64,000 bases of DNA. It comes from Porphyrobacter sp. Its GTDB lineage: Bacteria > Pseudomonadota > Alphaproteobacteria > Sphingomonadales > Sphingomonadaceae. Where the stretch lies: positions 434,001 through 498,000 of the forward strand of contig JAGIBN010000001.1 in assembly GCA_017744315.1 (NCBI GenBank), given 5' to 3'. Of this stretch, positions 1 through 64,000 are shown one piece after another; position 1 is the stretch's first letter, and each line of letters starts with the position of its first letter. Both the position numbers and the translations under genes were made by a program. The notes under the pieces are model-generated. The model saw only the letters and a list, made by a program, of their open reading frames with translations. It did no database searches and was not told the origin of the DNA.

Positions 1-111
1 GCGGAGGATGCGCAGGCCAAGGCCGATTGGCAGATGAGCGGCGGCGACTGGCGGCGCTTTCTTTCCGCCTATTGCGCAGCGCTTGTCGTCGTGACGACCT
101 TCATCGCCTGA
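1..111 (+). CDS. C-terminal fragment of an uncharacterised protein (starts before window)
   Basis: Frame 1 open from base 1 (AEDAQAKADWQMSGGDWRRFLSAYCAALVVVTTFIA*) ending in TGA at 109-111; hydrophobic C-terminus. Confidence 0.5.
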   Translation, partial: AEDAQAKADWQMSGGDWRRFLSAYCAALVVVTTFIA

Positions 112-115
112 GGCG

Positions 116-1429
116 TCAGGGCCGCTTGGCGGCCCGCTCGGCGCGGTAGAGCAGCAGGCCGAGCCAGGCCGAGGCGACGCAGCACAGCGCCACCACCATG
201 AGCTGGGTGACGACCGCAAGTCCCAGTAGCGACATCATCCCCGTGGCGATGGCGCCGACCACCATGGCGCCGGAATTGACGATATTGTTGGCGGCGATGG
301 TGCGGGCGGTCTGCGACTTGTCCACGAAAGTCGTCAGGAAGGCGTAGAGCGGCACCACGAACATGCCGCCGCAGACGGCGATGCCGAGCAGGGTCAGCAG
401 CAGCGGGATCGCCAGCGGCTGGACCACGAACATGCCCACGTTCATCAGCGCTTCCGGCCCGCCATGCGGCGGCCAAGAGGCGCAGACTTCCTGGAACGCC
501 AGCAGGAACAGCCCCATGCCGATCACCGAGAGCGGCGACCAGCGTGCCGAGACCGTGCCCTTGAGCAGCGCGTTGATCGCCACCGAGCCGATGGCGACGC
601 CGACCGAGAACATCACCAGGAACAGGCTGGCCACTTCCTTGCTGGCGTGGAGCATGTTCTTGGCAAGCGGCGGGAAGTGCACGAAGAGCACGGTCCCGAT
701 CGCCCAGAACAGGCTGATCGAGCAGATCGCGAGATAGACCCGGCGGTCCTTCATCGTCGTGCGCACGAGATTTATCGAGGAGCGGATGACGTGGTAGTCG
801 ATCGGCTCAGGCTTGCCCTGCGGCGGGGCGGGGGGGACCTGTCGGCCCGCGAAATAGCCCAGGGCGGCGATCGCGACGACCATGACCGCGGCGGTGTCCA
901 CGCTGATCCAGCCCGCGACGATCGTGCCAGCCAGAACCGCGATATAGGTCCCCGCCTCGACGAGGCCCGTGCCCGAGAGCACTTCGCCTTCCTTCAGGTG
1001 CTGAGGCAGGATCGCGTACTTGATCGGGCCGAAGAACGTCGAATGGATGCCCATGGCGAAGAGCGCCAGCAGCATCAGCGGGATCGCCACGGCATGGAGG
1101 GCGATGCCCTGCCAGGCGAGGGCAAGGCCGGTGCCGCCCACCAACATGATGACGATCTCGCAGAACTTGACGATGCGGATGATCCGCGACTTGTCGCGCA
1201 TGTCCGCCATCTGCCCGGCGAGCGCCGAAAGCAGGAAGAACGGAATCACGAAGATGCCCGAAGCCAGCGCGCTGAACCGCGCCTCTGCGGCTTCCGAGTT
1301 GTAGACGCCGTAGACCACGAACAGGACCATGGCGTTCTTGAACAGGTTGTCGTTGAACGCACCAAGCAACTGGGTGACGAACAGGGGCAGGAAACGCCTG
1401 GCCCGGATGAGTTGGGTCGTCGTTGTCAT
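116..1429 (-). CDS. MFS transporter, LplT / lysophospholipid-transporter-like
   Basis: MTTTTQLIRARRFLPLFVTQLLGAFNDNLFKNAMVLF... (GAFNDNLFK motif typical of LplT/Aas-type MFS); many TM segments. Start set at internal ATG 1429. Confidence 0.8.
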   Translation of the reverse strand: MTTTTQLIRARRFLPLFVTQLLGAFNDNLFKNAMVLFVVYGVYNSEAAEARFSALASGIFVIPFFLLSALAGQMADMRDKSRIIRIVKFCEIVIMLVGGTGLALAWQGIALHAVAIPLMLLALFAMGIHSTFFGPIKYAILPQHLKEGEVLSGTGLVEAGTYIAVLAGTIVAGWISVDTAAVMVVAIAALGYFAGRQVPPAPPQGKPEPIDYHVIRSSINLVRTTMKDRRVYLAICSISLFWAIGTVLFVHFPPLAKNMLHASKEVASLFLVMFSVGVAIGSVAINALLKGTVSARWSPLSVIGMGLFLLAFQEVCASWPPHGGPEALMNVGMFVVQPLAIPLLLTLLGIAVCGGMFVVPLYAFLTTFVDKSQTARTIAANNIVNSGAMVVGAIATGMMSLLGLAVVTQLMVVALCCVASAWLGLLLYRAERAAKRP

Positions 1430-1606
1430 GTCGGAGAAATTCGGCGGCCTCGCTTCATCATGGGGGCGACACTTAATGCGGTAAGGCGAGGGCACAAGCC
1501 CCGTAAGCCGTTTTTTGCCGAATGGACGGAGCAGGAGGCAAGCGAGAACAGCGCGATTCACAAGTCAATTCTCGAATCGAAGAATCGCGGCTATGGGCAA
1601 GGGAAC

Positions 1607-2200
1607 ATGCTGACCTTGCCGAATATCCTCACCCTCTCGCGCATCGTGGCGCTGCCGCTGCTGGCCTTCCTGCTCTGGTGGCCGCGATGGGAGTTCGGCT
1701 ACGGCCTGGCCTTCGGTCTCTACTGCCTGATGGGCATTACCGACTATTTCGACGGCTATCTCGCCCGGTCGAGCGGCACGGTGTCGAAACTCGGCGTGTT
1801 CCTCGATCCGATCGCCGACAAGATCATGGTCGCGACGGTGATTCTGGTGCTGACCGCGCAGGGCATCCTGACCGGGCCTTACGTCGGCGACATGCATGTG
1901 ATCGCCGGGCTGATCATTCTCGTGCGCGAGATCGCGGTCTCCGGCCTGCGCGAATTCCTCGGCGGCTTGCAGGTCTCGGTGCCGGTCAGCCGCCTCGCCA
2001 AATGGAAGACGACGTTCCAGATGATTTCGCTCGGCGCCCTCGTGCTCGGCGCAGCAATGCCCTGGTGGAATGTCGATCTTGGCGCGCTGGAGGTCAATGT
2101 GCCGCATACCGTGGGCCTGACCACGCTGTGGGGCGCGGCTGTCCTGACGCTGATCACCGGCTGGGACTATCTGCGGGTCGGCCTGAAACACATGGACTGA
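1607..2200 (+). CDS. pgsA: CDP-diacylglycerol--glycerol-3-phosphate 3-phosphatidyltransferase
   Basis: MLTLPNILTLSRIVALPLLAFLLWW...GITDYFDGYLARSSGTVSKLGVFLDPIADKIMV: CDP-alcohol phosphatidyltransferase signature DG..AR...G..LD..AD. Confidence 0.92.
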   Translation: MLTLPNILTLSRIVALPLLAFLLWWPRWEFGYGLAFGLYCLMGITDYFDGYLARSSGTVSKLGVFLDPIADKIMVATVILVLTAQGILTGPYVGDMHVIAGLIILVREIAVSGLREFLGGLQVSVPVSRLAKWKTTFQMISLGALVLGAAMPWWNVDLGALEVNVPHTVGLTTLWGAAVLTLITGWDYLRVGLKHMD

Positions 2201-2328
2201 GCGCGCCGTCACGCGCACATTGCTGAATTGCGAAAATTGCAGGCCGGTTTGACCTCGTTGCGTTTGGTACAATCGCCCGTACCCGGCAGAGGGCGGCCCA
2301 TGGGGGCGTCATCAGCAAGGAAAATCCC

Positions 2329-3552
2329 ATTACCGCGCCCCGTTCCGTTTCCGCTGCCTCACTTTCAAGCCACGTCAACGGCAAGGAACGCCCCTTCGGA
2401 CGGGCGCTGGTCTTCGCGCTGGCCGCTTCGGCGGGGCTGACGGTCGCCAACATCTATTACGGCCAGCCGATGCTCGGCCTGATGGAGCGCGACTTTTCGG
2501 GCGCGGCGATCACCTACGTCCCCACCGCGACCCAGCTCGGCTATGCGGCGGGCCTCTTGCTGCTGGTGCCGCTCGGCGACCTCCTGGAGCGCAAGCGCCT
2601 GATCGTGACGCAGTGCATCGCGCTGTCGGTGGCCCTGGCCCTGGTGGCCCTCGCGCCAACGGGTGGCACAGTGCTGGCCGCCTCGCTGCTGGTCGGACTG
2701 CTCGCTTCGGTCGCGCAGCAGATCGTTCCGCTCGCGGCCAACCTCGCGCCCGAGGAGAAACGCGGTGCAGTCGTCGGCACGGTCATGGCGGGACTGCTCT
2801 GCGGCATCCTCCTCAGCCGCACGCTGGCGGGTTTCGTCGGCGGCGCCTTCGGCTGGCGCGCGATGTTCTGGCTGGCCGTGCCGCTGGCACTGATGACCGC
2901 GGGACTCATGGCCTGGCAATTGCCCCGTAGCCACCCGCATCGCGGCGGGCCCGATCACCAAGGACTCGGTTATCTCGGCCTCATGGCCTCGCTGCGCGAC
3001 CTCTGGCGCGAGTTTCCCGCACTGCGCCTCGCCACTCTCACCCAGTGCACCCAGTTCGGCGTGTTCAGCGTGTTCTGGACGATCCTGGCGCTCCACCTGC
3101 AGGAGCCGCGCTTCGGCCTCGGCTCGCAAGTGGCGGGGCTGTTCGGCGTCCTCGGCGCCGCAGGCGTGCTGGCCGCGCCGATCGCCGGGCGCATCGCCGA
3201 CCGCCGTGGTCCCCACCCGGTGATCGTCGCCGCCAGCGCGATGACGCTGGTGTCGTGGCTGGTCTTCGGGTTCTGGACCTCGATCGTCGGGCTGATCGTG
3301 GGTGTGCTGCTGCTCGATTTCGCGATCCAGGCGAGCCAGATCTCCAACCAGAGCATCATCTACGCCCTGCGTCCCGAAGCGCGCTCGCGAATCAACACGG
3401 TCTACATGGCCTCGATGTTCCTCGCCGGGGCCGCCAGTTCGGGCGCGGCGACGGTGGTCTGGCATGGCTGGGGCTGGACCGGGGTTACGGTGCTGGGGGC
3501 CGGGATCGCGGCGCTTGGGCTGGGTTTGCAGACGCTGCGCGCAAAGAGGTGA
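2329..3552 (+). CDS. MFS transporter (DHA1-like efflux)
   Basis: 12-TM MFS protein. ORF track starts at ATG 2470, but in-frame sequence with a probable TM1 (ALVFALAASAGLTVANIYYGQPMLGLM) extends upstream; possible ATT start at 2329 preceded by AAGGAA. Confidence 0.75.
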   Translation: MTAPRSVSAASLSSHVNGKERPFGRALVFALAASAGLTVANIYYGQPMLGLMERDFSGAAITYVPTATQLGYAAGLLLLVPLGDLLERKRLIVTQCIALSVALALVALAPTGGTVLAASLLVGLLASVAQQIVPLAANLAPEEKRGAVVGTVMAGLLCGILLSRTLAGFVGGAFGWRAMFWLAVPLALMTAGLMAWQLPRSHPHRGGPDHQGLGYLGLMASLRDLWREFPALRLATLTQCTQFGVFSVFWTILALHLQEPRFGLGSQVAGLFGVLGAAGVLAAPIAGRIADRRGPHPVIVAASAMTLVSWLVFGFWTSIVGLIVGVLLLDFAIQASQISNQSIIYALRPEARSRINTVYMASMFLAGAASSGAATVVWHGWGWTGVTVLGAGIAALGLGLQTLRAKR

Positions 3553-3747
3553 AGGGGAAGACCCGGGGGATGATCCCCCGGACCCTCGGAATGTCGTCGT
3601 TGTGCGCTACCTATCCGGTGTGCGCTCCCTGCGGCGCAGCCAATAAGTCTCCCGACGCAGCCATGGGCGCACGAGGCAGTCGGTCCGCGTGACCTGGACG
3701 GTAATGGGGGTGCAGGGGGGCTATGCTCCCCTGCTTTTCCTTTTCTT
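3551..3747. repeat. Dispersed intergenic repeat, copy A (~195 bp)
   Basis: ACCCGGGGGATGATCCCCCGGACCCTCGGAATGTC...GCGGCGCAGCCAATAAGTCTCCCGACGCAGCC...GACCTGGACGGTAATGGGGGTGCAGGGGGGCTATGCTCCCCTGCTTTTCC; gap-free match by eye to copy B. Confidence 0.93.
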
Positions 3748-3752
3748 GAAAA

Positions 3753-4649
3753 CTACCCAGCCCGAAGCTCATCCGCGAGCAGACGAAACTCCTCCGCACG
3801 CGGCGAATTCTTGCGCCAGACCAGAGCGATCTCGCGATTGGCGTTAGGCGAGAGCAGCGGCCGGGCGACGACATTGGTGCCGTTGAGGATGCCCGCGTCG
3901 ATCGCCATTTCCGGCAGCATCGTCAGGCCCAGCCCGTTGTCGACCATCTGCACCAGAGTGTGCAGCGAGGTGCCGATCATCGTCGCCGAGGCGCGCAGTT
4001 CCGGGCGGTTGCAAGCCGCCAGCGCGTGGTCCTTCAGGCAGTGTCCGTCTTCCAGCAGGAGCAGGCGGTGCTCGTCGATCACTTCCGGGCCGACTTCGGC
4101 GGGCGGGTTGCGCGGGTCGTCGTTGGGGAAGGCCACGAAGAAGGCGTCGAGCTCGATCGTCTCCTTGTCCACTTCGCCGGTGGCGTATGGCAGGGCGAGC
4201 AGCACGCAGTCGGCGCGGCCGTGGTGCAGCGATTCGATCGCGGCCTGGCTCGGTTCCTCGCGCAGGAACAGCTTGAGGTTCGGGCGCTCGCGGCGCAGGC
4301 GCGGCAGCATCCGGGGGAGCAGGAAGGGCGCGATCGTCGGGATCACGCTCATGCGCACTTCGCCGGAGAGCGGCTTGCCGCTGGACTGCACGAGGTCGGA
4401 GAGTTCCTCGGTCTCGCGCAGGATGCGGTGGGCCTTGGCGACGACCGCGTTACCCAGCGGCGTGAAGCGCACCGCGCGCTTGGTGCGCTCTACCAGCGTG
4501 ACGCCGAGCAGCGCTTCCAGATCGCGCAGGCCTGCCGAAAGCGTGGACTGCGACACGAAACAGGCATCGGCGGCGCGGCCGAAATGCCCGTGTTCGTGCA
4601 GGGCGACGAGGTACTGGAGCTGCTTGAGCGTGGGCTGGTAGACGGTCAC
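3753..4649 (-). CDS. oxyR: LysR-family hydrogen peroxide-inducible regulator
   Basis: MTVYQPTLKQLQYLVALHEHGHFGRAADACFVSQSTLSAGLRDLEALLGVTLVERTKRAVRFTPLG: OxyR-like N-terminus. Confidence 0.85.
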   Translation of the reverse strand: MTVYQPTLKQLQYLVALHEHGHFGRAADACFVSQSTLSAGLRDLEALLGVTLVERTKRAVRFTPLGNAVVAKAHRILRETEELSDLVQSSGKPLSGEVRMSVIPTIAPFLLPRMLPRLRRERPNLKLFLREEPSQAAIESLHHGRADCVLLALPYATGEVDKETIELDAFFVAFPNDDPRNPPAEVGPEVIDEHRLLLLEDGHCLKDHALAACNRPELRASATMIGTSLHTLVQMVDNGLGLTMLPEMAIDAGILNGTNVVARPLLSPNANREIALVWRKNSPRAEEFRLLADELRAG

Positions 4650-5878
4650 TCGTCCCCCAGGGCCTCGTTCGGGGCTGCGTCCGGGGTTGCCGTATCTTCG
4701 GTCGCGACGTCTTCCTCGACGCGGGTCATCTTGAGCTTGCCGTTCTCCACCGCGAAGGCGAGCTTGCCTTCGACGAGGGCGAGGGCGTCGCGCCCGAAGA
4801 CCTCATAGCGCCAGCCTTCGAGGATCGGCAGCTTCTTGCGCACGCCGGCGGCCAGCAGCTCGAGGTCCTCGCTGCGGGCGAGCAGGCGGGCGGCCACGTC
4901 GATCTCGCGGGCGCGAATCTTGAGCAGCAGCTTGAGCAGGTCGGCGACCAGCGAGCCTTCCTTGCCCAGCGGCGCGCCCTTGGGCGTGCGGGGCGGGAGT
5001 TCGTCGTCGGTCAGCGGCTCGGCCTTGGCGATGGTGTTCATCAGGCGCTTGCCGATGTCGTTGTCCTTCCAGCCTTGCGAAAGGCCGCGGACCTTGGCGA
5101 GGTCGGCCTGCTGCTTGGGCGGGTGGCTGGCGATATCGGCAAGCGTCTCGTCGCGGGCGATGCGGCCGCGCGGGATATTCTTGCCCTGGGCTTCCAGTTC
5201 GCGCCACTCGGCGATCGCCTTGAGGCGGCCGAGCATGGCCGGGTTGCGGCCTGCCGCCTTGATCCGCTTCCAGGCCTGGGCGGGATCGTTGCGGTAGTGC
5301 TCGGGATCGGCGAGCTTCTCCATCTCCTGATCGAGCCATTCGCCGCGCCCGGTCTTGATCAGGCGCTTGAGCATCTTGGGGAAGATCTTGGAGAGGTGGG
5401 TGACGTCGCCGATGGCATATTCGATCTGCCGCTCGGTCAGCGGGCGGCGCGACCAGTCGGTGAAGCGGGCGCCCTTGTCGATGGTGAGGCCCATCCACGA
5501 TTCGACGAGGTTCGAATAGCCGATCTGCTCGGACTGGCTGATCGCCATCATCGCGATCTGGGTGTCGAAGATCGGATGCGGGGTGCGGCCGGTGAGGTTG
5601 AAGATGATCTCCACGTCCTGGCCGCCCGCGTGGAAGACCTTGAGGACCTCCTCGTTGGCGGTGAGCAGGTCGAGCAGGGGCGTCATGTCGAGCCCCTGTG
5701 CGAGAGGGTCGATGGCGGCCGCTTCCTCGGTATTGGCGATCTGCACGAGGCAGAGTTCGGGCCAATAGGTGTTCTCGCGCATGAATTCGGTGTCGACCGC
5801 CACGAAATCGGATTTCGCAAGGCGTTCGCACAGCGCGGCGAGGTCTTCGGTCTTCGTTATCAGCGGATGGATTTTCAT
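4646..5878 (-). CDS. rnd: Ribonuclease D
   Basis: MKIHPLITKTEDLAALCERLAKSDFVAVDTEFMRENTYWPELCLVQIANTEE (DEDD exonuclease VDTEFMRE motif). Start at internal ATG 5878. Confidence 0.9.
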   Translation of the reverse strand: MKIHPLITKTEDLAALCERLAKSDFVAVDTEFMRENTYWPELCLVQIANTEEAAAIDPLAQGLDMTPLLDLLTANEEVLKVFHAGGQDVEIIFNLTGRTPHPIFDTQIAMMAISQSEQIGYSNLVESWMGLTIDKGARFTDWSRRPLTERQIEYAIGDVTHLSKIFPKMLKRLIKTGRGEWLDQEMEKLADPEHYRNDPAQAWKRIKAAGRNPAMLGRLKAIAEWRELEAQGKNIPRGRIARDETLADIASHPPKQQADLAKVRGLSQGWKDNDIGKRLMNTIAKAEPLTDDELPPRTPKGAPLGKEGSLVADLLKLLLKIRAREIDVAARLLARSEDLELLAAGVRKKLPILEGWRYEVFGRDALALVEGKLAFAVENGKLKMTRVEEDVATEDTATPDAAPNEALGDE

Positions 5879-5959
5879 TTCGACCGTCGCGGTAACGCGA
5901 ACCGGGCGGGGGATCAATGTTTCCGGTCCGTCATATTCTCCGACAAATGCCGAAATTGC

Positions 5960-6214
5960 TTATTTTTTGCGCAACAGGCCGCCGAAGACCCGGTTCAGGA
6001 GGCTCGGCGTCGCCTCTGCGGCCAATTCGGCGATGCTCTCCTGCGTCACCAGGCGGCGGCGCAGCTGGGTGCCGGTCGTGTGGAGTCCCGGTGGCGGCAG
6101 ATGCCAGGCTTCGGGGCCTTCATCGGCCGCGCGGGGCCGGTTTCCAGAAGAATCGTCCGTCCGAGTGACTTCCTCGGCGGCTTCCGAAATCTGCGCGTTG
6201 TCCATGTGATCCAT
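5960..6214 (-). CDS. Small hypothetical protein (84 aa)
   Basis: ORF between rnd and aspS, same strand as rnd; no recognised domain. Confidence 0.5.
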   Translation of the reverse strand: MDHMDNAQISEAAEEVTRTDDSSGNRPRAADEGPEAWHLPPPGLHTTGTQLRRRLVTQESIAELAAEATPSLLNRVFGGLLRKK

Positions 6215-6379
6215 TGGCGAAACCCGTTTTATCGCAGGGTATAAGCCTGCAATGGTTTATTTCGGGTTATCGACGCGGCCTTGGGGCGATCCCCGATTCG
6301 AAACTGGAAATCGCCGCGCCACTCGACTAGGGGGCACGGCTTGCAATTCCATTCAGCCGAGAAGAAGCCCGAGCCCGCC

Positions 6380-8164
6380 ATGACTCATCCCTATCGCTCC
6401 CACACCTGCGGCGCCCTGACCGCTGCCGAGGTCGGCCAGACCGTCCGCCTCTCGGGCTGGGTGCATCGCAAGCGCGATCACGGCGGCGTGCTCTTCGTCG
6501 ACCTGCGCGACCACTACGGCATGACCCAGGTTGTCGCCGACACCGACAGCGCGGCGCTGGAGCTGCTCGATTCGCTCCGCGTCGAATCGGTCGTCACGAT
6601 CGAGGGCACGGTCAAGGCCCGCACCGAATCCACGGTGAACGCCAATCTCGCGACCGGCGCGATCGAGGTCTACGCCCGCTCCGCCACGGTCATCAGCCGC
6701 GCCGAGGAACTGCCGATGCCGGTGGCTGGCGAGCAGGAATATCCCGAGGATATCCGCCTGCGCTACCGCTTCCTCGACCTGCGCCGCGACACGCTGCACG
6801 CCAACATCGTCAAGCGCACGAAGATCATCTCGGACATGCGCCGCAAGATGGAAGGCATCGGCTTCACCGAGTACTCGACGCCGATCCTCACCGCTTCCAG
6901 CCCCGAAGGCGCGCGCGACTTCCTGGTGCCGAGCCGCATCCACCCCGGCAAGTTCTACGCGCTGCCGCAGGCGCCGCAGCAGTACAAGCAGCTGCTGATG
7001 GTCGCCGGTTTCGACCGCTACTTCCAGATCGCCCCCTGCTTCCGCGACGAGGATCCGCGCGCCGACCGCCTGCCGGGCGAGTTCTACCAGCTCGACCTCG
7101 AAATGAGCTTCGTGACCCAGGAAGAGATCTGGGAAACGATGGAGCCGGTGCTCCAGAGCGTCTTCGCCGACTTCGCCGAAGGCAAGCCGGTAACGCCCGC
7201 CGGTGAATTCCGCCGCATTCCGCACGCCCAGGCGATGCTGGACTACGGCTCGGACAAGCCGGACCTGCGCAACCCGCTCATCATCAAGGACGTGACCGAG
7301 CACTTCGTCGAATCGGGCTTCGGCATCTTCGCCGGCATCGTCGCGAACGGCGGCACGATCCGCGCGATCCCGGCTCCGGGCGCGGGTGCGGGCAGCCGCA
7401 AGTTCTTCGACGACATGAACGTCTGGGCGCGCGGCGAGGGCTACTCCGGCCTTGGCTACATCAACATCAAGGATGGCGTCCCCGGCGGCCCGATCGCCAA
7501 GAACCACGGCGAGGAAAAGACCGCCGCGCTGATCGCAGCGCTGGGTCTCGGCCCGAACGACGGCGTGTTCTTCGCCGCGGGCAAGGAAGAGCAGGCCGCC
7601 AAGCTGGCCGGTCTCGCCCGTATCCGCACCGGCGAACAGCTCGACCTGATCGACAGGGACCGCTTCGAGCTGTGCTGGATCGTCGACTTCCCGTTCTATG
7701 AATGGGACGAGGACAACAAGAAGGTCGACTTCGCGCACAACCCGTTCTCCATGCCGCAGGGCGGCATGGAAGCGCTGGAAGGGCAGGACCCGCTGACGAT
7801 CAAGGCGTTCCAGTATGACCTCGTCTGCAACGGCTACGAAATCGCCTCGGGTTCGATCCGCAACCAGTCGCCGGAGCTGATGGTCAAGGCCTTCGAGATG
7901 ACCGGCCTGACGCAGCAGGACGTGGAAGATCGCTTCGGCGGTCTCTACCGCGCCTTCCAGTACGGCGCCCCGCCGCACGGCGGCATGGCGGCCGGTGTCG
8001 ACCGCATCGTCATGCTGCTCTGCGGCGCGCAGAACCTGCGCGAAATCACGCTGTTCCCGATGAACCAGCGCGCCGAGGACCTGCTGATGGGCGCGCCGAG
8101 CCAGGCCGAGGCCAAGCAGCTGCGCGAACTGCACATGCGGGTGGTGGAGCCCCAGAAGGTCTAA
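6380..8164 (+). CDS. aspS: Aspartate--tRNA(Asp/Asn) ligase
   Basis: [52 protein letters not shown]...; class II aaRS motifs ([30 protein letters not shown]). Confidence 0.97.
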
Positions 8165-8396
8165 AACATCGTTGCAGTCTCCGGCGGAACCGCTATTCCG
8201 CCGGGATCGTCTTCTCACGCCAGCCTCGGTCGTCGTCCGGAAATATTCCGGAAACATGGCCGGGGCGTGGGTAAATCGGGACATGGCGCTTCGGCGTCGC
8301 GATCCTATCTTGTGTGCGAGGCTTGCCAGCGCGCCGCCCAGTCTTTAGGGCGGCAGGCGAGATTCCACACCTCGCGAATTTTTGAAGGGGTTTACA

Positions 8397-8633
8397 ATGA
8401 GCGATACCGCCGATCGGGTTAAGAAGATCGTCGTCGAACACCTGGGCGTCGAAGCCGACAAGGTGACGGAAGAAGCAAGCTTCATCGACGATCTGGGCGC
8501 TGACTCGCTCGACATCGTCGAGCTGGTCATGGCGTTCGAAGAAGAATTCGGCGTCGAAATCCCCGACGATGCTGCCGAAAAGATCAGCACCGTCTCGGAT
8601 GCGATCAAGTACATCGAAGAGAACAAGGGCTGA
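8397..8633 (+). CDS. acpP: Acyl carrier protein
   Basis: [51 protein letters not shown] with DSLD phosphopantetheine site. Confidence 0.98.
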
Positions 8634-8819
8634 GCCCGGCTTTTCGGCCTTTCTCGCGACTTCCGGCCCCGTGCCGGATCGCGGGCGGCTGTGATCCCGG
8701 TTCATAACCGGATTGAACTCGACAGGCTCGACCTCTAAGGGGGCGGGCCTGTTGCCGTTTCTGCGTGTCGGTTTGCACCGTTCGCATTTTCGGCCAAATT
8801 GCTTTTTCGGAGAGCATGA

Positions 8820-10079
8820 ATGCGTCGTGTTGTCGTCACCGGACTTGGTCTTGTCACCCCCCTGGGTGCTGACGTCGAGACCACCTGGGCCAACATCCTT
8901 GCCAGCAAGAGCGGGGCAGGCCCGATCACCAAGTTCGACGTCTCGGACCAGAAGTGCACGATCGCCTGCGAAGTGAAGCCGGCCGACCACGAATATGGCT
9001 TCGATGCCGGCAAGCGTGTCGATCACAAGATCCAGCGCCAGGTCGATCCCTTCATCGTCTTCGGCATCGATGCCGCGGGCCAGGCCCTCGAAGATGCGGG
9101 CCTGACCGACATGAGCGAGGAAGACAAGCTCATGGCTGGCTGCTCGATCGGTTCGGGCATCGGCGGTCTGCCGGGCATCGAAAGCGAATCGCTGGTGCTG
9201 GACCAGAAGGGGCCGGGCCGCGTCTCGCCGCACTTCGTCCACGGTCGCCTCATCAACCTGATCTCGGGCCAGGTCTCGATCAAGTACGGCCTCAAGGGTC
9301 CGAACCACGCGGTCGTCACCGCCTGCTCGACCGGCGCCCACTCGATCGGCGACGCCGCGCGCATGATCAAGGACGGCGACGCCGACATCATGCTGGCGGG
9401 CGGCGCCGAATCGACGATCTGCCCGATCGGCATTGCCGGTTTCGCGCAGGCCCGCGCGCTCAACACCAGCTTCAACGACCGCCCCGAACAGGCCAGCCGT
9501 CCCTATGACAAGGACCGCGACGGTTTCGTCATGGGTGAGGGCGCGGGCGTTCTCGTGCTCGAGGAGTACGAACACGCCAAGGCGCGCGGCGCGAAGATCT
9601 ACTGCGAAGTGATCGGCTACGGCCTCTCGGGCGACGCCTATCACGTCACCGCCCCGCATCCGGACGGCGACGGCGCCTATCGCTCGATGGCGATGGCTCT
9701 GAAGAAGGCGGGCATGACCCCTGCCGACATCGACTACATCAACGCCCACGGCACTTCGACGATGGCCGACACCATCGAACTGGGCGCCGTGCGCCGCCTG
9801 TTCGGCGATGCCCTCGGCACCGTTTCGATGAGCTCGACCAAGTCGGCCATCGGCCACCTGCTCGGCGGCGCCGGTGCGGTCGAATCAATCTTCTGCATCC
9901 TGGCGATGCGCGACCAGATCGTTCCGCCGACGCTCAACCTCGACAACCCGGACGAGGGCTGCGAGGGCGTCGACCTCGTCCCGCATGTCGCCAAGAAGCG
10001 TGAAGTGCGCGCAGTGCTGAACAACTCGTTCGGCTTCGGCGGCACCAACGCCAGCCTGGTGATGCGCAAGATCGACTGA
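8820..10079 (+). CDS. fabF: Beta-ketoacyl-ACP synthase II
   Basis: [23 protein letters not shown]...[14 protein letters not shown]...NAHGTST...[13 protein letters not shown]; Cys-His-His catalytic context. Confidence 0.97.
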
Positions 10080-10098
10080 TCGACAAGGATACGGGGCG

Positions 10099-11073
10099 AT
10101 GATGTCGCGGCGCAAATGGATATTCGTCGCGGCCATCGGCCTGGCGGCGGTGATCGCCTTGTGGTCCTTCGTGGGCGGCTGGTACGGTTCCGGCCCGCTG
10201 GCGAAGGACCAGCACTTCATCGTTCCGAACGGTGCGAGTCTCGCCACCGTTGCGCAGCGGCTGGAGGAGAAGGGCGTGATCCGCTCGGCCAGCGGCTTCG
10301 CCCTGCGCGCCCGCGTCTTCGGCGGCGGCAGCGCGATCAAGGCGGGCGAATTCGCCATTCCCGCCCATGCCAGCCCCTCGCGCGTGCTGGCGATCCTTTC
10401 CAGCGACGAGGTGATTCGCCGCTTCGTCACCGTGCCGGAAGGGATGCCCTCGATCATGGTCTATGAGCGTCTCAAGGCGCAGGATCAGCTGAGCGGCGAT
10501 GTCGCGATGCCGGGCGAGGGCACTGTCCTGCCCGACAGCTATGCCTTCGAGAACGGCGAGCCGCGTGCCGCAGTGCTGCGCCGGATGCAGGCGGCGATGA
10601 CCGCGACGCTCAAGGACCTGTGGGAGAAGCGCGCGCCGAACCTCGTCGTCAAGACGCCGGAGCAGGCCCTGATCCTCGCCTCGATCGTCGAGAAGGAAAC
10701 CGGCAAGCCTTCCGAACGGCGCATGGTGGCCGGGCTCTACTCGAACCGCCTCAAGCAGGGCATGCTGCTCCAGGCCGATCCGACGATCATCTATCCGATC
10801 ACCAAGGGCAAGCCGCTGGGCCGCCGCATTCTCCAGTCGGAAATCCGGGCGGTGAACGACTACAATACGTACACGATGGTCGGATTGCCGAAGCACCCGA
10901 TCACCAATCCGGGCCGCGAATCGATCGCCGCTGTGCTGAACCCGGCCAAGACCGACGCGCTCTACATGGTCGCGGACGGCACCGGCGGTCACGCTTTCGC
11001 GGACACGCTGGCGCAGCATAATGCCAACGTAAAGAAGTGGTTCGCGATCCGCCGCGCGCGCGGTGAGATCTGA
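10099..11073 (+). CDS. mltG: Endolytic transglycosylase MltG
   Basis: YceG-like: N-terminal TM, LILASIVEKETGKPSERRMVAGLYSNRLKQGMLLQADPTIIY, YNTYTMVGLPKHPITNPG. Confidence 0.95.
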   Translation: MMSRRKWIFVAAIGLAAVIALWSFVGGWYGSGPLAKDQHFIVPNGASLATVAQRLEEKGVIRSASGFALRARVFGGGSAIKAGEFAIPAHASPSRVLAILSSDEVIRRFVTVPEGMPSIMVYERLKAQDQLSGDVAMPGEGTVLPDSYAFENGEPRAAVLRRMQAAMTATLKDLWEKRAPNLVVKTPEQALILASIVEKETGKPSERRMVAGLYSNRLKQGMLLQADPTIIYPITKGKPLGRRILQSEIRAVNDYNTYTMVGLPKHPITNPGRESIAAVLNPAKTDALYMVADGTGGHAFADTLAQHNANVKKWFAIRRARGEI

Positions 11074-11092
11074 AACGGGATGGGCGCGCTCG

Positions 11093-11503
11093 TTATTTGA
11101 GCGTCCCGTCCGCCCGCTTGCGCCGCGCATAGATCGTCGAGGCAAGCGCGATCCCCACGATCGCCAGCGGGAACAGCGCCGAAGAAGGCCCTTTCGCGCC
11201 CAGCATGTCGAAGCCGAGGAAACTCCAGCCGAACTGGATCACCACGGCCACGAAGGACAGCGCAAACAGCGCCCAGGCCCAGCCGCGCCGCATCAGCAAC
11301 AGGATTGCGCCGAGCGTGCCGCTGGTCACCGCCACGGCATAGGCACCCCAGGCCCATCCCGGCATCTCCCGGAAGGCCTGCGCCTGCACTGGGTCGCGCG
11401 CGGCGATCTCGTCGATATTGGCGCTGGCCTGCATCAGGTAAGCCGCGTCGCCGAGCAGGTTCCACAGCAGGATGAGAACGGCGATGATCCAGAACTTGCG
11501 CAT
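11093..11503 (-). CDS. Small membrane protein, uncharacterised
   Basis: MRKFWIIAVLILLWNLLGDAAYLMQAS... four predicted TM segments; start at internal ATG 11503. Confidence 0.65.
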   Translation of the reverse strand: MRKFWIIAVLILLWNLLGDAAYLMQASANIDEIAARDPVQAQAFREMPGWAWGAYAVAVTSGTLGAILLLMRRGWAWALFALSFVAVVIQFGWSFLGFDMLGAKGPSSALFPLAIVGIALASTIYARRKRADGTLK

Positions 11504-11609
11504 GCCCGCTCCTTTCGCACAGGACGGTTTTTCAGGTACTTTGCCGGAGCGTCGGGGTTCTGGCAATTGACCGCTCGGGCGAGGGCGGTGAGCCCAAAGG
11601 AGCAGGCAC

Positions 11610-12152
11610 ATGAACCGCGAAGGCGAAATTCTCGCGACCGAGCGCAAGCCCGGCGCGCCGCTTCTGGTCACGGCCGAACTGCCGCCCGATGTGCTCGGCT
11701 GGGCAGATGGCCTGCGCCGGGCGCATTACCCGCCCGAACGCAATCGCCTGCGCGCCCATGTCACGCTGTTCCATGCGTTGCCGCCCGCGGTGGAGGGCGA
11801 ACTCGTCGACGTCCTCGCCGATCTGGCCCGCACCCCGCCGCCGCGGGCGCGAATCGACGGGCTGATGAAGCTGGACAACGGCACGGCGCTTTCCGTCGAT
11901 TCGCCGGAGATGGCGGACCTCCACGCGGTGATCGCCGAGCGTATGCATGGATTGTTGACCGATCAGGACAGTCGGCCGCTGCGGCTGCACATCACCGTTC
12001 AGAACAAGGTCCCGCCTGCGGCGGCCCGTGCGCTTCAGGGGGAACTTGGCCCGAGCCTGACGCCCCGCGCGTTCCGTTTCCGGGGCTTCGGTCTGTACGC
12101 CTGGGAGGCGGGATTATGGCGTCCAATCCGCCTTTTGTCTTTTCGCGGCTGA
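11610..12152 (+). CDS. 2'-5' RNA ligase family (2H phosphoesterase) protein
   Basis: Two HxT motifs present: AHVTLFHALP and LHITVQNKV. Confidence 0.8.
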   Translation: MNREGEILATERKPGAPLLVTAELPPDVLGWADGLRRAHYPPERNRLRAHVTLFHALPPAVEGELVDVLADLARTPPPRARIDGLMKLDNGTALSVDSPEMADLHAVIAERMHGLLTDQDSRPLRLHITVQNKVPPAAARALQGELGPSLTPRAFRFRGFGLYAWEAGLWRPIRLLSFRG

Positions 12153-12261
12153 AATGCGTTTTTGGGTGTTGACCGATCCGAACCTTGCCCCTAGAGGACG
12201 CCACCTGCCCGGCAGCGATGCCCGGCACCGGATCGAGCCACCCACGCGGCGGCCTTGGTTT

Positions 12262-12338
12262 GGCGGAGTAGCTCAGCTGGTTAGAGCAGCGGAATCATAA
12301 TCCGCGTGTCGGGGGTTCGAGTCCCTCCTCCGCTACCA
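12262..12338 (+). tRNA. tRNA with CAT anticodon (Met, or Ile2)
   Basis: GGCGGAGTAGCTCAGCTGGTTAGAGCAGCGGAATCATAATCCGCGTGTCGGGGGTTCGAGTCCCTCCTCCGCTACCA: full cloverleaf, anticodon stem GCGGA/TCCGC, GTTCGAGTC T-loop, encoded CCA. Confidence 0.96.
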
Positions 12339-12572
12339 AAAACCAATCACATAGCATCGATTTGAAGAAGCGGTTTACACCACTGTGTAAACGTTTTCGC
12401 CTGACGCGTCCGCGTCCGGGGCTGCCGATCCAGCTTGGGCCGTGTCTGGCCGGCGCCCTACCTTGGAGCCGGTATCGGGAGGAAGGCCTCGTCATTCCCG
12501 CTGGCGATAAGTCGTTGACGCAAGGCGCGGGTAGCGCAACTCTGGCGAAGACCGATAGCTGGAGGGGCGGGA

Positions 12573-13907
12573 ATGCGAGGGGGCAGATCTGTGAAGCATG
12601 GGGCCGGGGCTGCGCTGTGGCTTGTCACGGCAGCGCTCGTGCCCAGTGGTGGGGCCTGGGCGAAGGACTTCGCGATTCATGCCGGGCGCTTCATCGACGG
12701 AACCGGGGCGGCGCCTCGGCAGAAGGTCTCCATTCTCGTTACCGATGACCGCATCACGGCGATCCAGCCAGGCTTCGTCACACCTGCAGGGGCCGAAGTG
12801 GTGGACCTGGCCGACAAGACGGTGCTGCCCGGTCTTATCGATACCCACGATCACATCACCGCCGGATGGCACGCCGGTGATCCGATCCGTAACACGGTGA
12901 CGCGCAGCGATTTCGAGGACGCGATCGAGGCGACGCTGTTCACGCGCAACACCCTGCTGGCGGGTTTCACTTCGGTGCGCGATTGCGGGGCCAATACCCA
13001 GGTCGTCGTCGCGCTGAAGAAGTCGATCGAGGGCGGTGTGGTGCCGGGGCCGCGCATGTGGGTTGCCGGTGCAGCGCTCGGACCGACCGGCGGGCACGGC
13101 GATCCGGTCAACGGGTTGCGCGCCGAGTTCGCCGATATTCCGCATATCGCCGACAATGTCGTCGATGGTCCCGAATCCGCGAGGCTGGCCGTCAGGCGGT
13201 TGAAGCGCGAAGGCGTGGATCTCATCAAGATCATGCCCTCGGGCGGGGTCATGTCGATCGGCGACGACCCCCGCCACCAGTTGATGACCGACGAGGAGAT
13301 CAAGGCCGTCATCGATACCGCGCACGCGCTGGGGATGAAGGTGGCCGCCCACGCTCATGGCAAGGAGGCGATCGACCACACGATCGCGCTGGGTGTCGAT
13401 TCCATCGAGCACGGTTCCTATGCCGACGCGGGCAGCTACAAGCTCTTCAGGCAATATGGCGCTTATCTCGTTCCCACCATGCTGGTCGGGGAGCGGGTCT
13501 ATCAGCGCGCCAAGGAGCATCCCGAGCAGCTCAATCCGTCGACCGCCGAAAAGGCGCTCGAGATCGCCCCGCTGCTGCGCCGGAACCTGCATGACGCTTA
13601 TGCCGCGGGGGTGAAGATCGCTTTCGGCACGGATACTTTCGGTCTGTCGAAGCATGGCGAGAACGCGCAGGAATTCGCCCTGCTGGTCGGGGCGGGGATG
13701 ACGCCGATGGATGCGATCCGCACGGCGACCGGCAATGCGGCGGACCTGCTGGGCAGCGCCGAAGTTGGCACCTTGCAGGCAGGGCGCTATGCCGACATCA
13801 TTGCCGTGGACGGCGACCCTCTGGCTGACGTGAAGGTGCTGGAGAACGTCAGTTTCGTGATGAAGGGCGGGGCGGTCGTCAAGTCCGGCGGCAAGCCGTT
13901 GATCTGA
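12573..13907 (+). CDS. Exported amidohydrolase family protein (imidazolonepropionase / Xaa-Pro dipeptidase-like)
   Basis: N-terminal signal-like segment; GRFIDGTG, PGLIDTHDHI, VAAHAHGKEAIDHTI, FGTDTFG metal-site motifs. Confidence 0.88.
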   Translation: MRGGRSVKHGAGAALWLVTAALVPSGGAWAKDFAIHAGRFIDGTGAAPRQKVSILVTDDRITAIQPGFVTPAGAEVVDLADKTVLPGLIDTHDHITAGWHAGDPIRNTVTRSDFEDAIEATLFTRNTLLAGFTSVRDCGANTQVVVALKKSIEGGVVPGPRMWVAGAALGPTGGHGDPVNGLRAEFADIPHIADNVVDGPESARLAVRRLKREGVDLIKIMPSGGVMSIGDDPRHQLMTDEEIKAVIDTAHALGMKVAAHAHGKEAIDHTIALGVDSIEHGSYADAGSYKLFRQYGAYLVPTMLVGERVYQRAKEHPEQLNPSTAEKALEIAPLLRRNLHDAYAAGVKIAFGTDTFGLSKHGENAQEFALLVGAGMTPMDAIRTATGNAADLLGSAEVGTLQAGRYADIIAVDGDPLADVKVLENVSFVMKGGAVVKSGGKPLI

Positions 13908-13927
13908 GGCGGCGGCTTCCGGCCCGC

Positions 13928-14537
13928 TCAGGCGGCCAGCCGGGCACCATTGGCGCGCAGCGTTTCCAGGACGCGCGCGGCGGCGAGTTCGGCAGGGTGC
14001 TCGACGCCCATCAGCGAGAACGTGCCGCCGAGCAGGAAGGCGCAATGGCCGTGCACATTGGCGATCAGCGAACTGGCCAGTTCGGCGGTCTTCGCGGCAT
14101 TCGCATCCGGGAGTACCGAGGCGACTTCGCGGGAGATCATGCCGGTCAGGCGGACGCGCTCGGCCACGAGGTCCTCGGCCATGGGCACGCCTTCCGGGAC
14201 GCGGTGCTCGTAGATGGCGGACCACAAGTTGCGGTGGCTGGCCGCGAAATCGAAGTAGCCGCGCACCAGCACCAGGATGCGCTCCTGCCCCTGCGTGCCT
14301 TCCAGCCGCTCGTCCAGCCACTGGGTCCAGAGCCGGAACGTCCGCGCATTGATCGCCATGACGAGCGCGCCGACATTGCCGAAGACGTGCATGACCGTGC
14401 CCACCGAGTAGCCGATGCGCTTGGCCACCTCGCGGGCGGAAAAGCGCGCATAGCCGCTCTCCGCCATGACCTGTCGCCCGGTGTCGAGGATCAGCGCGTG
14501 CAGTTCCTCGCGGCCGTGGTCGGAGCGTCGGGCCACC
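13928..14537 (-). CDS. TetR family transcriptional regulator
   Basis: VARRSDHGREELHALILDTGRQVMAESGYARFSAREVAKRIGYSVGTVMHVFGNVGALVMAINARTF: TetR HTH. Probable GTG start 14537 overlapping the stop of the upstream gene. Confidence 0.82.
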
Positions 14538-14538
14538 T

Positions 14539-15678
14539 TCAGTTCGCTTTGCGGACGAAGGGATAGCGCATCTGGGCGAGGTAGCCGCTTGGCACCGCCT
14601 CGGGCACGCCGTAGCCCTGCGGCCACTTGCCCTTGGGGAAGTAATGGGTGCCGAACAGGCGGTCGAGCCAGGGGAAGTGGATCGCGAAGTTCTTGTCGAT
14701 GCCCTCGGCCTCCAGCGCGTGGTGCCAGTGGTGGAAGCGCGGCACGACGAGGAAGCGGCCAAGCCGGTCGAAGTCACCCCGCACGTTCGCGTGGATCAGC
14801 GAGGAATAGACGTAGACCATGCCGATGTAGGCCTGCATCACCGAGGGCAGGAAGCCGAAAGTCAGCAGCGGCAGCGAGGTCACGCCGCGCAGCAGCACGA
14901 TCTCCACGAAGTGCATCCGTCCACCGGCCAGCCAGTCCATCGAGCGCGCCGAGTGGTGCACCGCATGGAAGCCCCAGAGGAACGGTATGCGGTGGAACAG
15001 GCGGTGGAACCAGTACTGGGCCAGGTCGGTCAGGAACATCGCCAGCAGGAACTGCACGGGCCAGGGCAGGCCGCCGATCGCGCCGCGGATGCCGGAAAGG
15101 CCGGTGCCGTGGGCATTGAGATAGCTCGACGGGGCCAGCGCCAGAAAGGTGATGAGCTGCACCAGCATCGAACTGATGAGGAAGTAGAACAGGTCCTCCC
15201 GCCATTCGGCACGGAACAGGCGCTGCTTGGCGCGGTGGGGGACGAGGCGTTCCAGCGGCGCGAACATCAAGCCGGTGGCGATCAGGTTCACCGCGAAGAA
15301 ATCGACGCCGAAGAAGATGCCCCAGTCATGCATCTCGCGCGGCTGGACCGAGGCCCCGCCGAGGATCGTACCGGCCAGTGCGACGACCAGCGCGGTCAGG
15401 CCCAGCGCCTTGCGGGGCCGCAGCAGCAGGCTCAGCAGCGCGAGGGCATAGGCGCCGAGCAGGGTGGCATGGACCATGATGCGGAAACCGGAAGAGGCCA
15501 GCACGCGCGCGAGTTCGGGCGTGGCCAGCCAGTCCGGCCAGCGCAATGCCGCGACGAAACAGAGTCCGGCGGCGGCGAGAATGAGGGCGAAGAAGCCGGA
15601 GAACCACCCCGTGCCGAAGCCGCGCGCCTCGATCGGAGCTTCCAGATCGCGCATCAGCTTTTTCAGAAATCCCGTCAT
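14539..15678 (-). CDS. Sterol desaturase / fatty acid hydroxylase family protein
   Basis: His-cluster motifs HRLFHRIPFLWGFHAVHHSARSMDW and RFHHWHHALE; multiple TM segments. Confidence 0.9.
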   Translation of the reverse strand: MTGFLKKLMRDLEAPIEARGFGTGWFSGFFALILAAAGLCFVAALRWPDWLATPELARVLASSGFRIMVHATLLGAYALALLSLLLRPRKALGLTALVVALAGTILGGASVQPREMHDWGIFFGVDFFAVNLIATGLMFAPLERLVPHRAKQRLFRAEWREDLFYFLISSMLVQLITFLALAPSSYLNAHGTGLSGIRGAIGGLPWPVQFLLAMFLTDLAQYWFHRLFHRIPFLWGFHAVHHSARSMDWLAGGRMHFVEIVLLRGVTSLPLLTFGFLPSVMQAYIGMVYVYSSLIHANVRGDFDRLGRFLVVPRFHHWHHALEAEGIDKNFAIHFPWLDRLFGTHYFPKGKWPQGYGVPEAVPSGYLAQMRYPFVRKAN

Positions 15679-15803
15679 GTCCGTTTCCCTGAAAGTCGTG
15701 CTGCCTTCATATCGCTGAAATAGAACGCTGTCTAATTTTTTATTGTACGGTGTTCGATTTCACGATACCTCCATGCAGGAAATGTGATCGAGAGGGTAAC
15801 GGC

Positions 15804-18731
15804 GTGACCGAATTCCTGCTGCTGGCAACGATCTTTCTGGGCGGACTGCTGTTCGACACACGGCGCCGTCTGGGCCGGATGGAGCGACTGTTTCGCGAAG
15901 GCGGGCCTGCCGCAGCGCGAATCGGGCGGCCGGTCTCGATGCCCGAGCCTCCCTTCGAGCCGGAGCGCGTGCTGGAGCCGGTGAAGGCGCCGCCCCCTCT
16001 GCCCGTGGAGGATCTGCCGGTTGCCGAGCCCGCAGCGTGGGTCGAGCCGGAACCGGTGCCTTCCATCCCCGAAGCCGTTTCCGAGCCAGTCATCACTGCG
16101 CCGCCGCCGCCATCGCCGCCGCGCAAGGCGGCCGGTCTTGGCTTCGAGGACCTGTTCGGCCGCAAGCTGCCGATCTGGGCGGGCGGCATCACCCTGATCG
16201 TCGCGGCCGTGCTGATGGTGAAATACTCGATCGACACCGGGCTGCTTTCGCCGTTGGTGCGCATCGTGCTGGGCTTCACGTTCAGCGGTGCCCTGATCGG
16301 CGGCGGCGAACTGGCGCGGCGGCGGGCGGACTTCGTGCGCGACGAGCGGGTGGCGCAGGCTCTGGCCGGAGCGGGTGTGGGCGGTCTCTATGCAGCGACG
16401 CTGGCGGCGGCAAATCTCTATGGTCTCGTCGGGCCGGGGCTGGCCTTTGCCGGGCTTTTCGCGATCACCGCGCTGGCGCTCGGTCTGGCGCTGCGGTTCG
16501 GGGCGCCTTGCGCGGTGCTGGGGCTTGTCGGCGGCCTTGCGACGCCTGCGGTCGTCCAGTCGGACAGTCCGAGCGTGCCGCTGCTGGCGGGCTATCTGGC
16601 CGTTCTCATCGGTGCGATCACCCTGCTTTCGCGCCGCCAGCGCTGGGTCTGGCTGGGCGTCGGCGCGCTGACCGGCGGTGCTGGCTGGAGCCTCTTGACG
16701 ATCGCCATGGGCGGTCTCGACAGCGGTTCCACCCTGTCGATGGGGCTGCTGGTGCTGCTGATCGGGCTTGGCCTTCCGGCCCTTGCGCTGGAAGGCCGCG
16801 CGGTCCCGATCCTGCGCGGCGCGTCGGCGATCGTCGGTGCGTTCCAGCTGGCCCTGCTGGTGGCGAACGGCCACTTCGCGCCGCTGACATGGGGGCTTTA
16901 CGGCTTGCTGTCGCTGGCGTTCTGCTGGCTTGCCGGAACGACGCCGATGCTGCGCCGGACGGTCGCGGTGCCGCTGCTGACGGCGCTCGGCCTCACTGCG
17001 TTCTGGCCCGCGCCTGAAGCTGGTCTGTTCACGGCGGTCATGGCCGGGATCGTGGCGATCTATGGCGGCTATGCGCTGCGGAACTTGTGGCGGGAAGGGT
17101 GCGGCTTCATCGAAGTGGGCCTGCTCTGTGCCATCGCGCTCGGTGGTTACGGGGTCTGCTGCGCGAAGTTCTACGAGTCTGCCGCAGGCCACGACACCGG
17201 CTTTGCGCTGCTGGCCCTGGCGTTTGCTGCCCTGCCTGCGCTGGGTGCCGGACTCGGCTGGCGGCGCGAGGCGCGTCTCGAGGATGCCCGTTTCGCCTTG
17301 CTGGCCTCCTGCACTGGTTTGCTGCTGATCGTGGCCGGCATGATGGGTCTTCCCGAATGGCTGGTGCCGGTCGTCTTCCCGGCCGTCGCGGCGGGACTGC
17401 TGGGCGTCGCCGTGGCGGGACGGGACCATCGCCTGAAGCACGGTGCGCTTGGTTTCCTGGGGCTGGCGGTCGCCGTCGTGCTGGCGGTTTCGGCGGAGAA
17501 CGGCGCCTTGGCCCGTCTGGTGCAGACGGCGACGGCGACGCATCCGGGCCGCGCCCTGCTGCATTGGGGCGCGCTGGCTCTGACCGCCGCCGCTTTCGCC
17601 TGGCGGAATGCGGGATCGCGCCTGCGCTTCGGCTTGCAGCCGCTCACTGTGCTGCTCGGCTATGGCTTCGTGGCGCAGCTGGTTCCGGCGCCGTGGCTTT
17701 CCGTCGTCACGGCGGCGGCGCTGGTGCTGCTGGCCGAAGTGAACGGGCGCAAGCCTGTGATGGCGATCGAGGCCGCCCAAGGCATGCTTGTCGTGCTCGC
17801 GGCGCTCTGGGCGCTGGAACCGATGGCCTACTGGCTGACGGCGAGCGCGAACTCGGTGATGACAGGCAAGCCGGTGCTCGTGATCGATCTGCCGACATGG
17901 GCGGAAGCGCTGCGCCGCCTCGTCGCACCGGCGCTCGCGACGGCCTTCGCGATCTGGCGTGGCCGTGCGGACTTGCCGCGCCCGGTGTTCCTTGCCGGAG
18001 CGACGATGGTCGGCCTGCTCGGCGTTGCTGGCAGCCACATCCTGTTCAAGCAGGTCTTCGCGCTCGACGATCCGGAATCCTTCGCCCGCCTCGGCCTTGC
18101 CGAACGCTGTGTCTGGGAGGCTTTGCTGATCGGCGTGGGCATGGCAGTCTGGCGCCGTTTCGCAGCGCGCGAGATTGCTCTCGGCTTCCTTGCGGCGGGT
18201 CTGGCCCATGCGCTCTTCCATACCTGGATTTCGCTGAATCCGTTCTGGAGCCACCAGCAAGTGGGCCCTTGGCCGCTGGTCAACCTGCTGCTGCCTGCCT
18301 TCCTCATCCCGTTCGCTGTGCCGTCGCTCGCCGCCCGCATCGCACCGGATCTGGCGCCGCGTTTCCAGCTTCCGGCGGACCTGCTGCGGATGGCGCTGAT
18401 CCTGCTCTTCGCTTTCGCGACGCTGCGCCAGCTTTTTGCGGGAAGCCTGCTCTACGTCGGCTCGGTGGGCGAGGGGGAGAACATCGGCCGCTCGGTACTG
18501 GCGATCGCGCTGGCGCTCGGCTTCCTCGGCTGGGGCATCCGCGAGCGGCTGCGCAGCTGGCGCTTCGCCTCGCTGGTGCTGATGCTCGCCGCCGTCGGCA
18601 AGGTCTTCCTGTTCGACGCCTCGGGGCTGAACGGGCTGCTGCGGATTCTCTCGTTCCTCGCTCTCGGCTTCAGCCTGATCGGGATCGGCTGGGTCTACAG
18701 CCGTTACCTGAAGCCCGAGGCGGCGAGCTGA
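15804..18731 (+). CDS. DUF2339 multi-TM membrane protein
   Basis: ~975 aa; Pro-rich N-terminal linker followed by long repeated TM region (LFGRKLPIWAGGITLIVAAVLMVKYSIDTGLLSP). Probable GTG start 15804. Confidence 0.8.
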   Translation: MTEFLLLATIFLGGLLFDTRRRLGRMERLFREGGPAAARIGRPVSMPEPPFEPERVLEPVKAPPPLPVEDLPVAEPAAWVEPEPVPSIPEAVSEPVITAPPPPSPPRKAAGLGFEDLFGRKLPIWAGGITLIVAAVLMVKYSIDTGLLSPLVRIVLGFTFSGALIGGGELARRRADFVRDERVAQALAGAGVGGLYAATLAAANLYGLVGPGLAFAGLFAITALALGLALRFGAPCAVLGLVGGLATPAVVQSDSPSVPLLAGYLAVLIGAITLLSRRQRWVWLGVGALTGGAGWSLLTIAMGGLDSGSTLSMGLLVLLIGLGLPALALEGRAVPILRGASAIVGAFQLALLVANGHFAPLTWGLYGLLSLAFCWLAGTTPMLRRTVAVPLLTALGLTAFWPAPEAGLFTAVMAGIVAIYGGYALRNLWREGCGFIEVGLLCAIALGGYGVCCAKFYESAAGHDTGFALLALAFAALPALGAGLGWRREARLEDARFALLASCTGLLLIVAGMMGLPEWLVPVVFPAVAAGLLGVAVAGRDHRLKHGALGFLGLAVAVVLAVSAENGALARLVQTATATHPGRALLHWGALALTAAAFAWRNAGSRLRFGLQPLTVLLGYGFVAQLVPAPWLSVVTAAALVLLAEVNGRKPVMAIEAAQGMLVVLAALWALEPMAYWLTASANSVMTGKPVLVIDLPTWAEALRRLVAPALATAFAIWRGRADLPRPVFLAGATMVGLLGVAGSHILFKQVFALDDPESFARLGLAERCVWEALLIGVGMAVWRRFAAREIALGFLAAGLAHALFHTWISLNPFWSHQQVGPWPLVNLLLPAFLIPFAVPSLAARIAPDLAPRFQLPADLLRMALILLFAFATLRQLFAGSLLYVGSVGEGENIGRSVLAIALALGFLGWGIRERLRSWRFASLVLMLAAVGKVFLFDASGLNGLLRILSFLALGFSLIGIGWVYSRYLKPEAAS

Positions 18732-18735
18732 TGGG

Positions 18736-19026
18736 CTATCGCTTCCGCAAGGCGATAGCCACGGCACTGGTGGAAACGAGCGGGCCGATCCAGTCGACCC
18801 ACTGATCGAGCTTGGGCCATACCCTGAGGTCGAACGGTCCCCACCAGGGCATGTTCGCGCGCAGGCCGTGGCCATAGGCTTCGATCCAGCGGTACTCGGC
18901 TTGCGCCACTTCGCGGCCGAGAAAATAGGCCGAGGCCATGGCGGCGCCCGGCCACCAGCCGCCGGTCAGCAGGCGCAGCAGGGCCTGGACCGCGAGGGCG
19001 GCGAGCGTGTGCTCCAGCAGGTTCAT
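18736..19026 (-). CDS. Small membrane-associated hypothetical protein
   Basis: MNLLEHTLAALAVQALLRLLTGGWWPGAAMASAYFLGREVAQAEYRWIEAYG...; convergent with DUF2339 gene. Confidence 0.65.
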   Translation of the reverse strand: MNLLEHTLAALAVQALLRLLTGGWWPGAAMASAYFLGREVAQAEYRWIEAYGHGLRANMPWWGPFDLRVWPKLDQWVDWIGPLVSTSAVAIALRKR

Positions 19027-19131
19027 GTCATGCTCCCGTTTGCGTGTGCGGGTCCTGTCCGGGATCGCCGGAAGATCGTCAACGCAATAAGGCTTCCCAC
19101 AAGCCCGCCGAACGCCTAGAGCGGCCCAATC

Positions 19132-19222
19132 CCCGGGGGGCCGCTCATGCGCGGCTGAGAGGTGGTCAGCAGACCACGACCCGCTGAACCTGATCCGGTT
19201 GACACCGGCGTAGGGAGGGCTG
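19132..19222 (+). promoter_or_regulatory. TPP (THI-box) riboswitch
   Basis: Conserved THI elements: CCGGGGGGCC...GGCTGAGA...ACCACGACCCGCTGAACCTGATCCGGTTGACACCGGCGTAGGGAGGG; directly upstream of a TonB receptor gene. Confidence 0.93.
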
Positions 19223-19268
19223 GCGGCAGAGCGTCCGTTGTCCCTCCGACTGGAGCGGACGAAAGACG

Positions 19269-21575
19269 ATGACCCTTACCCCGAAGCCTATTCGCACCTT
19301 CACTTCCCTCGGCGGCGCCGCGCTGGCGCTGTTTGCGCCGCTCGCCATGGCAGAGACGGCAGACGAGGCGCCCGATACCCGCACCGACATCCAGGTCATC
19401 GGCCATCCCGACCCCGAAGGCCTGCTGCCGGACCAGACCGCGCCCAAGGCGATCAGCGCGATCTCTGCCGACTTCATCACCAAGCAGGCGCCGACCCTGA
19501 ACGCCTTCCAGCTCGTCAACCTGCTGCCGGGCGCGAATGTCTCTTCCAGCGATCCTTATGGCCTCTCGACCAGTTCGTCGCTGACGATGCGGGGGCTGGG
19601 TCAGGACCAGATCGGCGTCATGATGGAAGGTGCGCCCCAGAACGACATCGGCTATTTCTACGCCTACCCCTCGCAGTTCGCCGATGCCGAGAACGTGCGG
19701 CAGATTGCGCTTTCGCAAGGCGCGGCGGCTATCGACGCACCGGTCGTCGCAGCGGCGGGCGGCACGCTGGCGCTCTCGCTGGACGATCCGAAGCCGGAGA
19801 TGGGCGGGCTGGTCAATCTCTCGGCGGGGTCCTACGACGCGCGTCGTGCTTTCGTGCGCTTCGACACCGGCACGCTCGGGGCCAGCGGGATCAAGGCCTT
19901 CATCTCCTATTCGAACAACCGCGCGGACAACTGGCGCGGCGCGGGCTTCGACAAGCGCCAGCACGTCGATGCCAAGCTGCTGCGCGAATGGGGCGAGGGC
20001 AACCGTGCCAGCATCTCGTTCTCGTACAACGACGCCAATACCTCGAGCTACGCCAGCCCGACCCTGGCCGACTGGAAGGCCTCGGGCCGCGACTTCAACT
20101 ATGACAAGCGGTACAGCGAGGGAAACACCAACTACTGGCGTCTCTACCGCGCGCCTTTCCGCAATTTCTACGTCGCCGCGCCGGTTCATCTGAAGCTGTC
20201 CGATCATCTGACGTTCGATAGCTCGGCCTATCTCCAGCTCGGCCACGGCAATGCGCCTTATGGCACCCAGCTCGCCACCACCGGCAACTTCCTCGGCACC
20301 GAGGAACTGACCCAGCCGATCGCGTTGCCGGGTGCGGTCGACGGCGTCGCGACGGTAATGGGCAACTGGACCGGCAAGCAATTCCGCGTGGGCGACGTCA
20401 GCAAGCTGACCCTCACCGCAGGCGCGCATACGCTCACGGCGGGGGTCTGGTTCGACTACGGCACCGACCGCGTCACCCAGTCCTACACCTCGATCGATGC
20501 GAACGGCCGCCCGTTCGACATGTGGGGCTATCAGGACAAGGCCATCCGCACCGCCGACGGACGCCTGCTCGCTTACGAGAACGCGCGGACCGAAACGGTG
20601 ACCAAGGGCTTCTTCCTCGCCGACAGTATCGCGGTGACGCCGCGCCTCGTCGTCGATCTGGGCTTCAAGGGCGTGGACGTGCTGCGCAATGGCCGCAATT
20701 ACCTGCCCGGCCCGCAGGACCGGATCCGCAAGGACAGCTTCGCTGCCCTGCCGCGCGCCGCGGTGCACTACAAGCTGGACGAGCGGCAGCAGCTTTTCGC
20801 CAACGTGACCACCAACTTCCGCACTCCGAACGAGTTCGCGCTCTACAACAGCTATTATGGCGGCGAACTGGTGAGCGCGGGCACGACCGGCCTCAAGAAC
20901 GAATATTCGGTCTCCGAGGAACTGGGCTATCGCTACATCGGCCCGAGCCTGTCCTTCTCGCTGACCGCCTTCCACTACCACTTCCGCAACCGGCAAGTGG
21001 CAACGGTGGTGAACAGCGGCGGCGCGCTGGTCAATTCGACGATCAACGGCGGCAGCCAGACCTCCTATGGCCTAGACGGCGAGATCGACTATCGCCCGGC
21101 CAGGGGCGTCAGCGTCTACCTTTCGGGTGAGTACCTGCACACGCGGCTGGGCGACGATCTCGCGGTCGGCGGTGATCTCCTGCCAACCAAGGGCAAGCGC
21201 GCGGTCTCCAGTCCCGAGTTCCAGTTTGCCCTCGGCACGACGTATGACGACGGCCGCCTGTTCGGCAGCACCGCGCTCAAGTACGTCGGGCGCCAGTACG
21301 CGACCTTCATGAACGACGAGAGCGTCAAGCCTTACGCCACGCTGGACCTCTCGGTCGGCGTGCATCTGGCCGGGCTGATCGATGCGCAGCGCATGGACCT
21401 GCGGCTCAATGCGATCAACGTGACCAACCCGCATGTGCTGTCGGGCGTGCAGGCGATCAAGACCAATGCGCTGGATACTATCGGGCGCGGCGGCACGGTG
21501 ATCGCCGGTTCCTCGCCGAATTACTACGTCGGAAGCGGACGCGCCTTCGTGGCGACGCTCAGCCGCGCCTTCTGA
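19269..21575 (+). CDS. TonB-dependent receptor, probably thiamine/thiamine-precursor transporter
   Basis: Plug domain (PKAISAISADFITKQAPTLNAFQLVNLLPGANVSSSDPYGLSTSSSLTMRGLGQDQIGVMMEG), beta-barrel ending in F; preceded by TPP riboswitch. Confidence 0.9.
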   Translation: MTLTPKPIRTFTSLGGAALALFAPLAMAETADEAPDTRTDIQVIGHPDPEGLLPDQTAPKAISAISADFITKQAPTLNAFQLVNLLPGANVSSSDPYGLSTSSSLTMRGLGQDQIGVMMEGAPQNDIGYFYAYPSQFADAENVRQIALSQGAAAIDAPVVAAAGGTLALSLDDPKPEMGGLVNLSAGSYDARRAFVRFDTGTLGASGIKAFISYSNNRADNWRGAGFDKRQHVDAKLLREWGEGNRASISFSYNDANTSSYASPTLADWKASGRDFNYDKRYSEGNTNYWRLYRAPFRNFYVAAPVHLKLSDHLTFDSSAYLQLGHGNAPYGTQLATTGNFLGTEELTQPIALPGAVDGVATVMGNWTGKQFRVGDVSKLTLTAGAHTLTAGVWFDYGTDRVTQSYTSIDANGRPFDMWGYQDKAIRTADGRLLAYENARTETVTKGFFLADSIAVTPRLVVDLGFKGVDVLRNGRNYLPGPQDRIRKDSFAALPRAAVHYKLDERQQLFANVTTNFRTPNEFALYNSYYGGELVSAGTTGLKNEYSVSEELGYRYIGPSLSFSLTAFHYHFRNRQVATVVNSGGALVNSTINGGSQTSYGLDGEIDYRPARGVSVYLSGEYLHTRLGDDLAVGGDLLPTKGKRAVSSPEFQFALGTTYDDGRLFGSTALKYVGRQYATFMNDESVKPYATLDLSVGVHLAGLIDAQRMDLRLNAINVTNPHVLSGVQAIKTNALDTIGRGGTVIAGSSPNYYVGSGRAFVATLSRAF

Positions 21576-21577
21576 TC

Positions 21578-22705
21578 GTGGGCGGTACTTCGTCTCATCT
21601 CGTGCATGGCATGGGCATGGCGCTCGAAGTGCCGCGCTGGCCGACGATCACTGCCGCCGAGGCCGAAGCGATCCTCGCCCGTTATCCCGAAGTCGGCACG
21701 CCGGGCGCGCTGCTCTGGCATTCGCCGCGCCCGTTCTCGGCGGCGACGCTGGTGGAGACGGAGCGGGGGGCGTTCTTCCTCAAGCGCCATCATCGGCGGC
21801 TGCGTACGCCTGCCGCGCTGGCCGAGGAACATGCCTTCATGGCGCACTTGCGCGCGGCGGGCGCTGCCGTGCCGGACGTGGTGGCCGGAGAGGACGGCGT
21901 GGGCGCGATGGCCGCGGGCGAGTGGACTTACGAGGTCTTGCGCAAGGGGCCGGGTCTCGATCTCTATCGCGACCGCCAGTCGTGGACGCCGTTCCTGACG
22001 CTCGGCCATGCCCGCGAGGCGGGGGCGGCACTGGCACGGCTGCACCGGGCAGCACGCGATTTTCCCGCAGGGCCGCGCGGGGACCATCCGCTCGTCAGCA
22101 GCTTCACGATCCTGCCCGCGCGCGATCCGCTTCTGGCGGCCGAGGCTTATGTCGCTGCCCGTCCGGCGCTGGCCGCCTATCTGGCCGACAAGCCCTGGCG
22201 GCAGGAGCTGGCGCGTCTGTTCGCGTCACTGGGGGAGGGGTTGTCCGAGCGACTGGCGGACCAGCCTTCGCTCTGGACCCATAACGACTGGCACCCCTCC
22301 AATCTGCTCTGGTCCGTCGAAGGTCAGGTGAGCGGGGTGATCGACTTCGGCCTGGCGACGCGGACTTGCGCGCTCCACGATCTCGCCACCGCCATCGAGC
22401 GCAGCGCCGTCGCCTGGCTGGATCTCGAGCAGGGGGCGGATGGGGAGGCCGCACTGGCGCTGCTGGCCGGGTATCGCTCGGTCCTGCCGTTGACCCGCGC
22501 CCAGATCGAGACGCTGATCCGCCTGCTGCCGTTGGTTCATATCGAGTTCGCCCTGTCCGAGGCCGACTACTTCGCAGGCATTCTGGAGGACCGCACGCAG
22601 GCCGATCTCGCGTGGCACGGCTACTGCATCGACCATGCCGACTGGTTCCTCTCGCCGCCGGGGCAAGTCTTTCTGCGGAATCTCGAAACCGGAGCGCTAT
22701 CCTGA
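21578..22705 (+). CDS. Phosphotransferase family protein, probable thiamine kinase-like
   Basis: WTHNDWHPSNLLW...SGVIDFGLATRTCALHDLATAIER: aminoglycoside phosphotransferase/choline kinase fold; in TPP-riboswitch operon. GTG start. Confidence 0.8.
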   Translation: MGGTSSHLVHGMGMALEVPRWPTITAAEAEAILARYPEVGTPGALLWHSPRPFSAATLVETERGAFFLKRHHRRLRTPAALAEEHAFMAHLRAAGAAVPDVVAGEDGVGAMAAGEWTYEVLRKGPGLDLYRDRQSWTPFLTLGHAREAGAALARLHRAARDFPAGPRGDHPLVSSFTILPARDPLLAAEAYVAARPALAAYLADKPWRQELARLFASLGEGLSERLADQPSLWTHNDWHPSNLLWSVEGQVSGVIDFGLATRTCALHDLATAIERSAVAWLDLEQGADGEAALALLAGYRSVLPLTRAQIETLIRLLPLVHIEFALSEADYFAGILEDRTQADLAWHGYCIDHADWFLSPPGQVFLRNLETGALS

Positions 22706-23268
22706 TGTCGGCACTGGAGATCGTCGCCGTCGCCGTGAGTTTCCTCGGCATCTGGCTGACGGCGAGACGGCGGATGCTGTGCTGGCCGGTCAATCTCACC
22801 GCCTGCGCGCTCTACTTCAAGCTGTTCCTCGACGTGCGGCTCTATGCCGACATGGTGCTGCAGGCGCTGTTCGGTGCGGCAATCCTCTATGGCTGGACCG
22901 TCTGGGCGCGGGGCAGGGATCAGTCCGGAGAGATCGTCGTCAGGCCGCTTTCGGCAGGGCAGGCAGGCAAGGGGCTGGCAATCGGCGCCGTGGCGGCAGT
23001 GGCGTTCGGCTGGTTGACCAGCCGCTATACCGACGCAGCCCTGCCGTGGATGGACTGCGCGCTGAGCAGCTTCAGCCTCGTCGCCCAGTACTGGACCGCA
23101 AGGCGTCACGCGGCGAGCTGGCTGCTGTGGATCGCCGTGGACGTGCTCTACGTCGGCATGTTCGCGTTCAAGGGGCTATGGCTGACCGGCGGGCTCTACG
23201 GCGCGATGATCGTGCTTGCCGTGCTCGGCTACCGCAACTGGCAGCGGGCACGGCGGGAAGACGCGTAG
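22705..23268 (+). CDS. pnuT: PnuC-family transporter, probable thiamine transporter PnuT
   Basis: MSALEIVAVAVSFLGIWLTARRRMLCWPVNLTACALYFKLFLDVRLYADMVLQALFGAAILYGW: PnuC family; TGATG overlap with the kinase gene; THI-box operon context. Confidence 0.85.
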   Translation: MSALEIVAVAVSFLGIWLTARRRMLCWPVNLTACALYFKLFLDVRLYADMVLQALFGAAILYGWTVWARGRDQSGEIVVRPLSAGQAGKGLAIGAVAAVAFGWLTSRYTDAALPWMDCALSSFSLVAQYWTARRHAASWLLWIAVDVLYVGMFAFKGLWLTGGLYGAMIVLAVLGYRNWQRARREDA

Positions 23269-23272
23269 AGAA

Positions 23273-23584
23273 TCAGCCGACGACGATCGCGCTGATCCGG
23301 TGGAAGAACGGATGGTGCGGCGTCGCGCCGTGGGCGACATGCGTGAACATGCCGTCGTTCAAGTTCGGCAGCCTCGATTCGACCCCGCAGACTTCCTCTC
23401 CGCCGCGCACGTCGATGTGGGCATGGAGCTTGCCGTCGAATTCCAGGCCGATGTCGACCGCCTGCGGGAACTCGGCGCGCAGCACCTCCAGCACCCGATG
23501 GAGACGATCGGTCAGCGTCTCGTCCGTGGCGGGATTCGAGAGCGGGGAACCGTCGATCGAGTACAGGGATGCATCCTTGCGCAT
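23273..23584 (-). CDS. Hypothetical protein (~103 aa)
   Basis: MRKDASLYSIDGSPLSNPATDETLTDRLHRVLEVLRAEFPQAVDIGLEFDGKLHAHIDVRG...; start at internal ATG 23584. Confidence 0.55.
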   Translation of the reverse strand: MRKDASLYSIDGSPLSNPATDETLTDRLHRVLEVLRAEFPQAVDIGLEFDGKLHAHIDVRGGEEVCGVESRLPNLNDGMFTHVAHGATPHHPFFHRISAIVVG

Positions 23585-23765
23585 GGGGCGCGCCTCCTTG
23601 GAAGAACGGGTAGGAAATGGCTGTTGCGAGAGCCAGCTTACCCGTTTTCCCGTAACAGGAAACACCCGAGTTTCGCGGATGCGGTGGCCCGATCAAGTAT
23701 CGGACCCGGCGGCATAATCGCCTTCACAAGTCCGGCTCCGGCCGGTCCGCCCCGCCGCGAATCGC

Positions 23766-24053
23766 CTAGCGAGCCTTGCGTGAGGGGCTGGTCTTCCAGC
23801 ATAGCCAGGCCACGTTGAGCCAGGCGCCCATCGTCAGTTGGCCGGCCCAGGCGATCAGGCCGTAGCCGAAACCGAAAGCACCCGCGTCGATTCCCAGGAC
23901 CAGCGCCACGAGCGTCCAGCCGCCGATGCGGGCAAGGCGGCTCTCGCGCTCGGTGAGGGCGCGACCGGCGAGGTCGCGCTGGTGGCGTTTCATCGAGAGG
24001 GCGAGCGCGGCGAAGGCGGCGCTTCCCAGCACCAGGCAGAGCAGGTGGATCAT
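23766..24053 (-). CDS. DUF3325-like small membrane protein
   Basis: MIHLLCLVLGSAAFAALALSMKRHQRDLAG...; last gene of DUF3649/PepSY/DUF3325 operon, 4 bp overlap with PepSY gene. Confidence 0.75.
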   Translation of the reverse strand: MIHLLCLVLGSAAFAALALSMKRHQRDLAGRALTERESRLARIGGWTLVALVLGIDAGAFGFGYGLIAWAGQLTMGAWLNVAWLCWKTSPSRKAR

Positions 24054-25609
24054 GCCGTCACGGCCTCCCGAGGCTTGCGTCTTGCGGTGCGCGGACCTTC
24101 CGCGCGCTTGCGGGCGGCCTTGCGCGCGCCCATTGCGAAACCGAGCGCCAGCAACAGCATCACCAGATCGAACGAGACGAACAGCCAGTCGCCCGCCAGC
24201 AAGCTCACCGGCAGCCCGCGCGATGTGGTGAAGGCATTGACCAGCGGCACGGCGGCGAAGAGCGCGGCGGCAAGCCCCAGCATTTCCGGCCAGGCGCGAG
24301 CGGAGGGGCGGGCCAGCGCGTAAACCAGAACCGCGAGGCAGGTCAGGAACAGGCTGTTGATCTCGTGATCGGCACGATCGGCCATTTCCAGCGGCAGCAG
24401 GCGGTTGGCCAGGAAGTAGGCGGCGATGCCCGCCGGGAAACCCGCGATCGTCGCGATGTTGAGCTTTTCGACGAGGCGGAAGCCGAAGTGCGGGCGGCTG
24501 GGATCGGGCAGCTTGGTGCGGCGCTTGACTGTCCAGAGCACAAGGCCGCTGCCGACCATGATCGTGCCACCGAGGCCCGAAAGGAAGTAGAGCCAGCGCA
24601 GCCCGTATTCGGCGTAGCGACCGGCATGGAGGCCGATCATCACGCTTTCGGTGGCGAGCGCCGCGCCCTTGGGCATGCTCCCGCCCACCGGCTGTCCGGT
24701 AACGCCGCTGAAGGTCATTTCCTCGCCCCGCGAGCCGATCGCGCCTTCCGCGGCGCGGGTGGCCGAGATCGTGGCGGTGGCGTCACCGGGATTGGCGATG
24801 CGCAGATAGCCGACCTTCTTGCCGTCCCAGCGGGCCGAGGCCGACTGCATGATCGGGCCGATCGCAGCCAGCGGCGCGGGCTTGCCGCTGCGCGCGACTT
24901 CTTCGCTCTTGCCGAACACGGCTTCGAAGAACGTGTTGCGCTCTGTATAGTTCGCGGCGATGCCCCAGGGCATGTACATGGTCGCCAGCGTGACCAGCCC
25001 GGTGAAGGTTATCATCAGGTGGAAAGGCAGGGCGACCACCGCCGTCACGTTGTGCGCGTCGAGCCAGGAGCGCTGGCCCTTGTTGAAGCGCAGCATGAAG
25101 AAGTCGGCGAAGATCTTCTTGTGGGTGATGATCCCGGAAAGGATCGCCACCAGCATGAACATCGCCGCCACGCCCACGAGATAGCGCGCCCAGAGCACCG
25201 GCATGTAGTGCAGGTCGAAATGGAAGCGGTAGAGGAAGAAGCCGCCGCTCGTCTCGCGGGTGGAGATTTCCCAGCCGCTCTGGTCGAGCATGGCGCTGGT
25301 CTCGCCGCGCTTCGTGGGCTTGTCGTCGGCCGGCTGCCAGTAGACCTGGGTGGTGGCGCTGCGGCTGTTGGGGGGCGAGATGTACCAGCTTTTCGCGTCG
25401 GGCACGGTGCGCTGGAGGAAGCGGACGGCACCTTCCGCCGAAGCGATCGGATCGGCGTCCCCGGTGACTTCCGGTTGCATCCAGCGGGTGATCTCGTCCT
25501 GAAAATAGGCCGAAGTGCCGGTGGCGAACATCGCGAACAGCAGCCAGCCCAGCAGCAGTCCGGTCCAGGTGTGGAGCAGCGCCATCGACTGGCGCAGACC
25601 TTCCTTCAC
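24050..25609 (-). CDS. PepSY-associated TM helix protein (iron-regulated membrane protein family)
   Basis: VKEGLRQSMALLHTWTGLLLGWLLFAMFATGTSAYFQDEITRWMQPE...; GTG start 25609 overlaps DUF3649 stop. Confidence 0.85.
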   Translation of the reverse strand: MKEGLRQSMALLHTWTGLLLGWLLFAMFATGTSAYFQDEITRWMQPEVTGDADPIASAEGAVRFLQRTVPDAKSWYISPPNSRSATTQVYWQPADDKPTKRGETSAMLDQSGWEISTRETSGGFFLYRFHFDLHYMPVLWARYLVGVAAMFMLVAILSGIITHKKIFADFFMLRFNKGQRSWLDAHNVTAVVALPFHLMITFTGLVTLATMYMPWGIAANYTERNTFFEAVFGKSEEVARSGKPAPLAAIGPIMQSASARWDGKKVGYLRIANPGDATATISATRAAEGAIGSRGEEMTFSGVTGQPVGGSMPKGAALATESVMIGLHAGRYAEYGLRWLYFLSGLGGTIMVGSGLVLWTVKRRTKLPDPSRPHFGFRLVEKLNIATIAGFPAGIAAYFLANRLLPLEMADRADHEINSLFLTCLAVLVYALARPSARAWPEMLGLAAALFAAVPLVNAFTTSRGLPVSLLAGDWLFVSFDLVMLLLALGFAMGARKAARKRAEGPRTARRKPREAVTA

Positions 25610-25938
25610 AGCCGACCTCCCATGTCGAGCGAAAGCCAGAGCAGGCTGCCGCCGATCGCGCTTCCCACGGCGAGCCAGAGCCACAAACGCGCGATCGAGC
25701 GCAGACCGAAAGCGAACAGCGCCACCGTGGCGAAGATGGCAAACGAGAGCAGTGTCGCGGCAACGCTGGCCTCGGCGGGATTGACCGTCAGGCCGTGCGC
25801 CAGCAGCCGGGCAAGGCAGGCCGTTGCAAGCGAGGTGAACAGGTAGTTCGCCGGTATGGCCGCAAGAATGCGCGACGCGATATTCCAGCGGCCGATTCCG
25901 CGGTTCGTTCCCCTGGTAGTGGCGGCACTCTTGGCCAT
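25606..25938 (-). CDS. DUF3649-like membrane protein
   Basis: MAKSAATTRGTNRGIGRWNIASRILAAIPANYLFTSLATACLARLL...; upstream partner of PepSY/DUF3325. Confidence 0.75.
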   Translation of the reverse strand: MAKSAATTRGTNRGIGRWNIASRILAAIPANYLFTSLATACLARLLAHGLTVNPAEASVAATLLSFAIFATVALFAFGLRSIARLWLWLAVGSAIGGSLLWLSLDMGGRL

Positions 25939-25964
25939 GCTCGATCATTCCCCGAAACAGGATA

Positions 25965-25981
25965 TTGCAAATCAATCGCAA
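25965..25981. promoter_or_regulatory. Candidate Fur-type operator
   Basis: TTGCAAATCAATCGCAA, imperfect 8-1-8 dyad in the divergent region between the DUF3649 operon and fecI. Confidence 0.3.
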
Positions 25982-26176
25982 GAACAATGCCGGTAGTTTC
26001 GGGGCGCGTCGGAGTCAATGGTTCAGCAGCGCGCCGGAAGGAATCCAGGCGCGGACCGCGCCTTTCGCGGCTTGTGGCCGGATATTCGTCAAACCGTCAT
26101 GGATCGTCCCTAGGGCGGCGCGCGCCGGACACGAGACGGCGGGGCGCAAGGCAGAAAAATCGTGCTTATAGAGGTC

Positions 26177-26692
26177 ATGGATCGTCCTGCGGCGCCGTCG
26201 CAGGACTGGAATGCTGTAAGCACTACGCTTCTGCGCTATCTCCGGGCCAGAGGCGCGCGGCCGGATCTGGCGGACGATGTCGCGCAGGAAACGCTTGCGC
26301 GGCTGATCGCTCTCAGCCAGACCCGGCAGATCGGCAGTCTTTTTGCGCTGGCCTTCAGGATCGCGGACAACCTGATCGTCGATGCCGGGCGCCGCGAGAA
26401 GCGACAATTCGGGGAAGTAGACGAAGAATGGGAAAGCGATGACCCCTCGCTGGACAGGGTTCTCGATTCGCGTCGCGCGCTCGACGTGCTCTCGCGCTGC
26501 TTGCGCGCCATGCCGCCGCTGCGCCGGGAAGTTCTCATTCGCCGCCGTCTGAACCAGGAAAGCTGCCGTGCGATCGGCGAAGACCTTTCGATGAGCGCCA
26601 AGGCGGTGGAGAAGCACATCACCCGCGGGTTGCTGGACTTGCGCGCCGCGCTGGAGCGCGCGGGGGTCAGCGTGATGGGGATCGGCGAATGA
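26177..26692 (+). CDS. fecI: ECF sigma factor, FecI-like
   Basis: LLRYLRARGARPDLADDVAQETLARLIAL... and MPPLRREVLIRRRLNQESCRAIGEDLSMSAKAVEKHITRGL: sigma-70 region 2/4. Confidence 0.88.
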   Translation: MDRPAAPSQDWNAVSTTLLRYLRARGARPDLADDVAQETLARLIALSQTRQIGSLFALAFRIADNLIVDAGRREKRQFGEVDEEWESDDPSLDRVLDSRRALDVLSRCLRAMPPLRREVLIRRRLNQESCRAIGEDLSMSAKAVEKHITRGLLDLRAALERAGVSVMGIGE

Positions 26693-27678
26693 ACGCGCAG
26701 GCGCAGGAGTTCGACGCGATCGACCGGGAGGCGGCGGTCTGGGTCGACCGGATGAACCGCCCGCTTCACGATGCGGAAGTCGCGGCCGAATTCGACCGCT
26801 GGATCATGGCGGATCCGCGCCATGTCGAAAGCTATGCGCGGTTCCAGGCGCTCTGGCAGTCGGGCGGCTTGCGCCACGGGCTGGAGGCGGCCCAGGCCGA
26901 TCCCGAAGGCTTCGCACTTGCCGGAGAGGGTGAAGCGCCGGACTGGGAAATTCCGAACCGCGCCAGGCAGGCCTGGAAGCAGTTTGCCGGTTTCGCCGCG
27001 GTGGCCTTGTGCCTCGTGGGACTGGCCTCGCTGGGCGCGCGCGCACTGGTGAGCGAAACGAGCTATGCGGCGGCGCGCGGCGCGGCGCGGGATGTCCTGC
27101 TGGCCGACGGATCGAAAGTCCGGATGAGCGGGGGCACGCAGATGAACGTGCGCATCACTCCGTGGTCGCGCGAAGTGGCGCTCCAGAGCGGCGAGGCGTT
27201 CTTCGACGTGGCGCACGAGAACCTCCGCACCTTCACGGTGAATACCGGGACATCGCGGGTCACCGTGCTCGGCACCGCGTTCGACATCGACATGGTGGAC
27301 CGCGAGACCCGCGTGGTGCGCGTCTATCGCGGCCTCGTCAGCGTCGATGCCGGGGCCGGGCGGCAATGGCGCCTTCCGGCGGGGAACGGCATCGAAGTCG
27401 GCGGCGGCCGGGTGCGCAGTCTCGGCGAAGTGCGCGGCGATCATCCCGGCTGGATCGACGGCTGGTTCGATGCCGACGACACCTCGGTGCAGCAGCTGGT
27501 CCAGCGGCTCAATCGCGGATCGCGCCTGCCGGTGGTCCTCGACGACCCGGCGCTGGGGAGCCTGCCGGTGACGGGACGGTTCCAGACTTCCGATCCGGAA
27601 ATGGTGTTGGAGGCGCTGGCCGCGATCCATGACCTTCAGTGGCGCAAGGAGACGAGCCGCTACGTGCTCTCGCGGTGA
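26689..27678 (+). CDS. fecR: FecR-like anti-sigma / signal transducer
   Basis: DREAAVWVDRMNRPLHDAEVAAEFDRWIMADPRHVESYARFQALWQ (DUF4880), single TM, FecR domain VLLADGSKVRMSGGTQMNV...; 4 bp overlap with fecI. Confidence 0.9.
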   Translation: MNAQAQEFDAIDREAAVWVDRMNRPLHDAEVAAEFDRWIMADPRHVESYARFQALWQSGGLRHGLEAAQADPEGFALAGEGEAPDWEIPNRARQAWKQFAGFAAVALCLVGLASLGARALVSETSYAAARGAARDVLLADGSKVRMSGGTQMNVRITPWSREVALQSGEAFFDVAHENLRTFTVNTGTSRVTVLGTAFDIDMVDRETRVVRVYRGLVSVDAGAGRQWRLPAGNGIEVGGGRVRSLGEVRGDHPGWIDGWFDADDTSVQQLVQRLNRGSRLPVVLDDPALGSLPVTGRFQTSDPEMVLEALAAIHDLQWRKETSRYVLSR

Positions 27679-27758
27679 AGGTGTCATCGGAATTACTTCA
27701 TAACGACATGAAAATGTAAGAAAAATATTTGTCGGGATCGGCCGGGTGCGCGCGTCTT

Positions 27759-27790
27759 CCCCCCGAATGCCTAATCCAACGGGGGGTTTT
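27759..27790 (+). promoter_or_regulatory. Hairpin overlapping the Shine-Dalgarno of the TonB receptor
   Basis: CCCCCCG-AATGCCTAATCCAA-CGGGGGG-TTTT-ATG; 7 bp stem whose 3' arm is the SD-like G-run immediately before the start codon. Confidence 0.55.
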
Positions 27791-30700
27791 ATGTTTCGTT
27801 CGAGTAAAGCGCTGGCGCGGGTTTCCGCGCTGGCCATAGCGCTGGCAACGGTCGGGGGCAGCCTTGCCGTGCCGACGGCACAGGCGGCCGCCGCACAGTA
27901 CAGTTTCACCATTCCGGCGCAGGACCTGGGCCGCGCGCTTCAGGAGTTCTCGCGCGTCACCGGGATGCAGGTGGCGGCGGCGCCCGACGCGGTACGGGGG
28001 CGTCGCAGCAGCGCCATTTCCGGCAAGATGAGCGCGCAGCAGGCACTCTCGCAGCTCGTGCGCGGCGCCGATGTCGATACGCAGATGCGCGGGGGCACGG
28101 TGATCCTGAAGGCACGGGCCGCCGCCCGGCCGCGTCCCGTTTCGGTTACGCCGGCCCGCCGGGCGGCTCCCGTCGCTGCGGCGACCGTCGCCGAGGAGCC
28201 TGCCGGAGGCGGTGACAGCGAGATCGTCGTCACCGGCTATATCGAGGCGGTCCAGCGTTCGCTCGACATCAAGCGGGGCAACGACACCGTCTCCGACACG
28301 ATCAGCGCCGACGACATGGGCAAGCTGCCCGCCAACAACGTCTCGGAAGCACTCGCGCGCCTGCCGGGCGTGAATGCCGTGCGCAGCCCCAGCACGGGCG
28401 AGGGCGACCGCATCACCGTGCGCGGCCTCTCCACCGAGCTGAACAATTACTCGATCAACGGCGTGCGCCTGGGCGGTGCCGGTTCGCGCGACAACAACTT
28501 CTATCGCGGCGTGCGCCTTTCGGTCCTGCCGCCCGACGGCATCAAGCAGATCACCGTCTACAAGACCCTGACCCCCGACCGCGACGGCGACGCGCTGGGC
28601 GGCTCGGTGGATATCTCCACGCCCACGGCCTTCGACCAGACCCCGACTTATGCGCGTCTCTCGGTCGAGGGCGGAATGCTCGACAAGTACGACCACCGCA
28701 AGTCCGGTCAGGTTTCCGGGGCTCTCGCGCGCCAGTTCAACGAGCATTTCGGTGTCTACGTCTCGGCCAACTGGAGCCGCCGCAAGTCGCAGTTCGAAAA
28801 GAACGGCGTCGACGGCGATAACCAGCCGGACACGTGGTACGACAACAGCGAGACGCTCGGCTGGGATCCCAACCGCTTCGTCATGCGCGGCATGAACCTC
28901 GGCTTCGGCGAGACCGACGTGAAGCGCTGGGGCGCCAATACCAGCATCGACTATCGCTCGGACGACCACGATTTCCACTTTCGCGGGCAGTACAACAAGT
29001 ACCGCAAGGACGAATTCCTCAACCGCCTGAACTTCCGCAACGACACCGCGAAGAACTCGACGCGCCTCGTGCAGGTGGATGCCGCCGATACCGCGCTGCT
29101 CCAGCCCGAGGACAACGTCACCGGGTACGATTCCAAGCTGGGCCGCATCTACGGCTATACCGTGGGCCAGATCGTCGACCAGGACCGCGACGGACGGATC
29201 ACCGACAAGGACCGCAAGGGCAAGTCGTTCTACAGCCTCAACGGCGGTTCGGGCACCTGGGACCCGCAGGGCTTCCGCCTGCGCCGGTTCTGGGAAGGCT
29301 CGCGCGAGACCGGCAGCCTGGCTTCGGCGAACGTCGGCGGCGTTTCGCGGGTCGGTGAGCTGACGATCGACTACGATGTTTCCTATTCGCAGTCCGAGGA
29401 CAATCTCGACGACGGCTACACCCTGGAATTCCGCAGCGACAAATACAACTGGCTGGGCAACAAGGGCGTTCTGTTCAGCAGCAGCGAGGATTCCCGCTTC
29501 CCCAAGTGGCTGCTCAACTCCGCCGGTCTCGACGCCGTGCAGGACCCCTCGCAATATGACTTCAGCAGTCTCGAAGGCGAAGTGGGCGGCAGCAGCGAGA
29601 AGCTCTGGCAGGCCCAGTTCAACCTCGTGTGGAAACCGGTCGATTCCTGGCTGGAAGCGTTCAAGACCGGCGCCAAGTTCTACAACTCGCGCCGCCGCAC
29701 CTATCAGGGCTCGTTCCTGAATCTGGAGGCGGACGGCACCCTGGCGGACTTCTCCGGGTTCTACGGCAAGGACGTGAACAGCCTGTTCGGCGGCGCCTAT
29801 AGCGGCCTCTACCGGCTCGGCACGACGATCGACAATCGCAAGATGCTGGCCGAACTCCAGCGGGCGCAGTCCGGCGACAGCGAAATCTTCGACGGATTCG
29901 CGGTCGATCCAAACCAGGCCGAACTCTCGAACGAGGACAGCTTCCGCTTCGGGGAGCGCGTGATCTCGGCCTATGCCATGGGCACGGCGCGCTTCGGCCG
30001 GGCACAAGTGATCGCAGGCGTCCGCATGGAAGCAACGCGCAACACGATCGACGCCTGGAACATGGACCTGATCCAGGGCCAGCGCTTCGTCTCGGACAAG
30101 TCCAGTTTCGTCAACGTGCTGCCCTCGATCCATGTGAACTACGAACTGGATGATCGCACCAAGCTGCGCGGCGCGGTCTGGACCAGCTTCGCCCGCCCCG
30201 ACATCGCCCGCATGAGTTCGGCGCGCGAGTACGGCTACGACACCGATCCCGATGGCGACGGCAAGGAAAACCCGATCTCGCAGTGGGTGCTGACCTCGAT
30301 CGCGCAGGGCAACCCGAACCTCAAGCCGATGCGCTCGCTCAACCTCGACATGTCGCTGGAGCATTACGCCGGGCGGACCGGGGCCTATTCGGTGGCGCTC
30401 TACTACAAGCACATCACCAACTTCCTGTTCCGCTCTTCCTCCAGCAACATCCGCAACGGAACGCTGGGCGAGAACGTCGATCCGGCGGGTGTGGCCATCT
30501 CGATGCCGAACAACGGCAAGACCGCCGAAGTCTACGGCATGGAGATCAGCGGGCAGCAATTGCTGCACTGGCTGCCCGGCGTGCTCGGTTCGCTGGGCGT
30601 CGGCGGGAACCTGACCTTGCAACGCTCCACGGCGGTGACGGGCCTTTCGTGGCATCCGGACGGCTACGAGCTGCCGCTGATGGAAACGCCCGAGACCATC

Positions 30701-31000
30701 GCCAACCTGCAACTGTTCTGGGAGCGCAAGGGCTGGGAAGTCTACGGTGCATGGAACTACCAGTCGAAGTTCCTCGGCGGCATCCAGGACTTCGGCAACA
30801 ACCCCTACGAGCAGGCCTATAGCTTCGTGGACCTGACGTTCCGCAAGACGTTCCTGAAGAAGTCGTCGGTGCAGCTCCAGATCCAGAACCTCTTCGACTC
30901 GCATACTTATTGGGAGACGGTCTCGTCGGGCACAGGTGCCAGCCGCGGCTACGTCAAGAATGGGCGCAGCGTCACGCTCGGCCTCAACCTGATCTTCTGA
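27791..31000 (+). CDS. TonB-dependent receptor/transducer with N-terminal STN (secretin/TonB signalling) domain
   Basis: Signal peptide; AAAQYSFTIPAQDLGRALQEFSRVTGMQVAAAPDAVRGRRSSAISGKMSAQQALSQLVRG (STN); plug and barrel, terminal GLNLIF. Confidence 0.93.
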   Translation: MFRSSKALARVSALAIALATVGGSLAVPTAQAAAAQYSFTIPAQDLGRALQEFSRVTGMQVAAAPDAVRGRRSSAISGKMSAQQALSQLVRGADVDTQMRGGTVILKARAAARPRPVSVTPARRAAPVAAATVAEEPAGGGDSEIVVTGYIEAVQRSLDIKRGNDTVSDTISADDMGKLPANNVSEALARLPGVNAVRSPSTGEGDRITVRGLSTELNNYSINGVRLGGAGSRDNNFYRGVRLSVLPPDGIKQITVYKTLTPDRDGDALGGSVDISTPTAFDQTPTYARLSVEGGMLDKYDHRKSGQVSGALARQFNEHFGVYVSANWSRRKSQFEKNGVDGDNQPDTWYDNSETLGWDPNRFVMRGMNLGFGETDVKRWGANTSIDYRSDDHDFHFRGQYNKYRKDEFLNRLNFRNDTAKNSTRLVQVDAADTALLQPEDNVTGYDSKLGRIYGYTVGQIVDQDRDGRITDKDRKGKSFYSLNGGSGTWDPQGFRLRRFWEGSRETGSLASANVGGVSRVGELTIDYDVSYSQSEDNLDDGYTLEFRSDKYNWLGNKGVLFSSSEDSRFPKWLLNSAGLDAVQDPSQYDFSSLEGEVGGSSEKLWQAQFNLVWKPVDSWLEAFKTGAKFYNSRRRTYQGSFLNLEADGTLADFSGFYGKDVNSLFGGAYSGLYRLGTTIDNRKMLAELQRAQSGDSEIFDGFAVDPNQAELSNEDSFRFGERVISAYAMGTARFGRAQVIAGVRMEATRNTIDAWNMDLIQGQRFVSDKSSFVNVLPSIHVNYELDDRTKLRGAVWTSFARPDIARMSSAREYGYDTDPDGDGKENPISQWVLTSIAQGNPNLKPMRSLNLDMSLEHYAGRTGAYSVALYYKHITNFLFRSSSSNIRNGTLGENVDPAGVAISMPNNGKTAEVYGMEISGQQLLHWLPGVLGSLGVGGNLTLQRSTAVTGLSWHPDGYELPLMETPETIANLQLFWERKGWEVYGAWNYQSKFLGGIQDFGNNPYEQAYSFVDLTFRKTFLKKSSVQLQIQNLFDSHTYWETVSSGTGASRGYVKNGRSVTLGLNLIF

Positions 31001-31011
31001 GGGGCACTGTG

Positions 31012-32286
31012 ATGACACTGAAAACCCGCATCTTGCTGGGGGCGCTGGCGTTTTGCCTGCCGCTTCCGGCGATTGCCGCCGACGCGCCTGTCCAGCAGCA
31101 GGAGCAGCTGGCCCCTGCCACCGTCCGGCCCGAGCGCGTGATACTGAATCTCACTGCCGATCCGGCGACGGAGATGGCCGTGACCTGGCGCTCGGCTCCG
31201 GGCCTCTCCGGGCAGGTCCAATATGCGAAGGCGACCAACAGCCCCGATTTCGTGAAGACGCCGCTGACGGTCGAGGCGAAGACCGACGATGCAACGCTGC
31301 CGGTGCGCGAGGACCCGGCGTTCCGCGCGGCCTATCACGCGGCGGTGCTGACAGGGCTCGAACCGGACACCGTCTACGCCTACCGCGTGGGTGATGGCGC
31401 GCACTGGTCCGAATGGTTCCAGTTCCGCACCGCCGCGCGCGAGGCCAAACCGTTCCGCTTCATCTACATGGGCGACATGCAGAACCAGATCCTGTCGGAA
31501 GCCTCGCGCACCTTGCGGATGGCTTTCCGGCAGGCAGGCGACGCGGCCTTCACGATCCATGCCGGGGACCTCATCAACCGGCATGACAGCGACGCGGAGT
31601 GGGGCGAATGGTTCGCCTCGGGTGGGTTCCTCTATGCCCAGACGCCGCAAATGCCGACGCCGGGCAACCATGAGTACGTGCGCGACGAGGCGGCGCGGGC
31701 GGGCTCCTCGATCAACGGCCAGTGGCGCCGCCAGTTCACTTTGCCCGAGAACGGCCCCGCCGAAGTTCCGGCGAGCCGGGAAACGAGCTGGTACACCGAC
31801 TATCAGGGGCTGCGCCTGATCTCTATCGACTCCATGCAGGTCGATCGCGACGGGGCCGCGCGCAAGGCCATCGTGAAGTGGCTCGATGCCCTGCTGGCGA
31901 ACAATTCAAACCGCTGGACGGTCCTGTTCCTGCACTTCCCGCTGTTCTCCAGCGAGCCGGGGCGGGACAATCCCAAGGTCCGCGCCGCGCTCAAGCCGCT
32001 GATCGACAAGTACCATGTCGATCTCGTGCTTCAGGGCCACGATCACGGCTATGCGCGGGGTGCCGTCGGCAAGGACGGTCCCTCGGCGGACGATGCCGGG
32101 ACGACTTATGCCGTCTCGGTCGCGGGGCCGAAGATGTACGAGGTCGGCAACCTGCCCTGGGCGCGCAAGTCGGCTTCGCGCACGCAGGCCTATCAGGTGA
32201 TCGACGTCAGCCCGTCCGCGCTGACCTATCGGGCCTATACCGCGACGGGCGAGCCGCTCGATGCGGTGACCTTGCAGAAGCCCTGA
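31012..32286 (+). CDS. Exported purple-acid-phosphatase-like metallophosphoesterase with Fn3-like N-domain
   Basis: Signal peptide; MGDMQNQ, AGDLINR, PGNHEYV, FLHFPLFSS, LQGHDHGYARG metallophosphoesterase motifs; RPERVILNLTADPATEMAVTWRS PAP-like N-domain. Confidence 0.9.
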   Translation: MTLKTRILLGALAFCLPLPAIAADAPVQQQEQLAPATVRPERVILNLTADPATEMAVTWRSAPGLSGQVQYAKATNSPDFVKTPLTVEAKTDDATLPVREDPAFRAAYHAAVLTGLEPDTVYAYRVGDGAHWSEWFQFRTAAREAKPFRFIYMGDMQNQILSEASRTLRMAFRQAGDAAFTIHAGDLINRHDSDAEWGEWFASGGFLYAQTPQMPTPGNHEYVRDEAARAGSSINGQWRRQFTLPENGPAEVPASRETSWYTDYQGLRLISIDSMQVDRDGAARKAIVKWLDALLANNSNRWTVLFLHFPLFSSEPGRDNPKVRAALKPLIDKYHVDLVLQGHDHGYARGAVGKDGPSADDAGTTYAVSVAGPKMYEVGNLPWARKSASRTQAYQVIDVSPSALTYRAYTATGEPLDAVTLQKP

Positions 32287-32416
32287 AGAGAACGAGCCGG
32301 AAGCAAGCTGGGGGGCATTGCTCCGGCTCCTGGCGAGGCCGCACTTCGAATTGCGACCCGAAGGGCGGCTTCGTCATGCCCGCCCGGCCGATCAGGCCGG
32401 GCGGGCACATTCCTGT

Positions 32417-33460
32417 TCAGTCCAGCATCGCCTCGCGCAGCTTGGCGATATCGGCGTCGGTCAGGCCGATCTTCTGCTTCAGATAGCCTTCGGTGCCGCC
32501 GTACTGCTTGTCGATGTAGGTGAAGAACTGCGCGAGGTGCGAGGCGCCGCTGGGGGTGTAGAGCGGCTCGGCCTTGGGCGGCTGGCCGTCGGCGCGCGCA
32601 GCGTAATACTTGAGGATCGGATTGCCCGGATAGTCGGCGGGATCGACCTTCGGCATTTCCCACTGCGGGCGGCGCAGTTCGGTGGAGCGGTGATAATCCT
32701 TGAGGATCGTCTCGCGGTCGACGCCGAGCACGTCGTAGATCAGGGCCGTGGCGATGCCGGTGCGATCCTGACCGGCCGAGCAGTGGTAGACCACCGCGCC
32801 CTCGTTCGCGAGAAGCCGGTTGAACAGCGCGCGGAACTGCGGGACGAGCATGATCTCCATCCCCTCGTACAGGTTCTCGCCGCCGCTCTTGGCCATCTTC
32901 GCGAAGAGCGGCTTCAGCGAATAGTCGTTGGCAAGGAACAGCGCGCCGGTGCGGTCGTCGAGCATGTCGGGCGCGACTTCACGCTCCTCGATCGCGCGCA
33001 AGTCGACCACGGCGCCGAGATGGACCTGATCGAGCAGGGCGTAGTCGGCTTCGGTCAGCAACGGCATCGCGCCGGAGCGGAAGGCCTTGTCCCACTTCAC
33101 GGTGCGACCGTCCCTGGTGACATAGCCGCCGATGTCACGGAAATTGCTGCCCTGCTGGAGCGGGAGCACGCGCTCCGCGACGACGGTGGTCTTGCCGTCC
33201 TTGCCTTCGAGAATGACGTAGCGCCGCTCGCTTGCCGGGATCGGCAGCTTGAGCGCGACCGCCTTGCTGGCGGCGGCGAAGCGCTGGTCGCTCTTGTCGA
33301 GCACGGGGTCGGTGCTGATCCAGACGGTGACGGGGGTGCTGTCCGTCCGGGCCAGTTCGACCGTCCGGTCATCGAGGCGGGTGAGCGTCGCCAGTTCGCG
33401 GGCCATGGCGGGCGAGGCGGTGAGCGCCGCGATAAGGGCGAGGGGGGCGATCTTGCGCAT
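32417..33460 (-). CDS. Exported tyrosine (dual-specificity-type) protein phosphatase family
   Basis: Signal peptide MRKIAPLALIAALTASPAMA; NFRDIGGY..., catalytic HCSAGQDRTG (CX5R). Start at internal ATG 33460. Confidence 0.88.
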   Translation of the reverse strand: MRKIAPLALIAALTASPAMARELATLTRLDDRTVELARTDSTPVTVWISTDPVLDKSDQRFAAASKAVALKLPIPASERRYVILEGKDGKTTVVAERVLPLQQGSNFRDIGGYVTRDGRTVKWDKAFRSGAMPLLTEADYALLDQVHLGAVVDLRAIEEREVAPDMLDDRTGALFLANDYSLKPLFAKMAKSGGENLYEGMEIMLVPQFRALFNRLLANEGAVVYHCSAGQDRTGIATALIYDVLGVDRETILKDYHRSTELRRPQWEMPKVDPADYPGNPILKYYAARADGQPPKAEPLYTPSGASHLAQFFTYIDKQYGGTEGYLKQKIGLTDADIAKLREAMLD

Positions 33461-33621
33461 GAGCGGAATCCTTGAGGTCGTTAGGGTCTCGGCCGTTAAG
33501 ACGGATGTATGTATCCTTTGTGACAGAATTTCGGTCAATATTCTTATATATGATCGTGGTGGTGATGGTGTCGTGCAGAATTAACAGGAACGGATGTATG
33601 TTTTCTTGCCGGGGGCGAATC

Positions 33622-33653
33622 AAAAAAGGGGCTGCCTTTCGGCAGCCCCCTTT
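33622..33653 (-). terminator. Intrinsic terminator downstream of doxX-like gene
   Basis: Minus strand GGGGCTGCC-GAAA-GGCAGCCCC-TTTTTT just past the stop at 33675. Confidence 0.85.
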
Positions 33654-33674
33654 CATCGGTTGGTGCGGGATGGA

Positions 33675-34082
33675 TCAGTCGCGGCCTTTGCCGAAAGCGA
33701 CGATCTGGAGGAGGCCGCCGGCCATCGCGACGTTCTTGAAGAAATGGATGAACTGGTTCTGGTCAGCGAACTGCGCGTGGAAGAATACCGCCGTGGCCAG
33801 GCTGAACAGCGCGAGACCGGCCGCTACCGTGCGCAGGCGATAACCCGAGATCAGCAGGGCGCCGCCGATGACTTCGATCGCGACCGCACCGGCCATGGCG
33901 ACGGCGGGGAGGGGCAGGCCGACCGAGGCAATATAGGCCATCGTCCCGGCAGGATCGGAGAGCTTGGAAAGGCCGCTCAGGATGAAGATGGCGGCGATCA
34001 GGATGCGGCCGACGAGCGGCAGGAACTTCACGATTCCGGCCTCGTTGGCGGCGGGAGCGATCTTGGCGGTTGCGGTATTCAT
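33675..34082 (-). CDS. DoxX family membrane protein
   Basis: LPLVGRILIAAIFILSGLSKLSDPAGTMAYIASVGLPLPAVAMAGAVAIEVIGGALLISGYRLR. Confidence 0.88.
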   Translation of the reverse strand: MNTATAKIAPAANEAGIVKFLPLVGRILIAAIFILSGLSKLSDPAGTMAYIASVGLPLPAVAMAGAVAIEVIGGALLISGYRLRTVAAGLALFSLATAVFFHAQFADQNQFIHFFKNVAMAGGLLQIVAFGKGRD

Positions 34083-34227
34083 GGCTTTTCCCCTTCGGGT
34101 TTGTCTGGAGAGGGTCCGGCCGTTGCGGCTGCGGGGTGCCTCGATGAGCCATGAAATGCCGAAGAAAGACGTTTCCAGAAATCCGGATAAATTTGATCGT
34201 GGTGTTCGAGGAATTGGAAATGAAGTG

Positions 34228-34686
34228 TCAGCCCGAAAGGTTCAGCGGCTTCCAGCGGTTGCGCCAGACTTTCGGTGTCGTGCCGACGATGCGGCGGAAC
34301 AGGCGGGTGAGGTGGGCCTGGTCGGTCAGGCCGCAGACGCAGGCGATCTCCGACAAGGCGTCGTCCGTCTGGAGCATCAGCCGCTGCGCGCGTCGGATAC
34401 GCTGGCGAATGACATAGGCGTGCGGCGGCTCGCCCACGCTGGTCTTGAAGGCGCGGCAAAAATGCCCGGTGCTTAGCCGTGCGGCGGCGGCGAGATCATG
34501 GCAGGACAGGGCTCCTGCAAGATTGTCCTCGATATGCTGGACAACCTTGCGGAGCTGCCATCCGGCGAGACCGCCCTTGGCCGTGCCGTCGGGCCGGGCG
34601 GTTATCGGTCGGAAGGATTCGATGTGGCGATGCTGTAAATCGTGCGGCCTGTCTGTCGTTGTCGTGCCCAAGGCTTCGTGAAGCAT
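34228..34686 (-). CDS. AraC family transcriptional regulator
   Basis: Two HTH units: DLAAAARLSTGHFCRAFKTSVGEPPHAYVIRQRIRRAQRLM...LSEIACVCGLTDQAHLTRLFRRIVGTTPKVWRNRW. Start at internal ATG 34686. Confidence 0.88.
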   Translation of the reverse strand: MLHEALGTTTTDRPHDLQHRHIESFRPITARPDGTAKGGLAGWQLRKVVQHIEDNLAGALSCHDLAAAARLSTGHFCRAFKTSVGEPPHAYVIRQRIRRAQRLMLQTDDALSEIACVCGLTDQAHLTRLFRRIVGTTPKVWRNRWKPLNLSG

Positions 34687-34884
34687 GACGAACTCTCCAG
34701 ATCCGCTGCTTGGCTTGCGTCGATAAAGGCAAACCGGGCGGCGATATGGCAATCGATGGGCACAAGTGTCGCATAGTCATTCATAACGACAAGCCCATTC
34801 TTCATCGAATGGCCTTCGATCTTCGTGGATGTTCGAAATAGATCGTGATCGCGAGTCTTTTGGGTATTTTTTTGAGCTATCCGA

Positions 34885-35814
34885 TCAGATGTCGGGAAGT
34901 TCGCCCATGTTGCTGTCGAGTTCGCACTGGGCGACGAAGCGGTCGAGCAGCCACGCTGCTGCCGGGCCGGGCGGGGTGTCGCGGCGCCAGATGCCGCCGA
35001 AGCGGTAGATGCCGCCCGGATGGTCGGGCATCGAGAGGCGGATGAGCGTGCCGGAAACGAGATCGGCCTCGATCATCGGCAGCGGCATGTTGCCCCAGCC
35101 GATCCCCTGTCGCAGCAGTGCATGCTTGGCGCCAAGGTCGGCAAGGCGCCAGGTCTTGGGGCTCATGACCGAGAAGTCCTTGCCATCGGTGAAGCGCGAG
35201 CGGTCGCTGAGCACGAGCTGGGTATATTCGCGCCCCGCGCCGGGCGGGATCGGGTCTATGCGGCCGAGCGGATGGTCGGGCGCGGCCACCGGCACCATCG
35301 CCACCGAGCCGACCGAGACGCTTTCGAGCCCCCCCACACCCGCGAAGAGCGGCCCGGACAGGCCGATCACGGCAGTCCCGTCGAGCACCATCGAGGTGAT
35401 CGCGCCGAGCGCCTCGACATGGAGGCGAAGCTGCACGGTCGGAAACTCGGCAGCGAAGGCGCGCAGGATCACCCCGAGGCTCTCTGCCGGGAACATGACG
35501 TCCACGGCAAGATCGACTTCCGCTTCAAGACCGTCGAGCAGGCCCTTCACTTTGGCGCGCAGCCCGTCGATGCCTTCCGCGACGCCGCGCGCCTCGGACA
35601 GGACCGCGCGGCCGGCGGTGGTGAGGACGGGCTTGCGGGTGCCCTCGCGCTCGAACAGCAGGACTCCGAGCTGGGCTTCGAGATTGGCGATGCCATAGCT
35701 GATGACCGAGACCGCGCGGTTCAGCTTGCGCCCGGCGGCGGCGAAGCTGCCGGTATCGACAATGGCCAGGAAGATGCGAAGCTGGTCCAGGGTCGGCGTA
35801 CCGGGGTTACTCAC
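34885..35814 (-). CDS. LysR family transcriptional regulator
   Basis: TLDQLRIFLAIVDTGSFAAAGRKLNRAVSVISYGIANLEAQLGVLLFEREGTRKPVLTTAG; divergent from pirin genes. Confidence 0.9.
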   Translation of the reverse strand: MSNPGTPTLDQLRIFLAIVDTGSFAAAGRKLNRAVSVISYGIANLEAQLGVLLFEREGTRKPVLTTAGRAVLSEARGVAEGIDGLRAKVKGLLDGLEAEVDLAVDVMFPAESLGVILRAFAAEFPTVQLRLHVEALGAITSMVLDGTAVIGLSGPLFAGVGGLESVSVGSVAMVPVAAPDHPLGRIDPIPPGAGREYTQLVLSDRSRFTDGKDFSVMSPKTWRLADLGAKHALLRQGIGWGNMPLPMIEADLVSGTLIRLSMPDHPGGIYRFGGIWRRDTPPGPAAAWLLDRFVAQCELDSNMGELPDI

Positions 35815-35930
35815 TTTTCAATCTCCTCGAACAATCATGTCGATTTTATCCCTCTGAACTTGAAATGAGACCAAGTCTATATGGGTTTCAACAGGACGGC
35901 ACCTCACCCCGCCGCCCCCGGAGACAGGAC

Positions 35931-36629
35931 ATGATCGAACTTCGCCCCTTTGACAGCCTCGGCGGTGCCAACCACGGCTGGCTCGATGCCAAGCACCACT
36001 TCTCGTTCGCCGGCTACCACGATCCGGCCCGCGTCCACTGGGGCAACCTGCGCGTCTGGAACGACGATGCGATCGCCCCGCAGACCGGCTTCCCGCCGCA
36101 CCCCCACCGCGACATGGAAATCATCACCTATGTCCGCGAGGGTGCAATCACCCACCAGGACAACCTGGGCAACAAGGGCCGCACCGAGGCCGGCGACGTC
36201 CAGGTGATGAGCGCAGGCACCGGCATCACCCACTCGGAATACAACCTCGAGGACGTGACGACGAAGATCTTCCAGATCTGGATCATCCCGACCCGCGACG
36301 GCGAAGAACCGAGCTGGGGCGCCAAGCCCTTCCCCAAGGGCGACCGTTCGGGCCAGTTCGTGACCCTCGCCTCGGGCTACGAGAACGACAACGACGCCCT
36401 GCCGATCCGCACCAACGCCCGCGTCGTGGGCGCCACGCTCAAGGCCGGCGAGACCGCCGAATACCCGCTGGGCAAGGATCGCAAGGCCTACCTCGTTCCC
36501 GCCATCGGCGCGGTGCAGATCGAGGACGTGCGTGCCAATGCCCGTGACGGCGTGGCGATCAGCGACGTCGAGGTACTCCGGGTCACCGCGATCGAGGACA
36601 GCGAGATCGTCCTCGTCGACGCAGCCTGA
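35931..36629 (+). CDS. Pirin family protein (YhaK/YhhW-like)
   Basis: MIELRPFDSLGGANHGWLDAKHHFSFAGYHDPARVHWGNLRVWNDD...PHPHRDMEIITYVREGAITHQDNLGN...: cupin metal-site HPHRDME. Confidence 0.92.
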   Translation: MIELRPFDSLGGANHGWLDAKHHFSFAGYHDPARVHWGNLRVWNDDAIAPQTGFPPHPHRDMEIITYVREGAITHQDNLGNKGRTEAGDVQVMSAGTGITHSEYNLEDVTTKIFQIWIIPTRDGEEPSWGAKPFPKGDRSGQFVTLASGYENDNDALPIRTNARVVGATLKAGETAEYPLGKDRKAYLVPAIGAVQIEDVRANARDGVAISDVEVLRVTAIEDSEIVLVDAA

Positions 36630-36753
36630 CCAATACCTGGAGCGGGTGGATATCCATCCGCTCCCCATCTCCCCGATTGAAATTTTCCGGTTCGGCGCCA
36701 ACACTCTCCCCGGCGCTCAAACGCACAGAAGAAGCGCAAGGAAGGATTGCCCC

Positions 36754-37650
36754 ATGACCGTCCACTCGTCCGATATCGAAGGCGTTGACCTCGTCGTTCT
36801 CCCCCCCGTTCGCGACCTTGGCGACGGCTTCCAGGTCCGCCGCGCACTGCCCACCGCGCAGCGCCGCATGGTCGGCCCCTTCATCTTCTTCGACCAGATG
36901 GGCGAGGCGGTGTTCCGCAGCGGCGAAGGTCTCGACGTGCGCCCGCATCCGCACATCGGTCTCTCCACCCTGACCTACCTCGTCGAAGGCGAGATATTCC
37001 ACCGCGACTCGCTCGGCTCTGCGCAGGCGATCCGTCCCGGTGAGGTCAACTGGATGACCGCGGGCAGCGGCATCGTCCACTCCGAGCGCACCTCTCCCGA
37101 AGTCCGCGCCAGCGGCGGCAAGCTGTTCGGTCTCCAGACCTGGATCGCGTTGCCCAAGGAAGCGGAAGAAATCGCCCCGGCCTTCGCCCACCACAAGGCC
37201 GACGAAATCCCCGTGACCGAAGACGCCGGAACCCGCCTTACGCTGATCGCCGGTACGTCCGACGGCCTGACCTCGCCGCTCAAGACCTACTCCGACATGG
37301 TCTATGCCGATATCGTCATGCTCGACGGTGCCCGCTACCAGGTCAAGGCCGAGCACGTCGAACGCGCGATCTATGTCGTCGGCGGCGAAGTGGAAGTGGA
37401 AGGCCAGACCGGCAGCTTCAAGGAGACCGAACTCGTGGTCTTCAAGCCCGGCGCCGAAGTGGTGCTCCGCGCCAAGGGCGGCACGCGCCTGATGCTGCTG
37501 GGCGGCGAACCGCTGCCGGAAAAGCGCCACATCTTCTGGAACTTCGTCTCCTCATCGCTCGACCGCATCGAGCAGGCCAAGGAAGACTGGAAGGAACAGC
37601 GCTTCGCCCGCGTGCCCGAAGAGCACGAATTCATCCCCCTCCCGGCCTGA
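36754..37650 (+). CDS. Pirin family protein
   Basis: GDGFQVRRALPTAQRRMVGPFIFFDQMGEAVFRSGEGLDVRPHPHIGLSTLTYLVEGEIFHRDSLG...: pirin N-cupin. Confidence 0.92.
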   Translation: MTVHSSDIEGVDLVVLPPVRDLGDGFQVRRALPTAQRRMVGPFIFFDQMGEAVFRSGEGLDVRPHPHIGLSTLTYLVEGEIFHRDSLGSAQAIRPGEVNWMTAGSGIVHSERTSPEVRASGGKLFGLQTWIALPKEAEEIAPAFAHHKADEIPVTEDAGTRLTLIAGTSDGLTSPLKTYSDMVYADIVMLDGARYQVKAEHVERAIYVVGGEVEVEGQTGSFKETELVVFKPGAEVVLRAKGGTRLMLLGGEPLPEKRHIFWNFVSSSLDRIEQAKEDWKEQRFARVPEEHEFIPLPA

Positions 37651-37663
37651 GGAGTACCGGACC

Positions 37664-38047
37664 ATGGCACATGGAACCGCCCATATCGGCGCCCCCCCCT
37701 GGCGCACCGATATCGTCGTCGGCGGCCACGCGATCACCGCCGACGAACCGGCAGCACTCGGCGGGCAAGGCGCAGGACCGGCGCCCTATGACCTGCTGCT
37801 CGCCAGCCTCGGCGCCTGCACGGCGATTACTTTGAAGATGTATGCGGCCCGCAAGGGCTGGCCGCTGGTCTCGGTCGATGTGGACTTGCGGCTCAAAGGT
37901 TCGAAGGAAGAGATGCATATCGAGCGCAAGCTCTCGATCGTCGGGCTGGATGAGGAGCAGAAGGCCCGTCTTGCCGATATCGCCGAGCGGACGCCGGTTA
38001 CTTTGACTTTGAAGTCGGGGCTCGGGATCGAGACGGAACTGGTTTGA
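37664..38047 (+). CDS. OsmC family peroxiredoxin-like protein
   Basis: AGPAPYDLLLASLGACTAITLKMYAARKGWPLVSVDVDL: OsmC/Ohr signature with GACT cysteine. Confidence 0.9.
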   Translation: MAHGTAHIGAPPWRTDIVVGGHAITADEPAALGGQGAGPAPYDLLLASLGACTAITLKMYAARKGWPLVSVDVDLRLKGSKEEMHIERKLSIVGLDEEQKARLADIAERTPVTLTLKSGLGIETELV

Positions 38048-38050
38048 AGG

Positions 38051-38247
38051 TAAGAGGAAGTCCTGGGGGATGATCCCCCAGACCCTCGGAATGTCACCGT
38101 TGCGCGCCACCTATCGGTATTGCGCTCCTTGCGGCGCAGCCAATATGTCTCCCGACGCAGCCATGAGCGCACAACGGATAGGCTGGGTGTGACCTAGACG
38201 GTATCGGGGGTGCAGGGGGGCTATGCTCCCCTGCTTTTCTTTTTCTT
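38051..38247. repeat. Dispersed intergenic repeat, copy B (~195 bp)
   Basis: TCCTGGGGGATGATCCCCCAGACCCTCGGAATGTC...GCGGCGCAGCCAATATGTCTCCCGACGCAGCC...GACCTAGACGGTATCGGGGGTGCAGGGGGGCTATGCTCCCCTGCTTTTC. Confidence 0.93.
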
Positions 38248-38259
38248 CCGCCTGCTATT

Positions 38260-39570
38260 TCACCCCTTTTGGCGCAAAGCCCCCAGATCGATCCCGTGCT
38301 TGTTCACTTTATAGTAGAACGTCTTGCGCGGCAGATCGAGCGAGCGGATGGCGGCGCCGATCTCTCCGTTCGCAGCCAGCACGGCGGCGACGATTTCCTC
38401 CCGTTCGAAGGCGTCGACGCGCTCGGTCAGGCCTTTGGCTGCCGAGGGTGACGGCGTGGGCGTGGATTCGCCGAGGCCCAGCACGAACTGTTCCGCGAAA
38501 TTGGCGAGTTCGCGCACGTTGCCCGGCCACTCGTGGCGTTCCAGCATCGTGCGCACTGCTGCGCTTACCGGGGGCAGGTCGCGGCCGGTGCGGCGGGCGG
38601 CGTCTCCGGCAAAGCGGGCGAAGAGGGGGGCAATGTCCGCGCGGCGTTCGCGCAGGGGCGGCACGGAGAGGCGCATCGCGGCGAGGCGGTAGAACAGCGG
38701 CGGGAGGAGCGCGGGGGGCGGGCCTTCGGCGGTATTCTGACTGGTGGAGATCACGCGCACGTCGATCGGCATGGCCTCGTCGCGGCGGCGCAGCACGCGC
38801 TGTTCGATGAAGGGCAGCAAGCGCTCTTGGAGGTGCGCGGGGGCGCGGTCGATATCGTCGAGATAGAGCGTGCCGCGCTGGGCGGCGGCGAGGCCGGGTT
38901 CGGCGTGGCCGTTCGCTGCGAACAGCGGCTCTGCGAGCGTTTCCGGCATTCCGGCGCAGGCGAGGGGCAGGAAGCGGTGGCGTGCGCGTTTGCCGGTGCG
39001 GTGGATCAGGCGGGCGAGGAGGTCCTTGCCGGTGCCGGTTTCGCCTTCGATGAAGAGGTCGATATCGGCATTGGCGAGCACCGGGATCATCTCGCGCAGG
39101 CGGCGGATGGCCGGGCTTTCGCCGAGGAAGACGGGGGCATCGTCGGCCTCGGCCAGTGCGCGCAGGCGGCGGTTATCGAGCGTCAGGGCGCGGGCGGTGG
39201 CGGCGCGGTTGACGGCGGCAATCAGGGTGTCGGGCGCGAAGGGCTTGGTCAGGAAGTCCCAGGCCCCGGCCTTGAGCATTTGCACCGCCATCTCGATATC
39301 GCCGTGGCCGGTGACGAGGATCACCGGCAGTTCGGGGTCGCGCTCGTGAAGCTGGCGGAACAGGTCGATGCCGGAAATCTGCGGCATGCGCACGTCGGTG
39401 ACGACGACGCCGGGAAAATCGGCGGTGATGGCGGCGAGGGCCGGGGGAGCGGCGGGGAAGCTTTCCACTTCGAACCCGGCGAGGCGGAGAAGCTGCGCGG
39501 TCGAGCGGGCGAGGTCCTCGTCATCCTCGACGAGGGCGATGCGGGGGGCGATCCGGGGGGCGGCTTCCAT
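38260..39570 (-). CDS. DctD-like response regulator (receiver + AAA+ + Fis HTH), GAFTGA motif absent
   Basis: Receiver VVVTDVRMPQISG; Walker A GETGTGKDLLARLIH; Walker B GTLYLDDID; C-terminal EREEIVAAVLAANGEIGAAIRSLDLPRKTFYYKVNKHGI. Overlaps the dctB-like gene. Confidence 0.88.
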   Translation of the reverse strand: MEAAPRIAPRIALVEDDEDLARSTAQLLRLAGFEVESFPAAPPALAAITADFPGVVVTDVRMPQISGIDLFRQLHERDPELPVILVTGHGDIEMAVQMLKAGAWDFLTKPFAPDTLIAAVNRAATARALTLDNRRLRALAEADDAPVFLGESPAIRRLREMIPVLANADIDLFIEGETGTGKDLLARLIHRTGKRARHRFLPLACAGMPETLAEPLFAANGHAEPGLAAAQRGTLYLDDIDRAPAHLQERLLPFIEQRVLRRRDEAMPIDVRVISTSQNTAEGPPPALLPPLFYRLAAMRLSVPPLRERRADIAPLFARFAGDAARRTGRDLPPVSAAVRTMLERHEWPGNVRELANFAEQFVLGLGESTPTPSPSAAKGLTERVDAFEREEIVAAVLAANGEIGAAIRSLDLPRKTFYYKVNKHGIDLGALRQKG

Positions 39571-41279
39571 CAGGCGAGTCTCAATTGCAGTTCGAAAGTT
39601 GCGCCGGTTTCACTGGGCGCGAGGCGCAGGGAGCCGCCGAATTCCTGGGCGATATCCTGCGCGATCACCAGACCGAGGCCGAGGCCTTCGGCGCGGCTGG
39701 TGGCGAAAGGGGTGAACAGGCGGTCGGCGATTTCGGGCGCGATGCCGGGGCCGTTGTCGGAGACGGTGAGGCGCAGGGTCTCGCCTTCGGTGGCGACGGC
39801 GAGGGTGATGCAGGCATCGGGCTGGGCGGCCAGCGCTTCGGTGGCGTTCTGGAGCAGGTTCACGAGAATCTGTTCGAGCCGGACCTTGTCGCCGCGCACT
39901 TTGAGATCGGCCGGAATCGCGGGTGTCTCGAAGGTCAGCGCGGCGAGGCGCTCCTTCATGAGCAGCCGCGCGCCGTCGAGGACTTCGGCCAGCGAGACGG
40001 CGGTCTCGCCCGTCCCGGCCTTGCGGGCGAAGCCGCGAAGCTGGGCGGTGATGACGCCGATGCGCTCGGCCAGCCGGTCGATGGCGGTGAGGTTCTCGCG
40101 CACTTCGGCGGAGGCGCCGAGGTCGAGCAACTGGCCGGCGGAATTCGCGTAGTTGCGGATCGCGGCGACGGGCTGGGCGGTCTCGTGGGCGACGCTGGCG
40201 GTGACTTGCCCGAGCGTGGCGAGGCGGTTGGCGAGGCGCAGTTCCTCGCGCAGCAGCGCTGCTCGTTGTTCGAGGGCGGTGCGTTCTTCCATTTCCCGGC
40301 GCAGTTCGGCGGTGCGTTCGGTGACGGCGGTTTCGAGCAACGCGGTCCGTTCGCGGCGGCGGCGGTTGCGTTGTGCCAGCCAGCGGAGCGCACCGACGGC
40401 GACGAGCGCGAGGATCGCCGCCACCGCCTGCGCGCTGCGCATCGGCGTGGTGACGGCGACGCGTATCGGCAGGGCGAGATTGACCCGCCACTGGTCGCGG
40501 TTGGGCGCGCTGGTGGCGAGCAGCAGCCGCGCGGTCGCGCCGGAGCGGTGCAGGAAGCCGTCGCCGTCGATCGCGTAGGGCGTCGGGGTCAGACCGGGCG
40601 TACCGATGTCTCCCGCGATCGCCTTTTGCCGGGCGGGAGCGATCGGGCGGGTCATGGCGAAGCGCCATTCCGGGCGGCTCGCGACGAGTATCACACCGTC
40701 GCGATTGGTCACGAACGTCTCGCCGCCTGCGGTGCGCCACTGCGCTTCGATCCGGTCGAAATCGAGCTTGATGACGATCACGCAGTCTCCGGCGGCCTTG
40801 CGCGCGAGATAGAGACCGGGGCGGTGGCTGACGGTGCCCAGCGCGAACTGGGCGCCGTCGCCGTGTTTCAGCGCGTCGCGGTAATAGCGGCGGAAGCGGT
40901 AGTCGCGGCCCACGAAGCTGTCCGGGCGGCGCCAGTTGCTGGCGGAAATCGCGAAGCCGTCCTCGCCCACGAGATAGATCGCGGAGGCGCCGATCTGCTG
41001 GGCGAAGGCTTCGAGTTTGGTGTCGAGGCGGCGGTCGGCGCCAGGCTTGCGATCTGCGGCGGCGATCACGTCGCGGTCGTCGGCGAGGGTCTGGGGCAGC
41101 AGGCGGAAGCGGGCGATCTCGCTGTCGAGCAGGGCCTGCCGCAGGCGGGCATCGGCGGCGACCGAGGCCGCGAAAGCCGAGGCGGCGCGCTGGCGGACGA
41201 TCTCTCCGACAAGGCCTGCCGCGATCAGGGCGGCAAGGCAGGCGGCGAGTAGCCAGGTCAGGTTGAGGCGGCGAGTCAC
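39570..41279 (-). CDS. DctB-like sensor histidine kinase
   Basis: Two TM segments flanking a periplasmic sensor domain; ATLGQVTASVAHETAQPVAAIRNYANSAGQLL (H-box SVAHETAQP), NLLQNATEAL, DNGPGIAPEI. Confidence 0.9.
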   Translation of the reverse strand: MTRRLNLTWLLAACLAALIAAGLVGEIVRQRAASAFAASVAADARLRQALLDSEIARFRLLPQTLADDRDVIAAADRKPGADRRLDTKLEAFAQQIGASAIYLVGEDGFAISASNWRRPDSFVGRDYRFRRYYRDALKHGDGAQFALGTVSHRPGLYLARKAAGDCVIVIKLDFDRIEAQWRTAGGETFVTNRDGVILVASRPEWRFAMTRPIAPARQKAIAGDIGTPGLTPTPYAIDGDGFLHRSGATARLLLATSAPNRDQWRVNLALPIRVAVTTPMRSAQAVAAILALVAVGALRWLAQRNRRRRERTALLETAVTERTAELRREMEERTALEQRAALLREELRLANRLATLGQVTASVAHETAQPVAAIRNYANSAGQLLDLGASAEVRENLTAIDRLAERIGVITAQLRGFARKAGTGETAVSLAEVLDGARLLMKERLAALTFETPAIPADLKVRGDKVRLEQILVNLLQNATEALAAQPDACITLAVATEGETLRLTVSDNGPGIAPEIADRLFTPFATSRAEGLGLGLVIAQDIAQEFGGSLRLAPSETGATFELQLRLA

Positions 41280-41302
41280 GTCGTCTTTCTAAGACGCGGG
41301 CA

Positions 41303-41357
41303 AGCGATGTGCAAATTTCTGCACATCGCTGCAGTGCAATGTGCCGATTTCTGCGCT
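41303..41357 (+). promoter_or_regulatory. Tandem candidate operator sites upstream of dctA
   Basis: Perfect 10-6-10 inverted repeat GCGATGTGCA-AATTTC-TGCACATCGC (41303-41328), followed by a related half-degenerate site ATGTGCCGATTTCTGCGCTC (41338-41357). Confidence 0.6.
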
Positions 41358-41514
41358 CGGGACATGGGAGCAATACTCGTAAAGCCGCGAAAATCAGCCG
41401 TTTAAAACGAGTGCAAAAATGTCTTTGGCCGCAGCGTGAAATCGAACAGTCTTTGCTCGGCCCGCGATAAGCATAAGTCTTGAGCGGGCAGAGAGAGGAA
41501 GAAAGGCCTTACCC

Positions 41515-42837
41515 ATGCACGCTCAATTGTCCGAAACGCACGAGCCGACCGCGCCCAAGCGCTGGTACGCACATCTCTATGTGCAGGTGCTGATCGCCAT
41601 CGCGGCGGGCGTGACGGTAGGCCACTTCGCACCCGGCACGGGCGAGGCGCTGAAGCCGCTCGGCGACGCTTTCATCAAGCTGGTCAAGATGGTGATCGCT
41701 CCGGTCATCTTCCTGACCATCGTCACCGGCATCGCCTCGATGCGCGACCTTCGCTCGGTCGGCCGCGTCGCGGGCAAGGCGTTCGGCTATTTCTTCTTCT
41801 TCTCGACCCTGGCGCTGATCGTCGGGCTGATCGTCGCGAACGTGGTTCGCCCCGGTCACGGCCTGAACATCGATCCGGCCACGCTCGATGCCTCGAAGGT
41901 CGCAACTTTCTCCGAGAAGGCACACGAAACGTCGATCACCGGGTTCCTGATGGAGATGATCCCGGACACATTCCTCTCCTCCATGACCGAGGGTAATATC
42001 CTTCAGGTCCTGGTGATCGCCATTCTCTTCGGCATTGCGCTGGCCATGCTGGGCGAGCGCGGCGCCCGTCCGCTCTCGCTGCTCGAAGACGTCTCGCTGG
42101 TGTTCTTCAAGCTCGTCTCGATCGTCATGAAGGCCGCGCCCGTGGGTGCTTTCGGTGCCATGGCCTTTACCATCGGCAAGTACGGCGTCGGCAGTCTTGC
42201 CAACCTCGCCGGGCTGGTGGCGACGTTCTACGTGACCTCGGCGCTCTTCGTGGTCGTGGTGCTGGGCGTGGTCGCACGGCTTGCAGGCTTCTCGATCTTC
42301 TCGCTGATCTCCTACCTCAAGGCCGAACTGCTGCTGGTGCTGGGCACCTCCTCCTCGGAAAGCGCGTTGCCCTCGCTGATGGAGAAGATGGAGCGCGCCG
42401 GTTGCCCCAAGAGCATCGTCGGCCTCGTCGTGCCGACCGGCTACAGCTTCAACCTCGACGGCACCAACATCTACATGACGCTGGCGGCGCTGTTCATCGC
42501 GCAGGCCTGCAACGTGGAACTGACCTTGGGCCAGCAGGTGCTGCTGCTGGGCGTGGCCATGCTCTCCTCCAAGGGTGCGGCGGGCGTGACCGGCGCGGGC
42601 TTCATCACTCTGGCGGCGACCCTCTCGATCGTGCCTTCGGTGCCGGTTGCGGGCATGGCGCTGATCCTCGGCGTCGACCGCTTCATGTCGGAGTGCCGCA
42701 GCCTGACGAACTTCATCGGCAATGCCGTGGCGACCGTTGTGGTCTCGCGCTGGGAAGGCAAGCTCGACACCGAGCGCTTCAACGCAGTCCTCGCCAATCG
42801 CGAGCCTGCCGCCGAGCCGAGTGCCTTGCTCGTCTGA
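41515..42837 (+). CDS. dctA: C4-dicarboxylate/H+ (Na+) symporter
   Basis: [62 protein letters not shown]...[13 protein letters not shown]...[19 protein letters not shown] family. Confidence 0.95.
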
Positions 42838-42896
42838 CCTGCGCTCGTCTGACCTGACCCGACACGGGGCGAAAGCCCCGCACAGGAACCACGGAC

Positions 42897-44342
42897 ATGA
42901 AGACAGTTTCCAAGCGGCTGCTGGCCGCCACCCTTTGCTGCGCCTCCTTTCCGGCCCATGCCGAAGAGGCCAAGACCCCGGTCTACCCGGTTTCCGCCAA
43001 CGGCGACGGTGCCGTCATCAATGGCTACAGCATCTCGCGCTGGGCCGAGGACTGGCGGGTCATGGCGGACGAGAAAAAGCGCGACGATTCGCTCGACCGG
43101 CTGAAGTTCCTGCCGCTCGATGGCGACGAAGACATCTACCTGACGCTCTCGGGCGAACTGCGTCTCCGCGTCAACCAGACCACCAATCCCAACTTGCGCG
43201 AGGCCGAGGCCCAGCGGCAGGACATCAGCCGCGTCGTCGCCGGGGCTGACCTCCATGTCGGTCCGCACCTTCGCTTCTACGGCGAACTGGCACATGGCGG
43301 CCTGAGCGGTCGCAACCTCGGCACGCCTTCGAGCAACTTCCGCAACGGCCTCGCCGCCCAGCAGTATTTCGCCGAGGCGACCGGGCAGATCTCTGGTCTC
43401 GACGTGGGCATACGCTATGGCCGCCAGGAATTCGTCGATGGTCCCAACCTGCTGACCTCGCAGCGCGACAACAATACCCTCCACTACACGCTGAACGGCG
43501 TGCGGGCCTGGGTGCGCGGGAAGGCGTTGCGCGCCGACGTCTTCGACTTGCGCCCGACCGCTTATGGCGAGGACGGCATCGGTGACGACAAGAGCGATCC
43601 CGAACGGCGCTTCTCGGGCGTGACGCTGGGCTATGCCGTGCCGAAGACGTTCCTTGGCGATTCGAAGCTCTTCGTCGATCCCTTCCTCTGGCGGCGGCGC
43701 AACGGCGTCGGCACCTGGGGTGGGCGGATCGGCCCGGCGACGCGCTGGTATGGCGGGGTCCACGTCTACGGCGACGCCGGGCCGCTCCAGCTCGACTGGA
43801 CGGTGAACCACCAGTGGGGTGAATTCATGGACCAGAAGATCGATGCCTGGCAGGTGCTGCTGGCGCAGTCCTGGCGCCTCGGATCGGACAAGGCAGCACC
43901 GCGCATCGGCCTCAGCGCCGACTATGCCAGCGGCGGTGGAGGTTATGGCGACGGCAAGCTGCGCGACGCCTACTCGCCTTTCGGCAACAACATCTATTTC
44001 AGCTACCAGCTTTACCTGACCCCTTCGAACATCCGCGCCATCGCCCCGACTTTCAGCTTCTCGCCGCTGAAGAACGTGAAAGTGAATGCCGAATACCGCT
44101 TTGCCTGGCGTGACAGCGTCACCGATGCGGTCTATCGGGCCAACGGCCAACCCTTTGCCGGCACCCAGAACGGCCGGGCGCGCAAGATCGCCGAACTCGC
44201 CCGCTTGCAGGCGGTCTGGCAGATTTCGCCGCGCGTCTCGTTCACCGGGCGCTACGAGCATCTCGAAGCCGGCCCCGCGCTGACCGATGCGGGTTACCGC
44301 AGCTCCGATTTTCTCGCGGGCTGGCTGAGTCTACGTTTCTGA
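42897..44342 (+). CDS. Alginate-export-domain outer-membrane porin, probable dicarboxylate porin
   Basis: Signal peptide; ISRWAEDWRVMADEKKRDDSLDRLKFLPLDGDEDIYLTLSGELRLRVNQTTNPNL...; barrel ending SLRF. Confidence 0.85.
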   Translation: MKTVSKRLLAATLCCASFPAHAEEAKTPVYPVSANGDGAVINGYSISRWAEDWRVMADEKKRDDSLDRLKFLPLDGDEDIYLTLSGELRLRVNQTTNPNLREAEAQRQDISRVVAGADLHVGPHLRFYGELAHGGLSGRNLGTPSSNFRNGLAAQQYFAEATGQISGLDVGIRYGRQEFVDGPNLLTSQRDNNTLHYTLNGVRAWVRGKALRADVFDLRPTAYGEDGIGDDKSDPERRFSGVTLGYAVPKTFLGDSKLFVDPFLWRRRNGVGTWGGRIGPATRWYGGVHVYGDAGPLQLDWTVNHQWGEFMDQKIDAWQVLLAQSWRLGSDKAAPRIGLSADYASGGGGYGDGKLRDAYSPFGNNIYFSYQLYLTPSNIRAIAPTFSFSPLKNVKVNAEYRFAWRDSVTDAVYRANGQPFAGTQNGRARKIAELARLQAVWQISPRVSFTGRYEHLEAGPALTDAGYRSSDFLAGWLSLRF

Positions 44343-44355
44343 TGAAAGGTCATTG

Positions 44356-45990
44356 ATGTCCCCGACCCGTCACGCCGCCGCTCGCGCGCTGCTTTCCGAT
44401 CCCCTGACCAACAAGGGGACCGCCTTCACCGCCGAGGAGCGTGACGCATTCGGCCTCCACGGCCTGCTGCCCCCGCATGTCGGCACCCTCGACAGCCAGA
44501 TCGAACGCCGCCGCAAGGCACTGGAAGAAAAGGAAAGCGACTTCCAGCGCTATGCCTTCCTGCGCGAGCTTCAGGATTCGAACGAGGTGCTGTTCCATGC
44601 CCTCGTGCAGAGCGACCTGCCGCGCATGTTGCCGCTGGTCTATACGCCCACCGTGGGTGAGGGCTGCGAGCGCTTCAGCGAGATCTGGCGCCGCCCGCGC
44701 GGGTTGTTCCTGAGCTATCCCAACCGCGACCGCATTTCCGACATTCTCGCCGATCCCGCCTACGACCGGGTGAAAGTGATCGTCGTCAGCGACGGCGAGC
44801 GTATCCTCGGCCTTGGCGACCAGGGCGCGGGCGGCATGGGCATTCCGATCGGCAAGCTGGCGCTCTACACCGCCTGCGCCGGTATCCATCCGTCCGAAGT
44901 CCTGCCGATCCTGCTCGATCTGGGCACCGACAACCATGCCCGCCGCGAGGACCCGCTCTATGTGGGCTGGCGCGCCCCGCGCGTGCGCGGTCAGGACTAT
45001 GACGATTTCGTCGAGGCCTTCGTCAGCGCGGTGGACGATCGCTTCCCCGGCGTGCTGCTCCAGTGGGAGGATTTCGCGGGCAAGAACGCCTATGATCTGC
45101 TGGTTCGCTACCGTGACCGCCTGCTGAGCTTCAACGACGATATCCAGGGCACCGCCGCCACTGCGGTCGGCACGCTGCTGGCCGCGATCGGCAAGACCGG
45201 CGTGCCGCTGGCCGAGCAGCGCGTCGTGCTGTTCGGCGCAGGCGCGGCGGGCAGCGGCGTCGCCGAGATGCTGGTGCAGGCGATGGTCGCCGACGGTCTC
45301 GACGAGAAGGCGGCGCGTTCGAACATCTGGGCGGTAGACCGCGATGGCCTGATCCTGTCCGACATTCCGCGCCTGCCGCATCAGCAGCTCAAGCTCGCGC
45401 GCGATCCGGCGGAGATCGAGGGCTGGAACGTCAGCGGCCAGAACATGATCTCGCTTCAGGAAGTGGTCGCCAATGTCCACCCGACCGTGCTGATCGGCAC
45501 CTCAGGGCAGAAGGCCGCTTTCGACGAGCGGACCATTCGCGCGATGGCCGAAAAGGTCGCGCGGCCGGTGGTCTTCCCGCTCTCCAACCCGATCTCGCGC
45601 GCCGAAGCGCATCCGGCGGACATTCTCGAATGGACCGAGGGCAAGGCGATCGTCGGTACTGGCAGTCCCTTCGGCACGCCGGGCGTCACCCAGGTCAACA
45701 ACGTCTACATCTTCCCCGGCGTCGGCCTCGGGGCGCTGGCCAGCGGAGCCACGGCGATCAGCGACGGCATGTTCATGGCCGCCGCACGCCGCCTCGGCGA
45801 ACTGGGCGGCCGCGAGGGTGAGAGCAAGGGCGGCCTGCTGCCCGCCGTCACCGAACTGCGCGACCTGGCGCTCGAAATCGCCGTTGCCGTCGCCGCGCAG
45901 GCGCGGGCGGAAGGGCTGGCGACCGCGGAGCCGGAAGCCCTGACGCGCGAGAGCATCGCCGCGACCATGTGGCAGGCCCGATACGCCTGA
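44356..45990 (+). CDS. maeA: NAD-dependent malic enzyme
   Basis: LPLVYTPTVGEGCERFSEIWRRPRGLFLSY...ILGLGDQGAGGMGIPIGKLALYTACAGI...FNDDIQGTAATAVGTL...VLFGAGAAGSGVAEML. Confidence 0.94.
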   Translation: MSPTRHAAARALLSDPLTNKGTAFTAEERDAFGLHGLLPPHVGTLDSQIERRRKALEEKESDFQRYAFLRELQDSNEVLFHALVQSDLPRMLPLVYTPTVGEGCERFSEIWRRPRGLFLSYPNRDRISDILADPAYDRVKVIVVSDGERILGLGDQGAGGMGIPIGKLALYTACAGIHPSEVLPILLDLGTDNHARREDPLYVGWRAPRVRGQDYDDFVEAFVSAVDDRFPGVLLQWEDFAGKNAYDLLVRYRDRLLSFNDDIQGTAATAVGTLLAAIGKTGVPLAEQRVVLFGAGAAGSGVAEMLVQAMVADGLDEKAARSNIWAVDRDGLILSDIPRLPHQQLKLARDPAEIEGWNVSGQNMISLQEVVANVHPTVLIGTSGQKAAFDERTIRAMAEKVARPVVFPLSNPISRAEAHPADILEWTEGKAIVGTGSPFGTPGVTQVNNVYIFPGVGLGALASGATAISDGMFMAAARRLGELGGREGESKGGLLPAVTELRDLALEIAVAVAAQARAEGLATAEPEALTRESIAATMWQARYA

Positions 45991-46050
45991 GCGCTTGTTC
46001 GCGATGGCGGAAGGGGCGGCAGATTTCTAACTGACGGACAGTAGAATCAC

Positions 46051-46142
46051 ACGTCATCCTGAACTTGTTTCAGGATCCATCTCGCCGAACAAACTGCTGC
46101 TGATGGCCAGAAATGGATCCTGAAACAAGTTCAGGATGACGT
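46051..46142. repeat. Palindromic repeat element with perfect 30-bp inverted arms
   Basis: ACGTCATCCTGAACTTGTTTCAGGATCCAT (46051-46080) and its exact reverse complement (46113-46142), 32 bp spacer. Confidence 0.95.
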
Positions 46143-46201
46143 TAGGTCTCGGCTGAGGTGGCTTGCCATCTGTATCCTGTCAGCACCTATCGCCCATAAG
46201 A

Positions 46202-46237
46202 AAACGGGCCGTCCTTCCGGACGGCCCGTTTCTTTTT
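46202..46237. terminator. Bidirectional-looking intrinsic terminator between maeA and rpoH
   Basis: AAACGGGCCGTCC-TTCC-GGACGGCCCGTTT followed by CTTTTTT on +, and preceded by A-rich sequence (weak T-run on -). Confidence 0.85.
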
Positions 46238-46251
46238 TCCGAAGCCGAAGC

Positions 46252-47154
46252 TCAGCCTGCGGGCAGCAGCCTGCGGTCGCTGGCAATGCGGGTCATCGCC
46301 TTCTGCAGCTTCTCGAAGGCGCGCACCTCGATCTGGCGAACGCGTTCGCGGCTGACGTGATAGACCTGGCTCAGCTCTTCGAGCGTCTTCGGGTCCTCGG
46401 TCAGGCGGCGCTCCATCAAGATGTCGCGCTCGCGTTCGTTGAGGCCGTCCATCGCCTCGACCAGCATGGCGTGGCGCACGGTCGCCTCTTCGGCATCCGC
46501 GACGGTCTCGTCCTGCAGCGGACGGTCATCCGCGAGAACGTCCTGCCACTGTCCTTCGCCTTCCTCGCGCAGGGAGACGTTCAGCGAAGCATCGCCGCCC
46601 ATCATCATGCGCCGGTTCATGTTGACCACTTCCTGCTCGGAAACGCCGAGCGTGGTCGCGATCTTGGCGACGTCGTCCGGATGAAGGTCGGAATCCTCGT
46701 AAGCATCGAGGTTCTTCTTCATCCGGCGCAGGTTGAAGAACAGCTTCTTCTGCGCGGCGGTGGTGCCCATCTTCACGAGCGACCACGAACGCAGGATGTA
46801 CTCTTGAATCGAAGCCTTGATCCACCACATCGCATAAGTGGCGAGGCGGAAGCCCCGATCGGGTTCGAACTTCTTCACGCCCTGCATCAGGCCGATGTTG
46901 CCTTCGGAGATGAGTTCCGACACCGGCAGGCCATAGCCGCGATAACCCATCGCGATCTTCGCGACGAGGCGAAGATGGCTGGTTACCAGCTGGCCGGCTG
47001 CCGCCGGATCCTCATGCTCCTTGTAACGCTTGGCGAGCATATATTCCTGCTCGGGCGCGAGAAGCGGGAACTTGCGGATCTCGGACAGGTAGCGGTTGAG
47101 GCTCTGCTCGCCGCCCAGTGCCGGCACCGCCGGGAGATTACGTTCCTTGCTCAC
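46252..47154 (-). CDS. rpoH: RNA polymerase heat-shock sigma factor (sigma-32)
   Basis: LNRYLSEIRKFPLLAPEQEYMLAKRYKEHED...YGLPVSELISEGNIGLMQGVKKFEPDRGFRLATYAMWWIKASIQEYILRSWSLVKMGTTAAQKKLFFNLR (RpoH box). Confidence 0.97.
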   Translation of the reverse strand: MSKERNLPAVPALGGEQSLNRYLSEIRKFPLLAPEQEYMLAKRYKEHEDPAAAGQLVTSHLRLVAKIAMGYRGYGLPVSELISEGNIGLMQGVKKFEPDRGFRLATYAMWWIKASIQEYILRSWSLVKMGTTAAQKKLFFNLRRMKKNLDAYEDSDLHPDDVAKIATTLGVSEQEVVNMNRRMMMGGDASLNVSLREEGEGQWQDVLADDRPLQDETVADAEEATVRHAMLVEAMDGLNERERDILMERRLTEDPKTLEELSQVYHVSRERVRQIEVRAFEKLQKAMTRIASDRRLLPAG

Positions 47155-47248
47155 AATATCCGTCCTTTCCGGTCGGCCCGCGGTCGAAGACCCTTGCGAG
47201 GCGTCTTAGCTTGGGGCCACCTTTTAAAGATAGCACATTAATCCGATT

Positions 47249-48193
47249 TCAGTGTCGCAGTTCATCGATCAGTGTCCGCATGTCGTCGGGTAGCGGACTG
47301 ACGAAATGGACGTTCTCTCCTGTAACGGGATGGACGAAGCCAAGTTCCGCGGCATGAAGAGCTTGTCGGGTGAAACCGAGTCGCTGAAGAATCGGGCGAA
47401 TCGCTGAAGGTGTACGACCATATACAGGGTCCCCTAATAGCGAATGGCCGATTGACGACATGTGAACGCGCACCTGATGGGTGCGTCCTGTTTCCAGGCG
47501 GCACTCCACGAGACTCGCGTTCTTCAGCGCTTCCAGCGTCTTGTAATGGGTTACGGCGCGCTTGCCGCGCCCGTCCTCCACCAGCGCCATCTTCTTGCGG
47601 TTGACGTTCGAGCGGGCGATCGCGCCGCGCACGGTTCCGGCGACCGGGATTGGCCGCCCGGACACGACGGCCCGGTAGGCGCGTGCGATCGAATGGTCCG
47701 CGAACTGCACGGCCAGTCCCTCGTGCGCCTTGTCGGTCTTGGCGACGACCAGCAGCCCCGAGGTGTCCTTGTCGATGCGGTGGACGATGCCCGGCCGCGC
47801 GACGCCACCGATGCCGGAAAGCTGGCCCCGGCAGTGGTGGAGCAGGGCATTGACCAGCGTGCCGTCGAGATTCCCCGCCGCCGGATGGACGACGAGGCCC
47901 GCAGGCTTGTCGACGATGATGAGATATTCGTCCTCGAACACGACATTAAGCGGAATGTCCTGCGCGACCGCTTCGGCAGGGGCGGCCTCGGGCACGTCGA
48001 TCGCGAAGGCGGTGCCGCCCGCGACCTTGAGCGAGGCCTGCGAGACCGGCTTTCCGGCCAGCGAGATCCGGCCTTCGCCCATCAGCGCCTTGATGCGTTC
48101 GCGCGAAAGTCCGCTCGCTTCGGCCAGCGCCTTGTCGAGCCGGCCGCCGTCATGGCCGATGAAACCCTGGATGATGTTTTCGTAAGCCCCCAT
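47249..48193 (-). CDS. rluD: RluA/RluD family pseudouridine synthase
   Basis: GGRLDKALAEASGLSRERIKALMGEGRISLAG (S4), GIVHRIDKDTSGLLVVAKTD catalytic motif, ETGRTHQVRVHMSSIGHSLLGDPVYG. Confidence 0.92.
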   Translation of the reverse strand: MGAYENIIQGFIGHDGGRLDKALAEASGLSRERIKALMGEGRISLAGKPVSQASLKVAGGTAFAIDVPEAAPAEAVAQDIPLNVVFEDEYLIIVDKPAGLVVHPAAGNLDGTLVNALLHHCRGQLSGIGGVARPGIVHRIDKDTSGLLVVAKTDKAHEGLAVQFADHSIARAYRAVVSGRPIPVAGTVRGAIARSNVNRKKMALVEDGRGKRAVTHYKTLEALKNASLVECRLETGRTHQVRVHMSSIGHSLLGDPVYGRTPSAIRPILQRLGFTRQALHAAELGFVHPVTGENVHFVSPLPDDMRTLIDELRH

Positions 48194-48211
48194 TGCCTGT
48201 AGGATTTGGGG

Positions 48212-48646
48212 ATGAATGTCGAAGTGACAAGTGACGTGATCGCAAGATTGCATGAAGAATCCTTAAGCGCCCATCCGGAGGAGTGCTGCGGCATCCTGAC
48301 GGGAGAGGGCGAGCGGATAGAGGCCGCGATACCCGCTGCCAATGTCGCGGCGCAGCCCACCCACCATTTCGAGATCGACCCGGCCACGTTGCTCGCGGCC
48401 CACCGCGCGGCGCGGCAGGGCGGGCCGCAAGTGCTGGGCTATTATCATTCCCATCCGGTCGGCCATCCGGTGCCCTCCGCCACCGATTGCGAACATTCCA
48501 CCGGGGATTCGCGCATTTGGGCGATCATAGCCGACGGGCAGGTTGCTTTCTGGCGCGATACCGGGAATGGATTTTCGCCGATGACGTACCATGTCGTCGC
48601 ACCAGTGGCCGCTAATGGCCTGAATTCGAATGCCTCGCCCGAATGA
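48212..48646 (+). CDS. JAMM/MPN+ (Mov34/PAD-1) family metalloprotease
   Basis: HPEECCGILTGEG and HSHPVGHPVPSATD, matching the HxH(x)7SxxD JAMM signature. Confidence 0.85.
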   Translation: MNVEVTSDVIARLHEESLSAHPEECCGILTGEGERIEAAIPAANVAAQPTHHFEIDPATLLAAHRAARQGGPQVLGYYHSHPVGHPVPSATDCEHSTGDSRIWAIIADGQVAFWRDTGNGFSPMTYHVVAPVAANGLNSNASPE

Positions 48647-49314
48647 TTATTGATAACGGAAGTCCCCAGTCCATGACGACCAGCTCGCTCGAACTTGCCA
48701 GCCTGCTATGTTCGCGCCTGTGCCATGACATGCTCAGCCCGGTCGGCGCCCTGACCAACGGGCTGGAACTGCTCGCGGACGAGAAGGACCCCGACATGCG
48801 CCAGCGCTGCTTCGAGCTGCTGGACCAGAGCGCGCGGATCTCGGCCGACAAGCTGAAGTTCTTCCGCCTCGCCTTCGGGGCTGCGGGCGGCTTCGGAGAC
48901 ATGGTTCCGGTCAGCGAGGCACGCGCCCTGATCGATGCTTTGGTGGCGAACAATGCCCGCATCGTGCTCAACTGGGCGCTGGCCAGCGAAATGCTGCCGA
49001 AGCCTGCGGTGAAGACGCTGCTCAATTTCGGCCTGATCGGCATCGAGGCGCTGCCGCGCGGCGGCACACTGGAACTGGCCGCGGAGTTCCGCGACGGCGT
49101 GACGGAGATCGTCGTGCGCGCCGCAGGACCCCGCATCGCTTTCGACAGGGATATCGGCCGCGCGCTCGAAGGGGCGCTGCCGGAAGGCGACCTTTCCAGC
49201 CGCACCGCGCCCGCCGCGATGATCCAGCAACTGGCGCACGGGCAGGGCGGCAAGCTGCAATATGCCCTGGCGGAAGACGCGCTGGTTCTCGGCGCGGTTC
49301 TGCCGGGAGCCTGA
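48643..49314 (+). CDS. chpT: Histidine phosphotransferase ChpT
   Basis: LELASLLCSRLCHDMLSPVGALTNGLELLADEKDPDMRQRCFELLDQSARISADKLKFFRLAFG: ChpT DHp region. Confidence 0.88.
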   Translation: MIIDNGSPQSMTTSSLELASLLCSRLCHDMLSPVGALTNGLELLADEKDPDMRQRCFELLDQSARISADKLKFFRLAFGAAGGFGDMVPVSEARALIDALVANNARIVLNWALASEMLPKPAVKTLLNFGLIGIEALPRGGTLELAAEFRDGVTEIVVRAAGPRIAFDRDIGRALEGALPEGDLSSRTAPAAMIQQLAHGQGGKLQYALAEDALVLGAVLPGA

Positions 49315-49337
49315 CGCTTCGGCAGGCTTAGAGTGAC

Positions 49338-49403
49338 GCTTCGACAAGCTCAGCGGAGGTGATGCGATGTTTCCAGTCCCGCTCAGGCTGAGCCTGTCGA
49401 AGC
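49338..49403. repeat. Small palindromic intergenic repeat
   Basis: GCTTCGACAAGCTCAGC (49338-49354) and GCTGAGCCTGTCGAAGC (49387-49403), 16/17 complementary. Confidence 0.8.
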
Positions 49404-49440
49404 CCGCTCGAAAAAGCGCAGGTCCCGGAGGCGCGGGGTC

Positions 49441-50145
49441 ATGAACCGTTGGCTGGTCAATCGCACCGTCGCCTCGCCCAATTTCAACGAGCGCAAGCTG
49501 CCGATCTCGATGGTCGTGCTGCACTATACCGGCATGAAATCCGCCGCCGAGGCGCTGGAGCGGATGTGCGATCCCGAAGCGGAAGTCTCGGCGCACTACA
49601 TGATCGACGAAGAGGGCATCGTCACCGCGCTGGTCCCGGAAGCCAAGCGAGCGTGGCATGCCGGGCGATCCTACTGGCGCGGCATGACCGACGTGAACTC
49701 CGCCTCGATCGGGATCGAGCTGGTCAATCCGGGGCACGAATGGGGCTATCGACCGTTCCCGGAGGCGCAGATGGAAGCGCTGCTCCCGCTTCTCGCCGAT
49801 ATCGTCAAGCGCAACCACATCCCGCGCGGCAATGTCGTCGGCCATTCCGACATCGCGCCTGCCCGCAAGCAGGATCCCGGCGAGTATTTCGACTGGGCGC
49901 GGCTTGGCGAACTGGGGCTGGCCCTGAAGATCCCGGCGGCGAAGATGAATCTCTTCTACGACAATCCGGGCGCCTTCTATCTCGCGCTAGAACGCTTCGG
50001 CTACGACATCTCCGACGGACGGGCGGCGGTGACGGCATTCCAGCGCCGCTGGCGGCCCGATCTGATCGACGGCGAGATCGACGGCGAAATCGGCGCAATT
50101 CTGTTGGAACTGCTGTTGGAGCGGGACAACGGCCGTGCTAGGTGA
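49441..50145 (+). CDS. N-acetylmuramoyl-L-alanine amidase (AmpD-like) with C-terminal peptidoglycan-binding-like region
   Basis: MVVLHYTGMKSAAEALERMCDPEAEVSAHYMIDEEGIVTALVPEAKRAWHAGRSYWRG...SIGIELVNPGHEWG...GHSDIAPARKQDPGEYFDW: amidase_2. Confidence 0.93.
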   Translation: MNRWLVNRTVASPNFNERKLPISMVVLHYTGMKSAAEALERMCDPEAEVSAHYMIDEEGIVTALVPEAKRAWHAGRSYWRGMTDVNSASIGIELVNPGHEWGYRPFPEAQMEALLPLLADIVKRNHIPRGNVVGHSDIAPARKQDPGEYFDWARLGELGLALKIPAAKMNLFYDNPGAFYLALERFGYDISDGRAAVTAFQRRWRPDLIDGEIDGEIGAILLELLLERDNGRAR

Positions 50146-50150
50146 CCGCT

Positions 50151-50595
<445 letters not shown>

Positions 50596-50630
50596 TTTTC
50601 ATGACAGGGTTGGCGTCTGGCTCCCGCTTC

Positions 50631-50658
50631 GTCATTGCGAGCGCAGCGAAGCAGTCCA
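50631..50658. repeat. Arm of a small dispersed repeat (GTCATTGCGAGCGCAGCGAAGCAGTCCA)
   Basis: GTCATTGCGAGCGCAGCGAAGCAGTCCA, recognised as a common intergenic repeat motif; right arm degenerate. Confidence 0.5.
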
Positions 50659-50729
50659 GAGTCGCCCAAGCCGCCGCTGGATCGCGTCGGCTTCGCCTTC
50701 TCGGAACAACGAAGCTATATGGGGTGAAT

Positions 50730-51530
50730 TCAGGCCTCGGCCGCGACCTGCACGGAAATGCCGTCTGCGCTTTCGCAGGCCTGGATGAACCAGCGCTCGC
50801 TGCCCTCCAACCCGATTGCGGTGAGGCGGCCGTGCATATAGGCACCGGTATCGATGCCGACGCGGTTGGCGCGCACCGCAGGTTCTTCGGTGATCGTGTG
50901 CCCGTGAATGACGAAGCCGCCGAATTCGCCGATGTGGCTGAGAAACGGCTCGCGAATCCAGCGGCAGTCGTGGCCGAGCTGGTTCTCCAGCGGCGTATGG
51001 GGACGCACACCGGCATGGACGAAAACATAGTCGCCGAGCCGGATCATCTTGCGGAAACCGTCGATGAAATCGAAATCCTGCTGCGGAATCGCGTCCATCG
51101 CGGCGCTGTGCAGGTCTTCGAGTTCGGCCTCCCGCACGAAGTCCGGATCGAGGCCGTAGGACAGGATCGTCTCGCGCCCGCCGAACTTCAGGAAGCTGCG
51201 GAAGGCGTCCAGCTTGTCGCGCGAGACCAGCAGCATTTCCTCGTGATTGCCCTGGATGAACTCGACATCGCGGCGACGGGCCAGCTCGCGGGCGGCGGCG
51301 AGCACCCCGGCGCTGTCGGGGCCGCGATCGATCAGGTCGCCGAGGAGAATGACGAGGCTGCGACTGCCGCTGCGCTGGCTGTCGTCGCGCTCGATCGCCT
51401 CGATCAGGCGCTCGAACAGGTCCAGCCGCCCGTGGATGTCGCCTATCGCATAGACGCGCTGTCCGGCGGGCAGTTCGGGAAGGCGGGCGCTGGGAGCGCG
51501 GCCGAGCAGGTTTCTGATCTTCGCTAGCAT
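50730..51530 (-). CDS. Ser/Thr protein phosphatase-type metallophosphoesterase (PPP/ApaH-like)
   Basis: VYAIGDIHGRLDLFERLIEAIE...VILLGDLIDRGPDSAGVL...VEFIQGNHEEMLL...VFVHAGVRPH: PPP motifs GDIHG, GDxxDRG, GNHE. Confidence 0.92.
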   Translation of the reverse strand: MLAKIRNLLGRAPSARLPELPAGQRVYAIGDIHGRLDLFERLIEAIERDDSQRSGSRSLVILLGDLIDRGPDSAGVLAAARELARRRDVEFIQGNHEEMLLVSRDKLDAFRSFLKFGGRETILSYGLDPDFVREAELEDLHSAAMDAIPQQDFDFIDGFRKMIRLGDYVFVHAGVRPHTPLENQLGHDCRWIREPFLSHIGEFGGFVIHGHTITEEPAVRANRVGIDTGAYMHGRLTAIGLEGSERWFIQACESADGISVQVAAEA

Positions 51531-51640
51531 GCGTCGCGGCGATTATAGAAAGTCACGGCCTCGCCGACAAGCGGCCCGCATCGGCTTTGGCGCTTCCCGA
51601 GCCGAACCGTTCCCGCACCGCGACGGGGTATTTTTCCCTT

Positions 51641-52399
51641 CTATTTCAGGTAGAAATCGACCGTCGTTACGACGCGGACCTTCTTGTAGGGCGTATCGGA
51701 GACACCCCAGCCGCCGCCCGAATCGCCGTCCCGCGCCTCAATCGTGAAATAGCCCTGGGTCGCGCTCTTGATTGCGCCGACCTCGGCGCCGCTGTCCTGC
51801 GCGAACTGCTCGGCGGCGGCGCGGGCGTCCTTGGTGGCGGCCGCGACCATCGGCGGCTTGATGGCGTTGAGCTTGGTGAACGTGAAGGCCATGCCCGAGC
51901 CTTCCTCCAGGATGACCCCGCGCCGAACCAGTTCGAACTGGCGCTTCACCGCATCCTGCGCGCGCTTGACATCCTGACTGCGCAAAGTCACGCGCTGGCG
52001 GACGGTGAAGCTGGTGGTGCCGCTGTTGTCCTTGCTCTGCTGGACGTTGGCGCCGGTCGGTTGCAGGGCGTCGGCAGGAAAGCCGAGTTCGCGGAAGAAG
52101 GCCTCGATCCGGCGGGTGTCGTTCTCCACGCCGGACTGCGCGGTGGCGAGATCGCCCGCCGTGGAGGAATAGGCGATCGTCCATGTCGCAAGGTCGGCGG
52201 TCACGTCCCGCTCGGCGAGGCCGCGCACGGTGACGGAGCGGTCGGCGCGGTGTGCGCGGCGCATGCCGTCACCCAGCAGATAGCCGCCGCCGACAAGGCC
52301 GATGGCGAGGATCGTGGAAGCCGCGATCCAGCGCTGGCCGGTGGATTCGCGCAAGAAGGAGGTGGAGTGGCGGGGGCGTTCCGGGCTATCGTCGGTCAT
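51641..52399 (-). CDS. SIMPL domain (DUF541) protein
   Basis: RSVTVRGLAERDVTADLATWTIAYSSTAGDLATAQSGVENDTRRIEAFFRELGFPADALQPTGANVQQ...; N-terminal TM. Start at internal ATG 52399. Confidence 0.88.
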   Translation of the reverse strand: MTDDSPERPRHSTSFLRESTGQRWIAASTILAIGLVGGGYLLGDGMRRAHRADRSVTVRGLAERDVTADLATWTIAYSSTAGDLATAQSGVENDTRRIEAFFRELGFPADALQPTGANVQQSKDNSGTTSFTVRQRVTLRSQDVKRAQDAVKRQFELVRRGVILEEGSGMAFTFTKLNAIKPPMVAAATKDARAAAEQFAQDSGAEVGAIKSATQGYFTIEARDGDSGGGWGVSDTPYKKVRVVTTVDFYLK

Positions 52400-52493
52400 C
52401 GCGGCTTCTCCCTGAAGTCCTGCGGATGATGCCGTTTCTCGGCTGTATCCGTGATGAACCGTTATATACGTGCGATGAATTGAAGGAAATCCC

Positions 52494-52922
52494 GTGACGA
52501 AGTACCTCCACACGATGATCCGCGTGACCGATCCGGACGCGACGATCCGCTTCTTCGAACTGATCGGCCTCAAGGAAACGCGCCGCTTTTCGAGCGAGCA
52601 GGGCCGTTTCACGCTCATCTACCTTGCCGTGCCGGGCGAGGAGTCGGAAGTCGAACTGACCTATAACTGGCCCGCCGAGGACGGCTCCTTCGAGGAATAT
52701 ACCGGCGGCCGCAATTTCGGCCATCTCGCCTTCCAGGTCGACGATATCTACGCGACCTGCCAGACCCTGGCCGATGCCGGGGTGACGATCAACCGTCCTC
52801 CGCGCGACGGCCACATGGCCTTCATCCGCACGCCGGACGGGATTTCGGTGGAACTGCTTCAGGACGGACGCCTCGATCCTGCCGAACCCTGGGCCTCGAT
52901 GCCGAACATCGGCAGCTGGTGA
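52494..52922 (+). CDS. gloA: Lactoylglutathione lyase (glyoxalase I)
   Basis: MTKYLHTMIRVTDPDATIRFFELIGLKETRRFSSEQGRFTLIYLAVPGEESEVELTYNW...GRNFGHLAFQVDDI. GTG start. Confidence 0.93.
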   Translation: MTKYLHTMIRVTDPDATIRFFELIGLKETRRFSSEQGRFTLIYLAVPGEESEVELTYNWPAEDGSFEEYTGGRNFGHLAFQVDDIYATCQTLADAGVTINRPPRDGHMAFIRTPDGISVELLQDGRLDPAEPWASMPNIGSW

Positions 52923-53132
52923 CGCATTGCCGCCGATCTCCTTCAAGAGATCGGCGGCCTGCCACAATAACGGGCAAGTTAGTTAATTTTGTGAAATAGA
53001 CGCATGTTCATTGGTGCGGCGCTACCGATGTCCATACTTCGCCTTTGACGATGAAACGCCCAAGAACCGGTGGCTCCGAAGGCCCCCGGTAACTTCGGAG
53101 TGGAATCGCTTCGGTCTAGGGCGAGGGCTGGG

Positions 53133-54545
53133 ATGGGGTGGGCGGAGCTAATTCATCAGGCGTTCGGCGTCTTGGTCATGATCGAGCAGGAGCTTCTGCT
53201 CTTTGCGGGCTTCTGGGTACTGGTCGGCACGGCGGACGAACTGGCTATCGACTGTTGCTGGTTGTGGTTCCGGCTTTCCGGGCGAGTCCAGACCACGCGC
53301 ATCTCGCAAGAGGCCGTGCAGGCACCGCTCCGGGGGAAAGCGGCGGTGTTCATCGCCGCCTGGCAGGAAGACCAGGTGATCGGCCATACGATCCGGCACG
53401 CTCTTGCAGCCTGGCGGCAGGACGATTTCACGCTCTACATCGGATGCTACGGCAACGACGCACCGACCGTCTGCGCGGCGATGGAGGGTGCAGGCGCGGA
53501 CCCCCGGGTGCGCGTCGTCATTCACGACCGGGCGGGGCCGACGACCAAGGCGGACTGTCTCAACCGCCTCTATCACGCGCTGTGTGAGGACGAACGCCGA
53601 TCCGGCCGCCGCTTTCGCTGCGTGATTCTCCACGATTCCGAAGATATGGTGCACGCGGCCGAACTCGCCGTGATCGACGCCGCCTTGTCTTCCGCCGATT
53701 TCGTCCAGCTTCCGGTACGGCCCGAGCCGCAACCGGCCTCACGCTGGGTCGGCGGCCACTATGTCGACGAATTCACCGAAGCCCATACCAAGTCGCTCGT
53801 CGTGCGTGATGCCTTGGGCGCGGCGATTCCGGCAGCGGGGGTGGGCTGCGGCTTTGCCCGCGAGATGCTCGAACGGATCGCGGTAGGCCGCCGCCTGGAA
53901 GGCAGCCCGGGACCGTTCGCGGCGGAATGCCTGACGGAGGACTATGAACTGGGCGTGCTGGTCTCGCGCGAGGGAGGGCGCTCGCGGTTCCTCAGGGTGC
54001 GGGACGAGACCGGCGAACTCGTCGCCACGCGAGCCTATTTCCCGGCGCGCCTGAAGGATTCGGTGCGTCAGAAGACCCGGTGGATCCATGGTATCGCTTT
54101 TCAGGGCTGGGAGCGGCTCGGATGGGCGGGAAGCGCCGTCGATACGTGGATGGCGCTGCGCGACCGGCGTGGCCCGCTGACAGCCATCGTTCTGGCAAGC
54201 AGTTATGCGCTTGTCGTCGTGGAGGGGATGCTCGGCATTCCGCGCGTGCTGGGCTGGGATGTCGCGGCGATGCCGGGGCCGCCCTTGCTCTGGTGGATGA
54301 TCGCGGCGGGTCTGTTCAGCCTGCTCTGGCGCAGTTTCCTGAGGGCGACGCTAACGACGCGGGAATATGGTTTTCCGGAAGGCGTCTGGGCGGTCCTGCG
54401 GATTCCGGTGGCAAACTATATCGCGATCATGGCCGGACGCGATGCTCTGGCCTCCTACATCCGGACGTTGCGGGGCGGGCAGGTGACCTGGGACAAGACC
54501 CGTCACGACGCGCATCCGGCTTCTGCAGGCGGAACGGCCGCATGA
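53133..54545 (+). CDS. NfrB-like membrane glycosyltransferase family 2
   Basis: RGKAAVFIAAWQEDQVIGHTIRHALAAWRQDDFTLYIGCYGNDAPT...GPTTKADCLNRLYHAL...ILHDSEDMVHAAELAVIDAAL...FVQLPV...TEDYELG...KTRWIHGIAFQGWE. ORF extends to 53070; start uncertain. Confidence 0.82.
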   Translation: MGWAELIHQAFGVLVMIEQELLLFAGFWVLVGTADELAIDCCWLWFRLSGRVQTTRISQEAVQAPLRGKAAVFIAAWQEDQVIGHTIRHALAAWRQDDFTLYIGCYGNDAPTVCAAMEGAGADPRVRVVIHDRAGPTTKADCLNRLYHALCEDERRSGRRFRCVILHDSEDMVHAAELAVIDAALSSADFVQLPVRPEPQPASRWVGGHYVDEFTEAHTKSLVVRDALGAAIPAAGVGCGFAREMLERIAVGRRLEGSPGPFAAECLTEDYELGVLVSREGGRSRFLRVRDETGELVATRAYFPARLKDSVRQKTRWIHGIAFQGWERLGWAGSAVDTWMALRDRRGPLTAIVLASSYALVVVEGMLGIPRVLGWDVAAMPGPPLLWWMIAAGLFSLLWRSFLRATLTTREYGFPEGVWAVLRIPVANYIAIMAGRDALASYIRTLRGGQVTWDKTRHDAHPASAGGTAA

Positions 54546-55708
54546 GCGTGGTGCAGAGGCTTCGCGGGCAGCCGCTGATCGCATTGCTGGCGGTGCTCGC
54601 GGGCTGGATGGGTGGGCGGATTTCGGCCTGGGACCATCCCATTCCGATTGTGGCCAAGGGTGTTCCGGCGATGCGCCTGTCTTCGATGGAAGTTGCGGAA
54701 ACCGCCGGATCAGGGGGGACGGCCATGGCGGGGGGGCCTCAGTCAGCGCCCGGTGCGGGCTTCTATCCGGCTTCCGGCTATGGCCCGCCGCCGATGTCGA
54801 ATGTGCCCTATCCCGTATTCGTGAAAGTGCCGGTCTGGGTGGAGCGACCGCAACGCTGGTATTCCGGGCGAGACCGGGGACAGCCGCCAGCGCCTTCGGG
54901 AGCAGCGTATGGTGCGAGGGAGGAATTTCCCTCAGGGACGATGCAGGACACGCGCGTTTCGCCAGGCCTGCCGCCGGTCTGGCAATTCGCCGCGCAGCCC
55001 TATCCGGCTTCGAGCGCCTCTCCGGTGCCTGTTGCCGTCGCGCGACCCCGGCGGTGGTCGGTCGACAGCTGGGCGCTGCTGCGGCAGGACGGCGCCGGGC
55101 CGCTCGCCAACGGTGCGCTTCCCGCGACATATGGGGCCAGTCAGGCGGGCGCCGTCCTGCGCTATCGGCTTTCGCCGGGCGATGCGCGGCAGTTGACCGG
55201 TTACATGCGCACCACCGCCACCTTGGGCACCGCCATGCGTGAGACGGCTGCGGCTCTCGGCGTATCGGCACGTCCGCTTCCGGGATTGCCGGTCATTGCC
55301 GCGCTGGAAGGACGCCTGACCGAGCAGGGGGGCGCGAGACGGTTTCAGCCGGTGGCGATGGCCGTGACCCAGCTTCCCTATTTCGCCTTGCCCGGCGGCC
55401 TGCGGGGCGAGGCCTATGCGCAGGCAGGCTATGTGGCAGGCCGATTCGCGACGCCGTTCGCGGACGGCCAGTTCCGCGCCGACCGGGCATTGTTCTCCCT
55501 CGGCAAACTCGAAACCCGCGTTGGCGGGGGCGTTTGGGGCGGGGTGCAGAAGGGGGCGGGGCGTCTCGATGCGGGGCCGTCCGCGAGCCTCGCCATGCCG
55601 CTCGGGAAAGGTCTGTTCGGGCGCGCAGCGGTGGACTGGCGGTTCCGGGTCGCGGGCGATGCCGATCCGGGTTCGGGACCGGCGCTCACTCTATCCGCAG
55701 GTTTCTGA
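54542..55708 (+). CDS. Exported protein with NfrA-C-terminal-like barrel region
   Basis: ATGA overlap with nfrB-like gene; Pro-rich N-half; C-terminus AYAQAGYVAGRFATPFADGQFRADRALFSLGKLETRVGGGVWGGVQKGAGRLDAGPSASLAMPLGKGLFGRAAVDWRFRVAGDADPGSGPALTLSAGF. Confidence 0.6.
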   Translation: MSVVQRLRGQPLIALLAVLAGWMGGRISAWDHPIPIVAKGVPAMRLSSMEVAETAGSGGTAMAGGPQSAPGAGFYPASGYGPPPMSNVPYPVFVKVPVWVERPQRWYSGRDRGQPPAPSGAAYGAREEFPSGTMQDTRVSPGLPPVWQFAAQPYPASSASPVPVAVARPRRWSVDSWALLRQDGAGPLANGALPATYGASQAGAVLRYRLSPGDARQLTGYMRTTATLGTAMRETAAALGVSARPLPGLPVIAALEGRLTEQGGARRFQPVAMAVTQLPYFALPGGLRGEAYAQAGYVAGRFATPFADGQFRADRALFSLGKLETRVGGGVWGGVQKGAGRLDAGPSASLAMPLGKGLFGRAAVDWRFRVAGDADPGSGPALTLSAGF

Positions 55709-55755
55709 TTCGCCGCTTTCCTCGTTGCCGGTGCTGCGGTAGCGAGAGGGGTGGA

Positions 55756-56670
55756 ATGGATGTCTATCTCCCCATAGCCAATCTCTCCGTCAACGGGATC
55801 ATCATCGTTGGCCTGGGGGCGATCACCGGCCTGCTTTCGGGCATGTTCGGCGTGGGCGGCGGCTTCCTGACGACACCGCTGATGATCTTCTACGGCATCC
55901 CGCCGACTGTAGCGGCGGCTTCGGCGGCGAGCCAGGTGACGGGCGCCAGCGTGTCCGGCGTCTTCGCCCATACCCGGCGCGGCGGGGTGGACTATCACAT
56001 GGGCACGGTCATGGTGGTGGGCGGGATCATCGGCACCGGCATCGGCGCGGCGCTGTTCAGCCTGCTGCAACGGCTCGGGCAGATCGATACGGTCATCAAC
56101 ATCCTCTACGTGCTGATGCTCGGCGGCATCGGCGGGCTTATGGCCAAGGAGAGCATCCAGACCATCCGCGCCGAGCGTTCGGGCATTCCCATCGCCGCGC
56201 GCAAGCGGCGGCATCACCCGATGGTCGCCAGCCTGCCGCTGCGCTGGCGTTTCTATCGCTCGGGGCTCTATATCTCGCCGCTGGCGCCGCTGCTGCTCGG
56301 CATCGGCACGGGTATCCTGACGATGCTGATGGGCGTGGGCGGTGGCTTCATCCTGGTGCCCGCTATGCTCTACATCCTCGGCATGAGCGCCAATGTCGTG
56401 GTCGGCACTTCGCTCTACCAGATCCTGTTCGTCACCATGGCGACGACGATGATGCATTCGATGACCACCCATGCGGTGGACATCGTGCTTGCCTCGCTGC
56501 TGCTGCTGGGGTCGGTCACCGGCGCGCAGCTCGGCGCGCAATTCGCCCAGAAGGCCAGTCCGGTGAAGCTGCGCCTGGTGCTGGCAATCATCGTCCTGCT
56601 GGTGGCCGGGCGCATGGCGATCGGCCTCGGCTATCGTCCCGACGAGATCTACACGGTCTCCCCGCTGTGA
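55756..56670 (+). CDS. TauE/SafE family sulfite exporter-like permease
   Basis: NGIIIVGLGAITGLLSGMFGVGGGFLTTPLMIFYGIPPTVAAASAASQVTGASVSG...; GVGGGF repeated in the second half. Confidence 0.92.
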   Translation: MDVYLPIANLSVNGIIIVGLGAITGLLSGMFGVGGGFLTTPLMIFYGIPPTVAAASAASQVTGASVSGVFAHTRRGGVDYHMGTVMVVGGIIGTGIGAALFSLLQRLGQIDTVINILYVLMLGGIGGLMAKESIQTIRAERSGIPIAARKRRHHPMVASLPLRWRFYRSGLYISPLAPLLLGIGTGILTMLMGVGGGFILVPAMLYILGMSANVVVGTSLYQILFVTMATTMMHSMTTHAVDIVLASLLLLGSVTGAQLGAQFAQKASPVKLRLVLAIIVLLVAGRMAIGLGYRPDEIYTVSPL

Positions 56671-57431
56671 GGCGCGCGCTGGCTCCGGCTGTCGCGCTGG
56701 CTGCGGCGGTGCTGCTTGGCGGCGCGCGCGATCCGATCCTGGTGCCGGAAATCTCGCAGCACGAAGTAGACCTGCGGCAGGGCTTCACTGGCACCGAGCT
56801 TCTGCTGTTCGGCGCGATCCTGACGCCCGAGGGGTCCCGCGCCGCGCAGGACTACGACATTGTCGTCGTGCTGAAAGGGCCGACCCAGTCCATCGTCCTG
56901 CGCGAAAAGCAGAAAGTGGCGGGGATCTGGATCAATGCCGACAGCACCGAACTGCGCTCGGCGCCGTCCTATTACGGCCTCGCCTCGACCCGGCCGATCA
57001 AGGACATCGTCGACGACAAGACCGCCGCGATTTACGAACTCGGTCTCAAATGGCTGCAACTTTCGCCGATCGGCGCCATCGATCCGGCCGAGCAGACCCG
57101 CTTTTCCGACGGCCTCGTCGATCTCAACCGCCGCAGCGGCCTATACCGCGAGGAAGAAGGCGGCGTGAAAGTCAGCGAGCAAGTGCTCTATCAGGCCCGC
57201 CTCTGGCTGCCCTCGCAAGTGCCGACCGGCACGTACACCGCCGAGACTTACGCGGTTTCGCGTGGGCGCGTGGTGGCCTCGGCGAGCAGCCAGGTGGAAG
57301 TTCGCAAGCTCGGGTTCGAGCGGGCGATTGCCAACTTCTCCGAAAACTACGGCTTCGCTTACGGACTGCTGGCGGTTCTGGTCTCGGTCGGGATGGGCTG
57401 GCTGGCGGGACGTCTTTTCGCCATGCGCTAA
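56667..57431 (+). CDS. TIGR02186 family transmembrane protein
   Basis: PILVPEISQHEVDLRQGFTGTELLLFGAILTPEG...YDIVVVLKGPTQSIVLREKQKVAGIWINADSTEL; GTGA overlap with tauE-like gene. Confidence 0.85.
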   Translation: MRRALAPAVALAAAVLLGGARDPILVPEISQHEVDLRQGFTGTELLLFGAILTPEGSRAAQDYDIVVVLKGPTQSIVLREKQKVAGIWINADSTELRSAPSYYGLASTRPIKDIVDDKTAAIYELGLKWLQLSPIGAIDPAEQTRFSDGLVDLNRRSGLYREEEGGVKVSEQVLYQARLWLPSQVPTGTYTAETYAVSRGRVVASASSQVEVRKLGFERAIANFSENYGFAYGLLAVLVSVGMGWLAGRLFAMR

Positions 57432-57502
57432 TCGCGGGTTTAGCCTGAAATTAACCGCGCGGGCCTAGCAGTCCTGGTGAAACGGCTTGCTGCGGGGGCG
57501 CT

Positions 57503-59146
57503 ATGAACGAGATGCGAATGGTGGGCGGCGAGGCGGAACGCACAATGAGTCGCGAGCCGATCGGCGCCATCCTCGAAATTTCCGGCGCAGGCGCTCGCAT
57601 TGCTTTCGATCTCGATCGGTTGAATCACTCCGCACAGGATGGCGATCCTTCGGTCGCGATGTCGGGACAGGTCGGCAGCCAAGTCAAAGTCCGCGTCGGC
57701 CGGGGGTGGCTGCTCGCCAGCATTCGCAACCAGAAGAGCGATGCCACGGTCCCCGGCGGCATCGTCGCGGAGGCGGACTTCCTCGGCGAAGGGCTGGAGG
57801 AACGCCTCACCGGCCGCATCCACGGTTTCCGCCGCGGCGTGACCCGCTATCCGACGCCGGGCGCGCTGGTCTATCCTGCCAGCACCGACGACTTGCGGCA
57901 GGTCTATGCCAGCGACGGACGGCAGGCGATCGAGATCGGCACGGTCTATCCCACCAAGGAAATTCGCGCCGGACTTTATATCGATGCCCTGCTCGGCAAG
58001 CACTTCGCGCTACTCGGCTCGACCGGCACCGGCAAGTCGACCAGCGCCGCGCTGATCCTCCACCGGATCTGCGAGCAGGCGCCCGAAGGCCATGTCATCA
58101 TGGTGGATCCGCACGGCGAATATGCCGCCGCCTTCCGCAATACCGGCGTGATCCTCGACGTCTCGAACCTGCAGATGCCCTACTGGCTGATGAACTTCGA
58201 GGAACACTGCGAGATCCTCGTCACCACACGGGGCGACGAGCGGCAGCTCGATTGCGAGGTGCTCGGCAAGTGCCTGCTGGAGGCGCGTTCGCGCAATCGG
58301 CTGGCCGAGCAGATCGGCAAGATCACCGTGGATTCGCCGATTCCCTATCTGCTTTCCGACCTGTCGGTTATCCTGAACAATCACATGGGCAAGCTCGACA
58401 AAGGGCATTCGAGCGCGCCCTACATGCGGATCAAGAACAAGCTCGACGAGCTGAAGGGCGATCCGCGCTACCAGTTCCTGTTCTCCGGCATGCTGGTGGG
58501 CGACACGATGGCGGAGTTCATCGCCAAGTTGTTCCGCCTGCCTTCTGGCGGGCGGCCTATCTCGATCATCGACGTGTCCGGCGTGCCCTCCGACATTACC
58601 AGTACCGTCGTTGCAGTGCTCAGCCGCATGGTCTTCGACTTCGCGGTCTGGGCGCGCGAGGAGAAGACCCGGCCGATCCTGCTCGTCTGCGAGGAGGCGC
58701 ACCGCTACGTTCCCAGCGAGAAGAACGCGGACGGCTCCTCGGTAGGCCGCATCCTCTCACGCATCGCCAAGGAAGGGCGCAAGTATGGCATTGCGCTGGG
58801 CCTCATCACCCAGCGGCCTTCCGACCTCGCCGAAGGTGTGCTCTCGCAGTGCGGTACGATCATCGCGATGCGTCTCAACAACGACCGCGACCAGGCTTTC
58901 GTGCGCGCTGCCATGCCGGAAGGCGCGCGGGGGTTCCTCGATTCGATCCCGGCGCTGCGCAACCGCGAGTGCGTGATCTGCGGCGAAGGCGTGGCGATCC
59001 CGATCCGCGCCTCGTTCGACGATCTGGAGGAATTCAAGCGCCCGGCGTCGGCCGACCCCTCGTTCACCGAACTCTGGAGCAGCTCGGGCGGCGAGGAGGA
59101 GATGGTCCTGCGCACGGTCCAGCGTTGGCGCGCGCAGGGCCGGTAA
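57503..59146 (+). CDS. HerA-like (DUF87) ATPase
   Basis: N-terminal HAS-barrel-like region; ALLGSTGTGKSTSAALILHRI (Walker A), PILLVCEEAHRYVP (Walker B), SRIAKEGRKYGIALGLITQRPSDL. Confidence 0.9.
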   Translation: MNEMRMVGGEAERTMSREPIGAILEISGAGARIAFDLDRLNHSAQDGDPSVAMSGQVGSQVKVRVGRGWLLASIRNQKSDATVPGGIVAEADFLGEGLEERLTGRIHGFRRGVTRYPTPGALVYPASTDDLRQVYASDGRQAIEIGTVYPTKEIRAGLYIDALLGKHFALLGSTGTGKSTSAALILHRICEQAPEGHVIMVDPHGEYAAAFRNTGVILDVSNLQMPYWLMNFEEHCEILVTTRGDERQLDCEVLGKCLLEARSRNRLAEQIGKITVDSPIPYLLSDLSVILNNHMGKLDKGHSSAPYMRIKNKLDELKGDPRYQFLFSGMLVGDTMAEFIAKLFRLPSGGRPISIIDVSGVPSDITSTVVAVLSRMVFDFAVWAREEKTRPILLVCEEAHRYVPSEKNADGSSVGRILSRIAKEGRKYGIALGLITQRPSDLAEGVLSQCGTIIAMRLNNDRDQAFVRAAMPEGARGFLDSIPALRNRECVICGEGVAIPIRASFDDLEEFKRPASADPSFTELWSSSGGEEEMVLRTVQRWRAQGR

Positions 59147-59149
59147 AGG

Positions 59150-60580
59150 TTACGGCCTGAACGCGGCGCGCCACTTGCCCCAGCGGTAATAGGCCAGCGT
59201 CAGCGCCACGGTCAGTGCCGAGCCGAACGGATAGGACCACCATAGCGCCTCGCTGCCGATCAGCGGATAGGCGAGGTGGTAGAAGCCGAGGCGCCCCGGA
59301 TAGAGGCCGAGGAACATGATGATCAGCGGCATCACCACGGCGCCATAGGCGCGCAGGGTGCCGGTAAGGATCATGGTGATCGACACGATCACGTAAGAGG
59401 CGGTGCAGACCAGCTGGATATGCCGGGCGATCGGCATTGCCGGGCTGTCTCCGCCGAGGAACAGCGCCAGCAGCGGCCGGTCGAACACCACGATCAGCGT
59501 GGCCAGCAGCGTCGAGAGCGCCAGGTTGGAAAGGAGGCCGATCTCGGTCACCTTGCCGACGCGGCCGTGGTCGTGCGCGCCCAGCGACTGCGCGACCATC
59601 GCGCTCACCGCCGAGCCGATCGCCATCGCCGGCATCTGGAGATAGTTCCACAACTGCAGCGAAGCACCGTAGGCCGCCGCCGAATCCAGTCCCTCGCGGT
59701 TGACGAGGCCGACCATGATGAGGCCCGCCGACGAGACCAGCAGCATCTGCGCGCCCATCGGCAGGCCCTTGAGGATCACATAGCGAAGCTCGCTGCCGCG
59801 CGGGATCAGGTAGCTGAGTTCCGCGCCGCGCAGGCGCATCGGCAGGTCCTTGCGGTAGATCGTCCAGAGCTGGAACACGAGCCCTGCGAAGTTCGCGAAG
59901 GCCGTCGCCGCCGCCGACCCGGCGATACCCAGCGTGGGCAGGGGGCCGGGGCCGATGATGAGCAGCGGGTTCAGGATCACGTCCAGCGCCACCGTCAGGA
60001 TCATCGCGTAGAGCGGCGTCCTGGAATCGCCGGCGCCGCGCATGCCCATCGACACCATCAGCGAGAGCGAGCCGAGCGGCAGGGTCACGAAGATGACGCG
60101 CAAGTAAGCCAGCGCCTCGATCCGGCTCTGGCCCGGTGTGCCCAGCGCATGCAGCAGCGCATCGGCACCGAGCCATCCGGCCAGCCCGCAGCCAACGGCC
60201 AGCAGCGAGCAGAAGCCGAGGCCCGAACCGAAAGTCCGCCGCGCCGCGTCGATGTCGCGCGCGCCGAAGTGCTGGCCCACGCGCACGGTCGTCGCCATGC
60301 CGAAGCCGAAGACCAGCGCGATCAGCAGGAACATGATGATATTGGCATTGGCGGTCGCCGCCAGCGCGCTTTCGCCCAGCAGCCGGCCGACCCAGATCGC
60401 GTTGACCGAGCCGTTCAGCGTCTGGAGCACGTTTGAGATCAGCATCGGGATCGAGAACACCAGCAGCGTCCTCAGGATCGGACCCTGCGTGAGGTCGCCC
60501 TTCATCCGCGCCATCTGGGCGGGCGGAGGTGCTTCCTCGGGTTCGGTTTCCCCATGTGGGATCGGCGATGCCTCGTTCAT
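59150..60580 (-). CDS. MATE family efflux transporter
   Basis: MKGDLTQGPILRTLLVFSIPMLISNVLQTLNGSVNAIWVGRLLGESALAATANANIIMFLLIALVFGFGMATTVRVGQHFGARD. Start at ATG 60580. Confidence 0.93.
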   Translation of the reverse strand: MNEASPIPHGETEPEEAPPPAQMARMKGDLTQGPILRTLLVFSIPMLISNVLQTLNGSVNAIWVGRLLGESALAATANANIIMFLLIALVFGFGMATTVRVGQHFGARDIDAARRTFGSGLGFCSLLAVGCGLAGWLGADALLHALGTPGQSRIEALAYLRVIFVTLPLGSLSLMVSMGMRGAGDSRTPLYAMILTVALDVILNPLLIIGPGPLPTLGIAGSAAATAFANFAGLVFQLWTIYRKDLPMRLRGAELSYLIPRGSELRYVILKGLPMGAQMLLVSSAGLIMVGLVNREGLDSAAAYGASLQLWNYLQMPAMAIGSAVSAMVAQSLGAHDHGRVGKVTEIGLLSNLALSTLLATLIVVFDRPLLALFLGGDSPAMPIARHIQLVCTASYVIVSITMILTGTLRAYGAVVMPLIIMFLGLYPGRLGFYHLAYPLIGSEALWWSYPFGSALTVALTLAYYRWGKWRAAFRP

Positions 60581-60587
60581 GTGCCCC

Positions 60588-61334
60588 TCAAGTTCCCCGC
60601 GTGTCGCCCCAGATATGGATGTGCAGGCGGTCGGTGAAGCGATAACCTTCCTGCGTGCAGATGTCCGAGAGCCATCCCGACCGCTGCCGGATGACATCGC
60701 TGGAGCGGCCCTCCGGCATCAGGAATATCCGCTCGGCGGGGATATTGTAGCGCTCTTTCAGCGCGCGGACCTCATCGACGTCGGCAGGCTCGGCCACCAC
60801 GAACTTGAAATAAGCGCGCGGATCGGCGGCCCAGGCATCGAGCCGCTCGGGCACCAGCGCCAGTTCCGCCGGATTGCCGCTGTGCGAGAGCTTCGGGCTG
60901 ACATTGTACTGCTGCACCCGCGCATCGAGGCTGGCATGCGGCGCGACCGAGCCGTTGGTCTCGATCTCGACATGCATCCCCGGCCGGGCCTCGTCGAGCG
61001 CCGCCAGCATCCGCGCCAGTTGCGGCCCCTGAAGCAGCGGCTCGCCGCCGGTGATGACCAGACGGTCGGGCGGCAGATCCGCCACCATGCGCGCCACCTC
61101 GGATTCCTCGGCCATGACCTGATTGGCCTTGCGTTCGAATGCGAGCTCGTCGCGGTGGAAGCGGTTATCGCCCGTAAAGCGCCACGTATACGCAGTGTCG
61201 CACCACTGGCAGGCGAGATTGCAGCGCGACAGCCGCACGAAGGTGCTCGGGCGCCCCATGCTGGCGCCTTCGCCCTGAAGTGAAGCGAAGACTTCGGGTT
61301 CGCCGGGAGTGGTGGTGGCAAGCGCAAGCGTCAC
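60588..61334 (-). CDS. queE: 7-carboxy-7-deazaguanine synthase (radical SAM)
   Basis: VTLALATTTPGEPEVFASLQGEGASMGRPSTFVRLSRCNLACQWCDTAYTWRF...VITGGEPLLQ...EIETNG. GTG start 61334 likely; ORF open to ATG 61382. Confidence 0.9.
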   Translation of the reverse strand: MTLALATTTPGEPEVFASLQGEGASMGRPSTFVRLSRCNLACQWCDTAYTWRFTGDNRFHRDELAFERKANQVMAEESEVARMVADLPPDRLVITGGEPLLQGPQLARMLAALDEARPGMHVEIETNGSVAPHASLDARVQQYNVSPKLSHSGNPAELALVPERLDAWAADPRAYFKFVVAEPADVDEVRALKERYNIPAERIFLMPEGRSSDVIRQRSGWLSDICTQEGYRFTDRLHIHIWGDTRGT

Positions 61335-61513
61335 GGATGGTCTCGAATGCAAGGTTACGGTTTTGAAGGGTGAGGTTGACACAGTTTACACGGTCCAGAG
61401 GAAAAGTGTCACCTTGCGTCGGAGGTGTCACCTTGTGGCTGGTGTCGTGGAGAAAGGGTAGGGCGTTCACGCGCGCGAACGTGTCAGATGCGGGCGGTGT
61501 AGGAAAATAAAAA

Positions 61514-61700
61514 AGTCCTGGGGGATGATCCCCCAGACCCTCGGAATGTCTGCGTCGCGCCCGGCCTAGCCGTTTCGCGCCCACTGAGAGCCGGGAGACA
61601 AAATAGCCTGCGGCGGCAAGGAGCGCACTACGAGGCTGCGCGCGTGCCTTAGACGGTATTGGGGGTGCAGGGGGTGTTGACCCCCTGCTTTTCCCTTTGT
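61514..61700. repeat. Dispersed intergenic repeat, copy C (~187 bp, core inverted)
   Basis: Flanks AGTCCTGGGGGATGATCCCCCAGACCCTCGGAATGTC and TTAGACGGTATTGGGGGTGCAGGGGGTGTTGACCCCCTGCTTTTCC match A/B in the same orientation; the middle matches the reverse complement of the A/B core (GCCGGGAGACAAAATAGCCTGCGGCGGCAAGGAGCGC). Confidence 0.88.
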
Positions 61701-61701
61701 C

Positions 61702-64000
61702 TTAACCCAACCGCGCCAGCGCCGCAGCCAGACGCTCCGCTTCGGCCGAATGGTGCGCATGGTCGGCGCGGGCTTTGTCGATCGCCTCGGGCTTGGCCTT
61801 CTCGACGAAGGCCGGGTTGCCCAGGCGCTTGTCGAGCGAGTCCCGTTCCTTGACCGAAGCGGCCATGGCCTTTTCCAGACGGGCCTTCTCGGCAGCGATG
61901 TCGATCACGCCTTCCAGCGGAATCGCCAGCGTCGCGTCGCCTGCGCCCACCTGCATGGCGGCACCGGCCGGAGCCGCTTCGAACACGATTGCATCGAGGC
62001 GGGCCAGACGGTCGATCACGGTGCCGTTACGACCGATCACCGCGCGGGTCGCGTCCGAGGGATTGGCGACATAGGCGGTAAGGCGCGCGCCCGGCGCGAT
62101 GCCGAGTTCGGACTTGGCGCCGCGGAGGTTGCCGATCAGCGCGATCAGCCATTCGACCTCGGCCTTGGCTTCGGCGTCCACCGAGGCTTCCGGCGCGGGC
62201 CATGCGGCAACGATCAGGTCCTGATCGCGGCTGCCCATCTTGCTCCACAGCTCTTCCGTGACGAAGGGCATGAAGGGGTGGAGCATGACGAGGATCTGGT
62301 CGAGCACCCAGCCGGCGACGGCCTTGGTCTCTTCGTCGAAGTTGCCCTTGATCAGTTCGATGTACCAGTCGCAGAACTGGTTCCACACGAAGTGGTAGAT
62401 CGCGTTGGCGGCCGCGTCGAAGCGCAGGTCGGCCATGGCCTTGTCCAGCGCGGCGACGGTTTCGACGACTTCGCCGATGATCCACTTGTTGACCGCCGTG
62501 GTCGCCTTGGGGGCGGCGACCGAGGTGCTGGCGACGATGCCGTTGGACTGGCAGAAACGCGCGGCGTTCCACAGCTTCGTGGCGAAGTTGCGGTAACCTT
62601 CGACGCGCTTTTCATCCATCTTCACGTCGCGGCCCTGGCTTTCCATGGCGGCCATGAAGAAGCGCAGCGCGTCGGCGCCGTACTTGTCGATCAGGCCCAG
62701 CGGATCGACCACGTTGCCCTTGGACTTCGACATCTTCTGGCCGTCGGCAGCGCGCACCAGACCATGGAGGTAGAGCCGCTTCCACGGCACTTCCTTCATG
62801 AAGTGAATGCCCTGCATGGCCATGCGCGCATCCCAGAAGAACAGGATGTCGAAGCCGGAAACGAGCAGGTCGTTCGGGTAGTGCTTCTTCAGCAGCGGGG
62901 CGTCTTCATCAGGCCAGCCGAGCGTGGCGAAAGGCCAGAGCGCGGAGGAGAACCAGGTGTCCAGCACGTCCTCGTCGCGGGTCAGCTTCTTGTTGCCGGC
63001 CTGCGCCTGTGCTTCTTCCTCGGTTTCGGCGACGAAGATTTCGCCGTCCTCGCTGAACCACGCCGGGATGCGGTGGCCCCACCAGAGCTGGCGCGAGACG
63101 CACCAGGGCTGGATGTTTTCCATCCAGTTGAAGAAGGTCTTTTCCCAGCTCTTCGGGACGATCTCGATCGCGCCGGAGCGGACGGCTTCCATCGGCGGCC
63201 CGGCCAGCGTCTGCGCGTCGACGTACCACTGGTCGGTCAGCCAGGGTTCGATCACCACGCCGCTGCGGTCGCCGTAGGGGGTCTGGATCACGCGGTCCTC
63301 GACCTTTTCGAGCAGGCCGTCGTCATCGAGGAACTGGACGATGGCCTTGCGGGCCTCGAAGCGGTCCATGCCGATGAACTGCGGCGGCACGAGGCCGTCC
63401 TGCGTCTGGCAGACATGAGCATCGGCATCGAGCATGTTGAGCATGTCGCCGGCCTTGAAGCCCGCACGCTTGCCGACCTCGAAGTCGTTGAAGTCATGAC
63501 CCGGCGTGATCTTCACCGCGCCCGAACCGAGTTCGGGATCGGCGTGCTCGTCGGCGACGATGGGGATTTCGCGGCCGGTGAGGGGCAGGGTGACGGTGGC
63601 GCCGCGCGCCAGCAGGTCCTTGTAGCGCTCGTCCTCGGGATTAACCGCGACGGCCATGTCGGCCAGCATCGTTTCCGGGCGGGTGGTGGCGACGTGGATG
63701 TAGCCCGAACCGTCCGACAGCGGGTACTTGATGTGCCAGAAGTGGCCGTTGGTTTCGCGCGTCTCGACCTCGAGGTCGGAAATGGCTGTGCGGAACTTCG
63801 GATCCCAGTTCACCAGGCGCTTGTCGCGATAGATCAGGCCCTGCTTGTGCAGGTCCACGAAGACCTTGACCACGGCCTTGGTGAAGTGTGGATCCATCGT
63901 GAACTGTTCGCGGCTCCAGTCCATCGAGCAGCCGAGGCGGCGCAGCTGGCCGGTGATGGTGCCGCCGGATTCGGCCTTCCACTCCCAGACCTTCTCGATG
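61702..64000 (-). CDS. valS: Valine--tRNA ligase, C-terminal portion (continues past window)
   Basis: [54 protein letters not shown]...[14 protein letters not shown]...; frame stays open to base 64000. Confidence 0.96.

Follow-up and report, generated by a model that had tools for sequence, protein, structure and literature searches.

Site-specific invertible switches of the Hin/Gin type consist of a DNA segment bounded by inverted repeats which occurs in both orientations. Among the repeated sequences located between bacterial genes, the REP/BIME repeats comprise the GTAG and CGTC palindromic families, and conv-REPs lie no more than 20 bp from either stop codon (PMC3733652). Template switching is reported to have the following effects: (i) between imperfect inverted repeats, homogenisation of the arms and inversion of the spacer (PMC8604942); and (ii) inversion of the loop of a hairpin (PMC8794818). 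The loop and spacer inversions described in these two papers measure 2-8 bp (PMC8604942; PMC8794818).

The window (i.e., the whole stretch of 64,000 nucleotides that was analysed) contains three copies, named A, B and C, of a repeat which resembles each of these systems in some respects (Table 1). Two further copies lie beyond the window on the same contig, C9 (C9:502193 and C9:596454). The copies are composed of (i) a left hairpin, TCCTGGGGGATGATCCCCCAGA; (ii) a long imperfect hairpin with a conserved core at its tip; and (iii) a right hairpin, GCAGGGGGGCTATGCTCCCCTGC or variants of it, with a pyrimidine tail. They represent a repeat family of ~180 bp, conserved in Novosphingobium and apparently unnamed. 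The literature searched for a Novosphingobium intergenic repeat yielded no description of it, and no Rfam family matches the copies above its gathering score, the Rfam matches in the window being limited to RNase P, TPP and one tRNA. The ordinary RNAs of the window include a TPP riboswitch (19124-19233) and the RNase P RNA (50155-50595).

Table 1. Repeat copies, their parts and the genes next to copy C, in window coordinates.
Feature	Position	Strand	Basis
Repeat copy C, whole element	61514..61691	+	module HMMs LO+ ... RO+; BLAST to B 75%, E 6.5e-26
C left outer hairpin, predicted leftward intrinsic terminator, tail ACTTTTTTAT	61517..61537	-	terminator scan
C inner imperfect hairpin (arms and core), reversed with respect to the frame of the family	61551..61651	-	inner HMM; opposite orientation in 36/38 matched members
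C core, subtype 2, GCCGCAGGCTATTTTGTCTCCCGGCTCTC on the - strand	61577..61626	-	reverse score 33; subtype-2 clade support 100
C right outer hairpin, predicted rightward intrinsic terminator, tail TTTTCCCTTT	61667..61688	+	terminator scan
Repeat copy B, standard orientation, between OsmC-like gene (+) and sigma-54 response regulator gene (-)	38059..38238	+	
B left inverted arm	38110..38127	+	15/18 complementary to 38165-38182
B right inverted arm	38165..38182	+	sequence
Repeat copy A, standard orientation, between MFS gene (+) and LysR-family gene (-)	3559..3737	+	
valS (valyl-tRNA synthetase), right neighbour of C, continues beyond the window end	61702..64000	-	Pfam PF00133, PF08264, PF10458
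Gene for a radical SAM protein, next to C on the left	60588..61334	-	Pfam PF04055, PF13353; gene calls in L039, L198, L170, L139

Like REP/BIME sequences, the repeat is a multi-copy intergenic palindrome situated at the ends of genes, the pairs around it being convergent or tandem in most cases, for which a role in RNA or termination is suggested. But it has three parts and ~180 bp, whereas a REP has 20-40 bp, and the family consensus holds no GTAG/CGTC-tagged stem of 8-9 bp with terminal AT pairs as described in PMC3733652. A search for RAYT (Y1_Tnp, PF01797) at E 0.001 was negative in all seven genomes examined and positive in the controls; a REP/RAYT origin was rejected, since no Y1_Tnp is present in these genomes. 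With bidirectional intrinsic terminators, the repeat shares a hairpin and U-tract facing each way, at 13-14 bp from both stop codons; it differs from them in that two separate predicted terminators frame a hairpin of ~100 bp, and in that the arrangement is shared as a sequence family across loci. The likeness to Hin/Gin-type switches lies in a segment that is bounded by inverted repeats and found in both orientations, but here the orientation is fixed across species, no recombinase lies beside C, and the element has no coding or promoter payload. In common with template-switch inversion (PMC8604942; PMC8794818), sequence between inverted arms is turned in place and arm homogenisation is seen alongside; the difference is one of size, as a whole hairpin of ~100 bp is turned here instead of 2-8 bases.

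The source of the window needs some comment. The assembly holds two RNase P RNAs (on C9 and C12) and two valS genes (on C9 and C17). The valS of C9 is 92-95% identical to Novosphingobium genomes and 77-78% to genus mates of the assembly, and that of C17 is 88-89% identical to two of the genus mates. The assembly is mixed: C9 is Novosphingobium-like at its valS, and C17 fits the nominal genus. This mixture explains why all the copies are on C9 and why the repeat was found in none of the 60 relatives searched around the window's nominal genus.

When a 20-base core pattern was scanned against 85,462 species genomes, 36 stretches matched: 35 belong to Novosphingobium or to a related 'Sphingomonas' strain (IC081), and one to Didemnitutus, in which no element was found around the match. 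In six of the core-positive genomes (other members of the Novosphingobium clade), whole-element matches amount to 10 to 42 per genome. The family set was built from places fetched from six genomes, in which the modules were located with small HMMs, and it comprises 149 members at 75 loci; the plain left-core-right order is kept in 98 of these members. Another genome holds an orthologue, matched on both flanks, for 121 of the 149, and the closest paralogues within one genome are at most 91% identical, so that there is no sign of recent spread. Carriage by plasmids was rejected on a search of PLSDB at blastn sensitivity, which gave no match. The orientation of the frame relative to the flanking genes is kept in 106 of 112 orthologous pairs, the six exceptions corresponding to one locus. 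This is the sole locus (L095/L132/L179 vs L099/L113) at which the frame of the whole element is reversed between clades relative to the flanking genes.

According to the preliminary description, the core of C is inverted between flanks of unchanged orientation, and this is borne out by reverse scores, by BLAST within the window's own genome and by a tally of orientation. In the BLAST search with B, the flanks of C are matched on the + strand over the element (Table 1) and the part between them on the - strand, over 84 bases at 74% (E 2.5e-5). The core of C alone scores 33 in reverse and 18 forward; out of 20,000 dinucleotide shuffles, 5 reach 33 and 5,972 reach 18. The whole inner region scores 78 against B in reverse and 52 forward, the best of 5,000 shuffles being 48. 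The forward score is also above chance because the inner region is an imperfect palindrome and, in consequence, orientation has to be judged from the difference between the forward and reverse scores; with the inner HMM, C obtains 10.0 bits forward and 28.8 bits in reverse. In the seven genomes, the inner region of C matches 38 mapped members, 36 of them in the orientation opposite to their frame, and the two exceptions are reversed copies themselves. The inverted arms of B are 15/18 complementary, and the sequences and positions originally given are correct. The extent of the flipped unit, on the other hand, had been placed too narrowly: the inversion stands, but the turned segment is not merely the 41-bp core, as it includes the arms and covers ~100 bp, approximately within the limits given in Table 1.

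The copy beside valS occurs in this contig and in N. panipatense, N. clariflavum, N. lindaniclasticum and N. sp. ST904, always reversed (5/5 copies), with valS-side flanks that are 91-95% identical to the window; in IC081, the valS position is occupied by unrelated sequence. An assembly error as the cause of the reversed C is ruled out by the five separate assemblies. Since the reversed copy is common to five genomes, C is, judging from its distribution, an ancestral, fixed rearrangement passed on by inheritance, as opposed to a DNA switch that is still active.

Both outer modules are present in 116 members, of which 109 have an inner region that fits the inner HMM better forward and seven one that fits it better in reverse. 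In one of these seven, L115, the left side carries a right terminator in inverted form, and hence the orientation of the frame of this copy is undefined. L168 and L112 are ambiguous by the inner score, yet they have a reversed core by subtype alignment, and so have two further copies (L201 and L227). Reversed inner regions within a normal frame are thus those of the valS locus (C, L139, L170, L198 and L201), L112/L168, L113 and L227. All these loci have core subtype 2, whose copies form one clade (support 100) that also includes the forward copy L099. Core subtype 1 was assigned to 105 members, all of them forward except L115, whose frame is symmetric.

Comparison of orthologues gives 61 forward/forward, 7 reverse/reverse and 2 discordant pairs (n=70), which points to rare inversion of the inner hairpin and lends no support to switching. 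In the discordant pair formed by L113 (IC081) and L099 (N. clariflavum), the flanking genes (91-95% identity) and the outer frame are the same, and the inner hairpin is 85% identical when reversed and 65% when compared directly. L099 is by far the best match of L113 (score 134, the next being 107) and its sister in the tree (support 90). Between these sister species, the inner hairpin as a whole has been inverted cleanly in situ. The arms turn along with the core, which places the break at the hairpin's foot (GTC...GAC) and not at the edge of the core. In the other discordant pair (L115/L178), the outer modules are 95% identical in direct comparison, and the inner region is 85% identical reversed and 60% direct. 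The inner region of L115 is closer to other loci (L152, L167) than to its orthologue L178, and this pair may reflect replacement from another copy instead of an in-place flip. The frame arms of L115 are matched at 35/41, and an inverted right terminator module is found on the left side of L110, L152, L167, L114, L115 and L178.

Regarding the role of the element, the terminator scan of C scores both outer hairpins as intrinsic terminators which face outward on opposite strands. Gaps between convergent genes make up 56 of the 73 classifiable repeat loci vs 16 of 250 element-free gaps from the same stretches (p 9e-33), a large contrast, although individual gene contexts may be wrong because the gene calls come from a codon-usage script. 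The median distances to the two stop codons are 13 and 14 bp. The neighbours of C itself, valS and the radical SAM gene, are tandem and both run leftward. The convergent-gene setting, together with two opposed predicted terminators, points to a putative composite two-way transcription terminator. RNAalifold finds covariation in 3 of the 31 pairs of the consensus, most of it in the terminators and little in the long inner stem; support for the long stem as a conserved RNA structure is weak.

The best explanation, to which a probability of roughly two in three is given, is that the family acts as a composite two-way terminator in which an ancestral inversion of the inner hairpin took place in situ and was then inherited at valS. 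The inner hairpin as a whole (~100 bp) would have been inverted between its imperfect inverted arms in an ancestor from which the copies at valS descend, and the outer terminators would have kept their place. The most likely cause would be template switching of the DNA polymerase in the hairpin or an equivalent recombination between the arms. Both footprints of template switching are seen in the family, i.e., inner inversions and left terminators that are inverted right terminators (arm exchange). The segment is turned relative to its orthologue in L099/L113, and inverted arms which could serve as switch points are present in B and L115. Nevertheless, given that ~100 bp are turned here and 2-8 bp in the cases of PMC8604942 and PMC8794818, arm-arm recombination is equally plausible. 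Related reversed inner hairpins, all with core subtype 2, exist at three loci besides valS. Against this explanation, the reversed copies of several loci fall into a single clade, and some of them may have spread by copying.

A different reading is ectopic exchange, in which the inner hairpin is replaced by a reversed one from another copy, the palindromic modules pairing either way. The single subtype and well-supported clade of the reversed inner hairpins at four loci agree with it, as do the proximity of L115 to loci other than its own orthologue's and the shuffling of arm alleles among copies. However, L113 and L099 are orthologues and mutual best matches, and yet they are opposite, which leaves ectopic exchange as a rather unlikely account. 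A further possibility is that inner hairpins invert repeatedly, still at low frequency in living cultures, altering the strength of termination on each strand; this is thought improbable.

The preliminary description had read the element as modular, with a core flipped across its arms, or as an invertible or mobile core within a fixed frame. Modularity and a flip across the arms find support in the fixed outer terminators, the reversed inner hairpin and the L099/L113 pair, but the other two notions are not supported. A programmed phase-variable switch, in which a recombinase would act on the arms, could account for inverted arms flanking the turned segment and for two discordant orthologous pairs. 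Still, 68 of the 70 pairs agree, C is reversed in all five genomes having it, the arms differ between copies, and no invertase is found among the two direct neighbours of C, all of which makes the switch very improbable. The same low credence is given to a mobile element of MITE or REP type whose core was inserted in either direction. The repeat is indeed multi-copy, intergenic and palindromic, with up to 42 matches per genome; but copies at orthologous positions across species predominate (121/149), paralogues are as divergent as described above, the genomes lack the Y1 (RAYT) transposase that was found in control genomes, and no core was seen dispersed apart from its frame. Finally, near-symmetry of the element might make the core of C appear reversed by chance, and the forward similarity of its inner region to B does exceed every shuffle. 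The reverse match is far better, though, and the four orthologues of C are reversed likewise; on the shuffles and the reverse match in 36/38 members, this explanation was rejected as having a negligible probability.

With the ancestral in-place inversion as the preferred reading, the family provides a clear case, in a conserved Novosphingobium repeat, of a large central hairpin turned in place with both outer terminators unmoved. Hairpin inversion, which concerns a few bases in PMC8604942 and PMC8794818, becomes traceable across species at ~100 bp, and orthologous pairs of flipped and unflipped copies allow asking whether inner orientation affects termination. If inner hairpins did still invert, the repeats would offer a natural system in which to assay the inversion of large hairpins in a bacterium.

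Some copies carry additional sequence. In N. clariflavum (L178, 1501-1784), a palindromic insert of ~104 bp (AGAGCGTTTTC...GCTCTA) splits the core of one copy, and a similar AGAGCG...GCTCT palindrome is located after L099. The short repeat CCCTTCGACAAGCTCAGGA occupies the loop of the terminator hairpin in the left terminators of L052, L053, L054, L059, L063, L077 and L113; it is also found in the hairpin loop of the right terminator of L078, the stem-loop being lengthened by the insert. The window also contains GTGTCACCTTG repeats (61380-61440), close to the 5' end of the gene for the radical SAM protein on the left of C; the motif recurs in the other genus, in the intergenic region on the valS side (L211).
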